Source: a cyanobacterium endosymbiont of Rhopalodia gibberula
GTDB lineage: Bacteria; Cyanobacteriota; Cyanobacteriia; Cyanobacteriales; Microcystaceae
DNA: 64,000 nucleotides
Assembly (NCBI RefSeq): GCF_003574135.1
Contig: NZ_AP018341.1
Coordinates: forward strand, 1,240,001-1,304,000
Reading direction: 5' to 3'
In this document: positions 1 through 64,000 of the stretch, one piece after another
Layout of the letters: each line of letters begins with the position of its first letter
Numbering within the stretch: position 1 is the first letter of the stretch
Notes under the pieces: generated by a model
What the model was told of the DNA's origin: nothing
What the model saw: only the letters and a program-made list of their open reading frames with translations
The model's database searches: none
Program-made: the position numbers and the translations under genes

Positions 1-217
1 AGTAAAGAAATTTTTAAAACTCATATTAAAGAAAGTTTTAATCCCATAATTACTTGCTGGGGCTTATGTTATTGTGAATAATTTGCTGGTCTACAAAGCT
101 AAAGCTGTAATGACTTTAAAAGCCACTTCATCAAAAAAAATGGATTGAAACTTGCCACTTATGGAGAGGACGTAAAAGTCTTTAATATTAGTATTAAAAA
201 GCAGTCCTCTGTCAATA

Positions 218-556
218 TCAATCTTCATCGAGTGCCGGAAAAGCTTCCTCAATTTTCCATAAATTTTCTTTATTTTCAATAACCCAACTACGAGTTTCTG
301 GGGTCAACTGCTCCCAAACAACATCAATCGCAATATGGGGAGATGCATACTGGTATTTTTGTCCAAATTTCTTTAAATTATCAGCAACATTGTCAGAAAT
401 ACCAAAGTAAGACCAGTCAACTTCGAGTTTCATCCCAGAGACACCACCCGTTGGATCAAAAATTAATTGCGCCGTTCTCACTAAATCGGCAAAATGTCTG
501 GGCTCGAGTCCGGTGATTTCCTGAATTTTTTTTGCTTGGCTATTAGTTTGTTTCAT
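218..556 (-). CDS. Conserved hypothetical protein, 112 aa
   Basis: Soluble 112-residue protein with no signal peptide or membrane segment. It starts at an ATG with a weak AGGA about ten bases upstream. I do not recognise the family. The composition is that of a real protein (balanced charge, several Trp, acidic C-terminus ending PALDED). It is isolated: the 5' side is AT-rich DNA and the next gene is more than 2 kb away. The overlapping opposite or shifted reading frames look like shadows. No function is assigned. Confidence 0.6.
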   Translation of the reverse strand: MKQTNSQAKKIQEITGLEPRHFADLVRTAQLIFDPTGGVSGMKLEVDWSYFGISDNVADNLKKFGQKYQYASPHIAIDVVWEQLTPETRSWVIENKENLWKIEEAFPALDED

Positions 557-599
557 AGGGTTGTATTCCTATACAGTTATATATCTATTTATACCTATT

Positions 600-1914
600 A
601 AGGGTACAAAAATCAACCCCTCTTGCTCAATTATCTTTGATGTAGATGTTTTGGTATCAATTCAAAATAATTATAATTTAGTTGACATTAACGGTTTCCA
701 TGATCACATAGTGTAACGGAATTGATTAAGTTAAGTTGAGTAGTTAATAAAGATCTTCTTATCATAAACATTGTTATCTTCATTTATAATTTTATTTTTA
801 ATACTTACTGTTTGCGTTAGCTACACTGGAATCTTATATACGAGAAAATGTAGTTACTTATGTTAGATTTTTAAATCTAAAAAATAAGTAAATCCTCGGA
901 AAAGTTCACAGAAATTAATACTTTATCTCTACTTATCCAAGTAGAAGCCGGTAAAACCGCAAGTCAAAAGATTAATACCTTATAAAACTGCTAATCTATA
1001 AACTTAAGTTTTGCAAAGAGATTTCTATAAAATCTTTAAGTAAGTCAATGGACTCCTTTCCCACTATAATAGCAATCTGAAGAAAAGAAAAGTTCTTAAA
1101 TCTTAGAGACTATATTGATATTTTCTGTCAAATAAAACACCGACTAAACACAATAAAAAATTATGGACTTACTATTATAATTAGTCAAGAAACTAAGCAA
1201 GTTCAAAAATTTTGAATACTTAGTCAAAAACAGTATGTAAAGTCTATGTGTGTTCTAGAACAGAGGTTAATTCTAAGAAAAAAAAAGTAAGTATAGCAGT
1301 AGAACTAAAACCTAAAATGTTTTACTCTTCTTTATTCGATAGTATTCTGTTGCCTTTATCTCAAATATAAAATTTTAGTTAACGCCCTAAATCCTATACA
1401 ATAAGCTAGGGGACAATTATATAAAGTAATTGATTGTTAATATTACCTATTAAGTTAATTTTTAAAAATTAATTTTAAAGTTATTTTTCTAGCCATACTA
1501 TCTCTTCTTTCTCTAACCTATTATCCAGAAAATAAATTATATTTTTCGTATTAATACTGATTCTATATTGATTAAATATTTTATAAATAAAAATTTCTAG
1601 AATATCTTTAAAAAATTCTTTATTTTGATACTATTTAAATTTTATAAATTTTCTTATATTTCGAAAATATTTTCTTTTTTATTTAGATAATTTTACCTAG
1701 AAACTTATTAAGTAAAGTAGATTAATCTACTTTACTTAATAAGTTAACAATAACAAATTTATTGTATAATAATACACATGCAATTGCTAGAAAAATTAGA
1801 ACTTAATCTGATATTAAAGATCAATATTATAAGTGTTTTATAGCAATCTAAAATTATGTTCTTAAATAAATAGTTATTTTTGATTTTTTAAAAAAAATTA
1901 GTACTAGATAAACT
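600..1914. other. AT-rich gene-free stretch
   Basis: I see no coding frame of useful length and no recognisable relic. The stretch contains the 44-bp perfect palindrome at 1702-1745, listed separately. Otherwise it is featureless low-GC sequence. Confidence 0.7.
1702..1745. repeat. Perfect 44-bp palindrome (22-bp arms, no loop)
   Basis: The left arm runs AACTTATTAAG... to ...AGATT and the right arm is its exact reverse complement, with no spacer. It stands in gene-free DNA. As RNA it would form a long AU-rich hairpin; as DNA it could extrude as a cruciform. There is no T-run that would make it a typical terminator. Confidence 0.9.
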
Positions 1915-2905
1915 TAAACATATATTTAGTAATATTTCTGAATATGTCAATTCAACCTTATGTTCTTGACCAATACCTGATACAGGAGCTTTGATAGGAA
2001 AATAGTCCATATTTTGTCTGTATAAATTAATTTTTTCTAAAGCTTATTTTATATTTTGATAGCAATTCTATACTATAACTTCTGTTAATGTAGTTAACCC
2101 TATTTTTAGAGGGAGTTTAATATTAACTTGGTTGTTCAATTTAACACTACTTTTTTTTTTGGTAAATCAGCTTGGATAATTCCTGTCAATAGATGAATAA
2201 AAGTAGCTCTTAAAGTGTATAAATTGGATGCAGTAACTGCTTTTTTAAAAAAATATTCTAAGGCAGTAGAACCACTAATTACCACAATAGTTAAAGTCAA
2301 TTTAGTGATACTATTTTAGTTCTGAACTGCTGCAAAATCAATTAAATAAATTTGTTTATATTCTCCTAAGATTGGCTTACTAGGTTTTATATCTAGATGT
2401 AAAACAGGGGATTTAGCCCATGAAGATAAATGAGTATTTTGAGAGTTTCAGTCGCAACAAATCGAATCCTTCTTTCTGAAAATATTTCTTCTTGGTCCAA
2501 AATTTATTGTCAAGATACCCCTGGAATAGAGTTTTATACCAAGGTAAACCCAAAAATGTCATGATCGTCTTCTGGAGCAATCTCAAAATAGTTTCGATAG
2601 CGAGGAATACAAGGATGATTTAGAGTTTGTAGAACTTGGGATTTTTTTTCAAAAAGTTTAAATTGCTCTCTCTGCATGTGGGGACTAAAAGCCAACATTT
2701 TTAATGTCACTTTTTAATAAAATTTTAGACGAAATAGAAAACTGACAAAATTCAGCTATTTTAACTCTAATAAATTGGGCTAACTTGTCGAAACATCTTT
2801 AATTAGCTATTCTAAATCATGAGCTAACCAAGTTTGATGTACAACAGCAGGTTGCCTCAACTGGATTTATAATTGGCAACGTTTTAAGAGAAAATCTCCA
2901 AATTC
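1915..2905 (-). pseudogene. Relic of a cyanobacterial Ser/Thr protein kinase
   Basis: Reading the minus strand across frames recovers kinase-like blocks in the right order. They are an N-lobe piece HQTWLAHDLE, then LQTLNHPCIPRYRNYFEI (about 2580-2640), a catalytic-loop piece HLDIKPSKPILGE and IYLIDFAAVQ in place of DFG (about 2330-2400), an activation/F-helix piece matching ASDLYSLGATLIYLLTG-type sequence (about 2160-2250), and a C-terminal YQNIK-ALE piece near 2050. Many stops and frameshifts separate the blocks, so it cannot be functional. The order and spacing fit the Hanks-type kinases common in free-living cyanobacteria. The downstream gene on the same strand, further toward the left end, is intact, so the decay is local. 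Confidence 0.82.
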
Positions 2906-3024
2906 AAACATGATCTTTATCAAAACAAATTGATAATCAATTATTTTATTTACTGCTAAAACCTTCTCTTAAAAAGGAAAAAAAAGAAAATAACTATTTA
3001 TCAATCCCTTTTGGAGAAACAGAT

Positions 3025-4329
3025 TTACCTATTGTTCATTGTTGAAGCAACATTATTCCAAGTATCTGCCGCATCTTGAACCGCTTGCTCAACAGTTTTT
3101 TCTTTAAGCATGGCAGCCTGTAAATTCTCGTAAATGATCTGTTGTAGCTTATTAATATTTTTCATCGATGGAATCAAAACTTCAGCATCTTCAAGCTGCA
3201 TTGCACTAACTTTACGGGCTTGAGTCATGAGATTTGTAGACTCAGACTGTTGTTTCAAGTCTTCTATGTACAGTTTGACACCCTCTACCGTCGAAGGAAA
3301 AACATTCGCTTGTTTGGCAAACCTCAGTTGATTTTCTGTATTCGTAACAAAAAGAGCAAATTTTACTCCATCGTCTGGTTTATTAGTATCACGGGGAATA
3401 ATTAAATTCATTACTGCCACATTTTTTTTACCTGTTTTTCCTGTAATTTGGGAAGCAGCAGCCGAAACTTTGGCAATATTAGGAGCATTGTTTTCGAGAC
3501 TAGTTAGAGATTCGGCCCCGGAGGAAAGTAAAGCTGTTTGTCCTGACTGATATAAATCAATCGCATGGCGATGTCCTTGGGTTAAAACTTCAGGAGGTAA
3601 CAAGTCATTTTGATACAAATCAACCCAATAACTAAACGCTGCAACACCTTCAGGGGTATTAAAAGCAGCTCTTCTCTGCTTGTCCACTAGCTGAACTCCC
3701 ATTTGTACTAAAGATTCCAAAACTTCCCCAGAATCTCCAGGGACAAAAGTAACAAACATAGCATATTTGCCCGTTTCGTTGTGGAATATTTTTGCAAATT
3801 CGGCCAACTCGGCAAAGGTTTTTGGAGGAATTGTAAGATTAGCTTGAGAGAGTAATTCTTGATTATAAAGAGTAATACGAGTAGTTAAGTACCAAGGAAT
3901 GCCAAAACTAACATCGCCGAGCGTGCTTGCTTGCCAAATTTTCGGTAAATATTGTTGTTGAATCTCCGGAGGAACGTGAGATTTTAAATTTAACCAAGCG
4001 TTATGACTAGCTAGTTGAGAAGCAAAATTAGGGTTGAGGTTAACCACATCGGGGGCAGTTTTAGCAGACACTGTTGTTAGAATTTTGCTTTTCATAGCTT
4101 CCCAAGGTACATCTATCCAACGGACACTTATCTCTGGATTCTTTTTTTCAAAGGAATTGATAATCTCCGTGAAATAAGGAGTAAATTTAGGTTGAAGCTG
4201 CATTGTCCAAAATTCTAATTCTTGATTAGATGCTGTCGGAACTCCAGGGTTGCAACTAATGAGCCAGCTTACAACGAATCCCAACAAACACCAGAGAACA
4301 AATGGTCTAGGTTTTACAAATCTATGCAT
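3025..4329 (-). CDS. Sugar ABC transporter substrate-binding lipoprotein
   Basis: 434-aa extracytoplasmic solute-binding protein of the family-1 (MalE/GgtB-like) type. The N-terminus has basic residues, a hydrophobic core and the lipobox L-I-S-C, with the lipidated Cys at residue 26, so it should be anchored on the periplasmic face of the inner membrane. The rest has the usual length and features (EFWTMQ near the mature N-terminus, then KTAPDVVNLNP and the FGIPWY region). It would deliver a sugar or compatible solute such as glucosylglycerol to a membrane permease. No permease or ATPase gene lies nearby, so partners must be encoded elsewhere or be lost. ATG start. The exact substrate cannot be read from the sequence. 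Confidence 0.85.
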   Translation of the reverse strand: MHRFVKPRPFVLWCLLGFVVSWLISCNPGVPTASNQELEFWTMQLQPKFTPYFTEIINSFEKKNPEISVRWIDVPWEAMKSKILTTVSAKTAPDVVNLNPNFASQLASHNAWLNLKSHVPPEIQQQYLPKIWQASTLGDVSFGIPWYLTTRITLYNQELLSQANLTIPPKTFAELAEFAKIFHNETGKYAMFVTFVPGDSGEVLESLVQMGVQLVDKQRRAAFNTPEGVAAFSYWVDLYQNDLLPPEVLTQGHRHAIDLYQSGQTALLSSGAESLTSLENNAPNIAKVSAAASQITGKTGKKNVAVMNLIIPRDTNKPDDGVKFALFVTNTENQLRFAKQANVFPSTVEGVKLYIEDLKQQSESTNLMTQARKVSAMQLEDAEVLIPSMKNINKLQQIIYENLQAAMLKEKTVEQAVQDAADTWNNVASTMNNR

Positions 4330-6322
4330 TATTTGCCAATGGAAAATAGAAGAAATATTTTTAAGTTTAAGACTAATGGAGTTCTATTTATAGAAGATTT
4401 ACGATCTCTCTTAGAGAAACTGAAATCCTTGAAAAATTTAAGCTAAATCATATTAAATGCTCAGAAAGTTTGTCTAAAGTCTTTACCAACCAATTCTACA
4501 ATGATTTAGGTGTAGTAGCTTCTAGAAGGATTTATGTTAGATCGTCTTAAGTCCTTATTGAAAATATTTTTAAGGCTTCTGTTTATAAATTACTCTTGAA
4601 AGGTTAAACTTGGTACAACTGTCTAAACACAAGTAAGCCTATTAAGTTTTCTAAACTTTGTAGTGCAGAAATTACTTCAAATATCTTTGAAAAGAGCACA
4701 ATATCTAACTATGTTTTCTGAAAGCTTTTCAAAAAAAATTATATATTCTTACTTCTAAAATTTTTCTTTTACTTCTTAAAAAATTCCAGAACACTTATCT
4801 CTTTTAAAGAATTCATATGGAAATTGTTTTTACGATCATATTTCTTAAAAGCTTAACCAAAACTTTAATTTTTTTAAATCATCTTGTTTTTGTGTATTAC
4901 GATAGTATTTATACTTCTTTTTGAAGAAAATTCTGAAGTTAATAGTAATTTTAATAGTTCTTATTTTTCTAAATGTGTTAACTAATTTTTTAGACTTGCT
5001 CACATCTATAGATCGCTTTTTTATAATTGCTTTGTTACTTTTTAATTTTTTAAGATTACTTACTTAGAATTTTAAAATTAAAAATTAAATCCATTAAAAA
5101 AGAAGTTTATAGATTAACTAACTTTGACATGCTTAAAATTAGAGGTTTATTAACCTAGTATTTTTCTTACTAATTTATAATACTTAATCCTGGATAGTCT
5201 CTCTTATTTATGTTTAAAATATTAGGTTTATAATAAACAGTTTTAACAATAATCACAATCTTATTTTTTTGTTTTCTTGTTTCTGATTTTTAATTTTTTT
5301 AAAAATTATTTATCATCAATAATTCTTTATTTATGTTATTTATTTACTGTTAGTTTTATGTTTTTTGAAGACACCTTCAAAGGAGTAAAAAAGATATATT
5401 ATTTTCTATATAAACAGTATAACTAAAGACACTATTAATGATAATAATGTAAACATATATTCCTTTTTAAGAAATGCAAAAAATTAACTCTAATAAAGAG
5501 AATAAAAATTCTATAAATTTTGCATTTACTTATTATTTTAAATACTTAAATTAAACCTTAGTCAAATATATCGTCTGACTTTAACTTTAAATTAACTTTC
5601 TACTGCTAAGATATTTTCCACATCGTCAAATTTAACAAATTACTAATTTTAAAATATAGATAATCGGTAAAATATTATGATTTATAACAATAATTTACTC
5701 CCCCTTAATTAGCTGTATAAAGATTAAAAACTTAACGAAATAAAATAAAACACAAATTCAACACTCTATATTTATCTATATAATGAAATTACCTTGGTCA
5801 AAATAGATAAAATCTATTTCCAGTTAAAGAAAGTATTTAGTAAAAGTAAATAAAAATAATTCACTCTTTCTAAGAAAAGTTGTTCTTTAGAAGATATATC
5901 AGGAAGAATTCAACTACTAACGTACTCCGATTTAGATATCTCTACTAAGAGAGAGTAGTTGAACAACTTCTATGACTATGATTCAATTCTACTTATTGGA
6001 GAATTTCTGCAGTTTGAAAAGCTTTCACTAAAGGAGTGGTTAGAATTACGCAAAAACACACCTTAATAACTTTGAGACATTTAGTAACCCTAATAGTTGT
6101 TTCTTATTTTGTTGGGGTCAAGGAACGAGCTGTATAATTCAATATATTTTGTGTGTTCTCTGGTAATTCTATAGTCGTGTCATAAGAGTGATTTAAAAGT
6201 GTATACCAAGTAGGAAGGTAAAATTAATTGCCTATCATAAATTAACTTGATTTTCTTTAGTATCTATGTTTAAGATCCAAGGTGATTTATGAATTTCATC
6301 GGTAATTATGGTTTGAACTTCA
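4330..6322. other. AT-rich gene-free stretch, about 2 kb
   Basis: No frame of convincing coding character and no recognisable protein relic was found. Near 5910-5970 a short imperfect inverted repeat pairs TTCAACTACT with AGTAGTTGAA. Otherwise I see nothing. Confidence 0.65.
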
Positions 6323-6889
6323 ATGATAACGTTACCTAAACGCCTACGGACTTTGACTACTATTGCTCTGATTCCCATGAGTTTATTGACTCCAAAAATT
6401 TCCTCTCTACCCGTCGTTGCTGGGGATGCAGATTGGAATCAATTCGATGTATGTATAACTGAAATTGCCCAATATGGGGTCGAACAAGATAAAGCTACAT
6501 TAGCCTGTTCCGATGCACTGATTCCTAAAGAGTTATCTCAATGTGTAACTATGATTTACAGAGCTACTCCTATTGAGGGGAATGATGCCCTTAGTGCTTG
6601 TTATCAGGTGAGGCGACCTATTGATTTAGGTCACTGTGTGGCTGATATTTATAATGCAAGTTCTAATCTCTCTTCAACATTTACTGAAAACTGGTCAACT
6701 ACTTTAAAAGAATCTTCTTTATTAACCCTTTTGACTTCCTGTCGAGCAAGTTTGCGTCCAGGGCACTATTCAGAATGTGTCATTGCAGTCAACCGAAATT
6801 TTCCTAAAATAACTCTCATTAAAGCATTAAATAAATGTCTTGTGGCTGAAGATTTTCCTCGTACTTTATTTCCTGTTGACGAGCCATAA
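6323..6889 (+). CDS. Secreted Cys-repeat protein, unknown function
   Basis: 188-aa protein with a predicted signal peptide: basic start, a hydrophobic run TTIALIPMSLL, and likely cleavage near residue 33 before DADWNQFD. The mature part holds four loosely repeated units, each with a Cys followed by a hydrophobic pair and often Tyr/Asn: FDVCITEI, LSQCVTMIY, LGHCVADIY and YSECVIAV. Additional Cys (TLACSDAL, LSACYQV, LLTSCRAS, LNKCLVA) make two Cys per unit, compatible with disulfides in the periplasm. I do not recognise a named family. A strong hairpin follows at 6912-6943, so it looks like a single-gene unit. No neighbour gives a functional hint. Confidence 0.75.
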   Translation: MITLPKRLRTLTTIALIPMSLLTPKISSLPVVAGDADWNQFDVCITEIAQYGVEQDKATLACSDALIPKELSQCVTMIYRATPIEGNDALSACYQVRRPIDLGHCVADIYNASSNLSSTFTENWSTTLKESSLLTLLTSCRASLRPGHYSECVIAVNRNFPKITLIKALNKCLVAEDFPRTLFPVDEP

Positions 6890-6911
6890 AATAAGTCATC
6901 TATTAATAGTC

Positions 6912-6943
6912 TCCCGCGAAATCATGATCGTGATTTTGCGGGA
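6912..6943 (+). terminator. Rho-independent terminator after the secreted protein gene
   Basis: A 13-bp stem (TCCCGCGAAATCA pairing with TGATTTTGCGGGA, one G-U pair) closes a six-base loop 22 bases after the stop codon. It is followed by ATATTTTA. Confidence 0.85.
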
Positions 6944-7563
6944 TATTTTAGAACAATCTTACAAGCAACAATAGAGAAAAAGAGAGAATTTTACTTATAC
7001 CAAATATTTATACACCCAATATATTTATTTCAGCTGATAATTTTATAAATTGCAGTGAGATTCTTGATTATCATTGTAGATAGTTAATAAGTGACCTAGT
7101 CTTTTGATTATCTATCATATAAAGCTCAATAATATTGTAAAGAAAAATTATTGCAATTTAAATATAAGAAATAAAAACGATATCTTTTACTTGAAGATGT
7201 AACTGGACTTATCTTCTGAACTCAAGATGCTTCAGTAAAATTATTGAAACAATATGTATTGGTAAAATCATCGGTTGCAACTAGTTTAAAAGAACTAATT
7301 TCATAAACTCGAAAACGTAACGATATTTAAATTGAGGAAAGTCACTATTGACTAGAAAGTTTATTTTGACTGTTTTATCGGTAGTGAATTAATAGAATGA
7401 ATAGTGAAAATCTTGTTAATTTCATCACAACAATATGTGCGATCAGAAAAAAGGGTTATTGATAAATAAATTAATTCATCATGTTTATAATGAGTATCTA
7501 TTCAAAAATAAGTTTTCATATTATTACTTTTACTATGATGAAAAAATATTTAATTTTAAATTT
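6944..7563. other. Gene-free stretch between two genes
   Basis: About 600 bases of AT-rich DNA after the terminator, on the 3' side of the minus-strand GTPase gene. I see no readable relic. Confidence 0.6.
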
Positions 7564-8943
7564 CTACAATTTTTCTCGTAAACGATAGATAAGAGTATGA
7601 GTATCAACTTCATTAATAATATTTTGGATAATAGTACTTGGACCGACCGGACTCCAACTACAGCCTTTCTCTAAATATTCTTGAGCCGCTTTCCCAACAA
7701 TGTAAGCATAATATCCAGCAATTCCTCCCTGCATCGTAGCGGCACTTCCATACGTCATTAATGCGGTTGGACTTTCAAAAAAACTAACTGCAGCTAATGT
7801 ACTTTTTCCAATTCCTAAAATAAATAACGTGGTTAGTTCTCCTAATAATAATCCTCCTGAACTAATAAGAATTTTTTTCCAAAGTTTTCCTGCCTCATAA
7901 CTGGTAATAGGCAATCCATACAATTTAGCTAAAGATCTAATTAAAGCCAAATCAGTTATCGCTCCTCCAATGATATCTAAAAAGACAATGGGATTAATTG
8001 CAACAGCTAGGGCTTTATATCTAGTAAAATTCCAAATAATAGTCTCTGCTTCTTTTTTACGAATTTCTAGAGTTTTTTTTGCAATATTCTCTTCTGCTTC
8101 TTTTGCTTGTATTAAGACATTTAAAGATAATAATGATCTCCCTTCTTGATTCAGAACAGTTAATATTTTTTGGCGTAACTCCTCTACTTGAGGAGATGGC
8201 GTTTCCCATTCTTCTGTCACTTTACCATCAGGATATTTAACCTTTACAAGAATAGGTTGGGGTTCAGCCGCCACCCTAACAATCTCTTCAGGGGAAAGAA
8301 TAGGATTTTGGTTGTTTGTTTTTATTGCTTTTAATTGTTGATAAATTTCTTGACAATCTTGGCAAGGATAAAGATCGATTTTATTGAACACTAAAATTAA
8401 GGGCTTTTGACTACGTTGCAGTTCCTCTAGTGCTTCACATTCGGTACGAGTAATATCTCCAGCCACCACAAATAGAATTAAGTCAGCTTGATAGGCTACT
8501 TCTCTAGCCATATTTGCCCTAGTTTCTCCTTCAATCTCATCTAGTCCAGGAGTATCAATAAATTCTACGTGAACTTTACCGCCAGGTGGTGTCCAGCGAA
8601 CAGATTTTGGCCACTGAGTCACCCCATGCAAGGGACCTGTATCGAGGAGTGTTTGTCCAATCAAAGCATTAATCACAGCAGACTTACCGCGACTGACTAA
8701 ACCAAAAGTCGCAATTCTAATGATATTTTGTTCAAGTTTATCTAAAGCTCCTTTGAGGATTTGTAAATCTTTACGGACAGCAGCTTGGAGTTCAGGATTA
8801 GGAGGATAATTCCAATGACGACGAAAACTCCCATACCAAGACAAGGTATGTTTAAGGCTAGCATGGGCTTGTTGAAGATGAATTTCCTGTCGAGAAGAAA
8901 GCATATAATTTGTACTACCTACTAATGGCAAGAATTTAGTCAA
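7564..8943 (-). CDS. GTPase with C-terminal DUF697 domain
   Basis: 459-aa P-loop GTPase of the Era/Der-like type seen in cyanobacteria. The G1 loop is GLVSRGKSAVINAL (about residues 81-94), the Thr of switch I lies in the GVTQWP region, G3 is DTPGLDE, and G4 is NKID. The C-terminal third holds hydrophobic helices (VAINPIVFLDIIGGAITDLALI, SGGLLLGELTTLFILG) typical of DUF697, suggesting membrane association. The longest frame begins with TTG at 8943. The first ATG is codon 14 (8904), so the true start may be there. It is transcribed alone. A 13-bp hairpin lies about 170-200 bases upstream. Cellular role unknown; small-GTPase control of membrane or ribosome processes is only a family-level guess. 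Confidence 0.85.
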   Translation of the reverse strand: MTKFLPLVGSTNYMLSSRQEIHLQQAHASLKHTLSWYGSFRRHWNYPPNPELQAAVRKDLQILKGALDKLEQNIIRIATFGLVSRGKSAVINALIGQTLLDTGPLHGVTQWPKSVRWTPPGGKVHVEFIDTPGLDEIEGETRANMAREVAYQADLILFVVAGDITRTECEALEELQRSQKPLILVFNKIDLYPCQDCQEIYQQLKAIKTNNQNPILSPEEIVRVAAEPQPILVKVKYPDGKVTEEWETPSPQVEELRQKILTVLNQEGRSLLSLNVLIQAKEAEENIAKKTLEIRKKEAETIIWNFTRYKALAVAINPIVFLDIIGGAITDLALIRSLAKLYGLPITSYEAGKLWKKILISSGGLLLGELTTLFILGIGKSTLAAVSFFESPTALMTYGSAATMQGGIAGYYAYIVGKAAQEYLEKGCSWSPVGPSTIIQNIINEVDTHTLIYRLREKL

Positions 8944-9112
8944 GTCATAGCAAATATCAATAATTTAAAAAATCAATAACTATTGTATAGAGAAAAGTTA
9001 GATGTTTACCAATTATATTATATATGCAATTTTGGAATGGATAAAACAATGACTACATGTTATGGTAACCCAAAATTGTCCAACAATGACCAAATACCTT
9101 AGGAAGTAAGGA

Positions 9113-9148
9113 GACTTTATTTTAGTTTAAATGTTCTAAAATAAAGTC
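9113..9148. repeat. 13-bp inverted repeat upstream of the GTPase gene
   Basis: Perfect arms GACTTTATTTTAG and CTAAAATAAAGTC with a ten-base loop, about 170 bases before the GTPase start. There is no T-run. It may be a regulatory hairpin or a terminator remnant of a lost gene. Confidence 0.6.
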
Positions 9149-10330
9149 GGAGGTAATTTCAGAAGTTAATTCTTTTTGGGTTTGACTTTAATTATCAATT
9201 AACTCCTTATATATCATTTATTTTCACTTAATAAAAAAATACAATGAACTAAGTAAGTGAGTCAGAATTGTCTTCTATTTACTGAATACCGATTTATTAA
9301 TTACACATCATTATCTGAGTATCCGATGGTGATGTTTACTAAAATTAACTATTTGATTAAATCAAAAAAATATTTTTTTGCTTAGACTGATTTAAATTTT
9401 AATTTTCTTATCAGGATAAATACATAAAATTAAGCAAAACATGGTTCAATTTTTTTTAAAATTTTAAAATTCATACTTTTTTAAAAATACAAAATGGTTT
9501 TCTTTTTTCTATTTCTATTCCTAAGTTTTTAATCAATTGATTATTATGACATCTTGTTCCTAGTAATAGGATAAGTTATTAAAAATATTGTAAAATAATC
9601 ACTTGATGAATATTAAGATTTAGTGATTGAATACTAAGTATAAAAATTTGAATTAGATTTAACCGTTGATTTCTTGGTAAAAATTTTGATAGCTATTTTC
9701 TGTTTTAATAATTTCTTATTTTTGATTTTAGTGATTACCTTATTTTTTAAAACAAACTATATCTAAGTTAATTTCTAAAATGTGTAACTTTTAGTCAAAT
9801 ATTTTTTATACTTGCGATATTAAATATAGTTACCATATTTCACTAAAAAATATAGAAAATTAAACTTAATGGCTTTTTAGATTTACATAATTATGGATCG
9901 TTTATAACCTTTTTATCTAGCGGTTACTCGGAACCAGGTTGGTCTATTCTTAGTGCAACATCACCTCCGAATGATGAGAATGGCAGAACGGGATACGATA
10001 GTGTTGCTTACATAAAATTAACTAAAAACAATCTAGTTATCGGAAAGATTGACAATGTAATAATAGATTTCCAAACCTATTTGCTTCTTTAGCTACTCTT
10101 GATGGCAGTGATTTCTCAGTATCACGCTATAAAAATCTTCTTATAAGTTGGGTATAATTGGTGGTTCAAGAGAATCAGAATCTTGATCCGAGAAGTCTAG
10201 CATTCTGTCAAACAGGGAAGTTCGTCTGTCATTGCAGACGGTAGACTTTGTAACTAGAACTTCAAAATTAGAAAATTAGATTGCGATATTGCTTATCAGA
10301 TTTTTAATTACTATTTTTTGCTCAAAAATC

Positions 10331-10377
10331 AAAAAAAGAGCCAACGACTTTCCGTGTTTCGTCTTGGCTCTCTTTTT
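10331..10377 (-). terminator. Bidirectional terminator hairpin after the DALR-domain gene
   Basis: AGAGCCAA pairs with TTGGCTCT, extended by CGAC/GTC with one bulge. It is flanked by seven A on the left and five T on the right, so it has a U tail in both directions. It lies 90 bases after the stop codon of the minus-strand gene ending at 10467. Confidence 0.8.
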
Positions 10378-10466
10378 GGTTCGCTCCTCACACTGGTAGA
10401 AGTATATATGACTCACAGGGATTTATCACTTTTCTTAATAAAGATTTTCGATTTCTACGTCACAAC

Positions 10467-11360
10467 TTACAATTGAGATCTTGGAAAGTTTCCCAAGTGA
10501 CTGTACCACAGCCATTTTAATAAATGTTGACTTATAGCAATTAATCCTAATCGAGCTTGAGATAATTGGAGATTATTTTGAGCTAAATCTCCAAAAATTC
10601 GGCAATTACGTTCAAAATATAAAACAGATTTGCTTAACTGAGTTCCAAGCTTATTCCAGGTTACTGAAGGATTATTACTTGACCGATCAACGGTGATAAC
10701 TATTTGATTAATGAGAGCTAAGGCGGCTCGATGGGTAAGCCGTAATTGATCAGTATCCCTTAGCCAAGGAATAGGATCGGGGGCTTTCCAAGGTAGTGTT
10801 AAGTCGCCCAAAGCCTTTGATTGAAAAGTAATTAACCCCTCTGTCTCCCCCAGACGTAATAAAGAACAACACCGCGCATGAGTATATTCAATAAGAAATA
10901 GATTATTAGTTTTTCCTAAAATTTTAGATAAGTTAGGTTGAAAAAATATATTTTGCCCTAACAATTGTAACCAAAGGACGAGAGTGTGATCGCTTACCTC
11001 AAAATCTAACCACCCTGGGTGAATGAGTTTCATTGTCAAGGTTAATTGAGAAAATTCCTTATCATCAAGATTTGATTGATTCTTTAACAAAGAAAATACC
11101 TGTTGTGCAACCTCAATAGGAGATAGAGACAGCTGACTTGACAATTGTAGGGCTATCGCACAACGATAAGTAATCCGAGTAAGATGAGATAAACGAGAGA
11201 CAGCTAAAGTTTTTTGATGTAAATTAAATGAGGACTCCTTAAAGAGTCGTGAACTGATTAATAAGCGTGATAATTGTTTTTGTAATTGTTGTTGAATAGA
11301 TAAATCTTTCAAAATAATCTTAAAATTGGCATTATCGGTATTTAACAGACAAATTTTCAT
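10467..11360 (-). CDS. Stand-alone DALR anticodon-binding domain protein
   Basis: 297-aa protein whose middle and C-terminal part resembles the all-helical DALR domain at the end of arginyl-tRNA synthetase. The motif YTHARCCSLLRL (about residues 158-170) matches the YAHARICSILR motif of ArgS. The C-terminal part (LTHRAALALINQIV, LSKSVLYFERNCRIFGD, ARLGLIAISQHLL) follows the same helical layout. No synthetase catalytic domain (HIGH or KMSKS) is present, so this is a paralogous fragment-like protein found in cyanobacteria rather than an enzyme. ATG start; single-gene unit with a strong terminator. A role in tRNA binding is possible but unproven. Confidence 0.8.
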   Translation of the reverse strand: MKICLLNTDNANFKIILKDLSIQQQLQKQLSRLLISSRLFKESSFNLHQKTLAVSRLSHLTRITYRCAIALQLSSQLSLSPIEVAQQVFSLLKNQSNLDDKEFSQLTLTMKLIHPGWLDFEVSDHTLVLWLQLLGQNIFFQPNLSKILGKTNNLFLIEYTHARCCSLLRLGETEGLITFQSKALGDLTLPWKAPDPIPWLRDTDQLRLTHRAALALINQIVITVDRSSNNPSVTWNKLGTQLSKSVLYFERNCRIFGDLAQNNLQLSQARLGLIAISQHLLKWLWYSHLGNFPRSQL

Positions 11361-11649
11361 AGTAAATACTTAAACCTAATAAAATAGACTTATTGTAAAT
11401 GTTCTTGGCTTTAGTTAACAAATTGAAAAGAAGTTGCCTACTTGAGACATCCTTTTCTGTGACTATTTGGTCACAGTTTTAATAAATAAGCACTTTATAT
11501 TGGGAATTATATTGGTTAATAATTGTCGATTTATTGATCAGTCTTTAATGTTATTTAAGTTGTCTTTAGGAATTAAGCAGTAGAGTGTTTTGCTCTATGT
11601 TAACCTTTCAAATTGACTACAATATTTTTACGCATTCCTTATACATAAC

Positions 11650-11800
11650 AATTTTAAATTGAGTAGCTTATAATAACAGCAATAGGTCAATAAGCAAATT
11701 ATGTATTCATTAATTATTAAACTAATCGCCTGATTGATATCTCGATAATTCTGGAGTTCTTAAATTTACAAAAGCCTTTTATTTGTCTATTATTCAAAAG
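11650..11800. repeat. Dispersed diverged repeat, copy 1 (pairs with 16400-16550)
   Basis: By eye, the segment around TAATAACAGC and the 130 bases after it aligns with 16400-16550, sharing an identical ten-base core and many short blocks (for example TTGATA, TCTATAATT-like and CTTTTATTTGT). Neither copy codes for anything intact. A decayed mobile element is likely, but I cannot name its family. Confidence 0.55.
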
Positions 11801-12811
11801 TAAAAGCGGATAAAAAAACTAAGTCTAAGAGTTTTAACTTTATTTGTATAAAGTACCAATACATAAAGTATTTTCTCTAGGTTAGGTTAAGTTTGGTTTT
11901 TAGACTAGGTAACACATAGTAGGAGTACTGACCATAACATATATTTTATAGATTTTTTTGTGTAAGCAAATACTTAATTTTTGTATATTAACATCATTGT
12001 TTCATTCTAGTAATTGTTCTATGACATTAAGTAATTATGTCTCAAGTAAAGAAGATTTTTCTAATGCATGAATAAATATTTCATTTTTTTATTGTTTAAT
12101 AATTTCTAAAAAAACGATTAAAAATATCCTATTAATTATTAAATTAATTAATTTTCTAATATAGATATTAGTTTTTATAACTTTAATATAAATATATATT
12201 CTATTTTTTAGCAAAATAATTATTGTTAGTTGCAGTATAAGCATTTATCTAATAGGATTATTACTCTATATAAAACAAAAAAGTACATGTTAATAACATG
12301 ATATACAAGTTGTTTTTGTTAAATTAATTCCTCTTATTGAATTGTACTTTTTTCAAAAAAAATTAAATTATGTAGTTTTTTATGAACTGGTTATTGTCAA
12401 CTAAAATAGTAGTATGCTGATTAACACTAGTATTTTAATTTATTTAACATTTAATTAAAAAAATACAATATCTTGATACTTATCATCTCTATATTTATCT
12501 AAAATAGCAAAATAATATTACTTTTTTTTATTATATAATTATTTTTTTTAACCTATAAAATGTTCTACAATAAAAGGCTTTTATTGTCAATAATCTTATC
12601 GAGTACAAGTAGATATTCTAAACAACTAATTAATTTAATGTTTAAAATAACTTTTTATCTCTAAAATAATTAACCGTGTATTTTAGTGTTTTTTAAGGAT
12701 ATACAAATAAATAAAATATATATTATCATACTTCTAGATTCAAATAATTTAAGTTAAGTTCATATTACTTATACTTGTATTTTTTTTGAGAACTTATTAC
12801 CATTTTTATAA

Positions 12812-12855
12812 AAATTACTAGATAATATTTATACATAAATATTATCTAGTAATTT
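12812..12855. repeat. 21-bp perfect inverted repeat, 2-base loop
   Basis: AAATTACTAGATAATATTTA(T) and its exact reverse complement are separated by AC. It lies in gene-free DNA with no T-run after either arm. Confidence 0.9.
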
Positions 12856-12889
12856 AATTATATTTTATTGAATACAATTATCTTTCTGC

Positions 12890-13060
12890 TAAATTAGCTT
12901 TTAAGCTATAAATTAGCAGGTAAAATAAATATTACTTTTTTTTATTATTTTAAGTTTAGTTTTAACTAAATTACTTGTATACACTGAGTTATTATTAAAA
13001 CAATTACCGTATCTATCCCTTTGTTTATGCCGTACTCTAAACTTTATTTACCTCTTAATT
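12890..13060 (-). mobile_element. Possible decayed IS630-type transposase fragment, copy 1
   Basis: Reading the minus strand around 12961-13016 gives DTVIVLIITQCIQVI, which resembles the strand that carries the second catalytic Asp in IS630/Tc1 transposases (TVVVLDN-S-H-S). The segment aligns closely with 32880-33060, including an identical TTTTAACTAA. Heavily mutated and tiny, so the family call is tentative. Confidence 0.4.
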
Positions 13061-13337
13061 TAAAACATTTTAGAGCTTTTAGTTTTTGGGAACATATATC
13101 ATTTTTTATCTTCACTTTTATTTCTATAATTTTCCAGTTTTTTTATATTTAAAAATATGGAAAGTTATAGAAATTTGTTTAACTACTTTCTCCTTTGATA
13201 AGAGCTATTATAAAAATATTAGATATTCTTATTTTTAAGTTGTTTTTTTAGAGAATCAACCTAACAATTGTTATTTTTACTGAGTTTATAGTATGACTGT
13301 TAATCAGTAAAGTGCTAAGTAAATAAATTTGAAAATT

Positions 13338-13376
13338 AAAACCTAATGAAATTTTTAATTTTATTAGGTTTTTTTT
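13338..13376 (+). terminator. Orphan terminator-like hairpin
   Basis: AAAACCTAAT pairs with ATTAGGTTTT around a 15-base AT loop and is followed by a run of T. No gene precedes it on the plus strand, so it may be the only surviving part of a lost gene. Confidence 0.6.
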
Positions 13377-14153
13377 AAATCAAATTCAAACTATCATTAA
13401 TGCCTTCTACTATCTCTTGAGTTTTTATTTGGCAGAAAATAATAGATAAGTTTTCTAACACTTGCTAATCAATTTTAATTTGATTTGCTATTGATTGTTC
13501 CAAAACAAATATTCTATTTTTTTCTTTTAATCAGTATTTTTACAAAAAAACTAATAACATTTACTACTTTGTAGTACACTCTAATTTAGTCAATTTTTTT
13601 TGTTATTAGACTATAATAAATAAAACTTTGTGTAGAGCTTTCTTTTAAATAAAACACTTTCTATACATCATTTAAAGTCTGATAATGGATAATGAGAAAT
13701 ACTTCGAGATTTAGAATTTTATTTATTAAACTTAATTCAATATTTGATTTTATCAGTATAAATTAAGTCAAAATATTTTGCTTAATATAATTTAGAATAA
13801 AAATATAACCTACTCTAATCAGCATTAGATATCTAATATTAGAGATCACTTTTAATTAGCCTATCTTTGACAATTAAACTTTGTTTTTATATCTATAAAT
13901 TATCTATTAATCTCAATAGTAAAAAAATAAAATAAAAAGATAATTTTTATTTTAATAAATTAATTGAGAGCTGTTTTAGGTTTTGATGGTCATGGTAATT
14001 ATCTCTATTTCTGATCCTATTTTGTTATTTTTTTTGTTTAATTCTTTAAAAGATCGCGCAAGAATAATCAAAAATTTTTTAGTTATAGAGTTAAGATTTT
14101 TTAAAAAATAGAAATTTTCTAGATCTTAGGTATTTAACTTGTAAAATCCTTAA

Positions 14154-15317
14154 TTACTTTTGTTTATATCCTAAAATTTCCATTGCCACGCGATTGCAGA
14201 CACCCACATCTCCTAACATGGTACGCATTTGGTCATAATCTGCTAAGGTTTTTTGACGACGTTCAGCATTAAGTAGTAACTCTAAAGACTCTTGGACAAT
14301 ACGGTTTACAGTTGCTTCTTCCTGCAATAATTCAGGAACAATTTCCTCCATCACCACTAAATTTGGAGGAGACATAAAAGGAATAGAAAACTTTAAAATA
14401 TTACGAGCAATCCACATTGTTAAGGGATTGACTAAACATAATACTAATTGAGGAATTTTAAGTAAAGCTAATTCTAAATTAACAGTTCCTGATTTAGCAA
14501 TAGCAAAATCTGCTGCCGCCATTACATTTAAAGCCTCTTGTCCCTCAAGCAAAGTAATCGAAAGTTGATAGGCGTTAACTGTTGCTTTAACAGTATCATG
14601 ATATTCACTCAGCGAAATGGGAAGTAAAAAATGAAGATCAGGAATTTTTTCTTGGAGTTTTTGGGCTGCTTTGCACATCAGAGGAAGATGATATTTCAAT
14701 TCTTGATAACGGGAAGCAGGAAATAAGGCGACTACCGTTTGATCAAAGTCAATATTTAACCTAAGACGGGCTTCTTCACGGCTAGGAGCTTTAGTGATGC
14801 GATCTAGTAAGGGATGACCAACCCACTTGACTTTAACACCTTTTTCTGCAAAAAATCGGGCTTCTTCCGGAAAAATTGCTAAGAGAAGATCAGTGATATG
14901 GGCGAACTGTTGAATAATTTTACTATTAGGAGCCCAGACCCAGGATTGAGGAGCAATGTAATAGATAATAGGAACTGCAGGGAAATGCTTGCGAGCATAT
15001 TGGCCAAAGGCAGAATTAGGTCCCATGTAATCGATAAGAATAAGAATGTCGGGGGGATTTTCTCGCAAATATTGTTTAACTCGACGTTGCATTAACCAAG
15101 TGGGAATAATAAACGGAAGAGACTCAACAATACCAATAGATCCAATAGCGGCGGTATTCCCTAACAATTTTGCCCCTGCTTGTGCCATGAGGTCACCGCC
15201 CAAGGCTAGAATTTCCAAAGGGATTCCTTGACTTTTAGCCTGTTGATAAAGAGCTTCAACTAACATTGAGCCCTGTAAATCTCCAGATACTTCCCCTGTA
15301 CTGATAAAAATTCGCAT
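14154..15317 (-). CDS. lpxB: Lipid-A-disaccharide synthase
   Basis: 387-aa GT19-family glycosyltransferase. It joins UDP-2,3-diacylglucosamine to 2,3-diacylglucosamine-1-phosphate to make the lipid A disaccharide at the inner membrane. Visible family features are the N-terminal STGEVSGDLQGSMLVEAL, LGGDLMAQAGA, the IDYMGPN and YYIAPQSWVWA blocks, and the WVGHPLLD and ALFPASRYQEL region, then KSGTVNLELAL near residue 276. Full family length, ATG start. It lies 53 bases downstream of lpxA on the same strand, so the two are very likely cotranscribed. Its retention implies the cell still builds an LPS-containing outer membrane. Confidence 0.97.
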   Translation of the reverse strand: MRIFISTGEVSGDLQGSMLVEALYQQAKSQGIPLEILALGGDLMAQAGAKLLGNTAAIGSIGIVESLPFIIPTWLMQRRVKQYLRENPPDILILIDYMGPNSAFGQYARKHFPAVPIIYYIAPQSWVWAPNSKIIQQFAHITDLLLAIFPEEARFFAEKGVKVKWVGHPLLDRITKAPSREEARLRLNIDFDQTVVALFPASRYQELKYHLPLMCKAAQKLQEKIPDLHFLLPISLSEYHDTVKATVNAYQLSITLLEGQEALNVMAAADFAIAKSGTVNLELALLKIPQLVLCLVNPLTMWIARNILKFSIPFMSPPNLVVMEEIVPELLQEEATVNRIVQESLELLLNAERRQKTLADYDQMRTMLGDVGVCNRVAMEILGYKQK

Positions 15318-15370
15318 AAATTCCCTAAAAAGTGTAAATGAACCCCATAGTCAACTCATCGTGCCTGTCC

Positions 15371-16201
15371 TTAAGCTTTCGCTGGAATGGGTCCGCGTCG
15401 TTTTTCTCCTGTGGTGGAGTCCATCAAAAAATGGTGTAGGTACTTAACATATTCGTTGTCAGAGATCTTTGATAATTGCTCTAAAGCTTCTTTAAATGTA
15501 AAATTTGAACGATAAAGGAAACGAAAGGCTTCTTTTAGGTATCCCATATCTTGAGTAGTGAGTCCAGCTCTTTTGAGTCCGACTAAATTGAGTGATCGCA
15601 CCCGTGATGGATTCCCCTCAATCATCATAAACGGAGGAGCATCTCGATCAATACGACTCATCCCGCCTAGCATGGCATTACGTCCGATACGAACAAATTG
15701 ATGAACCCCTAATGCTCCACCAACAACTGCCCGCGATTCAATGTAAACATGACCGGCTAAAGCCACAGCATTGGCAATAATGACATTGTCTTCAATCACA
15801 CAATTGTGTGCAACATGGACATAAGCCATCAATAGGTTATGATTACCAATTTGAGTCACCTCATCGGCGTGGGTTGCCCGATTAATAGTGACAAATTCTC
15901 TAATAATATTGTGGTCCCCGATTTTAGCACAACTTGCTGCCCCCTTATATTTTAAGTCTTGAGGGTCTGAACCAATAACAGCATTAGGAAAAATACGATT
16001 ACCAACTCCAATTTCTATTGGTCCTTCGATAATAGCATGGGCCCCAACAATGGTTCGAGCATCAATTTTTACATTTTCTCCAATCACCGCATAAGGGCCG
16101 ACTTCTACGGTGGGGTGGAGTTTTGCTTTCGGGTGAATAATGGCAGTAGGGTGAATTGGGGTACTCAAAGAGGTATCTCCCTTAGTTTGATAGGTCAGCA
16201 T
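15371..16201 (-). CDS. lpxA: UDP-N-acetylglucosamine acyltransferase
   Basis: 276-aa left-handed beta-helix acyltransferase, the first step of lipid A synthesis: transfer of an acyl chain from acyl-ACP to the 3-hydroxyl of UDP-GlcNAc. Hexapeptide repeats run from IHPTAIIHPKAKLHPTVEVGPYAVIG to about residue 190. The catalytic His lies in the AYVHVAHNCVIED segment, and the helical C-terminal part (LVGLKRAGL, LKEAFRFLYRS) is complete. The ATG at 16201 gives a ten-residue leader before the family start, so initiation a little downstream is possible. It is first in an lpxA-lpxB pair. The fabZ and lpxC genes often next to it in cyanobacteria are absent upstream. Confidence 0.97.
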   Translation of the reverse strand: MLTYQTKGDTSLSTPIHPTAIIHPKAKLHPTVEVGPYAVIGENVKIDARTIVGAHAIIEGPIEIGVGNRIFPNAVIGSDPQDLKYKGAASCAKIGDHNIIREFVTINRATHADEVTQIGNHNLLMAYVHVAHNCVIEDNVIIANAVALAGHVYIESRAVVGGALGVHQFVRIGRNAMLGGMSRIDRDAPPFMMIEGNPSRVRSLNLVGLKRAGLTTQDMGYLKEAFRFLYRSNFTFKEALEQLSKISDNEYVKYLHHFLMDSTTGEKRRGPIPAKA

Positions 16202-17845
16202 TAAATTTTTGTTCTAGCTTACAGGGTATTTAAGTGAAAGAGACACAAAGTCGCATTCGTTTTATTTTATGTAAATATAATTCCTGTGGCTAAAGGAGTC
16301 AAACTTTAGGGGATTTGACTAACTTTTGACAATAAAGCTCTGTGCTTAATTGCATCACATCATACAAAATACCATTCCTGTTCATTTTTTTCTTATAGTG
16401 GTTTTTAATTGGGTAGCCCATAATAACAGCAGTGGGTAAACTAGCCAATTACTTCTTCATAAATTACTAAGTAAACTGTTTCATTGATAGTTTGATTAAT
16501 TAAGACCTCTATAATTTTGGTATTTTTAAATACAGAAATATACTTTTATTTGTGAATAACAGTTTTAATCAAGTTGAAATTAGGAGAATAAAAATATAAA
16601 AATACGAGTTTTACTTCTATAGATTCCATCACTTTTCTTACTTTTGCAGCTTTATTAGCCAGTAAATTATCTCTAACTACATAAACTATTAGTCAAATTC
16701 ATGGGATCTGCACTTTTATTTTCTCATTGAAAATAACTAAAAAACTAGATATGGCGAATTACTCAATAAACATAATATTTTTTGTTAATTATCAGAACAT
16801 TTATTATAAACTTGTTTTCATATAGTTGCTATATGTATGACGATCCATGGCTAGCTCATTTTCCAATTTTTTTTAAAAATCTAGGTTTGAACGTTTTAAT
16901 TTTTATAGTTGTTTTGAACATTATAACCTAAAAAGTAAACCTGATTTGTATAAAATTACAAGGCATACAGTCTTCTTTATTTTTACCATATAAAATATAT
17001 AATACTTATTTTTTATACAAGTAAATATTTAATTCATACAGAAAATTATTTTTGTTAAAGCTATAAAATAATAGTTTTATGCTTATTTTTACTTTTTAAT
17101 ATTAACGATCAACAAAAGTATAACTTAATTTAAAAAGTTCTGCTAATAGTGGAGTTTATCAATAATTAGTTTTTATAAACTTAGTAAGAATATCAATAGA
17201 GTATGGCTTTATTGTTTTCGTTTGTTCACTTTATTTATCTAAATAAAAGTCACTTTTATAAAAATAGAGATAGTAGTCAGGTTATTCTAGAGTAAATAAG
17301 GGAACTAATTAGGAAATTAGATATTAATTTTCTAAAAACCAATACTTGATATTTTTTTAATAAAAATCAAGACATAACTTTGTATTTTATTAGTTTTTCA
17401 ATAAAAATATTTTATCGAGACAATCTTATTTAATGGGCTAATAAACTATATAATTAAAGTTTATTGTATTTATTCTAAATTAGATAAAGATAGTGATTCT
17501 TGAATTTACAAGCTCAAGTTTACAGTCTATTTAACTAAAAATAGATTGATCTAATAACACAAAATATGTTGATATTATCTTGACTTCTTTAACAAAAAAA
17601 TTAGATAAATACTTCTCTTTGATTTAATAATTTTTTATATCCTTAATTTGTTTTATATTTATTTAAGTTACTAGGTTCTATTCAGCTTGTTATATATAAT
17701 TGTTAATATTGATGTATTGAAAATCTTATTCAGGAATTATTTTATGTCCTAATAGTTTGCTTATTATTAAAATTATTGCTAAATGTAGGCTAAATTAAGT
17801 TTTTACGAACTTTTATCATCTTAAGTTCGGTAAAGTCGATTACTA
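16202..17845. other. AT-rich gene-free stretch upstream of lpxA
   Basis: Carries copy 2 of the dispersed repeat (16400-16550). I looked for fabZ or lpxC remnants upstream of lpxA and could not recognise any. Confidence 0.6.
16400..16550. repeat. Dispersed diverged repeat, copy 2 (pairs with 11650-11800)
   Basis: Same orientation as copy 1. The shared TAATAACAGC core is followed by similar blocks through TACTTTTATTTGT. The minus strand gives no continuous reading frame. Confidence 0.55.
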
Positions 17846-18565
17846 TCACTCTTGATAAACAACACCCAAATATAATCGACCAATTTTAGGATTATCAAGA
17901 AGGGATTCTCCTAATCCTTCAAGATGATCGCGTCCATTTTCTAAAAAAAGCTTCGATCAGCAATCAACAGAGCTTTTTGGGTGTTTTTTCTACTAAAACA
18001 ATAGCTTTGCCTATTCGATTAATGGCTTTGATTTGCTTAAAAATATTATTAACTAAAATGGGTATAGGGCAACCGAAGGTTCATCTAAAAGGAAAAAATT
18101 AGGATCAAGCATTAAAGCCCGTCCCATCGCTAACATTTGGCAGTTCTCCACCTGATAGCTTTCCAACCCGTCGACGACGTTTTTCTAAACAAGGAAACAT
18201 GGTATGAATGCAATTTTTATTCTCGTTTAAAGATCCTTTTTTAATAAATGCCCCTACTTCTAAGTTTTTGTCGATAGTTAAGGCAGAAAAAACATTATAA
18301 ATTTGAGGAACATAGTACATCTCATGACGGACAATTTTATTTGATAGCACCCGAGCGATATTTTCTTCTTGAGAGATAATTTTGCCCTGATTGGGGGTTA
18401 ATAGTCAAGAAATTGTTTTGGACAACGTGGACTTTCCTACCCCATTAGGATTAATTAAAGCTACTAATGCCCCTAGGGTAACATGAAAGTTAATCCCTTG
18501 TAGAATATATTGAAGTCTTCGACGTATCCTGTATAAACACTTTCTACTTCCAAGATATTTTTCAT
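17846..18565 (-). pseudogene. Relic of a LivF/NatE-type ABC transporter ATP-binding protein
   Basis: Conceptual reading of the minus strand recovers almost the whole ATPase in order. It starts LEVESVYTGY-VEDFNI, then a damaged Walker A NPNGVGKSTL (usual GPNGAGKST), an in-frame TGA right after KTIS, and LLTPNQGKI and IVRHEMYYVPQ (Q-loop). Next come LSGGE followed by a frameshift, FLLDEPSVAL (Walker B region), further frame changes, and a C-terminal end DNPKIGRLYLG. At least one stop and several frameshifts are visible. The family imports branched-chain or neutral amino acids with permease and binding-protein partners, none of which is in this window. An 81-aa open piece inside (18105-18350) should not be called a gene. 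Confidence 0.88.
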
Positions 18566-18659
18566 AGACTTTAAAATCATCAATAATTAGGGTAAAAAAC
18601 TAACTAAAACTTTTTAATGTCTCTCTTCTGGTCCTTTGAAAACCTCTATCTTAGACCAT

Positions 18660-18887
18660 TTAAAATGGTGTTTTCTGTAATTCAGGGCGTTCTTCTGGAA
18701 GAATTGCGCCTTCAACGGGACAAACTGTTATGCAAATTCCGCAGTCAATACAGGTTTGAAAGTCTATCCAATACCAATCAGTTCCATTAATATTTTTGCC
18801 CGGTCCTTCATGGATGCAGGCAACAGGGCAAACGTCTACACAGTCAGCAACCCCTTCACAGGTTTCAGTAATGATAGTATGTGGCAA
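18660..18887 (-). CDS. Bacterial-type 2[4Fe-4S] ferredoxin
   Basis: 75-aa soluble electron carrier. The first cluster motif is C-x5-C-x3-C-P (ETCEGVADCVDVCPV) with a Cys in VACIHEG. The second is CIDCGICITVCPV. All ligating Cys are present and the length is normal for this cyanobacterial ferredoxin, which has the long loop GKNINGTDWYWID. The start is TTG with a strong GGAGG about six bases before it, so initiation there is convincing. It is monocistronic beside the decayed ABC ATPase. It could donate electrons to reductive enzymes; which one is not shown here. Confidence 0.93.
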   Translation of the reverse strand: MPHTIITETCEGVADCVDVCPVACIHEGPGKNINGTDWYWIDFQTCIDCGICITVCPVEGAILPEERPELQKTPF

Positions 18888-20344
18888 AGTATTTCCTCCG
18901 AGTTTTAGTGTTTGAATATTATAATTTTTCTATTGTGACAGACTTTCTTCTCCTGTTTCAACGAAATTTTTTCATTGTTGCAGAGGTAAATAGACTAAAT
19001 ATGCTTTTGCTTTTTAAGTTGCTTATTCAATATCAATTTTTAAGTTGTTTTAAGGAGACGATCACTTATGTAACTTCAATGTCATCTTTAGCTCTTGATT
19101 ACCCAAAGTATCTAATTGACTCACTACTGCATCACAGACTCGTTCATTGGTATCAGTAATCAGGAATTATAGTAAGATAAAATCAATTTTATGGTAAAGT
19201 CAACATAGTTGATCTTGCCCTTTAATAGAGTCGCTAAAATTGGGAGAAGTTAGGAGTCATTGTACCTATTCGGAATTAATTATCTAACTTAATTAGTTAG
19301 AATAAACTTTATAGTCATTAGGTTTTAGTTTTTATGTTAGACTACTGTGCATTATATCAGTGAAATTTAATCGTTATACCGGACTGACGATGTAGAATTA
19401 ACTAGTGAAATCTCAAGTCAAAAAACTTCGGAGTTAAACCTTACCAATTCTCTAGATTTTTTTAGGAAAATTAAATAAATATTAATATATTCTTATATAT
19501 CCTTTACTATTTTTAAAATAGTCCTTAGTTCAGGATAGGTACTGACTGCTCTAATCTAACGCCTAGTTTAGTTCTTTAAAGGCTTTCTGAGTGCAACAAA
19601 TAGACTATTCATAAGAATTAACTCGTTTTAATAGTCCTGATATAAGATTTTATTTTCTATAAAAAACCTTCTAAATTTCTAATTTAATAGAAATCGATTA
19701 AATCAATATAATGTATTATACATTTATAATGGTTTGATGTCATTGTCTAGCTCTCTGTTCTCTTTGCAATCTATTTATTCTTAAGTAAGGAATACTTTTT
19801 ATGTCTGTCTATGACATATTTTTTCCTTCGTTTAGTATTTTGAAGTTATATCGAATATATACTGGTTTAGTGAGATGAAATATATCTCCTACTAATTTAG
19901 CTTTTTACATTAATTTGTTCGTTATAATCTTGTATTTTTTAAAGGTATACTCATATTTCTACTTTTACTAAAAACCTCTTTCTTATGAAGTTTGCTGTTC
20001 CTAATCCAGATAACTTCTTTTGTTTGCTTTGTTTGTTTATAGTCTTTCAGTATTTTTTATTATTCACCTCGTAAAGTTATTTAGTGATTTGTTTTTTACA
20101 TGAACTAATTTTTTCAAAAAAATCATTATTACTGTTAAATTTTACAAATTATGAAGAATGTTCGAGAAATAATTAACTCCAATTATTTGAAAAGAACAAC
20201 TCAACCATCTAGCACATCTTCAATTTATTCATAAGATTAATACAAACTCTCTGTGATTATAGAAGACTTGACGACAGAAGTGTCAAATGGGTTAAGATAC
20301 AAACAATATGTGATTTGTAGACTTATTTTTCAGGATAATCATTA
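18888..20344. other. Gene-free stretch upstream of dapB
   Basis: A 92-codon plus-strand frame starting at 18881 overlaps the ferredoxin start and looks spurious. On the minus strand near 19070-19165 a short fragment reads ITDTNERVCDAVVSQLDTLGNQELKM, protein-like but unassigned. The rest is AT-rich with nothing recognisable. Confidence 0.5.
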
Positions 20345-21172
20345 ATGACAATTGAATCTTTAATTCCAGTAGTAGTGAACGGAGCAGCAGGTAAAATGGG
20401 GCGTGAAGTCGTCAAGGCTGTCTTTCAAGCTGAAGATATGATGTTAGTCGGAGCAGTGGATCGTAACCCTGATTATCATGGGCAAGATGCCGGAGAAGTA
20501 GCTGGATGTGGGGCGTTAGAAGTACCGATTGTTAATGACCTACAAAGTATTTTAGTATTAGCCGCCCAAGAAAAGGTACAAGGGATTATGGTGGATTTTA
20601 CTCACCCCGATGGGGTCTATGAGAATGTACGAAGTGCGATCGCCTATGGGGTGCGTCCAGTGGTAGGAACAACAGGATTAAGCGAAGAACAAATCAAAGA
20701 ATTAGGAGAATTTGCCGAAAAAGCTAGTACAGGATGTTTGATTATCCCTAATTTTTCCATTGGTATGGTGTTATTGCAACAAGCGGCAATTAAAGCATCT
20801 CAATACTTCAATCATATAGAAATTGTTGAACTCCACCATAATCAAAAGGCAGATGCACCCAGTGGAACTGCTATTAAAACGGCTCAGATGTTGTCAGATT
20901 TTGACAAGATATATAATCCTCCTTCGGTGAAAGAAACAGAAACTATTCAAGGAGCAAGAGGTGGGTTGGGAAATAATAATATCAGAATTCATAGTGTGCG
21001 TTTACCTGGCTTAATCGCCCACCAAGAAATTCTTTTTGGGGCAGAAGGAGAACTTTATACTCTACGCCATGATACTAGTGATCGATCTTGTTATATGACG
21101 GGAGTTTTATTAGCTATTCGCAAAATAATTCAACTTAAATCTCTTGTTTATGGACTAGAGAAAATTCTGTAA
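20345..21172 (+). CDS. dapB: 4-hydroxy-tetrahydrodipicolinate reductase
   Basis: 275-aa NAD(P)H-dependent reductase in the diaminopimelate/lysine pathway, supplying peptidoglycan cross-link precursor and lysine. The nucleotide-binding loop [10 protein letters not shown] is at residues 13-22. The conserved catalytic block [13 protein letters not shown] is near residue 160, and [20 protein letters not shown] follows as in the family. Full length with ATG start and no truncation. It stands alone on the plus strand. A HIP1 octamer GCGATCGC lies inside the gene. Confidence 0.97.
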
Positions 21173-21346
21173 AATAAAAAAAGTCGGTAATCTTGAATAT
21201 ATCAACTATAAGTTAAAAATCTACTATGCTTGTTAACAACGCCTGTTTTAGGTTTTTTGGCAAAAAGATTTGGTAAATATTAATAACACTAAATATAGTT
21301 AAAATAAAATTGTATATAATCCAACTTACTCTTATTCTACTTTATA

Positions 21347-21625
21347 TTAAATTAATACAAAAGGTTGCAAAATTAATGTGTTAAATAAAATAGAATAATC
21401 AGCATTCCAAGTTGTTAATTGTTCGGAAGATGGTTTGTGAATTAAGGTTTTACTAATCCAATTTTACGCAGAGTTGACATCATCTTGAGAAATGGCCACT
21501 CCGACTTCTATTAAGTCTAAATATTTAGTTACAAAAATGATAGCGTCTCTTTGTGCATGAGGCGTTAAATATTGCCATTTAACATTAGAAAGATCTTCAC
21601 TAAAGCGAGTTTTGAGATTTTTCAT
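21347..21625 (-). pseudogene. DUF2288 gene interrupted by one in-frame stop
   Basis: The minus strand from ATG at 21625 reads MKNLKTRFSEDL, KWQYLTPHAQRDAI, IEVGVAISQDDV, then TAA at 21466-21464 (codon 54). It continues in the same frame with NWISKTLIHKPSSEQL, TWNADYS and LILQPFVLI to a stop at 21347. The total is 93 codons, the normal DUF2288 length. A single base change (most likely CAA to TAA) explains the defect; otherwise the gene is intact. Function of the family is unknown. This is a recent pseudogene, or a gene kept by readthrough. Confidence 0.85.
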
Positions 21626-21669
21626 TGATTAATTTTCCACAAGAACTGCAAAGATAGATTATCCTTAAC

Positions 21670-21734
21670 AGGAAGTATACAAAAAATGATGGATCAACCT
21701 CAAGGAGTATACAAAAAATTATGAATCAACCTCG
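21670..21734 (+). promoter_or_regulatory. Duplicated start region of queC with a 12-codon upstream frame
   Basis: Two tandem copies of about 33 bases: the first reads AGTATACAAAAAATGATGGA and on to TCAACCTC, and the second has TATACAAAAAATTATGAATC at the real queC start. The first copy keeps its own ATG (21686), giving [12 protein letters not shown], and its TGA overlaps the queC ATG (ATGA). Each copy has an AGGA(A)G element upstream. The layout would allow translational coupling. Confidence 0.75.
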
Positions 21735-22404
21735 GGCCGTTGTTTTGCTATCTGGAGGCTTAGATTCAGCTACCTCGGCCGCAATCGCTCTCTTCGAAGG
21801 TTACAATCTAATTGCCCTTTCTCTACGCTATGGACAACGTAACGAGAAGGAGTTAGCAGCAGCTAAAAAAATTGCTCAAGACTTAGGCATAACCGAACAT
21901 TACATTATTGATGTTAATATTGCCCAATGGGGAGGATCATCCCTAACTGATAAGTCTTTGAGTATTCCTCAAAAGGGAATTAAATCTGATACTATTCCCT
22001 CTACCTACGTTCCAGGAAGAAATACTATTTTTATCGCTCTTGCCCTCTCTCTAGCAGAAACTAAAGGAGCTAAGGCAATTTTTATAGGGATTAATGCTGT
22101 AGACTATTCGGGGTATCCTGATTGTCGTTTGGACTATCTTGAGGCTTATCAAAGGTTAGCTAGTTTATCTTCAAAAGTAGGAATTGAAGGTAATGCCCCT
22201 CAATTAATTGCCCCTTTACTTGGGAATTCTAAAGTAGATATTGTACACCGCGCTATTGCTCTAGGGGTTACCATTGAGGATACTTGGTCTTGTTATCAAG
22301 GAGGAGAAAGACCCTGTGGTTTATGTGATTCTTGTCGTATACGTGATTTTGCCTTAATTGAGGCGGGATACCCTGAATTGGCTACTCCTGAGGGGAGGAG
22401 ATAA
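21721..22404 (+). CDS. queC: 7-cyano-7-deazaguanine synthase
   Basis: 227-aa ATP-dependent enzyme that converts 7-carboxy-7-deazaguanine to preQ0 in queuosine synthesis. The PP-loop SGGLDSAT is at residues 11-18. The C-terminal zinc site is [15 protein letters not shown] (near residues 191-205). Length and ends match the family. The start ATG overlaps the stop of a 12-codon upstream frame produced by a tandem duplication. No other que gene is in the window. Confidence 0.97.
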
Positions 22405-24247
22405 TTAACGAACTTCGAAAGTCAGAACAAGAAAAAGCTTTTTACCTTATTCTTATAAATTTGAGAGATAGGATAAGAAAAGTCAGTGGAATGTAGATCT
22501 AATGATGTAGATGTAATAAAGTTTTGTTTTTTTAACAGATTAGGATATCAACTTTACGATAAAACTTGAATTCGTCTTTTTAATCAATAGCTTCTTCAGT
22601 AGGTCTAAAATTTAAATAACTAAGCAGGGATAATAGATAAGCATAGATACAATTAATAATCAAGCATTTTCTTCTATTCCTTAGAGTACTTGTACTCTAA
22701 GGAATAGAAGAAGTGATCGTTGTTTTTTATAAATCCTTAGTTTAAAATTTACCATGATTAGGTTAAGAATAACTTCGTTATGAGAAATTGTTTTTCCATT
22801 CATAGAATGAGTATGTTTATCAACATATTTATATATAAAAGTTTATCTAAGTTACTATTTGAGATCTTCTTAAAGAGAAGAATAATTTTTTTTATAAATT
22901 AAAATATTGTTTATATGCTGTTTATTTAAACTTATTTAGAACTTAAAAATTATACTTATCAAGTAACATTTATTTTTTTAAATCCTAACTAATTAGAGCT
23001 TAATTTTTATCACTAAATTTTAAAAAAGTATCAATATAATTAAAACTATAAGTATTTTTTTGCCTTTGGATTTAAATTTAATTATTTCTAATACTTTTAA
23101 AGTTGTATAAGCCAACTTAAATACAAGAAAATCACAAAGTATAAATTTTTTTAGAAAATATAAACAATACGCATTCTAATTATAAGATAAGTCAGTTTTA
23201 TTGAGATTTATTTACTAAAATTTTATTAGAACAAAATCATAAAATTGTTCTGTTTTACTCAGAGGATAAACTTGTACTAATAGATAGAATACAAGACAAT
23301 TATGGCGCTCATAATCATAAAGATCTTGTTAAACTAACATAAAAATAGTCTTTGAAAAAATTAATACTATGTTTGATAAAATAGTTGGGAAATATAATGA
23401 TACTCAATCTCTAGTAGAAACTTTATGATATAAAATTGAATATTTTATTTATGTTAATTTTACCTTAATTTATTTAAGATATCAATAAATACCCTATTTT
23501 GATAAAAAAGAAAGTTCAAAATAGAATTGTTAAAATATAAAAGCAGCATTACTTGGACTTTTGTTCATCCCACTTATCTTTAAGATCCTCATAATTGTAA
23601 TAATTTATAAGCCTAGTTTTTTTGATAGAACTATTTATGATTTTTTCCTTTATATTCCTGAAAAGGGACTATATTCTACTTAATTTTGCTATGTTTAAAA
23701 TTTAATAAAAGAAACTGTTTCTACATTAGGAGATAAACAAACGATAGGATAAATTTATAAAATTTGAGGGGAACGTTATGTGATCTTTGATGGACTAGCT
23801 TATGCTTGTAGAATGGCGACGGAAAAGTCATCAGATGAGCCCAAAAGTATTGGTTATTAGCCAAAACAGTTCAACTTAAGTAAAAATAAAGCTTTTTCCT
23901 TAAAATTACAATATTTTTTTGTTAAAATTTATCGAATATTAAATGAATTAAACTGAGCACAAGAATATGACTGATTTGGAGCTTAAAAGATTATTTTTAA
24001 AATAATTATTTTGTATTGGAACACGATAAAACTAACATCGATCCTCTTCTTAATAATTGAATTTTAACTACCTAAAGAATCTATTAAATTATTTCAGGTT
24101 GAAACCGACAAAAATTAGAATATGTAACATAGGGCTGTCTATCACGAATCTACAGTTAGGTTCGTAATAAATATCCTTCTTCAATGAAAAGAAGATTTTA
24201 GTATATCTTGATTTACTAATTTTACCGACTCCAGAAAGTAAATCATA
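22405..24247. other. AT-rich gene-free stretch with a palindrome and an unassigned relic
   Basis: Holds the 21-bp inverted repeat at 22669-22712. Around 23760-23860 the plus strand reads GERYVIFDGLAYACRMATEK and more before a stop, with higher GC than its surroundings, so it is probably a fragment of a lost gene. I cannot name it. Confidence 0.5.
22669..22712. repeat. 21-bp perfect inverted repeat, 2-base loop
   Basis: TTCTTCTATTCCTTAGAGTA(C) and its exact reverse complement are separated by TT, about 270 bases after queC. It may end queC transcription, but no T-run follows. Confidence 0.9.
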
Positions 24248-24685
24248 TTAATTGTTATTCTCATCTTCTATCGAGAGTTGTTCTGAATTACTTTTAGATA
24301 ATACCGGAGAGGATGGATTTTTTTGTATTTCTAATTCTTGTTTCATAGTTTTTAAGATAGTCACTAGTTTTTCTTCTTCTGGGAATAATTGAACCAATTT
24401 TTCCATGGGAACAATAGCCCCTTCTAAGTCTTTGAGTTGTAATTTTGCTTCTATTAATCCTTGTAGGGCAGTAGAATTCTTGGGTTCGCGTTTTAATACC
24501 TGTTCATAGCCGTCTGCAATCGCCTGTAACTTTTCTTGTTGGGAACTGTTGGTGGAGGAGGTTGTTAATGGATGTAAAGATTGATCTATCGAACGCGACA
24601 TGGGGAGTATCATAACTCCTAGTAAAGCTAAACCTGAGATAATAACAACAATTCTTTGAAATGGTTTTTGAGGATTATTAGACAT
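24248..24685 (-). CDS. TPR-repeat protein with N-terminal membrane anchor
   Basis: 145-aa protein. A hydrophobic segment (IVVIISGLALLGVMILP, residues 12-28) is an uncleaved anchor or signal. A Ser/Thr-rich linker follows, then about two tetratricopeptide-like helices pairs (YEQVLKREPKNSTALQGLIEAKLQLKD and LEGAIVPMEKLVQLFPEE). The tail is polar and acidic. It likely acts as a scaffold on the membrane, but no partner is visible. ATG start. It lies 110 bases from a membrane-protein gene on the same strand, possibly cotranscribed. Confidence 0.8.
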   Translation of the reverse strand: MSNNPQKPFQRIVVIISGLALLGVMILPMSRSIDQSLHPLTTSSTNSSQQEKLQAIADGYEQVLKREPKNSTALQGLIEAKLQLKDLEGAIVPMEKLVQLFPEEEKLVTILKTMKQELEIQKNPSSPVLSKSNSEQLSIEDENNN

Positions 24686-24795
24686 AATATTAAGATTATA
24701 AAGCAGATATTATTAATTTGGCTAGTGAAATAAAGTCGATATAACACAGTATACAATGTCACACCAAGGTTAATTTCTATTTCAAAAAATACCAT

Positions 24796-25293
24796 CTAAG
24801 TATATCCATGGAAAACTGCTAACCCTAATCCAAAACTACCCAAACAGATTATCATCAAAATAAATAGAACTTTCCATTGTGGATACCCTTTATCTTGTAG
24901 TTCTAACTTTCCTAGAGTAGCTGCACACAACAACAAAAGTAGCCTGATAAAATATTCTAGCCAACAAACCATCAAGACAACGGTAAAAGTCCACCAGAGC
25001 ACCGAAACCATAGCGCGATTATCAGATTTAAACCCACTTCCAAATACGATAGTAATCAACGCAACCGGTGCTGCAACCAAACTGGCAGTAATTGTTAATA
25101 CGAGAACCCCAGCCAAGATGTGCAACATTAAAAATACCGTGTCACTTTCGAGAAGCCATCCCCAAGTTTTTCCTTGTTGAATCAAGGAACGAGTTAAGGA
25201 TGAGACAGACCGACCCACATTCCAGCCAAACAGACAATAGGTGCAAAAAACAACACTCAACGAAAGGAAAGAAGATTTAGTTGACCATGACAT
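24796..25293 (-). CDS. Small multispanning membrane protein, unknown function
   Basis: 165-aa integral membrane protein with about four hydrophobic segments (LSVVFCTYCLFGW, MLHILAGVLVLTITASLVAAPVALITIVFG, VLWWTFTVVLMVCWLEYFIRLLLLL, VLFILMIICLGSFGLGLAVF). I do not recognise a named family; similar proteins occur in cyanobacteria. ATG start. The TPR protein gene follows on the same strand. Confidence 0.75.
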   Translation of the reverse strand: MSWSTKSSFLSLSVVFCTYCLFGWNVGRSVSSLTRSLIQQGKTWGWLLESDTVFLMLHILAGVLVLTITASLVAAPVALITIVFGSGFKSDNRAMVSVLWWTFTVVLMVCWLEYFIRLLLLLCAATLGKLELQDKGYPQWKVLFILMIICLGSFGLGLAVFHGYT

Positions 25294-25571
25294 CGTCAGA
25301 TACTAAGTGAAAACTACTAAATTTTACTAAAGTTACGTTTTTTTTTAAGCTTTTAAAGCTTTGGCTAGAGGATTTAAACAGTCTAATTGGCTTAGAGATA
25401 ATTATTAGACAAAACATTGTGTTGTAGGTCAAGAAGCTCATTCTGTATCACGTAAAGTGGTCAGGGTTAGGAGGATTTCAAGACATGAGCTGAACTATAT
25501 AATCAAAAAGGACATACTCCTGAAGTGAGTGAGGTATGTCAACAAGGTAACAAAATAATGTTAGTTTAAGT

Positions 25572-26471
25572 TTATCCTGCATGGTAAGAACTTCTAACTA
25601 AAGGGCCTGAATTAACGTGGCAGAATCCTAGAGAACGCCCAATTTTCCCTAATTTCTCAAATTCTTCAGGAGTCCAGTATTTATGCACAGGAAGATGGAC
25701 TAAAGACGGACGCATGTACTGTCCTAGAGTAAGTTTATCACATCCCACTTTTCTTAAATCTTTGAGAGTTTCGATAATTTCTGTTTCTGTTTCCCCATGC
25801 CCCAACATCAATCCAGATTTGGTCGGAATGGATTTATCAAGTTCTTTTACCCACTTTAAAACCCCCAGAGATCGCTCGTATTTAGCCCCTCTTCTCACGA
25901 TATTTTGCAGACGTCTGACGGTTTCAACATTGTGATTGTAACAGGCAGGCTTAGCAGCTACAATGGTAGCGACCCGTTGTTTTTGAGTAACTTCTCCTTC
26001 TCTTCCTCCCCAAAAGTCAGGGGTTAGCACTTCAATCTCAGTATGGGGGTTGTTCTGACGAATAGACTCCATAACCCTGACAAACCAATTGGCACCTCCA
26101 TCAGCTAAGTCATCCCGCGTCACAGAAGTTAAAACAACATAAAGTAATCCTAATAACTTGACTGATTCTGCTACTCTCTGCGGTTCTAAGACATCTAATG
26201 CCATGGGAGAATGACCTTTATTCACTTGACAAAAACCACATGAACGGGTGCAGGTTGGACCCATTAACAGAAAAGTTGCTGTTTTCTGTGCGTAACATTC
26301 CCCTCGGTTTGGACAACGACCTTCTTCACAGATTGTATGAATATTTCGTCGTTTGATAATGCGCTGAACAGCAGAAATCTCACTGGCTTTACCAACAGAG
26401 CGTCTGAGCCAAGGAGGAAGGAACATCAAGTTTGTTTGGTAGCGATTATTAGTTGATGTACTTTTTTCCAT
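25572..26471 (-). CDS. lipA: Lipoyl synthase
   Basis: Radical-SAM enzyme that inserts two sulfurs into octanoyl groups on lipoyl-dependent enzymes. The SAM-binding cluster motif is CTRSCGFC and the auxiliary cluster motif is [12 protein letters not shown], both complete. The C-terminus keeps the conserved [12 protein letters not shown] with the Ser that ligates the auxiliary cluster. The open frame extends 37 codons upstream to 26582, but that extension is AT-driven and unlike the family. The ATG at 26471 ([12 protein letters not shown]) gives the usual length and is chosen here. It serves lipoylation of pyruvate dehydrogenase or glycine cleavage protein. Confidence 0.95.
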
Positions 26472-26582
26472 AGTTAATCTGGTATAGAAAATTACACTTT
26501 TATAGTGATCTGAACTACAAGGAAAATATTTGACTTTTATAAAAAAGTCTACTTTCAAAATTAACTCTCTTAAGTTAATCAT

Positions 26583-27157
26583 GTTTGGTTAACTAAGACA
26601 AAGGGTAATTTTCGTTTATGATACATTCCCCTTAACCAAAATAATATGTTCTTTCATCATGTCCGTGCGGTAAAAATAGTCATAAACTAATGTATTTTTG
26701 GCAAAATTTACTTGAAAGGGGGGAGAGACTTTTCTTTGACGGATGAAAACTATGCTTGAATCACTATTTGTTTGAATTGTAATTTGATTTTCGTGTTCAA
26801 GGAGTCAAACAAATTTCTTGGAACTGTTTAAGACTACCTTTATAAACTGCACAAAATCTCTCGGCTAGAAAATAAAAACTAGACCGAGTTGCTGTAAAAA
26901 AAGATGTTACTGAAGCAAAAACTGATGAAAGTACGAGTTTTGCTAAAAACAGTTTTGAAACTTACCATCCTTTCTACCCATTATTTATTTTTCCCAGGAC
27001 GCATATTATTTAAATCAAATTAAAATATTTTGCTGTTGATATCTAAGAGGAATAATTTAACTAAATTAGAGACAATAAGATAAATAATAAGACTTAAGAA
27101 TTAGACATATATCAATTTAGGTTTTCTTAGTTGGTTGTCCGCTTAAGAGTGAAAGAT
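26583..27157. other. Gene-free stretch with an open relic
   Basis: On the minus strand 26616-26804 is an uninterrupted 62-codon frame without a start codon. It reads HENQITIQTNSDSSIVFIRQ and ends in EHIILVKGNVS. An adjacent frame upstream reads LAERFCAVYKGSLKQFQEIC. The two look like the C-terminal part of one lost protein split by a frameshift. Family not recognised. Confidence 0.5.
26616..26880 (-). pseudogene. C-terminal remnant of an unidentified protein
   Basis: Two readable minus-strand pieces in different frames (AERFCAVYKGSLKQFQEIC, then 62 open codons through NTLVYDYFYRTDMMKEH to a TAA at 26618-26616). There is no start codon. The base composition is less AT-rich than the surroundings. 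Inference: remnant of a gene upstream of lipA. Confidence 0.45.
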
Positions 27158-28360
27158 TTAACCAATTTGGTTAGTATCTTTTTTGCTGTCAAAAACTGGT
27201 AAGGTAAACCAAAACTTAGCCCCATCATTTGGATTAGTGATTACCCCAATTTCTCCCCCATGGGCTTCAATAATTTGACGACAAAGGTAGAGTCCTAACC
27301 CTAACCCTAGTGTTTTATTTGCCCCATCTCCTCGGTGATATCTTTCAAATAAGTTCTCTGCTTGTTCTGAATTCATTCCTACTCCGTCATCAGCCAAGGT
27401 ACAAATCACCATTTTTTTATCTTGAGAAGATTGATCAAGATTTTTTTGAGTATAAAAAGCTGATTTTTGGGGAGTTAAAACTTCAGCATTTATGTTTAAT
27501 TTTAAGCCAGGGGGATTATGTTTAAGGGCATTAGCTAACAAATTTTCAAATACCCGCCATAGGCGGTCACTATCTCCATTAACTACTGGTAATTTAGGGG
27601 GAATTAGAACATCTAATGTACCTTGATGTTCTTTTAGTATTGGTTGCCATTCTGCGGCTAATTTCTGACTTAATGAAAATAAATTTAAGGGGGTACAATT
27701 AAGGTAAACTCCTCCCATTTCAAATTGTTGAGTTTCTACTAAAGAATTAATTAAGTTAAGTTGGCGATCGCAACTAGCTACTATCTGTTCTAATACTTCA
27801 TTAGACATTTCTATAGTTGGCTTATTTTCTTTTCTTCCTTTTTTTAGTAAATTTTTCAAAACCATAGCCATCCCCAACACGGGATTACGTAAGTCATGAG
27901 ATACTGCATGAAGGTAAACCCGTAAGGTTTGTTCCGTTTTTTTTCGTTCTTTTATTTCTTGTTGGAGTTGTTTTTTTTGCCGTTGTATAGTTAATTGATT
28001 TTCGACTCTAGCAATAACTTCCTCTTCTTGAAATGGCTTACAAATATAGTCTACTCCTCCCACTTCAAAAGCTTTAACCTTATCTAAAATATCGTCAAGA
28101 GCACTAATAAAAATAACAGGAATTTCTTTGGTGTTTTGATTATCTTTTAGAGTTTGACAAACTTCATAACCATTAATTCCTGTCATATTAATATCTAATA
28201 GAATGACATCAGGGGGAACTTGAGATACGGTTTTTAAGGCCATCTTTCCATTAAGAGCCTTACGGACTTTATAGCCCTGTTCTGATAACATGGCTGAGAG
28301 CAAACGCAGGTTATCAAGAGTGTCATCAACGACAAGAAGATTGCCTTTTTCTAAGATCAT
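27158..28360 (-). CDS. Response-regulator/histidine-kinase hybrid protein
   Basis: 400-aa protein with an N-terminal receiver domain (residues 8-125; phospho-acceptor Asp in VILLDINMTG, Lys in YICKPF), a coiled linker rich in Q/K/E (about 125-145), and a HisKA-type H box VSHDLRNPV. A HATPase domain follows with N box NLLANALKHNP, G1 DDGVGMN and G2 GLGLGLYLC. No membrane segment, so it is cytoplasmic. It starts six bases after the stop of the large hybrid kinase on the same strand, so the two form an operon and probably a phosphorelay. The signal is unknown. Confidence 0.93.
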   Translation of the reverse strand: MILEKGNLLVVDDTLDNLRLLSAMLSEQGYKVRKALNGKMALKTVSQVPPDVILLDINMTGINGYEVCQTLKDNQNTKEIPVIFISALDDILDKVKAFEVGGVDYICKPFQEEEVIARVENQLTIQRQKKQLQQEIKERKKTEQTLRVYLHAVSHDLRNPVLGMAMVLKNLLKKGRKENKPTIEMSNEVLEQIVASCDRQLNLINSLVETQQFEMGGVYLNCTPLNLFSLSQKLAAEWQPILKEHQGTLDVLIPPKLPVVNGDSDRLWRVFENLLANALKHNPPGLKLNINAEVLTPQKSAFYTQKNLDQSSQDKKMVICTLADDGVGMNSEQAENLFERYHRGDGANKTLGLGLGLYLCRQIIEAHGGEIGVITNPNDGAKFWFTLPVFDSKKDTNQIG

Positions 28361-28366
28361 AAGCTG

Positions 28367-31300
28367 CTAATCATCTAAATTATTATTAACTATTGCCTTA
28401 TCAACTATTGCCTTATTGGTTAATTCAATAATCTGCTCAAAAAGAAAGTCATTAGCCCAGTTTTTTAGAGTAACAGCTAAAAGCTCACTTGCTGGAGTAA
28501 TTTGAGTAATTAAATCTAGTATGGCATCATCACTGCATTCTATAGCAGCTTGATGAACTTGACTGATCCATTCAGGAGACATCACAGATAATAGTTGCAA
28601 TAGATCATCGAAGGTATCTTCTTGGGCTTCAACATTTGTTTCCTCTGTTTGGTTATCTTCTCCTCTCATAGACTCATAAATATAGCAAATACCAAGGTGA
28701 TGAGCAATTTTATCCCATAAAACCTCTTCTCGAAAAGGTTTTCGCATAAAGTCATCACATCCAGCTGATAAAACAACATTACGTTCCTCTTCAAAAGCAC
28801 TCGCAGTTAAAGCGATGATTACGGTAGCCTGTCCTTTGGTGGTAGTTTTGATGTGTTGGGTAGCTTCGTAGCCATCGATAATAGGCATTCTCATGTCCAT
28901 TAACACTAGATGGGGTTCCCAGCTTTCCCAAAGATCAATAGCTTCTTTTCCGTTGCTAGCCTGACGAACTTCAAACCCCATCGATGAGAGCAATTTAACT
29001 AATAGAATACGACTTTCTAGGCGATCATCTACCGCTAGAATACGGTATTTGGGTTGGCCAGGAGCTAATCCAATGACTTTGCGAATAGGTTTTTTCGTTT
29101 GGATAGCACTAGCTGATGCTATCTGTCCCTTAATGGTAAAAGTAAATAAACTGCCTTGGCCCAGCACGCTATTAACCTGAATATCACCCCCCATTAACTG
29201 CACAAACTTCTGACTAATGGGCAACCCTAATCCTGTTCCCTCTTGAGCATTGCGTCCGGTTTCTGTTTGTCCAAAAGCAGCGAATAGTTGGTCTATCTCT
29301 TCGGGGGCAATACCTAGTCCAGTATCTTCGACCTCAAAGGTAATCATGATTTTTTCTGATTCCTGATTCCCTTTCACCCGCAGGGTGACACCCCCTTCAT
29401 CGGTGAATTTAATCGCATTGCCTAATAAATTTATTAAAACTTGCCGTAATTTCCCTTCATCGGTGGTTAGGTATTGAGGAACTTCTGGGGTATATTCAAA
29501 AATCAGTTGCAACCCCTTAGCTTCAGCTTTTAACTTTAGCATAGCTTCTATGTTAGAAAGCAAGCGATATAGGTCAAAACTATTCTGGTTTAAACTCGTG
29601 CGGCCTGCTTCAATTTTGGACATCTCTAGAATATCGTTGAGCAACGTTAATAAATGCTCGCCACTGCGTGAGATGATCGATAAATTCTGCTGCTGTTCCT
29701 GACTTAGAGTGAGATCACGTTGCATTACCTGAGTAAACCCTAAAATAGCATTGAGGGGAGTCCGTAATTCATGACTCATACTAGCCAAAAATTCACTTTT
29801 AGCACGATTGGCGGCATCTGCGGCTTCTTTAGCTTTTTTTAGGGCTATTTCTGCTTGTTTGCGTTGGGTTATATCTCGCACTATAGCGGTAAATACTTTG
29901 CGTCCCTTGAGTTTAATTTTAGAAATTGAGACTTCGGCTAAAAATTCGCTCCCATCTTGACGACAACCAAAAACAGGACGACGACCTCCCATTTGTCGAG
30001 CAATTTCAGAGGCGATACTGAAATCTTTAACATGTCGATGATGACTTTCACTAAACCTTTGGGGAATAAGCAGATCAAAGGGACATCCCAACACTTCTGA
30101 TGCCTGGTAGCCAAAGGTTTTTTCGGCAGCGTGGTTAAACAAAGTAATACACTGATTTTCATCAATAGAAATAATCGCTTCATTCGCATTATCTAAAATG
30201 CCAGCAAATCTAGCTTTAGACTCAGTGCGTTCTTCTTCTGCTTGAGCTCTTGCTTGTGCAATAGCCAGGAATTCTCCCACTAGTTTTAAGACATTTACAT
30301 CTTCTTGAGTCCAATGTTTAGTAATTTTTCCGTCAAACCCCAAATACCCTAACGTTTGACCAGTGGCCACCATAGGAACTACAACTAGGGTAGGGCTAAG
30401 ACTATTTTTAAACATCTCCCTTTCGTCGATAGCCTGTCGAGGCAGATCTTCCGGTGAGTTAACTCGAATAGGATGGCCTTTTAGGAGTTGATCTGAGAAC
30501 CAGGGAAAGTCTTGTAAAGGGATATTTTGAGATTGTTTTTTAGTAGAGGGAATGTTTTTGTTACACCATTCATGGGTCATATTCCAAAGGCATTGTTGAG
30601 GAGAATGACGTATGATATAGCCACGATCACCGTTGGTGAATTCTCCTAAAGCTGCTAGGGTAAATTCGACGGCAGTATTAAAATCTTGATCAATTAATTG
30701 TCGAGCAATACTGCTAAGTAAACTATCACGTTGAGCTTGCTTTTTTAAGGTTTCTTCTCGTCGTTGGCGATCAGTAATATCTCTACTAATCCCAATCGAT
30801 CCCATTAAGTTACCATCAGGACAACAAAAGGGGGTTTTTAATGTATCGAGAAGACGACGACGTCCATCAGGATAAGTAATCCATTCTTCATTACGATGGG
30901 CTTGTTTTTTGTGAATCATAATACGATCCTGTTCCCGAAAAAATATAGCTTCTTCGGGACTGAAAAGATCAAAATCTGTTTTTCCAATAATATCTTTTCT
31001 GTCACGTCCGACAAAAGTTTCAAAGGCGTTATTACAGACCTTATAAACCCCTTGGGGATCCTTACAAAATATAAAGTCAGGAATACAATCAATTAGAGAG
31101 CTTAATAGAATTTGCTCTTGTTTACGATCGCTAATGTCATTGTGGGTTCCTACCATCCTAATCGGGTTTTCTTGTTGATCCCAAAGAGCTTGTCCCCGTG
31201 ATAAAATCCACTTATAAGTTCCATCCTTACATTTGAGTCGAAATTCAACCGCATAATGGTTGGTTTTTTTCTCTAAATGAGCTTGTACTGCAGCCATTAC

Positions 31301-31675
31301 TTGTTCTCTATCTTGAGGATGCAGCAACATTTTCCAGGTATCAAAATGGTTAGATAAATCTTCATTTTGATACCCTAACATTTCTTTCCAACGATGAGAA
31401 AAGAAAAGCTCATCAGTTTTGAGGTTCCAGTCCCAAATTCCTTCATTTGTCCCTTGCAATACTAATTGCCATCGTTGTTCACTTTCGCGCAATTCTTGTT
31501 GAATTCTTAAAGTAGCTATTTGGGCCGCTTTTAGGGTCGCAATTTCCCTTTGTAGTTTTTGGATAATTTGGATAGAGTTTAGTTTTTTGTTAGGAACTGG
31601 CATAGGTATAAAAAAGGTTAACTGCCTTATGTCGAACTCAGGCAACGAAATTATCTTGAATGGGATCAAGCCCAT
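28367..31675 (-). CDS. Multi-PAS/GAF hybrid sensor histidine kinase
   Basis: 1102-aa soluble sensor. Domains in order: N-terminal coiled coil (about 30-65), PAS/PAC (65-185, ending in GTHNDISDRKQ), PAS/PAC (195-315, ISRDITDRQ), GAF (325-480), PAS/PAC (490-615, IVRDITQRKQ), HisKA with phospho-His in SMSHELRTPLNA, HATPase (N box LINLLGNAIKF, G box DTGLGIAPEE, GTGLGLPIS), and receiver (about 880-1000, Asp in LVLMDMRMP). A helical tail of about 100 residues may be a degenerate HPt. It has no membrane helices. First gene of a two-gene operon with the 400-aa hybrid. ATG at 31675; a second ATG at codon 25 could be the true start. Large intact sensors are notable in so reduced a region. Confidence 0.93.
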   Translation of the reverse strand: MGLIPFKIISLPEFDIRQLTFFIPMPVPNKKLNSIQIIQKLQREIATLKAAQIATLRIQQELRESEQRWQLVLQGTNEGIWDWNLKTDELFFSHRWKEMLGYQNEDLSNHFDTWKMLLHPQDREQVMAAVQAHLEKKTNHYAVEFRLKCKDGTYKWILSRGQALWDQQENPIRMVGTHNDISDRKQEQILLSSLIDCIPDFIFCKDPQGVYKVCNNAFETFVGRDRKDIIGKTDFDLFSPEEAIFFREQDRIMIHKKQAHRNEEWITYPDGRRRLLDTLKTPFCCPDGNLMGSIGISRDITDRQRREETLKKQAQRDSLLSSIARQLIDQDFNTAVEFTLAALGEFTNGDRGYIIRHSPQQCLWNMTHEWCNKNIPSTKKQSQNIPLQDFPWFSDQLLKGHPIRVNSPEDLPRQAIDEREMFKNSLSPTLVVVPMVATGQTLGYLGFDGKITKHWTQEDVNVLKLVGEFLAIAQARAQAEEERTESKARFAGILDNANEAIISIDENQCITLFNHAAEKTFGYQASEVLGCPFDLLIPQRFSESHHRHVKDFSIASEIARQMGGRRPVFGCRQDGSEFLAEVSISKIKLKGRKVFTAIVRDITQRKQAEIALKKAKEAADAANRAKSEFLASMSHELRTPLNAILGFTQVMQRDLTLSQEQQQNLSIISRSGEHLLTLLNDILEMSKIEAGRTSLNQNSFDLYRLLSNIEAMLKLKAEAKGLQLIFEYTPEVPQYLTTDEGKLRQVLINLLGNAIKFTDEGGVTLRVKGNQESEKIMITFEVEDTGLGIAPEEIDQLFAAFGQTETGRNAQEGTGLGLPISQKFVQLMGGDIQVNSVLGQGSLFTFTIKGQIASASAIQTKKPIRKVIGLAPGQPKYRILAVDDRLESRILLVKLLSSMGFEVRQASNGKEAIDLWESWEPHLVLMDMRMPIIDGYEATQHIKTTTKGQATVIIALTASAFEEERNVVLSAGCDDFMRKPFREEVLWDKIAHHLGICYIYESMRGEDNQTEETNVEAQEDTFDDLLQLLSVMSPEWISQVHQAAIECSDDAILDLITQITPASELLAVTLKNWANDFLFEQIIELTNKAIVDKAIVNNNLDD

Positions 31676-31895
31676 TAGTCCTCTAATTCTATATCAAAAG
31701 TTTTTCGAACTACCTCAAAACATTAAAAATTATTTTCTAACTATCTTAGTCGACTATTTTATAGCTCAGTTTTAAGATAGTCAGTTTGGAAAAACTTTCT
31801 AGTTAAGAATAGATTAAACGCCTTGTTAAAACCCAGTAGTACTAATTTGTTTAGATAACTTTATCTAGGTTAATCGAACCTAATAACCCTTAATT

Positions 31896-32519
31896 TTATT
31901 CTAAAAAATATTGTGGAGACTTTAATATTTTTTTCAGAAATAATCGTCGGGGAGTTTTAAATAAACAACTTTGCCAAGTCAACTCAGTTCTTTGGACTTT
32001 ATAACCATCATTAATATAAAGCCGTTTGGCTGGGTAATTATCTTCTAAAACGTGTAAACTAAGAGAGCGATATCCCCATTCTAAAGCAACTTGCTCACAT
32101 CTCTGGAGTAAATGTTTAGCTACTCCCTGTCTTCGATAGGAATGGCTAACGGCTAAATTACTAATGTACAAAGATTGAGAATGCAACCTAGAACCTAGAG
32201 TGATTTCTACTGTACCAATAACTGATTCTTGGGAATCATTGGATGTCTCACTAGATACCATGGCTACTAAACAACAATAATAAGGAGAATGTGAGCGAAA
32301 ACGGGTGCGCAAATCTTCATGAATTTCTAACCTAAATAAGGGTTGTAGCCAGGAAATCCATTGTTTAGGGGTATGAAAACTTCCGATTAAAACCTCGGTT
32401 AGCCCCTTAATATCGCTCATTTGAGCCATTCGTATTATCACAGGAAGTCTTCCCAGGTCAATATGACTCGGCTTTTGGGAATGGCAGGAAATCCTGTTAT
32501 AAAACTGACATAAATCCAC
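31896..32519 (-). CDS. GNAT-family N-acetyltransferase
   Basis: 207-aa protein with a GNAT fold beginning near residue 25 (VIIRMAQMSDIKGLTEVL). Motif A is LAVSHSYRRQGVAKHLLQRCE, which holds the R-x-x-G-x-A acetyl-CoA pyrophosphate loop. It ends with LEDNYPAKRLYINDGYK, typical of RimI-like members. Substrate unknown. The long frame starts with GTG at 32519; the first 24 residues are not part of the fold, so a later start is possible. Single gene. Confidence 0.88.
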   Translation of the reverse strand: MDLCQFYNRISCHSQKPSHIDLGRLPVIIRMAQMSDIKGLTEVLIGSFHTPKQWISWLQPLFRLEIHEDLRTRFRSHSPYYCCLVAMVSSETSNDSQESVIGTVEITLGSRLHSQSLYISNLAVSHSYRRQGVAKHLLQRCEQVALEWGYRSLSLHVLEDNYPAKRLYINDGYKVQRTELTWQSCLFKTPRRLFLKKILKSPQYFLE

Positions 32520-32879
32520 AAAAACTCCAATTTTAAGAGAAATAAGTAGAATTTTAGTTTCTATACATCTATTCTGTTTGGAAACAGTTGTTTTTTTATC
32601 TTGAATTCTCTTAGTTTCATCAAACAGCTCACCGGTATCCTAACATTTTTCCTTTGATAAGGAAGTGTGGGAATATACAGAACATGGCATTCTTTGTTTC
32701 ATGTCATATAACCTGTTTGAGAGAAATATCAAATAACTATTAGCTATTGACTTAAATAACCAGCTATAAATAAACGCTAAAAATATAATTCATTATTTAA
32801 TGATAAGTATCTTCAAATATTTTTCTATAAGTTTGACAAATTTTATTTTAAACTATTTTTTTTAGGATATTCTTAATCT

Positions 32880-33060
32880 ATAACTATAAGTTAGTAAAAA
32901 ATATAGATTTAATATTTTTTTTATTGTTTTTTAAATCTAGTTTTAACTAAACCACTTATATATATTGAGTAATAAGCAAGAACAACTACTGTATCGATTT
33001 TCTTTTTTTACGACATTTCTAGTCTTTTGAGGATATTTACCCTTGGGATATAAATAATTA
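32880..33060 (-). mobile_element. Possible decayed IS630-type transposase fragment, copy 2
   Basis: Aligns with 12890-13060: TTTTAACTAA is identical and the next 50 bases differ at scattered positions with one 1-base indel. The minus strand reads DTVVVLAYYSIYISGLVKTRF, which resembles the IS630 block TVVVLDN-S-H-SGLVKTRW, with the catalytic Asp-Asn changed to Ala-Tyr. Confidence 0.5.
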
Positions 33061-33683
33061 CTGTGCTTACTTTTGTTATTTTTTATCTCTAGCTCTTTTT
33101 TAAAAAATCATATATTTCTCTGAAAATTAATTTTACTTTTCTATTTTTTTATTCTTGTATTTTTTAAAATTTAAACATGATTTTTTGCCTTTAATAGAAA
33201 TTATTAGTTTATAGATTTATTAAAAATATATGAACTAAATTTTTATGTAAACGGGCATCCCGTACTCTATTTTCTTATTTATTTGTGTTTATCTACTTAC
33301 TTTTTTTATCTTCAAAGTTACACAAACTAACTAGTGTTGAAATAAAGATAGCTGAATAAAACCGTACTATACTTGCTTAAATATTAGATAATATTACTAC
33401 TAATCTATTAACTGGGGTAACATCCTCATATATTGCTCTAATAATGAGAGTAAAATTTAAGTAATGTGGCTACCAAATAATCTATTTATTAAGTTTATTT
33501 TTATAATTTTTTATTGAAAATAATAATATTTCTATTTAAATTAATTAAATACTTTAGAAAGTAAATAGATACAATATATATTAATAATAACTATTAATGT
33601 ATATTGGTTTTTATAAAAAAATAAATAAAGCATATAGCTAATATTTACTCAAATAATATTTGATCTGAATCAGGATAGATACT

Positions 33684-33724
33684 TTAGTCTGCAATCAAAT
33701 TTTTAAAAATTGATTGCAGACTAA
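33684..33724. repeat. 15-bp inverted repeat with AT loop
   Basis: TTAGTCTGCAATCAA and TTGATTGCAGACTAA flank an 11-base loop that itself nearly pairs (TTTTT/AAAAA). It lies in gene-free DNA. Confidence 0.85.
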
Positions 33725-34523
33725 TAAAGATTAATTACTTTTTATCATTTTACTCGACAGTAATAAATAATTGTATGTAATTTATATCTCAGTATAATTA
33801 TTTATTATTGTAGATTTTTTTTAAAAAAAATTAAACAAATGCTAAGAAATATATCTATAAAAAATTACTTATCTACCAAAGCCTTTTCAGTATCTTGTTT
33901 TGGCTTGGTGTCTCTGATAAGGTATATAGCAATCAAAGCTATCTTTATTTACAATTCCACGATCAATTTTGACAAATCAATACATAGTGAATAACGTTGT
34001 AGATAGTAACTTCAACAACTATTTACAATACCATGAGATTTTTCTATAAAATTAAGAGTATTATCGTCAATAATATTAAATTCTCAAGAAAATATTTTAT
34101 AACCTTTTTTTCTTCAAGAAGTCCAGAAAAAAGCTATTCTAAGATTACTTATCCATATTATTTTATGAACCCCATTTAACTCGAAGACTAAAAACTTATC
34201 TAAACCAGAAAATCCTCTACAGTAGTTTTATAAATTTCATGATTGTATTTTCGTAGTTTTAGATAAGTCTATTTTATTTAAAATTCGTGTAATTTATATA
34301 GATCTTGTGGAGACTTATGAACTTTTAGGTATTTTATGATAAACTCCATTTTATTTATTAAATAACTATTAATTTTCTAGATTTAATAAGACAAGATTTT
34401 CATTAAATATGGATAGAGTCTCAAGACAAAAAACATATTTTTATTTTTCTATTTATCATCTCACTTGATTAATATCAAATGATAGAATATGAAAAATAAC
34501 TCAACAATTTTATTAGCTAATAT

Positions 34524-35654
34524 ATGATGAGCACGACTTATTTTGCTACTGTTGCGAGAGGATTAGAAGAAATTGCAGCTAAAGAGTTAAAATCATTAGG
34601 AGCAACAGAAGTTAAACCTGATTTTGCAGGAGTTCATTTTCATGGAAATAAAGAATTATTTTATAGGGTAAATTTGTGGTCAAGGATTATTTTTCGAGTT
34701 TTAGTTCCTATCCAAAAAATTAAAAGTTGTAATGCAACTCAATTGTATAAAAATGTTCACAAGATAGATTGGTCTAAGTATTTACAAACCAACCAAACAT
34801 TTCTTGTTAATTGTACTGGAAGTAATCTAAATTTAAACCATACCCATTTTACAGCGTTAAAAATAAAAAATGCCATTGTTGATCAACAAACAGAATGGTT
34901 TAACGCTCGTTCTAATATTGATGTTAAAAATCCTGATATTATTATCAATGCTCATATTAATAACAATTATTGTATTTTAAGTCTAGATAGTTCAGGCAGA
35001 AGTCTACATCGGCGAGGATATCGTTCAGCTATGGGGTTAGCACCTTTAAAAGAAACCCTAGCAGCTGCTTTATTAGATATAGCTAATTGGGATGGAAATA
35101 GTCCTTTTTTAGATCCCATGTGTGGTTCAGGAGTTTTACTTCTTGAAGCCGCATTAAAAGGGCTAAATATTGCCCCAGGCTTATATCGCAATAAATTTAG
35201 TTTTCAAAATTGGTTAGACTTTGATTCAACTATTTATTCTAAAATAGTTGATGAAGCAAAAAATAAACAATTGGTTCGGCTGAAAGCTCCTATTTTTGGA
35301 AGCGATCAAGATAGGAATGTCATCGAACAAGCGTCCATCAATATAACCGCTTGTGGTCTTGATAAAGACATTAAGTTAAATCAAGTTCAATTAGAAAAAA
35401 TTGAAGCCCCAACCGATAAGGGCACTATTATTTGCAATCCTCCTTATGGGAAGCGTATTGGTAATTATAAACAATTGGTGACATTATATAAATTGTTAGG
35501 TGATGTGTTAAAGCAACGTTTTAAAGGTTGGGATGCTTATATTTTAACAGCAAACAAAGAATTAGGTAAACAAATAGGATTAAGAACTTCTCGCCGTATT
35601 TCTATTTACAATGGTTCTCTTCCCTGTACATTACTTAAATATGAATTATATTGA
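34524..35654 (+). CDS. THUMP-domain class I RNA methyltransferase (RlmL N-half type)
   Basis: 376-aa SAM-dependent methyltransferase. The N-terminal THUMP/ferredoxin-like part (residues 1-160, YFATVARGLEEIAAKELKSLGA) binds RNA. The catalytic part has motif I DPMCGSGVLLLEAAL and motif IV NPPYGKRIG, the signature of N2-guanine methyltransferases. The family includes RlmL (23S rRNA G2445) and Trm14; cyanobacterial members of this length are usually annotated as RlmL-like. ATG start. It converges with nrdB, and a 28-bp hairpin lies between the two genes. Confidence 0.92.
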   Translation: MMSTTYFATVARGLEEIAAKELKSLGATEVKPDFAGVHFHGNKELFYRVNLWSRIIFRVLVPIQKIKSCNATQLYKNVHKIDWSKYLQTNQTFLVNCTGSNLNLNHTHFTALKIKNAIVDQQTEWFNARSNIDVKNPDIIINAHINNNYCILSLDSSGRSLHRRGYRSAMGLAPLKETLAAALLDIANWDGNSPFLDPMCGSGVLLLEAALKGLNIAPGLYRNKFSFQNWLDFDSTIYSKIVDEAKNKQLVRLKAPIFGSDQDRNVIEQASINITACGLDKDIKLNQVQLEKIEAPTDKGTIICNPPYGKRIGNYKQLVTLYKLLGDVLKQRFKGWDAYILTANKELGKQIGLRTSRRISIYNGSLPCTLLKYELY

Positions 35655-35759
35655 TTTAATTTATAAATAGTCAAAATATTGAAATAGGGAAGTTAGTTTA
35701 AAACTCTAGTTATTGCAGTTTTCACAAAGGCTAGGATATTTTATTATTTCTTATTTCTT

Positions 35760-35821
35760 TGAAATCTAACAGGCTGTCCTGAACAACCTGGCAGTTGTTC
35801 AGGACAGCCTGTTAGATTTCA
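35760..35821. terminator. 28-bp perfect hairpin shared by the methyltransferase and nrdB 3' ends
   Basis: Arms start TGAAATCTAACAGGCTGTCC on one strand and pair perfectly over 28 bases around the loop CTGGCA. The right arm contains the last two codons and the stop of nrdB (minus strand). Because the genes converge here, it can act as terminator for both, though neither side has a strong T-run. Confidence 0.85.
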
Positions 35822-36879
35822 TCCCATCCAGTTACCCCTGAAGACATAACGTAACTAGTAACTGTTGATTCAAAGAAATTTGCTTTAGTATACGCTTCCT
35901 TTTTAGTATCAGAAAACCGCTCTAAATGAGTGTAGGGACTTTTGTTATATTTATCCTCTGGATAAATAGGATCTAACCCAATTGAACGCAACCGAATATT
36001 GGCTAAATATTTTGTATATTGTTCGGTACTATACTCAGTAATTCCCAAGATGTTATTACCAATAATATGATTAGTCCAACGGCATTCATGTTCAACAGCT
36101 CGAGCAAACATATCATAAATTTGATCGACAGAATGAGTAAATACTTTTCTCGCTTCTGGAATTAATTTCTGATACAGACGAACATGACTTAATTCGTCTC
36201 GGTTAATCATTTTAAAAATATCAGCTGATCCTGGCATTAACATTCTTGACGCTAAATTGTAGAAGTAGATAAAGCCATTATAAAAATATAATCCCTCTAA
36301 TAAAAAGTCTGCCATTAACGCCACAAAATAATTTTCAGAAGTTTGATTATCAATATATTGTTGATATAAGCCTGCAATGAACTCACAGCGTTCTTTTAAA
36401 ACTTTATCGGTGCGCCAAAACTCATAGACATGATTACGCCTTTCTGGAGGAATAATCGTTTCAATGATGTATTGATAGCTTTGATTGTGCATTCCTTCTT
36501 GAGAGATTTGTTCCGCCATACAAAGGCTAACTTCTGGTGCTGTAACGCTACTTTTGAGGTGTGGAATATTGCAGGTTTGAATCGAATCTAAAAAGGTAAG
36601 ATAAGCTAAAATTCCTTCATAAGCATACCGTTCATCATTAGTTAAATTAGTGTAATCTGTCACATCTTGAGTAATATCTAGCCGTTGAGGAATCCAAAAA
36701 TTTTCTCTCATCTGTTGATATAAACTTACCGTCCACGGAAACCTAACATCATTAAGCTGCATTAAATTTGTCGTGTTACCAAACCAAATAGAACGGTTTT
36801 CTATAGCATCATCCCCATCCGGATTAAAAATAGGGTTAATGGGCATCTGTTTAGGTAATTTAGGATTAGTTACTACCAT
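35812..36879 (-). CDS. nrdB: Class I ribonucleotide reductase beta subunit
   Basis: 355-aa diiron protein that houses the radical needed by the alpha subunit to reduce ribonucleotides. Ligands are visible: Asp in FLDSIQ, Glu/His/Tyr in QEGMHNQSY (the Tyr position is the radical Tyr of E. coli NrdB), Glu in LLEGLYFY, and Glu/His in RDELSHVR. So it is a complete class Ia-type subunit. ATG start. It lies downstream of nrdA on the same strand but 850 bases away, so it may have its own promoter. The final codons E-I-stop lie inside the arm of a perfect 28-bp palindrome. Confidence 0.96.
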   Translation of the reverse strand: MVVTNPKLPKQMPINPIFNPDGDDAIENRSIWFGNTTNLMQLNDVRFPWTVSLYQQMRENFWIPQRLDITQDVTDYTNLTNDERYAYEGILAYLTFLDSIQTCNIPHLKSSVTAPEVSLCMAEQISQEGMHNQSYQYIIETIIPPERRNHVYEFWRTDKVLKERCEFIAGLYQQYIDNQTSENYFVALMADFLLEGLYFYNGFIYFYNLASRMLMPGSADIFKMINRDELSHVRLYQKLIPEARKVFTHSVDQIYDMFARAVEHECRWTNHIIGNNILGITEYSTEQYTKYLANIRLRSIGLDPIYPEDKYNKSPYTHLERFSDTKKEAYTKANFFESTVTSYVMSSGVTGWDEI

Positions 36880-37726
36880 AATACAATTAAGTTTATATAC
36901 AATTCCATGTACAACTAAGTTTTTATTATTCTAATTTTACATAAAAATTAGTCAATCTAATCCCTATAATCTAACCTTTATTTTGTTTTTATAGTTTGAT
37001 TAATACCTGTTTTAATTTTAATTAAATTAAAACAGGTCTTTTAAATAAAAAATTAGCTCAGTCTAAAAAGTAAAATCTCTTGACAATATAGTGAAAAAAT
37101 CCTATTTTATTAACAGAAACTTAATTTTTTTGATATTTCCATAAATATTTCCACAGCATTTTTTTAAAAAAAATTAAAAATATATTTTTAATACTATCAA
37201 ATACTGTTTTTTAAATTATTCTTCTATTTTTTATATTTAAGATTTTTACTAGTTGCTCTGTATTCAATGTGTTCGATCAAATTTTTATAAAAATTAAGTT
37301 AAATAATTTTTTCTCCTGTAATATTTAAATATTTTTTATAAAATTTTAAGTTTTATTGATAACTTTTTTAGAAGAGACGTAAAACTATATAAGAAAAACC
37401 TTTAAGGGTAAATATGTATTAAAATACACTTTTTATTTTGAAAATTAAAATTTCAAAATAAATTTAAAAGAAGAGAGATTCAAAGAAAACCTATCATCAA
37501 AGTTTTCTCAATAGTTTTTCTTATTAGAGTTAACAATACAATCTTTAAACAGTTTACTGATTCATATTTAAAAATTTTTTTTATATTTATTCAATTAAAT
37601 CGAGAAGATCAAAATTATGTTAGGGGTTTATAACCAAAGACGGTAGTCCTCATTATATAAACTAAAATTCACAATCTTCTCTTAAATACGTAGGAGAACG
37701 TAATCTTTTTTCTCGATTAAGATTAA
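36880..37726. other. Gene-free gap between nrdA and nrdB
   Basis: AT-rich. At 37005-37037 ACCTGTTTTAAT pairs with ATTAAAACAGGT, followed on the plus strand by CTTTT, a terminator-like hairpin. No readable gene relic. Confidence 0.6.
37005..37042 (+). terminator. Orphan terminator-like hairpin in the nrdA-nrdB gap
   Basis: Twelve-bp perfect stem with a nine-base AT loop and a short T-run on the plus strand. No plus-strand gene precedes it, and it points against the nrd genes. Confidence 0.5.
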
Positions 37727-40039
37727 TCAATTCGCACAAGTGGAACAACCACTATCAGACTCTTTAAAATTATCTTTCTGGACAGTTCTAATATAATAAA
37801 CTGCTTTACAACCTTCTTGCCAAGCTAATACTAAAGTATTAAAGATGTCCTTAGCATTAATAGAGCGTTCTGGTTCATGGGGAAAGTAAATACCTTGATT
37901 AAGATTAAACAGTAATTCCATAGAAACACCTGTATCGATCCACTGCTGTATTTGCCCTACAGCTCTCACTACTTTTTGTTGATCTAAGGTTTTATTTTCA
38001 TGGTAAAACCAAAAAGATTCTTCAACAAACGGTGGGGCAATTGGAACGGTTCCTTTCGCCCATTTATCATAAAAGAAACGACTATAAACCGGAAGAATAC
38101 TAGCCGTACATCCTTGAACTAAAGAAGATGAGGTATTAGGGGCGATTGCAGTAATATGTGAGTTACGAATTCCGTAGGTTTGAATGTCTTTTGATAACTG
38201 TTTCCAACGTTCTTTATGCGTAGCATTTTCTAAGAACCATTCTACTGGTTTTGCCCCAATTAATTTACCTTGATGCCATTCACTTCCCACAAAAGCTTGA
38301 TATGGCTGTCTCTCTTTGGCTAACTCCATAGAAGCGTGAGTACACCAATAGCTAAATTCTTCGAATAACTGATTAATTTCCGTAAATTTCTCATAGGAGA
38401 GATGTTTTTTTGCCAACCAATCTGCTAACCCCATACAGCCAATTCCAATAGTACGATATTTATCGTTGTGGACTTTTGCATCATCAAAGGGACTATTCGT
38501 AATATCAATGGTATTGTCTAAAATCCTAACAGCAACACTACAAGTATACTTCAGCTCCTCAGTATCAAGATTGGCCAAATTTAGGGAGACAAGGTTACAA
38601 GAATGTGCCTCTTTTCCAGAGGAAACATTACTGAAAGATTCGGTGCATAAATTTACTCCAGGAATATATCCTTGATGCTTATTAGGGTTAGCACGATTAA
38701 TGGTATCTTTAAAGGCCAAATAGGGCATTCCCGTTTCTACCTGTGATCGCATAATTGTCTTGAATAAGTCACGGGCTTGAATACGCTTATAAAGAGTTAT
38801 TTCCTCTCCTAATTTTTGCTCAATTACTTGATAAGCTTCCTCAAATTTTTCTCCCCACAAGTCAGCTAATTCTATACCTAACTTGATCCTAACCTCATAG
38901 GGATCTACCAATGTCCATTCGCGTCTACTCATCACCCGACGCATAAATTCATCAGTCAAAATAAGCTGAGGAAAGACATCATAAGCTTTGCGTCTTTGAT
39001 CTCCATTTTCCGTCTGCATTTCCAAAAATTCGGGAACGTCTAGATGCCAAATATCTACCCCAACGGTAACAGCTCCCGCCCGTCTACCCCCTTGGTTGAC
39101 GGCGATTGCAGTATCGTTAAGTAATTTAATCCAGGGAATGATCCCCCCAGAAGCGTTGGCTTTTTTCATTACCCAACTTCCAGTAGCCCGAATTCGGCTT
39201 ACATTGACACCAACCCCACCTCCATTCTTTGAAATTTTAGCAGTGTTAGTTATTTCTTCAAAAATACTCTCTAAATTATCATCAATAGATATAACAAAAC
39301 AACTCGTCAACGATCCTCCAGGAGTTCTAAGATTAGCTAGGATCGGGGTAGCTAAAGAAATTGTACGGGTGGCGATTGCTTCATAAAAACGTTGCGCCCA
39401 AACCAGTCTATTTTCGGGACTTTCTACTGTCGCTAACAACAACGAACAAGTTAATAAAGCTTCTTGAGGAAGTTCATCGGGTAACAAATAACGTCCTGTC
39501 AAAAGTACCGCCCCGGCATAATCATAGTCCGTATCCCAATCAGGATTAATCCAACTGCCAGCTTCCTTTAATTCTTCCCTAGAATAAGTGAGTATTTTCG
39601 AATCATAAACTCTAGATTTAACCTTTGTACTAACGGTTTTATAGTAGTCACCGTATTGGTAGCCTCGACTGACGAGAGTATCTTTCCATAAGCTCCAAAT
39701 ATGAAGTCTTCCCGCTACATAACGCCAGCCCGGTTCGTCGGGACTACACATTTCTAAAGCGCAGTTGATCAAATTATCTTGAATTTCTCTGGTAGTAATT
39801 CCGTGGCGTAGGCGAGTTTTTAGTCCGGCTTCCAAGGCGATGGGATTGACGTTATGACCTTGACAAGCCCAATCTACCACCTCCCTAATTTTTCCAATAT
39901 TCAGAGAAGTCCAAGATTTATCGCGGCGAATAACTTGAATTTTACTAGTTCCCAAATTAACGGGATTTCCTCGAGTTGAAGAGGATTGATGGTGGGTTAT
40001 TTGAGAAGGATCGGAAGAGGTTAAGACAGTTGGCTGCAT
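37727..40039 (-). CDS. nrdA: Class I ribonucleotide reductase alpha subunit
   Basis: 770-aa catalytic subunit, making all four deoxynucleotides. The N-terminal part after a 30-residue polar leader carries an ATP-cone-like regulatory domain (IQVIRRDKSWTSLNIGKIREVV). Active-site residues are present: Cys in GSLTSCFV, Cys/Glu in NLCTE, and Cys in SCNLVSLNL. The C-terminal redox pair is CSTC. No intein interrupts the gene, although nrd genes of cyanobacteria often carry one. ATG start. A probable pair of NrdR boxes lies 115-165 bases upstream. nrdB follows after a long gap. Confidence 0.97.
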   Translation of the reverse strand: MQPTVLTSSDPSQITHHQSSSTRGNPVNLGTSKIQVIRRDKSWTSLNIGKIREVVDWACQGHNVNPIALEAGLKTRLRHGITTREIQDNLINCALEMCSPDEPGWRYVAGRLHIWSLWKDTLVSRGYQYGDYYKTVSTKVKSRVYDSKILTYSREELKEAGSWINPDWDTDYDYAGAVLLTGRYLLPDELPQEALLTCSLLLATVESPENRLVWAQRFYEAIATRTISLATPILANLRTPGGSLTSCFVISIDDNLESIFEEITNTAKISKNGGGVGVNVSRIRATGSWVMKKANASGGIIPWIKLLNDTAIAVNQGGRRAGAVTVGVDIWHLDVPEFLEMQTENGDQRRKAYDVFPQLILTDEFMRRVMSRREWTLVDPYEVRIKLGIELADLWGEKFEEAYQVIEQKLGEEITLYKRIQARDLFKTIMRSQVETGMPYLAFKDTINRANPNKHQGYIPGVNLCTESFSNVSSGKEAHSCNLVSLNLANLDTEELKYTCSVAVRILDNTIDITNSPFDDAKVHNDKYRTIGIGCMGLADWLAKKHLSYEKFTEINQLFEEFSYWCTHASMELAKERQPYQAFVGSEWHQGKLIGAKPVEWFLENATHKERWKQLSKDIQTYGIRNSHITAIAPNTSSSLVQGCTASILPVYSRFFYDKWAKGTVPIAPPFVEESFWFYHENKTLDQQKVVRAVGQIQQWIDTGVSMELLFNLNQGIYFPHEPERSINAKDIFNTLVLAWQEGCKAVYYIRTVQKDNFKESDSGCSTCAN

Positions 40040-40153
40040 CGTTGGTTTGAACTATTTAAAAACGAACGTAAACTGAAGCAATAAAATTGACAGTTTTGTA
40101 CTGTTTTCCGTACTTAATTTCATGTCAATAATTGAGGATATAGTTTTGTTTAT

Positions 40154-40169
40154 ACCACATATATGGTGT
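40154..40169. promoter_or_regulatory. Probable NrdR box 1 upstream of nrdA
   Basis: ACCACATATATGGTGT resembles the NrdR consensus ACACWATATATWGTGT in most positions and is nearly palindromic. It is 115 bases before the nrdA ATG and exactly 32 bases from box 2, about three helical turns, which is the spacing typical of paired NrdR sites. Confidence 0.72.
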
Positions 40170-40185
40170 TAGCGCTAGTTCTTTT

Positions 40186-40201
40186 ACCCTATATATGGAT
40201 A
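40186..40201. promoter_or_regulatory. Probable NrdR box 2 upstream of nrdA
   Basis: ACCCTATATATGGATA has the NrdR core TATATAT-G but weaker flanks. It overlaps a longer palindrome CCCTATATATGGATATATAGGG, which could itself bind a dimer. Spaced 32 bases from box 1. Confidence 0.62.
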
Positions 40202-40400
40202 TATAGGGATAAATATTTAGAACTCTTAATCTAACAATACTAATCAATTGATCGGGTAAAACCTGTAGGGCAAAAATTGCTCATTTATCTCGCTATTTTT
40301 GTGCTTGTTCAATTCTAATTGAAACCTAGGAATTTAGATTTCAATTATTTAATAATTGCTCTCTTAAACAATATCAACTGTAAGCTAATGTTTGTATCGC

Positions 40401-41266
40401 CTAAATTTCTTGTTCTAACCCTCCTCCATTATCCATTTTAAAAACTAGATAAAAAAGCTGTTCTGCTAAGTCTACACTTGCTAAACTCTCTTCTGATTTC
40501 TCTATCGTCTTTTTAACTAATCGTAAATCTTTCAAAATATATTTGATAGCAAATTCTGGATTATAGTCACTCTTAATAATCTTTACTCCTAAGTTGCTTA
40601 ATACCCAAGAACTTGTTGCCCCTGTACTACAAGTCTCTATGCTCAGAGCAAAATCAACTTCTTGCTCTTCTGCTATTTTGATCGCTTCACATAAAGCCGC
40701 CATATGTACAGTACAAAAAGTTCGATTACGCATTTTTACTCCCTGTACATTCCCTACCAAACCACAATGAATAACAGTTTTTCCCATAGCTTCAAAATAG
40801 CGTTTACATACTTTAAAATCGGTTATTTTACCTCCTACCATAATGGTAAAAGTACCCCGTTGTGCCCCAAGGTCTCCCCCACAATGGGTGCATCTGAAAA
40901 GCGAAAATTTTGGTGTTTCAATTGAGTGCCTAAATAACGAGCAGCATCAGTGTTAATGATACTAAAATCTACCACTAATACCCCAGGCTTACCATGGTTA
41001 ATAATTTTTTTTTCTCCTAAAATCATCTCTTCCATACCGGGAACATCCCCAACACAAATAAAGATGGAATTAGCCGATTCTATTGCTTCCTCAATTGACG
41101 AGACCCTCGTTACCCCTGCTTCTTTTGCTATCCTAACATCGGGGCGATTAGGGATACGATTCCAACCCTTAACACTAAATCCTTTACGGGCTAAATTAGC
41201 GCTCATAGAGGAATCCATTAAACCTAATCCCAAAAAAGCAATTTGTTGTAATTTATAGTTAGTCAT
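40401..41266 (-). pseudogene. NAD(P)-dependent 3-hydroxyisobutyrate-dehydrogenase-family gene, frameshifted
   Basis: The N-terminal half (41266-40835) has the Rossmann start IAFLGLGLMDSSMSANLARKG. The normal G-x-M-G-x-x-M motif is partly damaged (MDSSM). It then reads to GETLGHNGVLLPLW and stops. The C-terminal half (40841-40401) continues the family with MVGGKITDFKVCKRYFEAMGKT and LSNLGVKIIKSDYNPEFAIKYILKDL, the conserved Lys region. The two halves are joined if one G is restored in the CCCC run (plus strand 40865-40868), giving LGAQRGTFTIMVGG as expected. The C-terminus stops at NGGGLEQEI, slightly short. The family oxidises beta-hydroxyacids such as 3-hydroxyisobutyrate or glyoxylate-related compounds. 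Probably dead. Confidence 0.85.
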
Positions 41267-42089
41267 CGGTGATTAACCCAGTATGTATGTAGTCTATGGT
41301 CCCATTTTCTTGAACAATCTCCCTCGACTCTCTCCCTTCCCCATTCTACTGTTTGAAACAGAACCTCACGAAGAAAAATATCAGAGATTCATCCAGTAGT
41401 CCCCCATAATACCTAAAGAGCGATTAGATAGTATCATGATAAAACCTTAATTATGGAAAACATTCCCACAAAAAATCCTAGCAACAATTCTATGGTTTGT
41501 CGGACTATCAATTCCCCTTTCCATTACTGTATCCAAAAACCTCTGCCACGTCTGTCATTCTAACAATTACTTCTGATTAAATGTGATAGCGTAACTTTTG
41601 ATTACATTGTACTTTGACAAAACAGATCTAAAAAAGGTTTTGAGTTAGTAGCACTATTAATATCTTAGGGGATTATTTTAGATTGAGGATTTATGATCGC
41701 TCGTTTAACTGAATTAAACTCATAAATTCGTTACAATCTCTATAATATTCAGACGCAATGACCTCAAACAAAATTACCTGCCGATTAGCAATATGTTGTA
41801 TTCAGCAACTTTAGCTTCATAAACTAAATCTTTAGTGGCTGCAGCAACATAACCTCTGACGGTAAATAATTGTAACGCCACCTTGAAAACCTGCGATCAC
41901 GTGTCTTCTTCTGATTAAGAGCTATATATAGATACTTATATAAGCTATTTTTTCGTACAAATTAATTTATTAACGGAAACTCTTATAAAAAGTTATCTTG
42001 ATTAGTGATCTTAAATTAGATAATACAATTAAGATGATCTTAAAGCCATCTTTCAAAGCATCAGTATCAAAGTGATTAGAGTGAGGACG
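41267..42089. other. Gene-free stretch with an unassigned relic
   Basis: Between about 41690 and 41900 the minus strand gives protein-like pieces in different frames (ALQLFTVRGYVAAATKDLVYEAKVAEYN, then ASEYYRDCNEFISLIQLNE). The parent gene is not recognised. The rest is intergenic. Confidence 0.45.
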
Positions 42090-42572
42090 ATGATAAACCT
42101 AACTTCCGAAAACACCACAAAAAGAAATCTTCCTGACGATTTTGTTAGTACCACTAGCACCCATCATGAAATGATTGAAACAGTAATTAGTAGCCTAGCA
42201 GAAAATGAGAGTGCGATGGTTTATCATGATGATCAAGGTTATCTTTAGAAGTTTCAATATGGAAGTATAGAAGTATATGTCCAGCTTACTGAGGAAACAG
42301 ATGATGATTTACTAACAGTTTGGGCAGCAGTATTGCAACTTCCTGCTGAAGATGGACAGGGGTTGATGCGAAAATTATTAACTATGAATTGGGAAGAAAC
42401 CTTAGAAACCAGATTTGGAATTATGAAGGATAAAATTGTTGTCTTAACCCAACGATCTGTGGCTGATTTATCCCCAGAAGAAGTTTCTCGTGCTATTACT
42501 TTATCGGCTACTATTGCTAATGACAATAATAAACTTTTACGAGAAAAATTTGGAGGACGTTCTATTGGTTAG
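42090..42572 (+). pseudogene. YbjN-family gene with a single nonsense codon
   Basis: From ATG at 42090 the frame reads MINLTSENTTKR and VISSLAENESAMVYHDDQGYL, then TAG at 42246-42248 (codon 53). It continues in the same frame KFQYGSIEVYVQLTEETDDDL through LPAEDGQGLMRKLLTMNWEETLETRFG to a normal end at 42572. TGG (Trp) to TAG is the simplest cause, since YLWKFQYG is expected. The full length would be 160 codons, as in cyanobacterial YbjN/type III chaperone-like proteins. An internal ATG (42333) could start a 79-residue C-terminal piece, but that would lack half the fold. Confidence 0.85.
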
Positions 42573-42691
42573 AATCTGCTTAAATCACAAAACATAGTCA
42601 AGCAAACTAACATTGGTTATACTGGAATTGTTATGTAAAATTATTAATATTAACGGACTAAAAACTTAATTTTTAAAATGCTTTAGTTTTT

Positions 42692-42785
42692 GATAGGTTG
42701 CTTGTTATTAACATTATCGGCAAATCAGACTCTATTGAGAACCGGTCAGTTTTACTGTCCTAGATTCGGTAGATAACTATTGTTT
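42692..42785. repeat. Dispersed repeat family 2, copy 1 (pairs with 56356-56448)
   Basis: TTGCTTGTTATTAACAT is identical to the other copy, and similarity continues through CAAA-C-GACT, GGTTC/CGGTC blocks and TTC-GTAGATA at the end. About 90 bases, same orientation, no reading frame. Confidence 0.65.
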
Positions 42786-44778
42786 TAGTGCTTGCTATTT
42801 TCATGGTGGGTAATATATAAAAGTCTTAAAAAGTGATAAAAATAATTAATATCCCCAGTCTGTACTACTTGAATGTATAAAACAAAATAATAGAAAGTCA
42901 ATCACAGTCTATACCTAAAAAACTCGAGAATTAAAGACTTAGATTACTCATAAATAATTAATTTATTTACCAAAATGGGGTAGAGGTTGTCGTGAAAGTT
43001 AGTAACATTCTCCACTAATGAAAATCCTGACAATTTTAAATAAAGACAGAAATGATGTACTTTTTTATATAAAAAAACAACTTGCCAACTACTCACTTGA
43101 CACTACTCAGTCTATTGAAAGAGTTAAGAGAGGAATGAAATCTGTTAATCAATACAGTATAATCATCTAAGGGTTATTTAAATATCAGTTATACTTATTG
43201 ACAATTTATAAATTTTCTGAGCAAGTTATAATGCCTTGTGCTTATAGAAAAACTCGCTCTTCTAATAGTAAATAGACAACTAAAGTATAATCATAAGCTT
43301 AAAAAAAAGTGTATCAATTTATAAACTAAAAAGACTTCATATAGCTTAATAATTGCAATCTCTGCTTCTATAACCTAATTATAATTATTGTTATCTACAT
43401 AAATACTAGACCCAGAAATCTTGAAAAGACTTAAATACATATTAATGTATGGATGAAAAAGATTATTTATATTTTTTATAAGTTCTCTCAATAATGAATT
43501 ATAAAGTACCGTAAAACTTACTTATTATTTACAACTATTTCAAGTTCCAAGTACTGTTTAGCAACAGATGTAACTGTTAGCTGTAAACAAATTATTTTTA
43601 CTATATTTAGTATGCTAAACTAATAATGGATGTTGTAAGAATTGAATGCAAACTTTTATTACTCAATAAAGGTTAAAAGTTCCTCTTAAATAAAGATAAG
43701 ACTATCCTCAATGTACAAGGACATAAGTAAATAAAGACTGTCAACTATAATTTAAGAAAATAAATTCTCCTCAAATTATCAGTATAATAATACTGTAACC
43801 GATTTTAACAAAAGAAATTATGAGCCAACTTCTGAAAAATATTTTATTTATACTAAATAAAATCAAGTAAATATAAACTACGAAAAGCTTTATTTATTTT
43901 TAAATAAAAACTATATTGCTACTTAACCTAGCTATTTCTGTTGTAAAATAAGTTTTTTTAGCTGAATTGATTTATAAATAAAAAAACATATTCTCATAAG
44001 TAAAATTCATGACATTAATTATTTTAATTTTTTTAAAATCAATTTTTATTGTACTTTTTGTTTAGTAACAATAATATATAATTGATCAATTTCTTGCTTA
44101 ATTATATATTAAAATATCTTCTGTGCTGTTAAAAAAATTAAAAAATAATTATACAACCATTTTATGAGTAAATATATTAAATATAACTTCTAAATCTTTC
44201 TTGAGATAAACATATTAACTAACTATAATTTAATTATAAAAGCTACACTAAATAAATTAAGTAATAAACAATAGTAAAATATTTTTATGGCTTGCCTGTC
44301 AATCTAATTAAATAAAAAAAATTTAAATATCGTAATTATAGACGTCAAAATCGAGGTAAATTTTATCTTGTGTTGATATCATTTTTTATTTGTTTTTTGA
44401 TGTCTATCGTTAGTTTTTTTTGCTACAAAAACAATTAATATATTTTTAATAGTTAGAACATTATCTGAATATTAAATAAGCACTCTATTTATCATGATAA
44501 ATTTAGATGGTCTCAATCTATTTTTTTTTAAAAATTAAAAACTTACTCTAAATTAATTATGATAAATATCCATAATATACAGAATAGATAGTTATTAACT
44601 ATCTATATCTATTTCTGACTTTACAAATTTATATTGACAGTCATTTTTGATATAACCTTTTAAGAGATTAATTAATACCATATTAGTGTCAATAATAACA
44701 CTAAATATTTAATTTTTTTCATAAAATTAAATTACTAAAAATACACAGTTTTTACTTTAACAAATTGATTAATTAATC

Positions 44779-44806
44779 AAAGTCTAATTCTAAATTAGAC
44801 TTTTAA
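44779..44806 (+). terminator. Orphan terminator-like hairpin
   Basis: AAAGTCTAATT pairs with AATTAGACTTT around CTA, then TTTT. No gene is nearby on either strand. Confidence 0.5.
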
Positions 44807-45361
44807 AAAAATATAAATAACCCTAGACAAATAATTATAAATAATAGCTTTTATATATAAACTTAAATCTATTGTTTTGCAACAAAAGCAGATTTTTTTA
44901 AAAAAATACAAAGAAATAAATTTATATAGATATTTACATTGACAAGCCCAAAGTTAAGCTAAGATTTCTTTTTAAAAGATAATGGACTATTAAGTTCTTA
45001 GAGTAAAATGGAACTGTTCAGAATGCTAAAAGCGGAAAACGGAAAGTGTATTTAAGCTTTTTATCAGACATTTTTCTTTATACATCTATTTTACTAAAAA
45101 GTTGGTTAAAATAATAGAGAGGATATTTAAGTTACAATTAATATCTTTAATGATTAATCCTTTTAGACAAGTCCGACTCTAAATAAGTTTAGAATTACGG
45201 TAATTTAGTCCAAAGTTTAGACTAGAGCTAATACTTTTACCTTAGTGTTACACCATAATTGTTAGACCATGAGCTATTATCTATAAATTGAGGGTTAACC
45301 GTCAAACCAAAGAAAACTTTATTGTATTCTGGCTATCCCCCGGAAGCCAAAATTCCAACTT

Positions 45362-46321
45362 ATGGACACAATGACTAGCGATAAAATCCGATTACGTAAC
45401 GAATTTATTAATACACAGGTCATCACTCGCAATACAGGTAAAAAGTTAGGTGTTGTCAAGGAAGTCTTAGTGGATATAGACCAACGAGAAGTAGTCGCCC
45501 TAGGATTACGAGACAATGTGCTTTCATTTTCGGGAATGCCCCGATATATGTATCTTTCTAGTAGTCATCAGATCGGGGATGTTGTCCTGGTCGAAGATGA
45601 GGACGTGATTAAAACTGTCGATATTGATGCTCACTCTCCTGTTGTCAATTGCGAAGTAATCACTGAAACAGGAGAACCGTTAGGGCGAGTTCGGGACTTC
45701 GAGTTTAATCTTGAAACCGGGAAAGTGTCCTCTATTATTATTGCTTCTCTAGGACTGCCGCAAATTCCTGACCGGTTGATTAGTACTTACGAACTCTCTA
45801 TTGAACAAGTAATCAGTAGTGGTCCTAATCGTCTAATTGTTTTTGAAGGGGCAGAAGAGCAATTAGTTCAAGTAACAATAGGAGTATTAGAACGGTTAGG
45901 TATTGGCCGTCCTCCCTGGGAAAAAGAGGAAGAAGATATCTACTATCCTCCCACCACTCGACCTGAAAACCAACTTGGAACCGGAATTCCCGTGCGGGCT
46001 CATGCTCCTTTCCAAGAACGACAGTCAGTAACGGAAGAACGGTGGGATGAAGATACTTGGGAACAGCCCATTGCTACTTCTCCTCCACAAAGACAGACTG
46101 AATCTATCTGCTACGAAGAATTAGAAGAGGATAATTGGGGGGAAATCAAGGCAGAACGGACGGCTAGTTACGAACCACCTCGGCAAGAAAGAGAGCATGA
46201 ATACGATGAAGTTCGGAGGGATGTTTGGGATGATGATGTTGAACTCGAACCTTATAACCCTCCTCGCGTCAACATTCCTCAAAAGCAGAAACAACCTAAA
46301 TACCACGAAGAAGAGGCTTAA
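45362..46321 (+). CDS. Tandem PRC-barrel protein with acidic Trp-rich tail
   Basis: 319-aa soluble protein. Two PRC-barrel-like units cover about residues 8-88 (FINTQVITRNTGKKLGVVKEVLVDIDQREVVALGL) and 92-175 (CEVITETGEPLGRVRDFEFNLETGKVSSIIIASLGL). The last 130 residues are low complexity, with repeated acidic Trp motifs: ERWDEDTWEQ, EEDNWGEI and RRDVWDDDV, interspersed with Pro. PRC barrels mediate assembly, in RimM and photosynthetic reaction centres. The role of this cyanobacterial form is not known to me. ATG start (a second ATG is at codon 4). It is followed by the oxidoreductase gene on the same strand 166 bases later. Confidence 0.85.
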   Translation: MDTMTSDKIRLRNEFINTQVITRNTGKKLGVVKEVLVDIDQREVVALGLRDNVLSFSGMPRYMYLSSSHQIGDVVLVEDEDVIKTVDIDAHSPVVNCEVITETGEPLGRVRDFEFNLETGKVSSIIIASLGLPQIPDRLISTYELSIEQVISSGPNRLIVFEGAEEQLVQVTIGVLERLGIGRPPWEKEEEDIYYPPTTRPENQLGTGIPVRAHAPFQERQSVTEERWDEDTWEQPIATSPPQRQTESICYEELEEDNWGEIKAERTASYEPPRQEREHEYDEVRRDVWDDDVELEPYNPPRVNIPQKQKQPKYHEEEA

Positions 46322-46487
46322 GAAGGGTCGAAAGTCAGTAGAGGATCGCCAAACTTATCTATCACTGTTGAAATTCTTTACATTTTAACAAACTGTGCTA
46401 GTATCTTTGGTGATCGACTGAAGAATTAAAATTTTTTGTTCTGAAATCTATTTTAAGTCAAAACTTGGTGTAGGAGTGTCCAGGAGA

Positions 46488-47558
46488 ATGTCAGACGCAC
46501 AATTGACCCGAAAAAGACCACGAGATCCCTTTGCTCCCATTCGCATCGGTGTAATTGGGGTAGGCAATATGGGTCAACACCATACTCGTATTTTTAGCTT
46601 GCTCAAAGATGTAGAATTTGTCGGTGTTTCCGATGTCAACGTTGAACGAGGTTTAGATACCGCTAGTAAATATCGAGTTCGTTTTTTTGAAAATTATCAT
46701 GACTTACTGCCCCATGTTGATGCTGTCTGTATTGCCGTACCGACACGGTTGCATCACTCAGTAGGAATGGACTGTCTCAAAGCTGGGGTTCATCCCCTTA
46801 TTGAAAAACCCATTGCGGCAAGTATTGCTGAAGCTGAATCATTAGTCAATGCGGCAGCTGAATCTAATAGAATTCTGCAAGTGGGACATATAGAACGATT
46901 TAACCCTGCCTTCCAAGAGTTAAGTAAAGTTCTCAAAACTGAGGAGTTACTAGCCCTAGAAGCCCATCGTATGAGTCCTTATTCTCAACGGGCTAACGAT
47001 GTTTCTGTAGTCTTGGATTTGATGATCCACGACATTGACTTGTTACTTGAGCTGGTGGGTGATCGGGTGGTTAAACTGACCGCTAGTGGTAGCCGTGCAG
47101 CAGATTCAGGATATCTCGATTATGTTACCGCAACCTTAGGATTTGCTAATGGCATTGTCGCTACCTTGACTGCTAGCAAAGTGACCCACCGCAAAATTCG
47201 CCGTCTAGTAGCACATTGTGAAAACAGCTTAACAGAAGCGGATTTTCTGAACAATGAAATCCTAATCCATCGTCAAACCACTGCTAATTACACTAGTGAT
47301 TACGGTCAGGTTCTTTATCGTCAAGATGGGCTTATCGAAAAAGTCTACACCAGCAATATCGAACCTCTCCATGCAGAGTTAGAACATTTTGTTCACTGTG
47401 TCAGAGGCGGTGATCAACCTTCTGTGGGGGGAGAACAGGCTCTCAAGGCTTTGCGCCTGGCAAGTTTAATTGAACAGATAGCCCTTGATGGTCAAATGTG
47501 GCAACAATCTGATCAAATATACCAAGAGTTAAATCATTTAGGAATTAGTGTTTCTTAA
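46488..47558 (+). CDS. Gfo/Idh/MocA-family oxidoreductase
   Basis: About 356-aa NAD(P)-dependent sugar dehydrogenase-like enzyme. The Rossmann start is IRIGVIGVGNMGQHHTRIF, the EKPIA motif that carries the catalytic Lys is present, and LQVGHIERFNPAF follows. The C-terminal domain is complete with MIHDIDLLLELV. The frame can start at GTG 46476, but ATG 46488 has TAGGAG in good position and gives the family start, so I prefer it. Substrate unknown; relatives act on myo-inositol, UDP-sugars or biliverdin. Cyanobacterial members of this length are often annotated only as Gfo/Idh/MocA. Confidence 0.9.
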   Translation: MSDAQLTRKRPRDPFAPIRIGVIGVGNMGQHHTRIFSLLKDVEFVGVSDVNVERGLDTASKYRVRFFENYHDLLPHVDAVCIAVPTRLHHSVGMDCLKAGVHPLIEKPIAASIAEAESLVNAAAESNRILQVGHIERFNPAFQELSKVLKTEELLALEAHRMSPYSQRANDVSVVLDLMIHDIDLLLELVGDRVVKLTASGSRAADSGYLDYVTATLGFANGIVATLTASKVTHRKIRRLVAHCENSLTEADFLNNEILIHRQTTANYTSDYGQVLYRQDGLIEKVYTSNIEPLHAELEHFVHCVRGGDQPSVGGEQALKALRLASLIEQIALDGQMWQQSDQIYQELNHLGISVS

Positions 47559-47578
47559 ATTAGAATCAAGTCACTCAG

Positions 47579-47604
47579 TAGGGGTCAACAATTGTTAACT
47601 CCTA
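47579..47604 (+). terminator. Hairpin after the oxidoreductase gene
   Basis: TAGGGGTCAACA pairs with TGTTAACTCCTA (one mismatch, one G-U pair) 21 bases after the stop. The convergent MAPEG gene ends 57 bases further on, so it may serve both. Confidence 0.6.
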
Positions 47605-47660
47605 CATCAGTCTCTTTGCTAAGACTTTTACGTTACCGTACCTCATAAGAAATACAGTTA

Positions 47661-48077
47661 TTAAACTGTCGATTGAATTTTAAGAAAACTCAAAACAAAT
47701 AAACAATAAGTGCACAGTTGTCCTGTAGCAAACATCAGTGATCTCCCCAGAGGCAAATTTACAATGTAAAAAAAAGAATACAATAAACGTGCTACCACAA
47801 ACGTAATGGCCGCATAACTGGCTAAAGCTGAATCTACTCCCGTTATATAAGCCATTAATGCTGCACTGGTATAAATCATAAAAGTTTCGAAAGCATTCTG
47901 ATGAGCCCAGGTAGCTCGTTGACCATAGGGAGGCAATTTCTCGAGCATAGCACGGGGAGTAAAGCGATTATATCCAATTTGGAAGCGGGCATATCCCAGC
48001 GCCAAAAAGGGAAGATAAATCAAGATTGACGTGACGAAAATCGAATACAAAACAATGGCACCAACTGACCAATTCAT
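47661..48077 (-). CDS. MAPEG-family membrane protein
   Basis: 138-aa integral membrane protein with four hydrophobic helices. It carries the MAPEG pattern: AMLEKLPPYGQRATWAHQNAFETFMIY (E-R/N-x-x-N-x-x-E-like) and ARLLYSFFYIVNLPLGRSLMF. Related proteins are glutathione transferases or leukotriene synthases in the membrane. The substrate in cyanobacteria is unknown. ATG start. Converges with the oxidoreductase gene and diverges from the 45-aa protein gene. Confidence 0.88.
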   Translation of the reverse strand: MNWSVGAIVLYSIFVTSILIYLPFLALGYARFQIGYNRFTPRAMLEKLPPYGQRATWAHQNAFETFMIYTSAALMAYITGVDSALASYAAITFVVARLLYSFFYIVNLPLGRSLMFATGQLCTYCLFVLSFLKIQSTV

Positions 48078-48240
48078 AAATTCCTCGGAGTTTTGTTTAA
48101 TTAATATATCCTGTTGTATAACCGTTTCGAGAAGATCTTTGTCATAATTTCTTAGCCCACTCTAGTCAAATCTTCGCTAACCTATTAGGGGTGGAGTTAC
48201 TTTTCCAACCCGTTCAATTTTAAGCCAGGAGCCAAGTTCA

Positions 48241-48378
48241 ATGTCAGACCTTAATCGCGGCATTATGAAGTTCGACGGAGCTGATAAGCCCGTTCTCGTT
48301 GCCATTTCTAGCTTCTTAGTTCTTGGAGCAATTATAGGATTAATTGTTTGGGCGTTCAAAGTCGCCTATATTGCTTAA
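48241..48378 (+). CDS. 45-aa single-span membrane protein
   Basis: Short frame with an ATG preceded by CCAGGAG at good distance. It encodes MSDLNRGIMKFDGADKP, a hydrophobic helix of about 23 residues (VLVAISSFLVLGAIIGLIVWAF) and a short tail KVAYIA. The base composition is richer in GC than nearby intergenic DNA and third positions look coding, so I consider it real. Size and layout resemble small accessory subunits of thylakoid complexes (photosystem II, NDH-1, cytochrome b6f types), but I cannot name it. It diverges from the MAPEG gene and precedes the CNNM gene by 60 bases. Confidence 0.75.
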   Translation: MSDLNRGIMKFDGADKPVLVAISSFLVLGAIIGLIVWAFKVAYIA

Positions 48379-48396
48379 ATTAACCTAAATTAATGA

Positions 48397-49563
<1,167 letters not shown>

Positions 49564-49631
49564 ATAAACTTTCTCAGAAAAAATTGCATATTGAAAACAG
49601 CTGTGCTATGATAGTTGACCGTGGTACAAGT

Positions 49632-49716
49632 GGGTCGATGCCCGAGTGGTTAATGGGGGCGGACTGTAAATCCGCTGGCTATGCCTACGCTGGTTCAAAT
49701 CCAGCTCGGCCCACCA
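49632..49716 (+). tRNA. tRNA-Tyr (GTA)
   Basis: 85-base tRNA with a long variable arm. The acceptor stem GGGTCGA/TCGGCCC has one G-U pair, the anticodon stem GCGGA/TCCGC holds CTGTAAA with anticodon GTA at 49666-49668, and the T arm contains GGTTCAAATCC. The 3' CCA is encoded. Confidence 0.97.
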
Positions 49717-49795
49717 CAATAACTTTTAGGGATCTTCATTCTATACAAATCCTATATAGAATAAGAAGTAGAAGTTTTTTAGTGACCTAGATATC

Positions 49796-49867
49796 GCCTT
49801 TGTAGCTCAGTGGTAGAGCACACCCTTGGTAAGGGTGAGGTCACGAGTTCAATCCTCGTCAAAGGCT
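49796..49867 (+). tRNA. tRNA-Thr (GGT)
   Basis: 72-base cloverleaf. The acceptor stem GCCTTTG/CAAAGGC pairs fully, the D arm is GCTCAGTGGTAGAGC, the anticodon loop CTTGGTA gives GGT, and the T arm CGAGTTCAATCCTCG is intact. The 3' CCA is not encoded. It lies 79 bases after tRNA-Tyr, in the tRNA-Tyr/tRNA-Thr order that is common in bacteria. Confidence 0.97.
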
Positions 49868-50031
49868 CTTAAACTATTTCAAATCCAGTAATCTTTCCAA
49901 GAGAAGAGTTGTGTTTTTAGAAAATTTATGGTGATGTAAAAAAAATATTACTATTTTCGATAATTCTAAGGTTGGAGTAGATATTATTGCTTAATCTTGT
50001 TCTCTTGTTAAGATAAAACAATAATAAAAAA

Positions 50032-50256
50032 TTATTGTTCTCGATTGAGACTTTGCTGTTTAAATAAATAAGGAATAAAAATCAGGAAATAAAACCACCA
50101 CATCAGAATGAACAGCGAGGTCATAGCCGTCAGCCAAATTCTGTGAAATAGTAACCAACTTCCAATAATTACCCCTGTTCCTGTCAAAAGAACTGTCCAG
50201 GGTTGACACCACCAAGGCTTATATTTCCAAATATCGGTTGTAGGAGGGATTGACAT
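50032..50256 (-). CDS. DUF6737-type small membrane protein
   Basis: 74-aa protein with the conserved N-terminal block IWKYKPWWCQPWTVLLTGTG and two hydrophobic segments (VLLTGTGVIIGSWLLF and LTAMTSLFILMWWFYFLIFIP). The pattern matches a small cyanobacterial family catalogued as DUF6737; function unknown. The frame opens with TTG two codons upstream, but the ATG at 50256 is more likely the start. It is alone, facing the tRNA pair. Confidence 0.75.
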   Translation of the reverse strand: MSIPPTTDIWKYKPWWCQPWTVLLTGTGVIIGSWLLFHRIWLTAMTSLFILMWWFYFLIFIPYLFKQQSLNREQ

Positions 50257-50262
50257 AAACAA

Positions 50263-50868
50263 AATCTAGACAAAAGTTGCGTATAGATTCAATTCTACGT
50301 CATAATGTGTGCAATGGAATCCGACTCTAACGTTATTTTATATGACCGCTGTTCGACTACACCATTACCTTCAGTTATAACTTTTATATCTACATTTCAG
50401 TGTCATCACTTCACCAATTTTAAGAGTAACAGCAAAACAATAATATCTAAAGTAGTCATTAAATCTACTAGGCATAAACTTATAGGTCTTTTATAGACTG
50501 ACAGAAAAAATGATAGTTGGTACTAAAGTGATAGTTACTAGCAGCAGAGAGAAAGATGAGCCCTAATACTGAGAAATTAACTGAAAATTAAGAGTGATGG
50601 TCTATCAATCTCTTTAAAAACAAGGACAGCGTTACTACCAGCCTTGAGATAGCCGACCAATGTATCCCCCAAGGAGACACTTTCATAAGTAAAAAGTAGT
50701 AATAATACCCATGTTGTATTAAAATCTCTTTTTAGACAAAAAATAATATCAAAATATCAAGTTATTTGGGATAAGATTGTATAGCAAAATTGGACAATCA
50801 CTCAACTATGCTCAACCTAGACTATTTTAAAATAGTTGGCAATTCTTAGAAGTAGTTATTTTTGGTAG
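50263..50868. other. Gene-free stretch
   Basis: No intact gene. A 63-codon plus-strand frame (50305-50496) shows no coding character. Near 50590-50690 GC rises slightly, but I could not read a protein. Confidence 0.5.
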
Positions 50869-50877
50869 TTGGATTTA

Positions 50878-51393
50878 ATGTTATCAAATCAACCTAGTAT
50901 TAGCTATTATCAACAAGCAACTCAACTTTTTATTGAGATTTATATTCGACCGCCAACCAAGTTTATTATTGAAAACTATTCGAGATTGTTACCAACGTGT
51001 AAATTTTATCCTCAAACAATAGTCATTATTTTATTAGAAGCTGAAATGTATCTTGAAAAAACTAATCAACAAGTTCAGCAAGAAAAACAGCGATTAAAAA
51101 AAGAATTCTTAAACTTAGGAGAGGATATTCAATCAGTTGCTAAAAGTAAAAAATGGTTAATTGAAATTATAGATCCTCAAAATGGAAAGCCAATTAATTC
51201 TGCCTCAGGTGAAATTACTTTTGATATTGTATCCGTTGTTCATGAATTATTAGATTTAAGGATTGATGATACCAATAATGGCTGTAAACTTTTAAATCAT
51301 CCACTCAAAAAAACAGCAATTTATCCTAATCTTTTATTATCTGATGTCGACAGTAAACAGATGAATTATCTCATTGAAGAAGCCTTGAGTTAA
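50878..51393 (+). CDS. MMADHC-like (homocystinuria type D) protein
   Basis: 171-aa soluble protein. Blocks such as EKQRLKKEFLNLGEDI, EIIDPQNGKPINSASGEITFD and CKLLNHPLKKTAIYPNLLLSD follow the pattern of cyanobacterial proteins annotated as methylmalonic aciduria and homocystinuria type D protein. The human namesake handles cobalamin; the bacterial function is not established. The ATG at 50878 is preferred over a TTG three codons earlier. Full length, with acidic C-terminus. It faces hpnJ convergently, with a GC-rich hairpin-like spacer between them. Confidence 0.62.
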   Translation: MLSNQPSISYYQQATQLFIEIYIRPPTKFIIENYSRLLPTCKFYPQTIVIILLEAEMYLEKTNQQVQQEKQRLKKEFLNLGEDIQSVAKSKKWLIEIIDPQNGKPINSASGEITFDIVSVVHELLDLRIDDTNNGCKLLNHPLKKTAIYPNLLLSDVDSKQMNYLIEEALS

Positions 51394-51550
51394 TTCGGAT
51401 AAAGTATGAATTTATTGTTCATTATTCATGATTTTTTTATTATCAATTAGAATAATAAGTCTTGTAGAACTAAAAGAAAGACGCGCTCACTGGAAGCACG
51501 CCCTTTGCTATTAATCGCACATTACTTTTAATTAAAAGCCCTAAGATTAA

Positions 51551-52990
51551 TTAAGAAGCGTTAACTAAAGTTCGGTTATGACGTTCATTTAAATAAGCCA
51601 TAAATTCCCGTCCTTCTCGTAAACGACGCACTAACATCTGGGGATCAACTAACATTTCTTTAACGATAGGAATAATTGCCCCAGGACGGAAATAAAAGCG
51701 ACGATACATCTGTTCAACCGCATTTTCAATTTCTGCTGCTGATAGATTAGGATATTGCAACGTAGACATTTGAATGCCAGAAGTTGCTACTAAATTTCCA
51801 TTGGTAAACCAACCATTATCTAAAGCTTGTTGATATAATTCCGTCCCGGGATAGGGCGAAGCGATAGACACTTGAATGGTGTGGGGACTCACCTCACAAG
51901 CAAAGCGAATAGTATCTTCAATGGTTTCCCTGCTTTCATTGGGTAAACCGATAATAAACGCCCCGTGAACCTTGATCCCAAGTTTATTGCAGTTAGCCAT
52001 AAACTTACGAGCGACTTCAAGTTTAATACCTTTTTTGACTCCATCAAGTATTTTTTGATTCCCTGATTCAAAACCTACTAGAAGTAGTCTTAATCCATTG
52101 CTTCGCAGAGTTTTTAAAGTATCGTAATCTAAGTTTGCACGGGCATTACAACTCCAAGTTAGTTTTAGTTCTTTGAGATATTTACTAATAGCAATAACCC
52201 GTTGTTTATCAATGGTAAAAGTATCATCATCAAAGAAATATTCCCGAACATAATTTCCCCAAAGGGATTTTGCCAACGCCATTTCTTTTCCTACCGCTTC
52301 AGGACTTTTTGCACGATATTGATGTCCTCCGATAGTTTGGGGCCACAGACAAAATGTACATTTTGCGGGACAACCACGACCTGTGTACAAAGAAACGTAG
52401 GGATTAAGTAGATAACCAATAAAATAGTTGCGAATATCAAGATTATCTGCATAAACAGGGAAAACACTGGGCATCGAATCCCAATCGTGAATTAATTCCC
52501 GTTCTTCAGTATGTTTAATATTTCCTTGTTGATCACGGTAACTTAGTCCTTTAATCTGCTCGTAGGGCTTTCCTTCGGCCAATTCCTGACAAGAGTAATC
52601 AAATTCATTGCGACAAACAAAATCAAGAATTGGATTTTCTTCTAGAGTTTTGGTCGGTAAAACCGCCACATGTGCTCCTAATAAACCAATCTGAGTATCA
52701 GGATTTTGGGCTTTAATAGCCTGAGCGCATTTTACGTCATTAAAAAGAGTGGGGGTACTGGTATACATAATGACCAGTTCATAGTCTTTCGCAATTTTAA
52801 GAACATCCTCCACCGTTTGATAATGAGCAGGAGCATCTATCAGTTTACTCCCAGGAACTAATGCTGCTGGTTGTGCCAACCAAGTCGGATACCAAAAAGA
52901 GGTAATTTCACGTTTTGCCTGATATCTTGCTCCTGCACCTCCATCAAAACCATCAAAGGAAGGGGGACTCAGAAAGAGAGTCTTTTTCAT
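51551..52990 (-). CDS. hpnJ: Hopanoid-associated radical SAM protein HpnJ
   Basis: 479-aa B12-binding-type radical-SAM enzyme. The N-terminal cobalamin-binding-like domain (residues 1-180) opens with TLFLSPPSFDGFDGGAGARY and has FVCRNEFDYSCQELAEGKP. The radical-SAM core has the cluster motif CPAKCTFC in LYTGRGCPAKCTFCLWPQT, the hallmark of HpnJ. HpnJ acts late in hopanoid side-chain synthesis, making the bacteriohopane cyclitol ether group. No other hpn gene or shc is in this window. ATG start with GAGGAAAC upstream. Intact, so modified hopanoids are probably still made. Confidence 0.88.
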   Translation of the reverse strand: MKKTLFLSPPSFDGFDGGAGARYQAKREITSFWYPTWLAQPAALVPGSKLIDAPAHYQTVEDVLKIAKDYELVIMYTSTPTLFNDVKCAQAIKAQNPDTQIGLLGAHVAVLPTKTLEENPILDFVCRNEFDYSCQELAEGKPYEQIKGLSYRDQQGNIKHTEERELIHDWDSMPSVFPVYADNLDIRNYFIGYLLNPYVSLYTGRGCPAKCTFCLWPQTIGGHQYRAKSPEAVGKEMALAKSLWGNYVREYFFDDDTFTIDKQRVIAISKYLKELKLTWSCNARANLDYDTLKTLRSNGLRLLLVGFESGNQKILDGVKKGIKLEVARKFMANCNKLGIKVHGAFIIGLPNESRETIEDTIRFACEVSPHTIQVSIASPYPGTELYQQALDNGWFTNGNLVATSGIQMSTLQYPNLSAAEIENAVEQMYRRFYFRPGAIIPIVKEMLVDPQMLVRRLREGREFMAYLNERHNRTLVNAS

Positions 52991-53446
52991 TGTGTTTCCT
53001 CACACTACCACTGATTAATTATCAATATAATCTAATAATTCTAGTCAATATCAACGATAAAAGGTTCCTAAAACTGAAGACATATCTCTCCTAATGCACT
53101 GCAGTCAGTGGTTAGACATAAATAAACATCACCACTCTAGCATATGTTAAAGCTTTAAAAGTTACAGCTTTAAAAGCAACTACTATAAACGGATACCGAA
53201 GTGTATCAAAGGAGTTAGCAATAAAAACTCTGATTAACTAAAAACTAAATAAAAAAATCTTAACTTTATTTAACTAGGTTATAAATAAGTGTCAAATTTA
53301 CGCTAGCTAATTAACTTTTTAAGACCTTTATTACTTTTGAGCTTTATTTAAGCTTTTAAGTTAGAGAATTTTCTGAAATTTTTAGGATGAGTTGACAGCT
53401 TACTTACCTAACTTAGGAATTTTTAATACAGTACTGCTTGTTTATA

Positions 53447-53504
53447 TCTGATTACTTTAGTATAGACATACATAACAATGTATGTCTATACTAAAGTAAT
53501 CAGA
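53447..53504. repeat. 27-bp perfect inverted repeat, 4-base loop
   Basis: TCTGATTACTTTAGTATAGA and seven more bases pair perfectly with the right arm ending CTAAAGTAATCAGA, around AACA. No T-run. The nearest genes are 450 bases and 1.1 kb away. Confidence 0.92.
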
Positions 53505-53599
53505 GTGACTTTTTTGAGAAGTAGTTTATTCAGTTTTCTTGGCTAAATAATACTTAAACTCAAATATTATTTCAGATTGTTATAAGCTTTTATTTCAAA

Positions 53600-53690
53600 C
53601 TATTTTTTTCATTATATTTAGAGCTTAATTACATAAGTTGATTTATTGTCAATAATAATTACTTTATCTATTTTTTACTCATTATCTTTT
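53600..53690 (-). mobile_element. Possible third IS630-like scrap
   Basis: The minus strand reads KVIIIDNKSTYVIKL, with the D-N-x-S pattern of the IS630 second catalytic Asp block. The stretch is too short to be certain. It is only loosely similar to the relics at 12890 and 32880. Confidence 0.3.
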
Positions 53691-54461
53691 TTTTATAAAA
53701 ATTAAATGTTAACATGTTACAATTAACAATTGTATTGAATTTACATGTTTTTATTATATTTAATTAGTCTATTTTTTAAACTCTGTAAAATAACTTTTTT
53801 TCTTTCGACTTGCATAGAGACACAACTTACTAAACTCCATAAATAAAATGCTGCTTTATATAGGTAAATCAGCATTATACTTTCATTCTTGTTAAAAGAA
53901 ACAGCAAATATATTCTTAACTTCTCTCCTTTATTTCTTGGTTTTTTAAAAAACCACTATAACACTATAAATTTCTCTCTAAAAAAGATTTGTTATTTTTT
54001 TAAATTCTCAAATAGTTACTGTCTATTATAAGTTTTTATCCTTGTTTGAGAGTTCTTCCAGATACTTTACATTTTTTATCTATTTTTTTTCTTCCACTTA
54101 TCGGAGAATAGGATATAATGATCTTTAAAATACCTTACTTGAATAGTTCATGTAGAAATTCTTTGCTTATTGTATTTTCTGCTACATTCATGTAGTCTAC
54201 AATATTTTAAACTTCTCAGTTTGTATCCCGACATAATATTTGTGTTTTTATTCTCGTTCTGGAGGTAATTTTAGGGTGCGAGTTAATTTTGATAGTTCTT
54301 GCTCTTTATAATTATGTTAGTTATTTTTTTATACAGACTAGTCTATAATTATCTCTCTATTTTTAACTACTTATTCTATTTTAGACTTATTTAAGTTCAC
54401 TTACTTAGTAACATAAAATGATTTATTTTTTAACGTTTATTTAAAGATACCTTCTTTTTTA

Positions 54462-54573
54462 ATGGAGAATGGCTAAGTTGAACTTAACCACCAAGAGTAT
54501 TAAATTTTCATAAGGTATTATGGAGAATAGTCAAGTTAAACTTAATCACTAAGAGTCTTAATTTTCATAAGGA
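54462..54573. repeat. Tandem repeat (two units, 58-base period) in the ado leader
   Basis: Unit 1 (54462-54516) and unit 2 (54520-54573) both run ATGGAGAAT, then CAAGTT/TAAGTT, AACTTAA, CCAAGAGT/CTAAGAGT, TTTTCATAAGG. Unit 2 ends about 53 bases before the ado ATG. Possibly promoter duplication. Confidence 0.8.
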
Positions 54574-54626
54574 CACCACTTTAACCCGTAAACTCAGTTG
54601 ATAATTCACAGGAGATAAACTATCTT

Positions 54627-55322
54627 ATGCAAGAGCTTGCCACACGCTCAGAGCTTGAGTTCAACAGCGAAACCTATAAGGACGCCTACAGCCGCATTAA
54701 TGCCATCGTTATTGAAGGCGAAGAAGAAGCGTATCAAAATTATATAGATATAGCTCAAATGTTACCTGATCACAAAGATGAGTTAATCCGTCTTGCTAAG
54801 ATGGAAAGTCGTCACAAGAAAGGTTTTCAATCCTGTGGGAAGAATTTGAGCGTTACTCCTAATATGGAGTATGCTCAAAAATTTTTTGCCCAACTTAATG
54901 GAAACTTCCAACAAGCCAAAGCCCAAGGAAAGATTGTTACTTGCTTGTTAATTCAATCTTTGATCATCGAAGCTTTTGCTATTGCTGCTTATAATATTTA
55001 CATTCCTGTTGCTGACCCCTTTGCTCGAAAAATTACTGAAAGAGTGGTTAAAGATGAATATGCCCATCTAAGTTTTGGTGAGGCCTGGCTTCAAGAGAAT
55101 TTTGAAACATCAAAAGCGGAATTAGAAGAAGCTAACAAAGGCAATTTACCTATCGTTTGGACAATGCTTAATCAAGTTGAAGACGATGCAGAAGTTTTAG
55201 GAATGGAAAAGGAAGCATTAGTTGAAGACTTCATGATTAGTTATGGAGAGGCATTAAGTAGTATCGGTTTTAGCACCCGTGACATTATACAAATGTCCTC
55301 CTATGGCTTAAAAGTAGCTTAG
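54627..55322 (+). CDS. ado: Aldehyde-deformylating oxygenase
   Basis: 231-aa ferritin-like diiron enzyme that converts fatty aldehydes to alkanes and formate, the second step of cyanobacterial hydrocarbon synthesis. Metal ligands are visible: Glu in [13 protein letters not shown], Glu-x-x-His in KMESRHKK, Glu in SLIIEAFAI, and Glu/His in [11 protein letters not shown]. Length and C-terminus (SYGLKVA) match the family. ATG with AGGAG 12 bases before. The partner gene for acyl-ACP reductase (aar), usually next to ado, is not seen downstream. A terminator follows at once. Confidence 0.96.
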
Positions 55323-55372
55323 GAAACTTTGTGCCGTATCTTAAGAAGATTCCTAACCAAATTATCTTGTTT

Positions 55373-55399
55373 AAATTCTCGCCCTTCTAGGGCGAATTT
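55373..55399 (+). terminator. Terminator after ado
   Basis: AAATTCTCGCCCT pairs with AGGGCGAATTT (two unpaired bases) around TCT, 51 bases after the stop, and is followed by CTTTAA. Confidence 0.72.
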
Positions 55400-56180
55400 C
55401 TTTAACCATCTTTAAGAGTAGGTAATTTCAGCCCATTTTCTGCTGAACGTATAGGTAGTTACCCGTGTTCTTTCAACATAACCAATAATCTCTGAATCGA
55501 TCAGGGGTGAACAACATTCACTGTTGATCCTTTCCCTGTCAAAGTTACCACTAATCTCGTAACATATAATTAATTGTTTTTTTATCAACTAATAGATAAC
55601 TTCATACTGAAGTATGCCAGACTTTTTCCACAGAAAACTCTAAAAATAGCTTAATTAAACAAAAATACAAACTTAGCCTATAAGGTCCCTAGAGCTTTAA
55701 TAATGGCTTCAATGGCTTCGTATGGTCAGATTGGATAAAGTTTTCCTGTTACTTTTGGGGTCGCTTCTGTTGTACTATTTAACAACTTAACTCAGAGAGC
55801 CACGGCTCTCTTATCTTCCGGCATTTGCAACATCTAGACGACAAACTCTCTTAAATGTCACCATTTAAACAATTAAGGGCTTTGATGAATAAAGTCATGC
55901 CTCAGTGATTACCCGGTTTTTCTAGAGCTTTGGTAGTACTGCGTTTAAGTGGGTAATTATAATTTCCTTCAACACCTGCAACGGCTGCCTTTAGATTACT
56001 ACTCTATTCCAAATACTTTTACTTGATTTAATCGAAATATAAATAGTCGAGTTATGACGTGCAGCAGCTGATTTTCTACCGTTTCTAATAATTGATTAGC
56101 AAATTACGCTTTTACTGAGGCTTGAATTAAAAGCTAAATGTCTTGATCTTTGTCTGTTTTCATTTTTACCTTCAAAATAT
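55400..56180 (-). pseudogene. Relic of one or two unidentified genes
   Basis: Reading the minus strand from about 56165 gives MKTDKDQDI, IQASVKA, NQLLETVENQLLHVITRLFI, AAVAGVEGNYNYPLKRSTT, KALEKPGNH, KVTGKLYP and AIEAIIKALG in changing frames. Further down, 55440-55565 gives TRLVVTLTGKGSTVNVVHP, IQRLLVMLKEHG and ENGLKLPTLKDG. Many stops and shifts separate them. The GC is higher than in the neighbouring gaps. I cannot name the parent. It does not look like aar. Confidence 0.55.
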
Positions 56181-56355
56181 CAAGTATGAGAGACTGTTTG
56201 TTAAGTGTCTTTTAAAGAGAATTAAAGTAAACTGAAACAAATACTTGATTAGAGCTTTTCTGGTCCATCTGTGATGAAATCTCAGTAAATATCTGTCATA
56301 TAGTACCATTTACGCTAGCCTATTGAAGGCATCGTTTAAACAATGTTTAAATTTC

Positions 56356-56448
56356 TAACAGTTTGCTTGTTATTAACATAACAGCCAAACCGGACTATGT
56401 TATGGTTCTAAGGATATTTATTATTCTAAATTCAGTAGATACTTAATT
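56356..56448. repeat. Dispersed repeat family 2, copy 2 (pairs with 42692-42785)
   Basis: Shares the identical TTGCTTGTTATTAACAT and the later TTC-GTAGATA block with copy 1. It lies directly 3' of uvrA. Confidence 0.65.
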
Positions 56449-56464
56449 ATTTAATTTAAGACTT

Positions 56465-59326
56465 TCATCCCTGGTATTGTTTCAAAGTTTGTTTTAAGTA
56501 TTTTCCTGTGTAAGAACTAGAATTACTAGCAACTTGTTCTGGAGTTCCTAGAGCAATTATTTCTCCTCCTTTATCCCCTCCTTCTGGACCCAGATCAATG
56601 ACCCAATCTGCACAACGTATTACATCTAAGTTATGCTCAATTACTAAAATGGAATTTCCTTTATCTACTAAACGTTGCAGCACATTTAATAGATGATGAA
56701 TATCATAGAATGATAATCCTGTCGTTGGTTCGTCTATCAAATAGAGAGTTTTTCCAGTTGCTCTTTTAGACAATTCTGAGGCTAATTTAATCCGTTGCGC
56801 TTCTCCTCCTGATAGGGTCGGTGCAGACTGCCCTAATTTAATATAACCTAACCCAACATCCACTAAGGTTTGTAGCCTTTTCATAGCTTTAGGAATATTT
56901 TGAAAAACGCCTAATGCTTCTTCAATTGTCATGTTTAAAACATCAGCGACAGAATAATCTTTATATTTAACTTGTAGGGTCTCTCGATTGTATCTTGAGC
57001 CTTTGCAAACCTCACATTTAACATAAACGTCAGGAAGAAAATTCATCTCAATAACATTAACTCCCTGACCGCCACACATTTCACACCTCCCTCCTTTTAT
57101 ATTAAAAGAGAATTGACCTTGTTTGTATCCTCTGGCTTTCGCTTCAATGGTTTGGGAAAAAAGCTCTCTAATACTATCAAAAATTCCTGTATAAGTAGCA
57201 GGATTGGATCGGGGTGTTCTGCCAATAGGAGATTGATCAATAACAATTACTTTATCTATGGCCTCTAGTCCTTTCACTCTACCTAATTTCTTAGGAAAAG
57301 GAACATGTCGAGTTAAATGATGTTGTAGGGCAGGATATAATAATCCATTAACTAATGTAGATTTTCCTGAGCCTGAAACTCCTGTAATACACACTAATTT
57401 ACCTAAAGGAATTTCAATGTCAATATTTTTTAGATTATTTTTTTGACAACTAATTAGCTTTAAATATGCTCCATTTCCAGAACGACGTTGAGCCGGAGTT
57501 TTTATGACTTTTCTTCTAGATAGATAATCCGCTGTTAAGGATTTATCGGTTTGAATCAATGTTTTTAAGTCACCCTGACAGACAATATATCCACCATGAA
57601 TTCCTGCAAGGGGTCCAATATCAACAATATGGTCAGCACTGCGAATTGTCTCTTCATCATGTTCGACAACAATCAAGGTATTCCCCAAGTCTCGCAACTT
57701 TTTGAGGGTATTTAATAAACGTCCATTATCCCGTTGGTGTAGGCCAATACTAGGTTCATCCAATACATATAACACTCCTGTCAATCCTGAGCCAATTTGA
57801 GTAGCTAAACGGATACGTTGTGCTTCTCCTCCTGATAAGGTCTTAGTTCCCCGATCTAAGGTTAAATAATCTAACCCCACATCAAGGAGGAATTGTAGAC
57901 GATTTTTGATTTCTTTTAGGGCTAGTTGTCCAATTAACTGTTGTCTTTGAGTTAATTGCAATTGATTAATTTTTTCTAAACATTTGTCAATAGAAACACT
58001 GGTTAATTCATCAATCATATATTGACCTAATCGTACGGATAAAGATTCAGGTTTCAATCGCTTTCCTTGACAAACTTCACAAGTTCTATCAATCAAATAT
58101 TTTTCTAGTTTTTGTTTAAAAATATCCGAGCTAGTTTCTTTATAATTTTGCTCTAAAATTGCTAAAATACCATTAAAAGTGCGATAGTAACCTCCATTGT
58201 TATCAGCGCGAGAATCATCTTTAAAATAGATAGGTTCTCTAGTTCCATAAAGTAAGATTTCTTGCTGCTCCTTAGTTAATTTATTCCAAGGAGTTTGAAT
58301 ATCAAAGCCGTATGTTTGACCAACACTATAGAAAAAAGAAAAATAGAAAGAATTATCTTTGTCTGACCAAGGAGCGATCGCGGCATACAAAGGAATAGAA
58401 GGGTCAGGAATCACTAAATCAGGGGAAAACTGACGCAAACTTCCTAATCCATGGCAGTTTCTACAAGCACCATAGGGAGAATTAAAAGAAAATAAACGGG
58501 GAGATAACTCCTCGACAACTGCCCCATGTTCTGGACAAGCAAAGTTTTCAGAAAACATAATTTCTGAAAACTTTGCTTCCCCCCAGCTCTTATTATCATC
58601 TGAATCTAAAATATCAATAATTGCTAGTCCGTTTGATTGATATAAACAGGTACGTAAAGAATCTGTTAGCCGTTCTTCAATTCCTTCTTTTTTTATTAGA
58701 CGATCAATAACAATTTCAATGTTATGGTGGTTATTTTTCTTTAATTCAAAAGTATCAGAAAGTTCACGAACTTCCCCATCAATTCTGACTCGAACAAATC
58801 CTTGAGAAGCTAAACTAGATAATAACTTTTTATGAGTTCCTTTTTTTCCTCGTACCACAGGGGACAAAAGTTGAAATTTAGTGCGATCTTTGAGTTCCAT
58901 GACACGATCACACATTTGATCAACGGTTTGTGGTGTAATGCTGCGATCACACACTGGACAATGGGGCTCTCCAGCTCTTCCAAACAATAACCGTAGATAA
59001 TCATAAATTTCTGTGACCGTCCCCACTGTAGATCGAGGGTTATGAGACGTTGACTTTTGATCAATGGAAATAGCCGGACTTAACCCGTTAATTGCATCTA
59101 CATCTGGCTTATCTAATTGCCCTAAAAACTGTCTCGCATAGGCGCTCAAAGACTCCACATAACGTCGTTGTCCCTCTGCAAAGATAGTATCAAAAGCCAA
59201 AGACGACTTACCTGAACCTGAAACCCCTGTAAAAACAATCAGGCGATCACGAGGGAGATCTAGATCAATGTTTTTTAGGTTATGCTGTCTTGCACCCCGA
59301 ATACGGATAGTACTAAAATCGGACAT
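56465..59326 (-). CDS. uvrA: UvrABC excinuclease subunit A
   Basis: 953-aa damage-recognition ATPase of nucleotide excision repair. It has two ABC modules: Walker A GVSGSGKSSLAFD and GVSGSGKSTLVNG, signatures LSGGEAQRIRLA and LSGGEAQRIKLA, and DEPSIGLH and DEPTTGLS in the Walker B regions. Zinc modules C-P-V-C... and CEMCGGQG...CEVCKGSRY are present. The open frame begins at TTG 59344, but the ATG at 59326 has AAGGAG eight bases upstream and gives the usual MSDFSTIRIRGARQHNLKN, so I use it. A perfect 18-bp inverted repeat inside the gene (58537-58578) encodes KFSEIMFSENFA. Full length. Confidence 0.97.
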   Translation of the reverse strand: MSDFSTIRIRGARQHNLKNIDLDLPRDRLIVFTGVSGSGKSSLAFDTIFAEGQRRYVESLSAYARQFLGQLDKPDVDAINGLSPAISIDQKSTSHNPRSTVGTVTEIYDYLRLLFGRAGEPHCPVCDRSITPQTVDQMCDRVMELKDRTKFQLLSPVVRGKKGTHKKLLSSLASQGFVRVRIDGEVRELSDTFELKKNNHHNIEIVIDRLIKKEGIEERLTDSLRTCLYQSNGLAIIDILDSDDNKSWGEAKFSEIMFSENFACPEHGAVVEELSPRLFSFNSPYGACRNCHGLGSLRQFSPDLVIPDPSIPLYAAIAPWSDKDNSFYFSFFYSVGQTYGFDIQTPWNKLTKEQQEILLYGTREPIYFKDDSRADNNGGYYRTFNGILAILEQNYKETSSDIFKQKLEKYLIDRTCEVCQGKRLKPESLSVRLGQYMIDELTSVSIDKCLEKINQLQLTQRQQLIGQLALKEIKNRLQFLLDVGLDYLTLDRGTKTLSGGEAQRIRLATQIGSGLTGVLYVLDEPSIGLHQRDNGRLLNTLKKLRDLGNTLIVVEHDEETIRSADHIVDIGPLAGIHGGYIVCQGDLKTLIQTDKSLTADYLSRRKVIKTPAQRRSGNGAYLKLISCQKNNLKNIDIEIPLGKLVCITGVSGSGKSTLVNGLLYPALQHHLTRHVPFPKKLGRVKGLEAIDKVIVIDQSPIGRTPRSNPATYTGIFDSIRELFSQTIEAKARGYKQGQFSFNIKGGRCEMCGGQGVNVIEMNFLPDVYVKCEVCKGSRYNRETLQVKYKDYSVADVLNMTIEEALGVFQNIPKAMKRLQTLVDVGLGYIKLGQSAPTLSGGEAQRIKLASELSKRATGKTLYLIDEPTTGLSFYDIHHLLNVLQRLVDKGNSILVIEHNLDVIRCADWVIDLGPEGGDKGGEIIALGTPEQVASNSSSYTGKYLKQTLKQYQG
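58537..58578. repeat. 18-bp perfect inverted repeat inside uvrA
   Basis: AAGCAAAGTTTTCAGAAA and TTTCTGAAAACTTTGCTT flank ACATAA. The translated result is a near-repeat KFSE-IM-FSENFA just before the conserved ACPEHG. No stop or shift results. Confidence 0.9.
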
Positions 59327-59344
59327 TCTATCACTCCTTAACAA

Positions 59345-60575
59345 TCCTTAATGATAATAGCGTTATCTTAGCCATTTGTTTTGAGTTTGTTAAAGAACAT
59401 ATGTTGAAACATTTTTAATCTTATGGAAACTGAAGTCGTAATCATATACGGACATATTATTTGCCGTGGGTAACTAATCTCGAAATTCTCTCTACAGAGT
59501 CTAATTTATCTCTTTGCAGAGTTCTAATTTTTAAAATTATCCCTCGTCTAATAAGATTATTTCCATAATGGTGAGAATCTACACGTTAAATCTAAAACAC
59601 ATATTTTTACCCCGTTATTATTATCAACTGCTAGAGTATGAATTTGAGGAATAATAGAAAGTTCTATGAGAAGTGCAATCATTAATATGAATATTGTTAA
59701 CTCATAATCAATACTAGATACCAATAAGTGAGACAGGTTTTTGGTAATTCTATTTTAGAGTGAATATAGACTCATTTCAAGTTTTATTTTTAAAGTAAGT
59801 AGCTCTGAATACTCCTATAAGCGCAAACTATTTTATATTTCTATGATAATTATAGTGTTGTAACAACCTATCAGGACTAAATTTGTTAGATATGAGTAGA
59901 TACATAATTTTCTAAGACATAATTTTATGTTCACAAAGAATGAAGTAACAGATAAAATTCTAAAAAGAATTCTTTTTTATTACAAAAAATAATAATACTC
60001 CGTCTTGATGCTGAGCTAAATACTGATATTTTAGAACAAAACAACACGACTTAGGCAATCAATATAACAATTTAGGGAGATAATTATTATATTGATTACT
60101 CTTAAAATCAAGTCAAAATTTCCCAATAATTCTTAGAAATTAGTTTTTATAAAATTGCTTTCTAAAAAAGCTCAGTATTCCTAATAAGGACTTAATTTAC
60201 GATTGAAATCAACATATCGAGTGATAGACAATGTAATGTAAATATTTTTAATTTTTAAGGTAACTATGTAATTTTACCTAAAATTATCAATGGACATATT
60301 TATCATGATGTTTATATCTATTTGTGGTTAACGGGTAACCTAACAATTAATGTTAACTCTATTTTTTAGAAAAAACTTTGGATTCAACGGGTTAACTGGA
60401 CGTGAATGAGTAAGGATATCATTTATAATTACTAAGTAAATGAGACTAGGTTTTTGCTCCATCATACTTTTGGAGAAACTACAAAACTGTATGCCCCTAA
60501 AGATATTAATCTAATATTTGTCACAAATATGTCACAAACTTTTTGACAGAAGAAATTAAAAATTATGAGTATTTT
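59345..60575. other. AT-rich gene-free stretch
   Basis: No coding frame, repeat or relic recognised in this 1.2-kb gap between uvrA and aat. Confidence 0.6.
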
Positions 60576-61190
60576 TCAAAGTGACTTAGAATTAAGTGTT
60601 TGCTCAACATCCCCAAAAACACAGTTTTTTGCTAAGGCTTTTTGCAACAAAATCTTATACTTTCTATCACTAACTTGATAAGCTCCAAACCTTTCGAGAT
60701 GAGAATTTTGTAATTGAGCATCAAACAATACAAAATTTCTTTTTTTAAGAAATTCTACCAACTTAACCATTGCTACTTTAGAAGCATCAGGAATTTGATA
60801 AAACATCGATTCTCCAATAAACGCCCCCCGAATAGCAATCCCTAAAATTCCTCCAGCTAACTCATTTCCTTGCCAAGTTTCAAAACTATAAGCCCAACCC
60901 TGTTGATAGAGGTTGTGGTAAATCTTGATGAGTTCGGGCGAAATCCAAGTTGTTTCTCGCTTAGCACATCCTCGACAAACCCCTAAAAAATCCCGGTTAA
61001 TCTCTACTGAAAACCGTTGTTGATTTAAAATGCGCTGTAAAGACTTAGGGTAGTGAAAACGTTTATCGAGAGGAATTAAAGCTCGTTGACGACTTGAATA
61101 CCAACCCAGTACACCCATCTCATCGGCCATTACAAAATAACCTTGAGCATATCCTTGTATAATACGATCTGTATCTTCAGCAAACTCCAT
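60576..61190 (-). CDS. aat: Leucyl/phenylalanyl-tRNA--protein transferase
   Basis: 204-aa enzyme that adds Leu or Phe to N-terminal Arg/Lys of proteins, marking them for ClpS/ClpAP-type degradation by the N-end rule. Family blocks are YAQGYFVMADEMGVLGWYSSRQRALIPL, CRGCAKRETTWIS, GWAYSFETWQGNELAGGILGIAIRGAFIGESMFY and LFDAQLQNSHLERFGA. Slightly shorter than the E. coli enzyme, normal for cyanobacteria. ATG start. A 22-bp palindrome lies 59 bases upstream of the start. Confidence 0.96.
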   Translation of the reverse strand: MEFAEDTDRIIQGYAQGYFVMADEMGVLGWYSSRQRALIPLDKRFHYPKSLQRILNQQRFSVEINRDFLGVCRGCAKRETTWISPELIKIYHNLYQQGWAYSFETWQGNELAGGILGIAIRGAFIGESMFYQIPDASKVAMVKLVEFLKKRNFVLFDAQLQNSHLERFGAYQVSDRKYKILLQKALAKNCVFGDVEQTLNSKSL

Positions 61191-61248
61191 TGCAGCTTTT
61201 TGCTATTGACAAATTTTTATGGTCGCTGACCTATCTCTCCGATCACCC

Positions 61249-61293
61249 CGCCCTTAAACATTTTACTTCTTAGAAGTAAAATGTTTAAGGGCG
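61249..61293. repeat. 22-bp perfect inverted repeat, 1-base loop
   Basis: CGCCCTTAAACATTTTACTT(CT) and its exact reverse complement are separated by a single T. It lies 59 bases upstream of the aat start. Confidence 0.92.
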
Positions 61294-61316
61294 TACTACA
61301 AACCAGGTTTGCTTAA

Positions 61317-61559
61317 GAGTTTATTTTCGAATCAATTAGCTATAACATAGCCCAACAAGCAATCGAGGTTCTTGTCTGCAAGCAACCAAGAGAAGAAAAC
61401 GACTTAGGTTCTCTCGTTATTACTATTGTAACGAAAATGTCAGCTTTTAACTTTCGAGAAACATTTCTTAGCGAGTTTGCTGTAGCTAATCTAGTGAGTG
61501 ATTCAATCCTTGAGAGTTTTGGAATTGATTACTGTTGTGTCCGACAAAAAAACTCTTAA
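61317..61559 (+). pseudogene. Start-less 80-codon frame, probable gene remnant
   Basis: An uninterrupted plus-strand frame reading SISYNIAQQAIEVLVC, EENDLGSLVITIVTKM, RETFLSEFAVANLVSDSILE and CCVRQKNS before TAA. A TAA precedes it, and no ATG, GTG or TTG with a ribosome site lies near its left end. The composition is protein-like. Family not recognised; likely the 3' part of a truncated gene. Confidence 0.45.
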
Positions 61560-61848
61560 AGAAAACAGTTTTTTATTGATATTTGTTCCACTTTACTGAA
61601 TCATAACTCCTGGCTAAGAACAGTTTAGAGAAACTCAATGCAATGTTTAGTTTATGATTAAGGACACTAAAGATGTTAGACGGGACTGAAAGCCTTAATC
61701 AAGACTCTTGGAGTTTATTTTTGAGAGACGTTTAGCTAAAGAGGTTTTAAGAGATTGGGCTGCTTTGTCCTAAGTGTAGACGAACAGTGACCAGTCATTA
61801 GTGAATGATAATTGGTCACCTCAATTTCATTGACTATCCACTGAATCA

Positions 61849-62151
61849 TTACCAACTAGACTTAACAACACCCGGTAATAACCCCTCATGTGCCCATTCT
61901 CGTAGGACATTACGAGATAGACCAAAATCTCTATAATAAGCCCTAGGACGACCTGTTACCATACAACGGTTCCGACGACGATTAGGCGCACTGTTGCGGG
62001 GGAGGCGTTGAAGTTTACGATGAAGATCCATCTTTTCTTCATAAGTCTCAGCAATGCGGAATTCTTCTTTGAGAGTTTCCCGCTTTTCGGCATACTTTTC
62101 TGCCAAGCGAGCGCGCTTTTTTTCCCGCTCAATCATCGATTTTTTAGCCAT
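61849..62151 (-). CDS. rpsN: 30S ribosomal protein S14 (bS14)
   Basis: 100-aa S14, the zinc-independent long form: [24 protein letters not shown] at the N-terminus and the conserved [25 protein letters not shown] with RNA contacts near the C-terminus. No CxxC zinc motif. It assembles in the 30S head. ATG start. Single gene, as usual in cyanobacteria. Confidence 0.98.
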
Positions 62152-62669
62152 AAGTTTTTTCGTTCAGGATTTTTGATAAAGATAACGTCTTTTATCATAT
62201 CGTATTATTGTGAGGACAGCGCATGTTTGTTCAGTAGAGTAAAAATCATTTTTTTTTTAATTGTTATTACACAATTAGTACAAACAGTGTGAATCCCCTA
62301 GTATATTAAGATTTGGAAATAGCGAAGTGGGGTATCTCGGCAACAATAAATATTAATTTTTTACCGATGTTACCTATAAACCAGAGACTTGAAGAAATTG
62401 GTTGAGGTAAAGTCAAACAATTAACCCTTACTGGTGTTCAAATAACGTCTCAATAATTTAGAAATTGTATTGATTGCTGAAGGTATTAGAAATTGAGAAG
62501 ATTATCTATCTCTCATAAAGAGAAAGACATTCATTAAGGGTAAAAATACTGAAAATCATTAAAGAAGAAGGAACCTTTAACCAGAAACTAACATCCATGA
62601 TAATGACGACAGATAATTGTTTTGCAAGTTTAATGTCATCAAAGGGCGGTTTATGGTGATGAGGTAAAC
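62152..62669. other. Intergenic region upstream of the LCP gene
   Basis: A 71-codon minus-strand frame (62506-62721) overlaps the start of the LCP gene and looks like a shadow. No convincing relic. Confidence 0.5.
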
Positions 62670-64000
62670 ATGACCGATAGTTTTGAAAGAATGTCCACAG
62701 TAACTGGTCTTCAACAAACACCAGTTCCCAGAAAATTCCCTAAATCTGGCAAGTATCTTTATAAGTCAAGAAATACCTCTCCAGCCAAGATTTCTGCTAA
62801 AAGTCTCCATTCAAAAAGACTTATCCCTTTTTATCGTGGATTGTTATGGGGGATCATATTTAGTTGTACAGCTGCACTATCCGCTACTGTTGGGGCGACC
62901 ATTACCCTCTTCAGTCCTTTATCAGAAAAGTTAATTCCTTTTATCGAACAGATACAATTCCCTTGGGAACAAAAAAACCTTAACCCTGAGACTGACACTT
63001 CATCTGCCGTAACATCTCAACCCCAACAAAGAGAAGAAGGGATGGTCTTACAATATCGATTGTCTCGTCCTGTCAATATTTTAGTCTTGGGAATTGATCG
63101 AGTTCCTGATGCCCCACCGGGAAGTTTAGATGCTTTTGGAGGACGTAGTGACACAATTTTAATATTACGCTTCGATCCCAGCGATTATTCAGTAAAAATA
63201 CTTTCTATTCCCAGGGACAGCAGAGTTAATATCCCAGGGGTAGGATACACCAAGGTTAATGATGCCAACATTTATAGGGGTCCAGCCTTGACTGCTAGGG
63301 TTTTGAGTAAAACGCTGAATAATGTTCCTATTGATCGTTATGTTCGAGTCACCACTGATGTTTTTACAAAATTAGTAAACTTGGTGGGTGGTGTGGAGGT
63401 CTTTGTTTCTCATCCCATGAAATATGAAGACAAGACCCAGAACTTGAAAATTGACCTTGAAGCAGGACAGCAAATTCTCAGTGGGGAACAAGCCGAACAC
63501 TTTGCTCGTTTTCGCAAAGATAGTTATGGAGATATTGGAAGGGTGCAACGGCAACAAATCTTGCTAAAAGCCCTGCTACAACGGCTATATACTCCCACTA
63601 TTTTGCCTCAAATTCCCAAAGCAATTAGTCTTCTTGAACAGAGCATTGACACTAACCTCACTTTGGAAGAAATGTTAACCTTAGCCAATTTTGGGCGGCA
63701 AGTAGAACGGAAAAACGTTCAAATGGTGATGTTACCTGGACGATTTAGTCAGGAAGATGAATTTGATTCTCGTAGTTATTGGGTTCTTTCCTCAGGGGGG
63801 ATTGATCAAATTATGCAAGAATACTTTGATGTTACCTCTGAATGGAGACCTCTGCGCCATCGTTCTTCGAACCGGGTCAGAATTGCCTTACAAAATGCAG
63901 CCGATGATTCCGAGTTAGGAAAAAAGATGGTGGAATATTTGGCAGATCATGACTTTCGTAATGTCTATGTGATCAAAGACTCGCCTCGACTTCTAGGTGA
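62670..64000 (+). CDS. LCP (LytR-CpsA-Psr) family protein, 5' part
   Basis: At least 443 codons, open to the window end, so the gene is cut by the window. ATG at 62670 is preceded by GATGAGG. A basic cytoplasmic leader of about 60 residues is followed by one membrane helix (GIIFSCTAALSATVGATITLF). The LCP domain follows with PVNILVLGIDRVP, FGGRSDTILILRFD, SIPRDSRVNIPG and HFARFRKDSYGDIGRVQRQQ. These residues bind polyprenyl pyrophosphate and transfer glycans to the cell wall. After it comes a LytR_C-like region starting NRVRIALQNAADD near the end. It probably attaches polysaccharide to peptidoglycan in the periplasm. Confidence 0.93.
   Translation, partial: MTDSFERMSTVTGLQQTPVPRKFPKSGKYLYKSRNTSPAKISAKSLHSKRLIPFYRGLLWGIIFSCTAALSATVGATITLFSPLSEKLIPFIEQIQFPWEQKNLNPETDTSSAVTSQPQQREEGMVLQYRLSRPVNILVLGIDRVPDAPPGSLDAFGGRSDTILILRFDPSDYSVKILSIPRDSRVNIPGVGYTKVNDANIYRGPALTARVLSKTLNNVPIDRYVRVTTDVFTKLVNLVGGVEVFVSHPMKYEDKTQNLKIDLEAGQQILSGEQAEHFARFRKDSYGDIGRVQRQQILLKALLQRLYTPTILPQIPKAISLLEQSIDTNLTLEEMLTLANFGRQVERKNVQMVMLPGRFSQEDEFDSRSYWVLSSGGIDQIMQEYFDVTSEWRPLRHRSSNRVRIALQNAADDSELGKKMVEYLADHDFRNVYVIKDSPRLLG

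Follow-up and report, generated by a model that had tools for sequence, protein, structure and literature searches.

The start of queC in the spheroid body of the diatom Rhopalodia gibberula (RgSB) raises the question of what follows when the translation-initiation region of a gene is duplicated directly ahead of that gene. Spheroid bodies are nitrogen-fixing bacteria that live inside diatoms, and queC is a tRNA-modification gene. The window analysed here is a stretch of 64,000 nucleotides, positions 1,240,001-1,304,000 of the single contig of 3,020,309 bases that represents the RgSB genome (G000). It has been compared with three other endosymbionts: G003, taken as the spheroid body of Epithemia turgida (EtSB; 2,794,318 bases), and two reduced genomes that share a genus with RgSB, G001 (3,072,807 bases) and G004 (2,483,960 bases). 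The genus set comprises seven genomes, with one genome per species. The reading that we favour, with a probability of roughly two in three, is that the initiation region of queC has become a minisatellite by slippage, with a single origin in the RgSB/EtSB lineage, and that it is tolerated, its mini-ORFs being coupled to queC with a minor effect.

An earlier note on this DNA had claimed that the queC start is duplicated in tandem, and this is what is found: two adjacent, head-to-tail copies, identical at 28 of 32 positions, each taking in the ribosome site, the ATG and the first codons of the gene (Table 1). The unit, put at about 33 bases in that note, measures 32 nt. The first copy gives rise to the 12-codon upstream ORF that had been described, running from the ATG at 21686 to the TGA at 21722-21724, and this stop does overlap the true queC ATG. 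A longer RgSB QueC, read in frame from within the repeats, was rejected, as position 21721 is the first ATG, GTG or TTG after the preceding stop in that frame.

Table 1. Features around the queC start of RgSB (window coordinates)
Feature	Position	Strand	Remarks
DUF2288 gene remnant, divergent from queC	21347-21625	-	In-frame stop at codon 54
Repeat copy 1	21669-21700	+	Like the single copy of G001 (2/32 differences)
Weak Shine-Dalgarno of the mini-ORF, AGGAAG	21670-21675	+	10 nt before ATG 21686; -5.0 kcal/mol
Mini-ORF (copy 1)	21686-21724	+	12 codons from ATG 21686; 11 from the second ATG, 21689
Repeat copy 2, derived, carrying the queC start	21701-21732	+	1/32 differences from the EtSB unit
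Strong Shine-Dalgarno of queC, AAGGAG, within the mini-ORF	21702-21707	+	13 nt before the queC ATG; -8.0 kcal/mol
ATGA, mini-ORF stop TGA (21722-21724) overlapping queC ATG (21721-21723)	21721-21724	+
queC, 7-cyano-7-deazaguanine synthase, 227 aa	21721-22404	+	Above cut-off for Pfam PF06508 and NCBIfam TIGR00364

No other place in the 64-kb window reaches 28 of 32 ungapped matches at offsets of 24 to 60, and none does so in 50 versions of it generated by an order-1 Markov model, which places the neighbouring head-to-tail copies above the chance level, as expected of a tandem repeat. The repeat is not among the rows returned by TRF at a minimum score of 40, presumably since a pair of copies that differ at four positions stays below that score.

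The comparison with relatives that the earlier note had proposed reveals a copy number that varies as in a minisatellite: two copies in RgSB, 9.5 in EtSB and one each in G001 and G004. The EtSB array (L111, 2004-2307) consists of units with 100% matches and reaches a TRF score of 608. It reads as nine identical 11-codon ORFs (MNQPQGVYKTL and a stop), in which every TGA overlaps the next ATG as ATGA, the last of these being the start of queC. When the unit pattern was searched with up to three mismatches in the seven genomes of the genus, one match was obtained in RgSB, nine in EtSB and none in four others; G005 holds a single match, with three mismatches, on another contig. Apart from that match, the pattern is confined to the queC locus in these genomes, and a dispersed repeat is thus unsupported. 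A search of viral contigs with a 24-base piece of the unit gave no exact match.

A broader survey was carried out on 110 queC loci, namely that of the window, the best 80 of at least 588 confirmed stretches (not cyanobacteria alone) and 29 of 38 other genomes, with at least one genome (SU2) counted twice (L002 and L084). To pass, a locus had to show a full unit of 20-70 nt repeated at 80% identity or more, from 200 nt before to 60 nt after the queC start. One locus was dropped because its N-terminus was unmatched, and only two of the 109 assessed, those of RgSB and EtSB, have the start inside a tandem repeat. A third locus that passes the test (L003, from Hyella) carries a 7-nt micro-repeat just 5' of queC that excludes the start.

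The bases of the individual copies bear on the age of the duplication. RgSB copy 2 and the EtSB unit have derived bases in common: the first of two adjacent ATGs is gone, and the second is now followed by an A, which creates the TGA overlap. Judging from these shared bases, the duplication very probably predates the split between RgSB and EtSB. Site patterns in the surrounding 41 kb favour the grouping of RgSB with EtSB only slightly, with 280 sites against 250 and 223 of 22,717 when G004 is the outgroup, and 32 against 21 and 17 of 1,671 with G002. These counts are weak, so the case for a single origin comes mainly from the derived bases within the unit. A collapse to one copy in G001 is a possible alternative, though G004 is also single-copy. 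The suggestion of the earlier note that a recent accident had been captured before decay holds better for EtSB, whose expansion to 9.5 perfect copies looks recent, than for RgSB, whose copies differ at 4 of 32 positions. The RgSB duplication, apparently common to EtSB and with a copy 1 that resembles the G001 single copy, does not appear to be a very recent event.

These observations suggest a course of events in which replication slippage would have duplicated the initiation region of queC once, on the lineage common to RgSB and EtSB. In EtSB, the derived copy would then have been amplified, and the original copy may have been lost between two ATTAT words. At the 5' end of the EtSB array, the upstream sequence shared with RgSB, GATAGATTAT, runs straight into the derived unit at ATTAT, and the ancestral copy is absent; such a direct junction is expected if the old copy was deleted in that way. 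Throughout this history, the last unit would always have provided queC with a complete Shine-Dalgarno and ATG, so that the copy number could drift while the gene survived. Growth of the array would not remove the queC start, and this may explain why a selected gene tolerates such an array ahead of it.

Purifying selection on queC is indicated by its dN/dS values, which range from 0.13 to 0.24 when the four endosymbionts are compared pairwise (six pairs; 0.14-0.22 for RgSB against EtSB, G001 and G004). In EtSB, the queC gene (L111, 2295-2999) lacks the stop used in RgSB and is seven codons longer, encoding 234 aa. The models for tgt, queF and queA have matches above cut-off in all seven genomes of the genus. 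The tgt matches of RgSB, EtSB and G001 contain one TAA each, in open frames of 389, 416 and 382 codons; this TAA has been taken as the terminal stop, because the match, though shorter than the frame, extends to the end of the model. QueG has been reported in all Rhopalodian endosymbionts (PMC12903740).

The divergent neighbour of queC is in a different state. The DUF2288 frame, which is interrupted in RgSB (Table 1), has its stop elsewhere in EtSB, at codon 62, together with an altered stretch, and it is open in G001, G004 and G002 (the Pfam match, PF10052, was obtained with the G002 homologue and not with the window's own frame). The gene is therefore broken in exactly the two repeat carriers among the five genomes read, a suggestive coincidence, in as few as five genomes, that would fit a relaxed constraint on the intergenic region between the two genes.

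On the mRNA, the units that precede the last one would behave as short cistrons coupled by their overlapping stops and starts, and some of the ribosomes ending at a TGA would restart on the ATG that overlaps it. Duplex energies were calculated with the 16S tail of the RgSB genome, which reads ACCTCCTTA (family search). In EtSB, the first unit has almost no Shine-Dalgarno (-0.9 kcal/mol), and the eight later mini-ORFs and queC all have AAGGAG upstream (-8.0); the single-copy starts give -7.7 in G001 and -4.2 in G004. The site of the RgSB mini-ORF is also partly paired in the predicted fold. The strong and accessible Shine-Dalgarno that the leader ORF of a bicistronic arrangement would have is accordingly missing in RgSB (-5.0) and from the first EtSB unit, while two other elements of that arrangement are present, as the queC Shine-Dalgarno lies inside the leader ORF and the leader stop overlaps the queC start. 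According to a 2025 review (PMC12548453), the ATGA spacing (-4 nt) is the commonest one, and coupling is most efficient between -4 and +3 nt. From this layout and the -4 nt overlap, some restart at queC is to be expected, and some ribosomes probably pass from the mini-ORF to queC, beside those that initiate independently at the queC Shine-Dalgarno. With d new ribosomes loading at every start, and a fraction r of those terminating going on to restart, output would be bounded by d/(1-r), and extra copies would matter little past the first few.

The layout could also have been favoured by selection, and this is the rival reading with most to commend it, though we consider it unlikely. It holds that QueC output is governed, through termination-reinitiation, by the mini-ORF or its copy number, and that this was selected since the queC Shine-Dalgarno is far (13 nt) from its ATG. 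The nearer ATG, which in G001 is 10 nt from the Shine-Dalgarno, has been lost in copy 2, where the TGA overlap has been gained; the resulting arrangement is that of engineered bicistronic leaders (PMC6302717), and the overlap has been retained in both genomes despite a queC dS of 0.22 between RgSB and EtSB. Survival of the ATGA geometry through two substitutions in the derived copy (loss of the first ATG and the new TGA) could be a hint of selection. However, two substitutions are too few to argue for it, and selection is unnecessary to explain the stop-start geometry: in 47 of 555 simulated duplications of the G001 start, a stop falls no more than 6 nt from the second start, because ATGATG already includes a TGA, which many unit lengths bring into frame. 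Furthermore, G001 and G004 manage without any duplication, and the first Shine-Dalgarno is weaker in RgSB than that of G001 (-5.0 against -7.7), and weaker still in the first EtSB unit. A stronger version, in which the coupled units act as a copy-number rheostat that steps QueC synthesis and tRNA queuosine up or down in endosymbiont populations, seems a long shot; if true, it would be a translational contingency locus made from the start of the gene itself.

The opposite view, that the array is inert DNA because transcription starts within or 3' of it, or because the mini-ORFs are untranslated and the last ATG alone is used, is also improbable, somewhat more so than adaptive tuning. In its favour, a sigma-70-like consensus scan of the plus strand gave no site, and the first start has a weak Shine-Dalgarno in RgSB and almost none in EtSB. 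The scan did find one minus-strand site at the repeats, which is uninformative, as shuffled sequences give a mean of 0.9. Nevertheless, all four endosymbionts share a conserved stretch ahead of the repeats, which ends in TAGATTAT, so that a promoter would be more likely there than inside the array, and in EtSB eight of the nine mini-ORFs, as well as queC, are preceded by AAGGAG. A mis-assembly in EtSB, at least with regard to the copy number, is very improbable. Repeats of this type can be hard to assemble, since the assembly of the related E. adnata endosymbiont is reported to have three gaps at unresolved tandem repeats (PMC11131595), and the EtSB copy number depends on the published assembly. 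Yet the RgSB copies are non-identical, and thus hardly an assembly invention, and copy 2 shares its derived bases with the EtSB unit. A leader riboswitch (preQ1 or any other RNA family) was ruled out, as the queC leader has no Rfam match at E values up to 1; the sole match at that level between positions 20000 and 23000 is to mir-627, at 22669-22711, which scores 23.9 bits where the gathering score is 86.

Tolerance of a slippage-born minisatellite, modest in RgSB with its two copies and striking in EtSB with its chain of nine mini-ORFs, is therefore considered the most likely account, with a minor translational effect and, as a regulatory system, probably a minor role. This locus can be compared with several known systems. 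In the bicistronic design, as described in PMC6302717, a first Shine-Dalgarno drives a short ORF that contains the second one, and the stop of this ORF overlaps the main start. The queC leader is similar, but it is natural, it comes from duplication of the gene's own start and its first Shine-Dalgarno is weak; moreover, EtSB chains nine short cistrons instead of one, and the coupling at queC is a predicted one. The overlap is like that of translationally coupled gene pairs with a -4 nt NTGA, although here the upstream partner is an 11- or 12-codon copy of queC's own start and not an independent gene. Tandem units whose number differs among relatives are also typical of bacterial minisatellites or VNTR, such as the Wolbachia repeat markers (PMC3287509). 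In contrast to those, the queC unit spans the ribosome site and the start codon, each extra copy adds an initiation site, and the comparison involves one genome per species. Finally, regulatory leader peptides and uORFs also consist of a short ORF ahead of a gene, whereas the queC mini-ORF peptide is not conserved, being missing in G001 and G004 and accompanied by a start-including repeat at just the two loci of the survey, and the leader lacks a known RNA family.

The locus thus illustrates how, in nature, a bicistronic leader, probably a coupled one, arises when a start site is simply duplicated in tandem, and why a repeat can grow in front of a gene under selection, as each copy brings its own start. 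The nine chained ATGA mini-ORFs of EtSB would offer a natural case for measuring repeated termination-reinitiation. Searches of the literature on repeats at translation starts, and on queC with tandem repeats and spheroid bodies, yielded no paper with such a case, judging from titles and abstracts, and the endosymbiont genome papers PMC5638926 and PMC12903740 make no mention of "tandem" or "tandem repeat".

The genomic background was sampled in 20 evenly spaced 20-kb stretches per genome (400,000 of 3,020,309 bases in RgSB and 400,000 of 2,794,318 in EtSB). A criterion of 28 or more matches out of 32 at offsets of 24-60 yielded five rows in EtSB, two of which are one place, and one in RgSB. 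None of these six rows includes the start of an ORF of at least 100 aa, and a general habit of duplicating gene starts is unsupported in the sampled stretches. One of the EtSB rows (L144, 17140-17200) comes near to it, a 24-bp tandem duplication that lies just 5' of an ATG that continues MAQNVDNIKDHVDLFHQ, which resembles the start of nitrogenase NifK; the ATG itself is excluded from the repeat.

In the same 400 kb of each genome, TRF reported 50 rows for EtSB and 31 for RgSB at scores of at least 50, and three and one, respectively, at scores of at least 150. The top scores, 634 in RgSB and 469 in EtSB (against 608 for the queC array), indicate that long arrays exist elsewhere in both genomes. 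They belong to near-perfect minisatellites, one of 81 bp in 4.1 copies in RgSB (L160, 15617-15947) and one of 46 bp in 5.2 copies in EtSB (L139, 14593-14830).

Another duplication, of 57-58 bp, is present in the window at 54462-54572, in the leader of the ORF at 54627-55322, whose product is presumably an aldehyde-deformylating oxygenase. It has two matches in each of RgSB, EtSB, G001 and G004, and one in each of G002, G005 and G006. Both RgSB copies open with ATGGAGAAT, but the short frames soon end with TAA, after 4 codons in one and 10 in the other.
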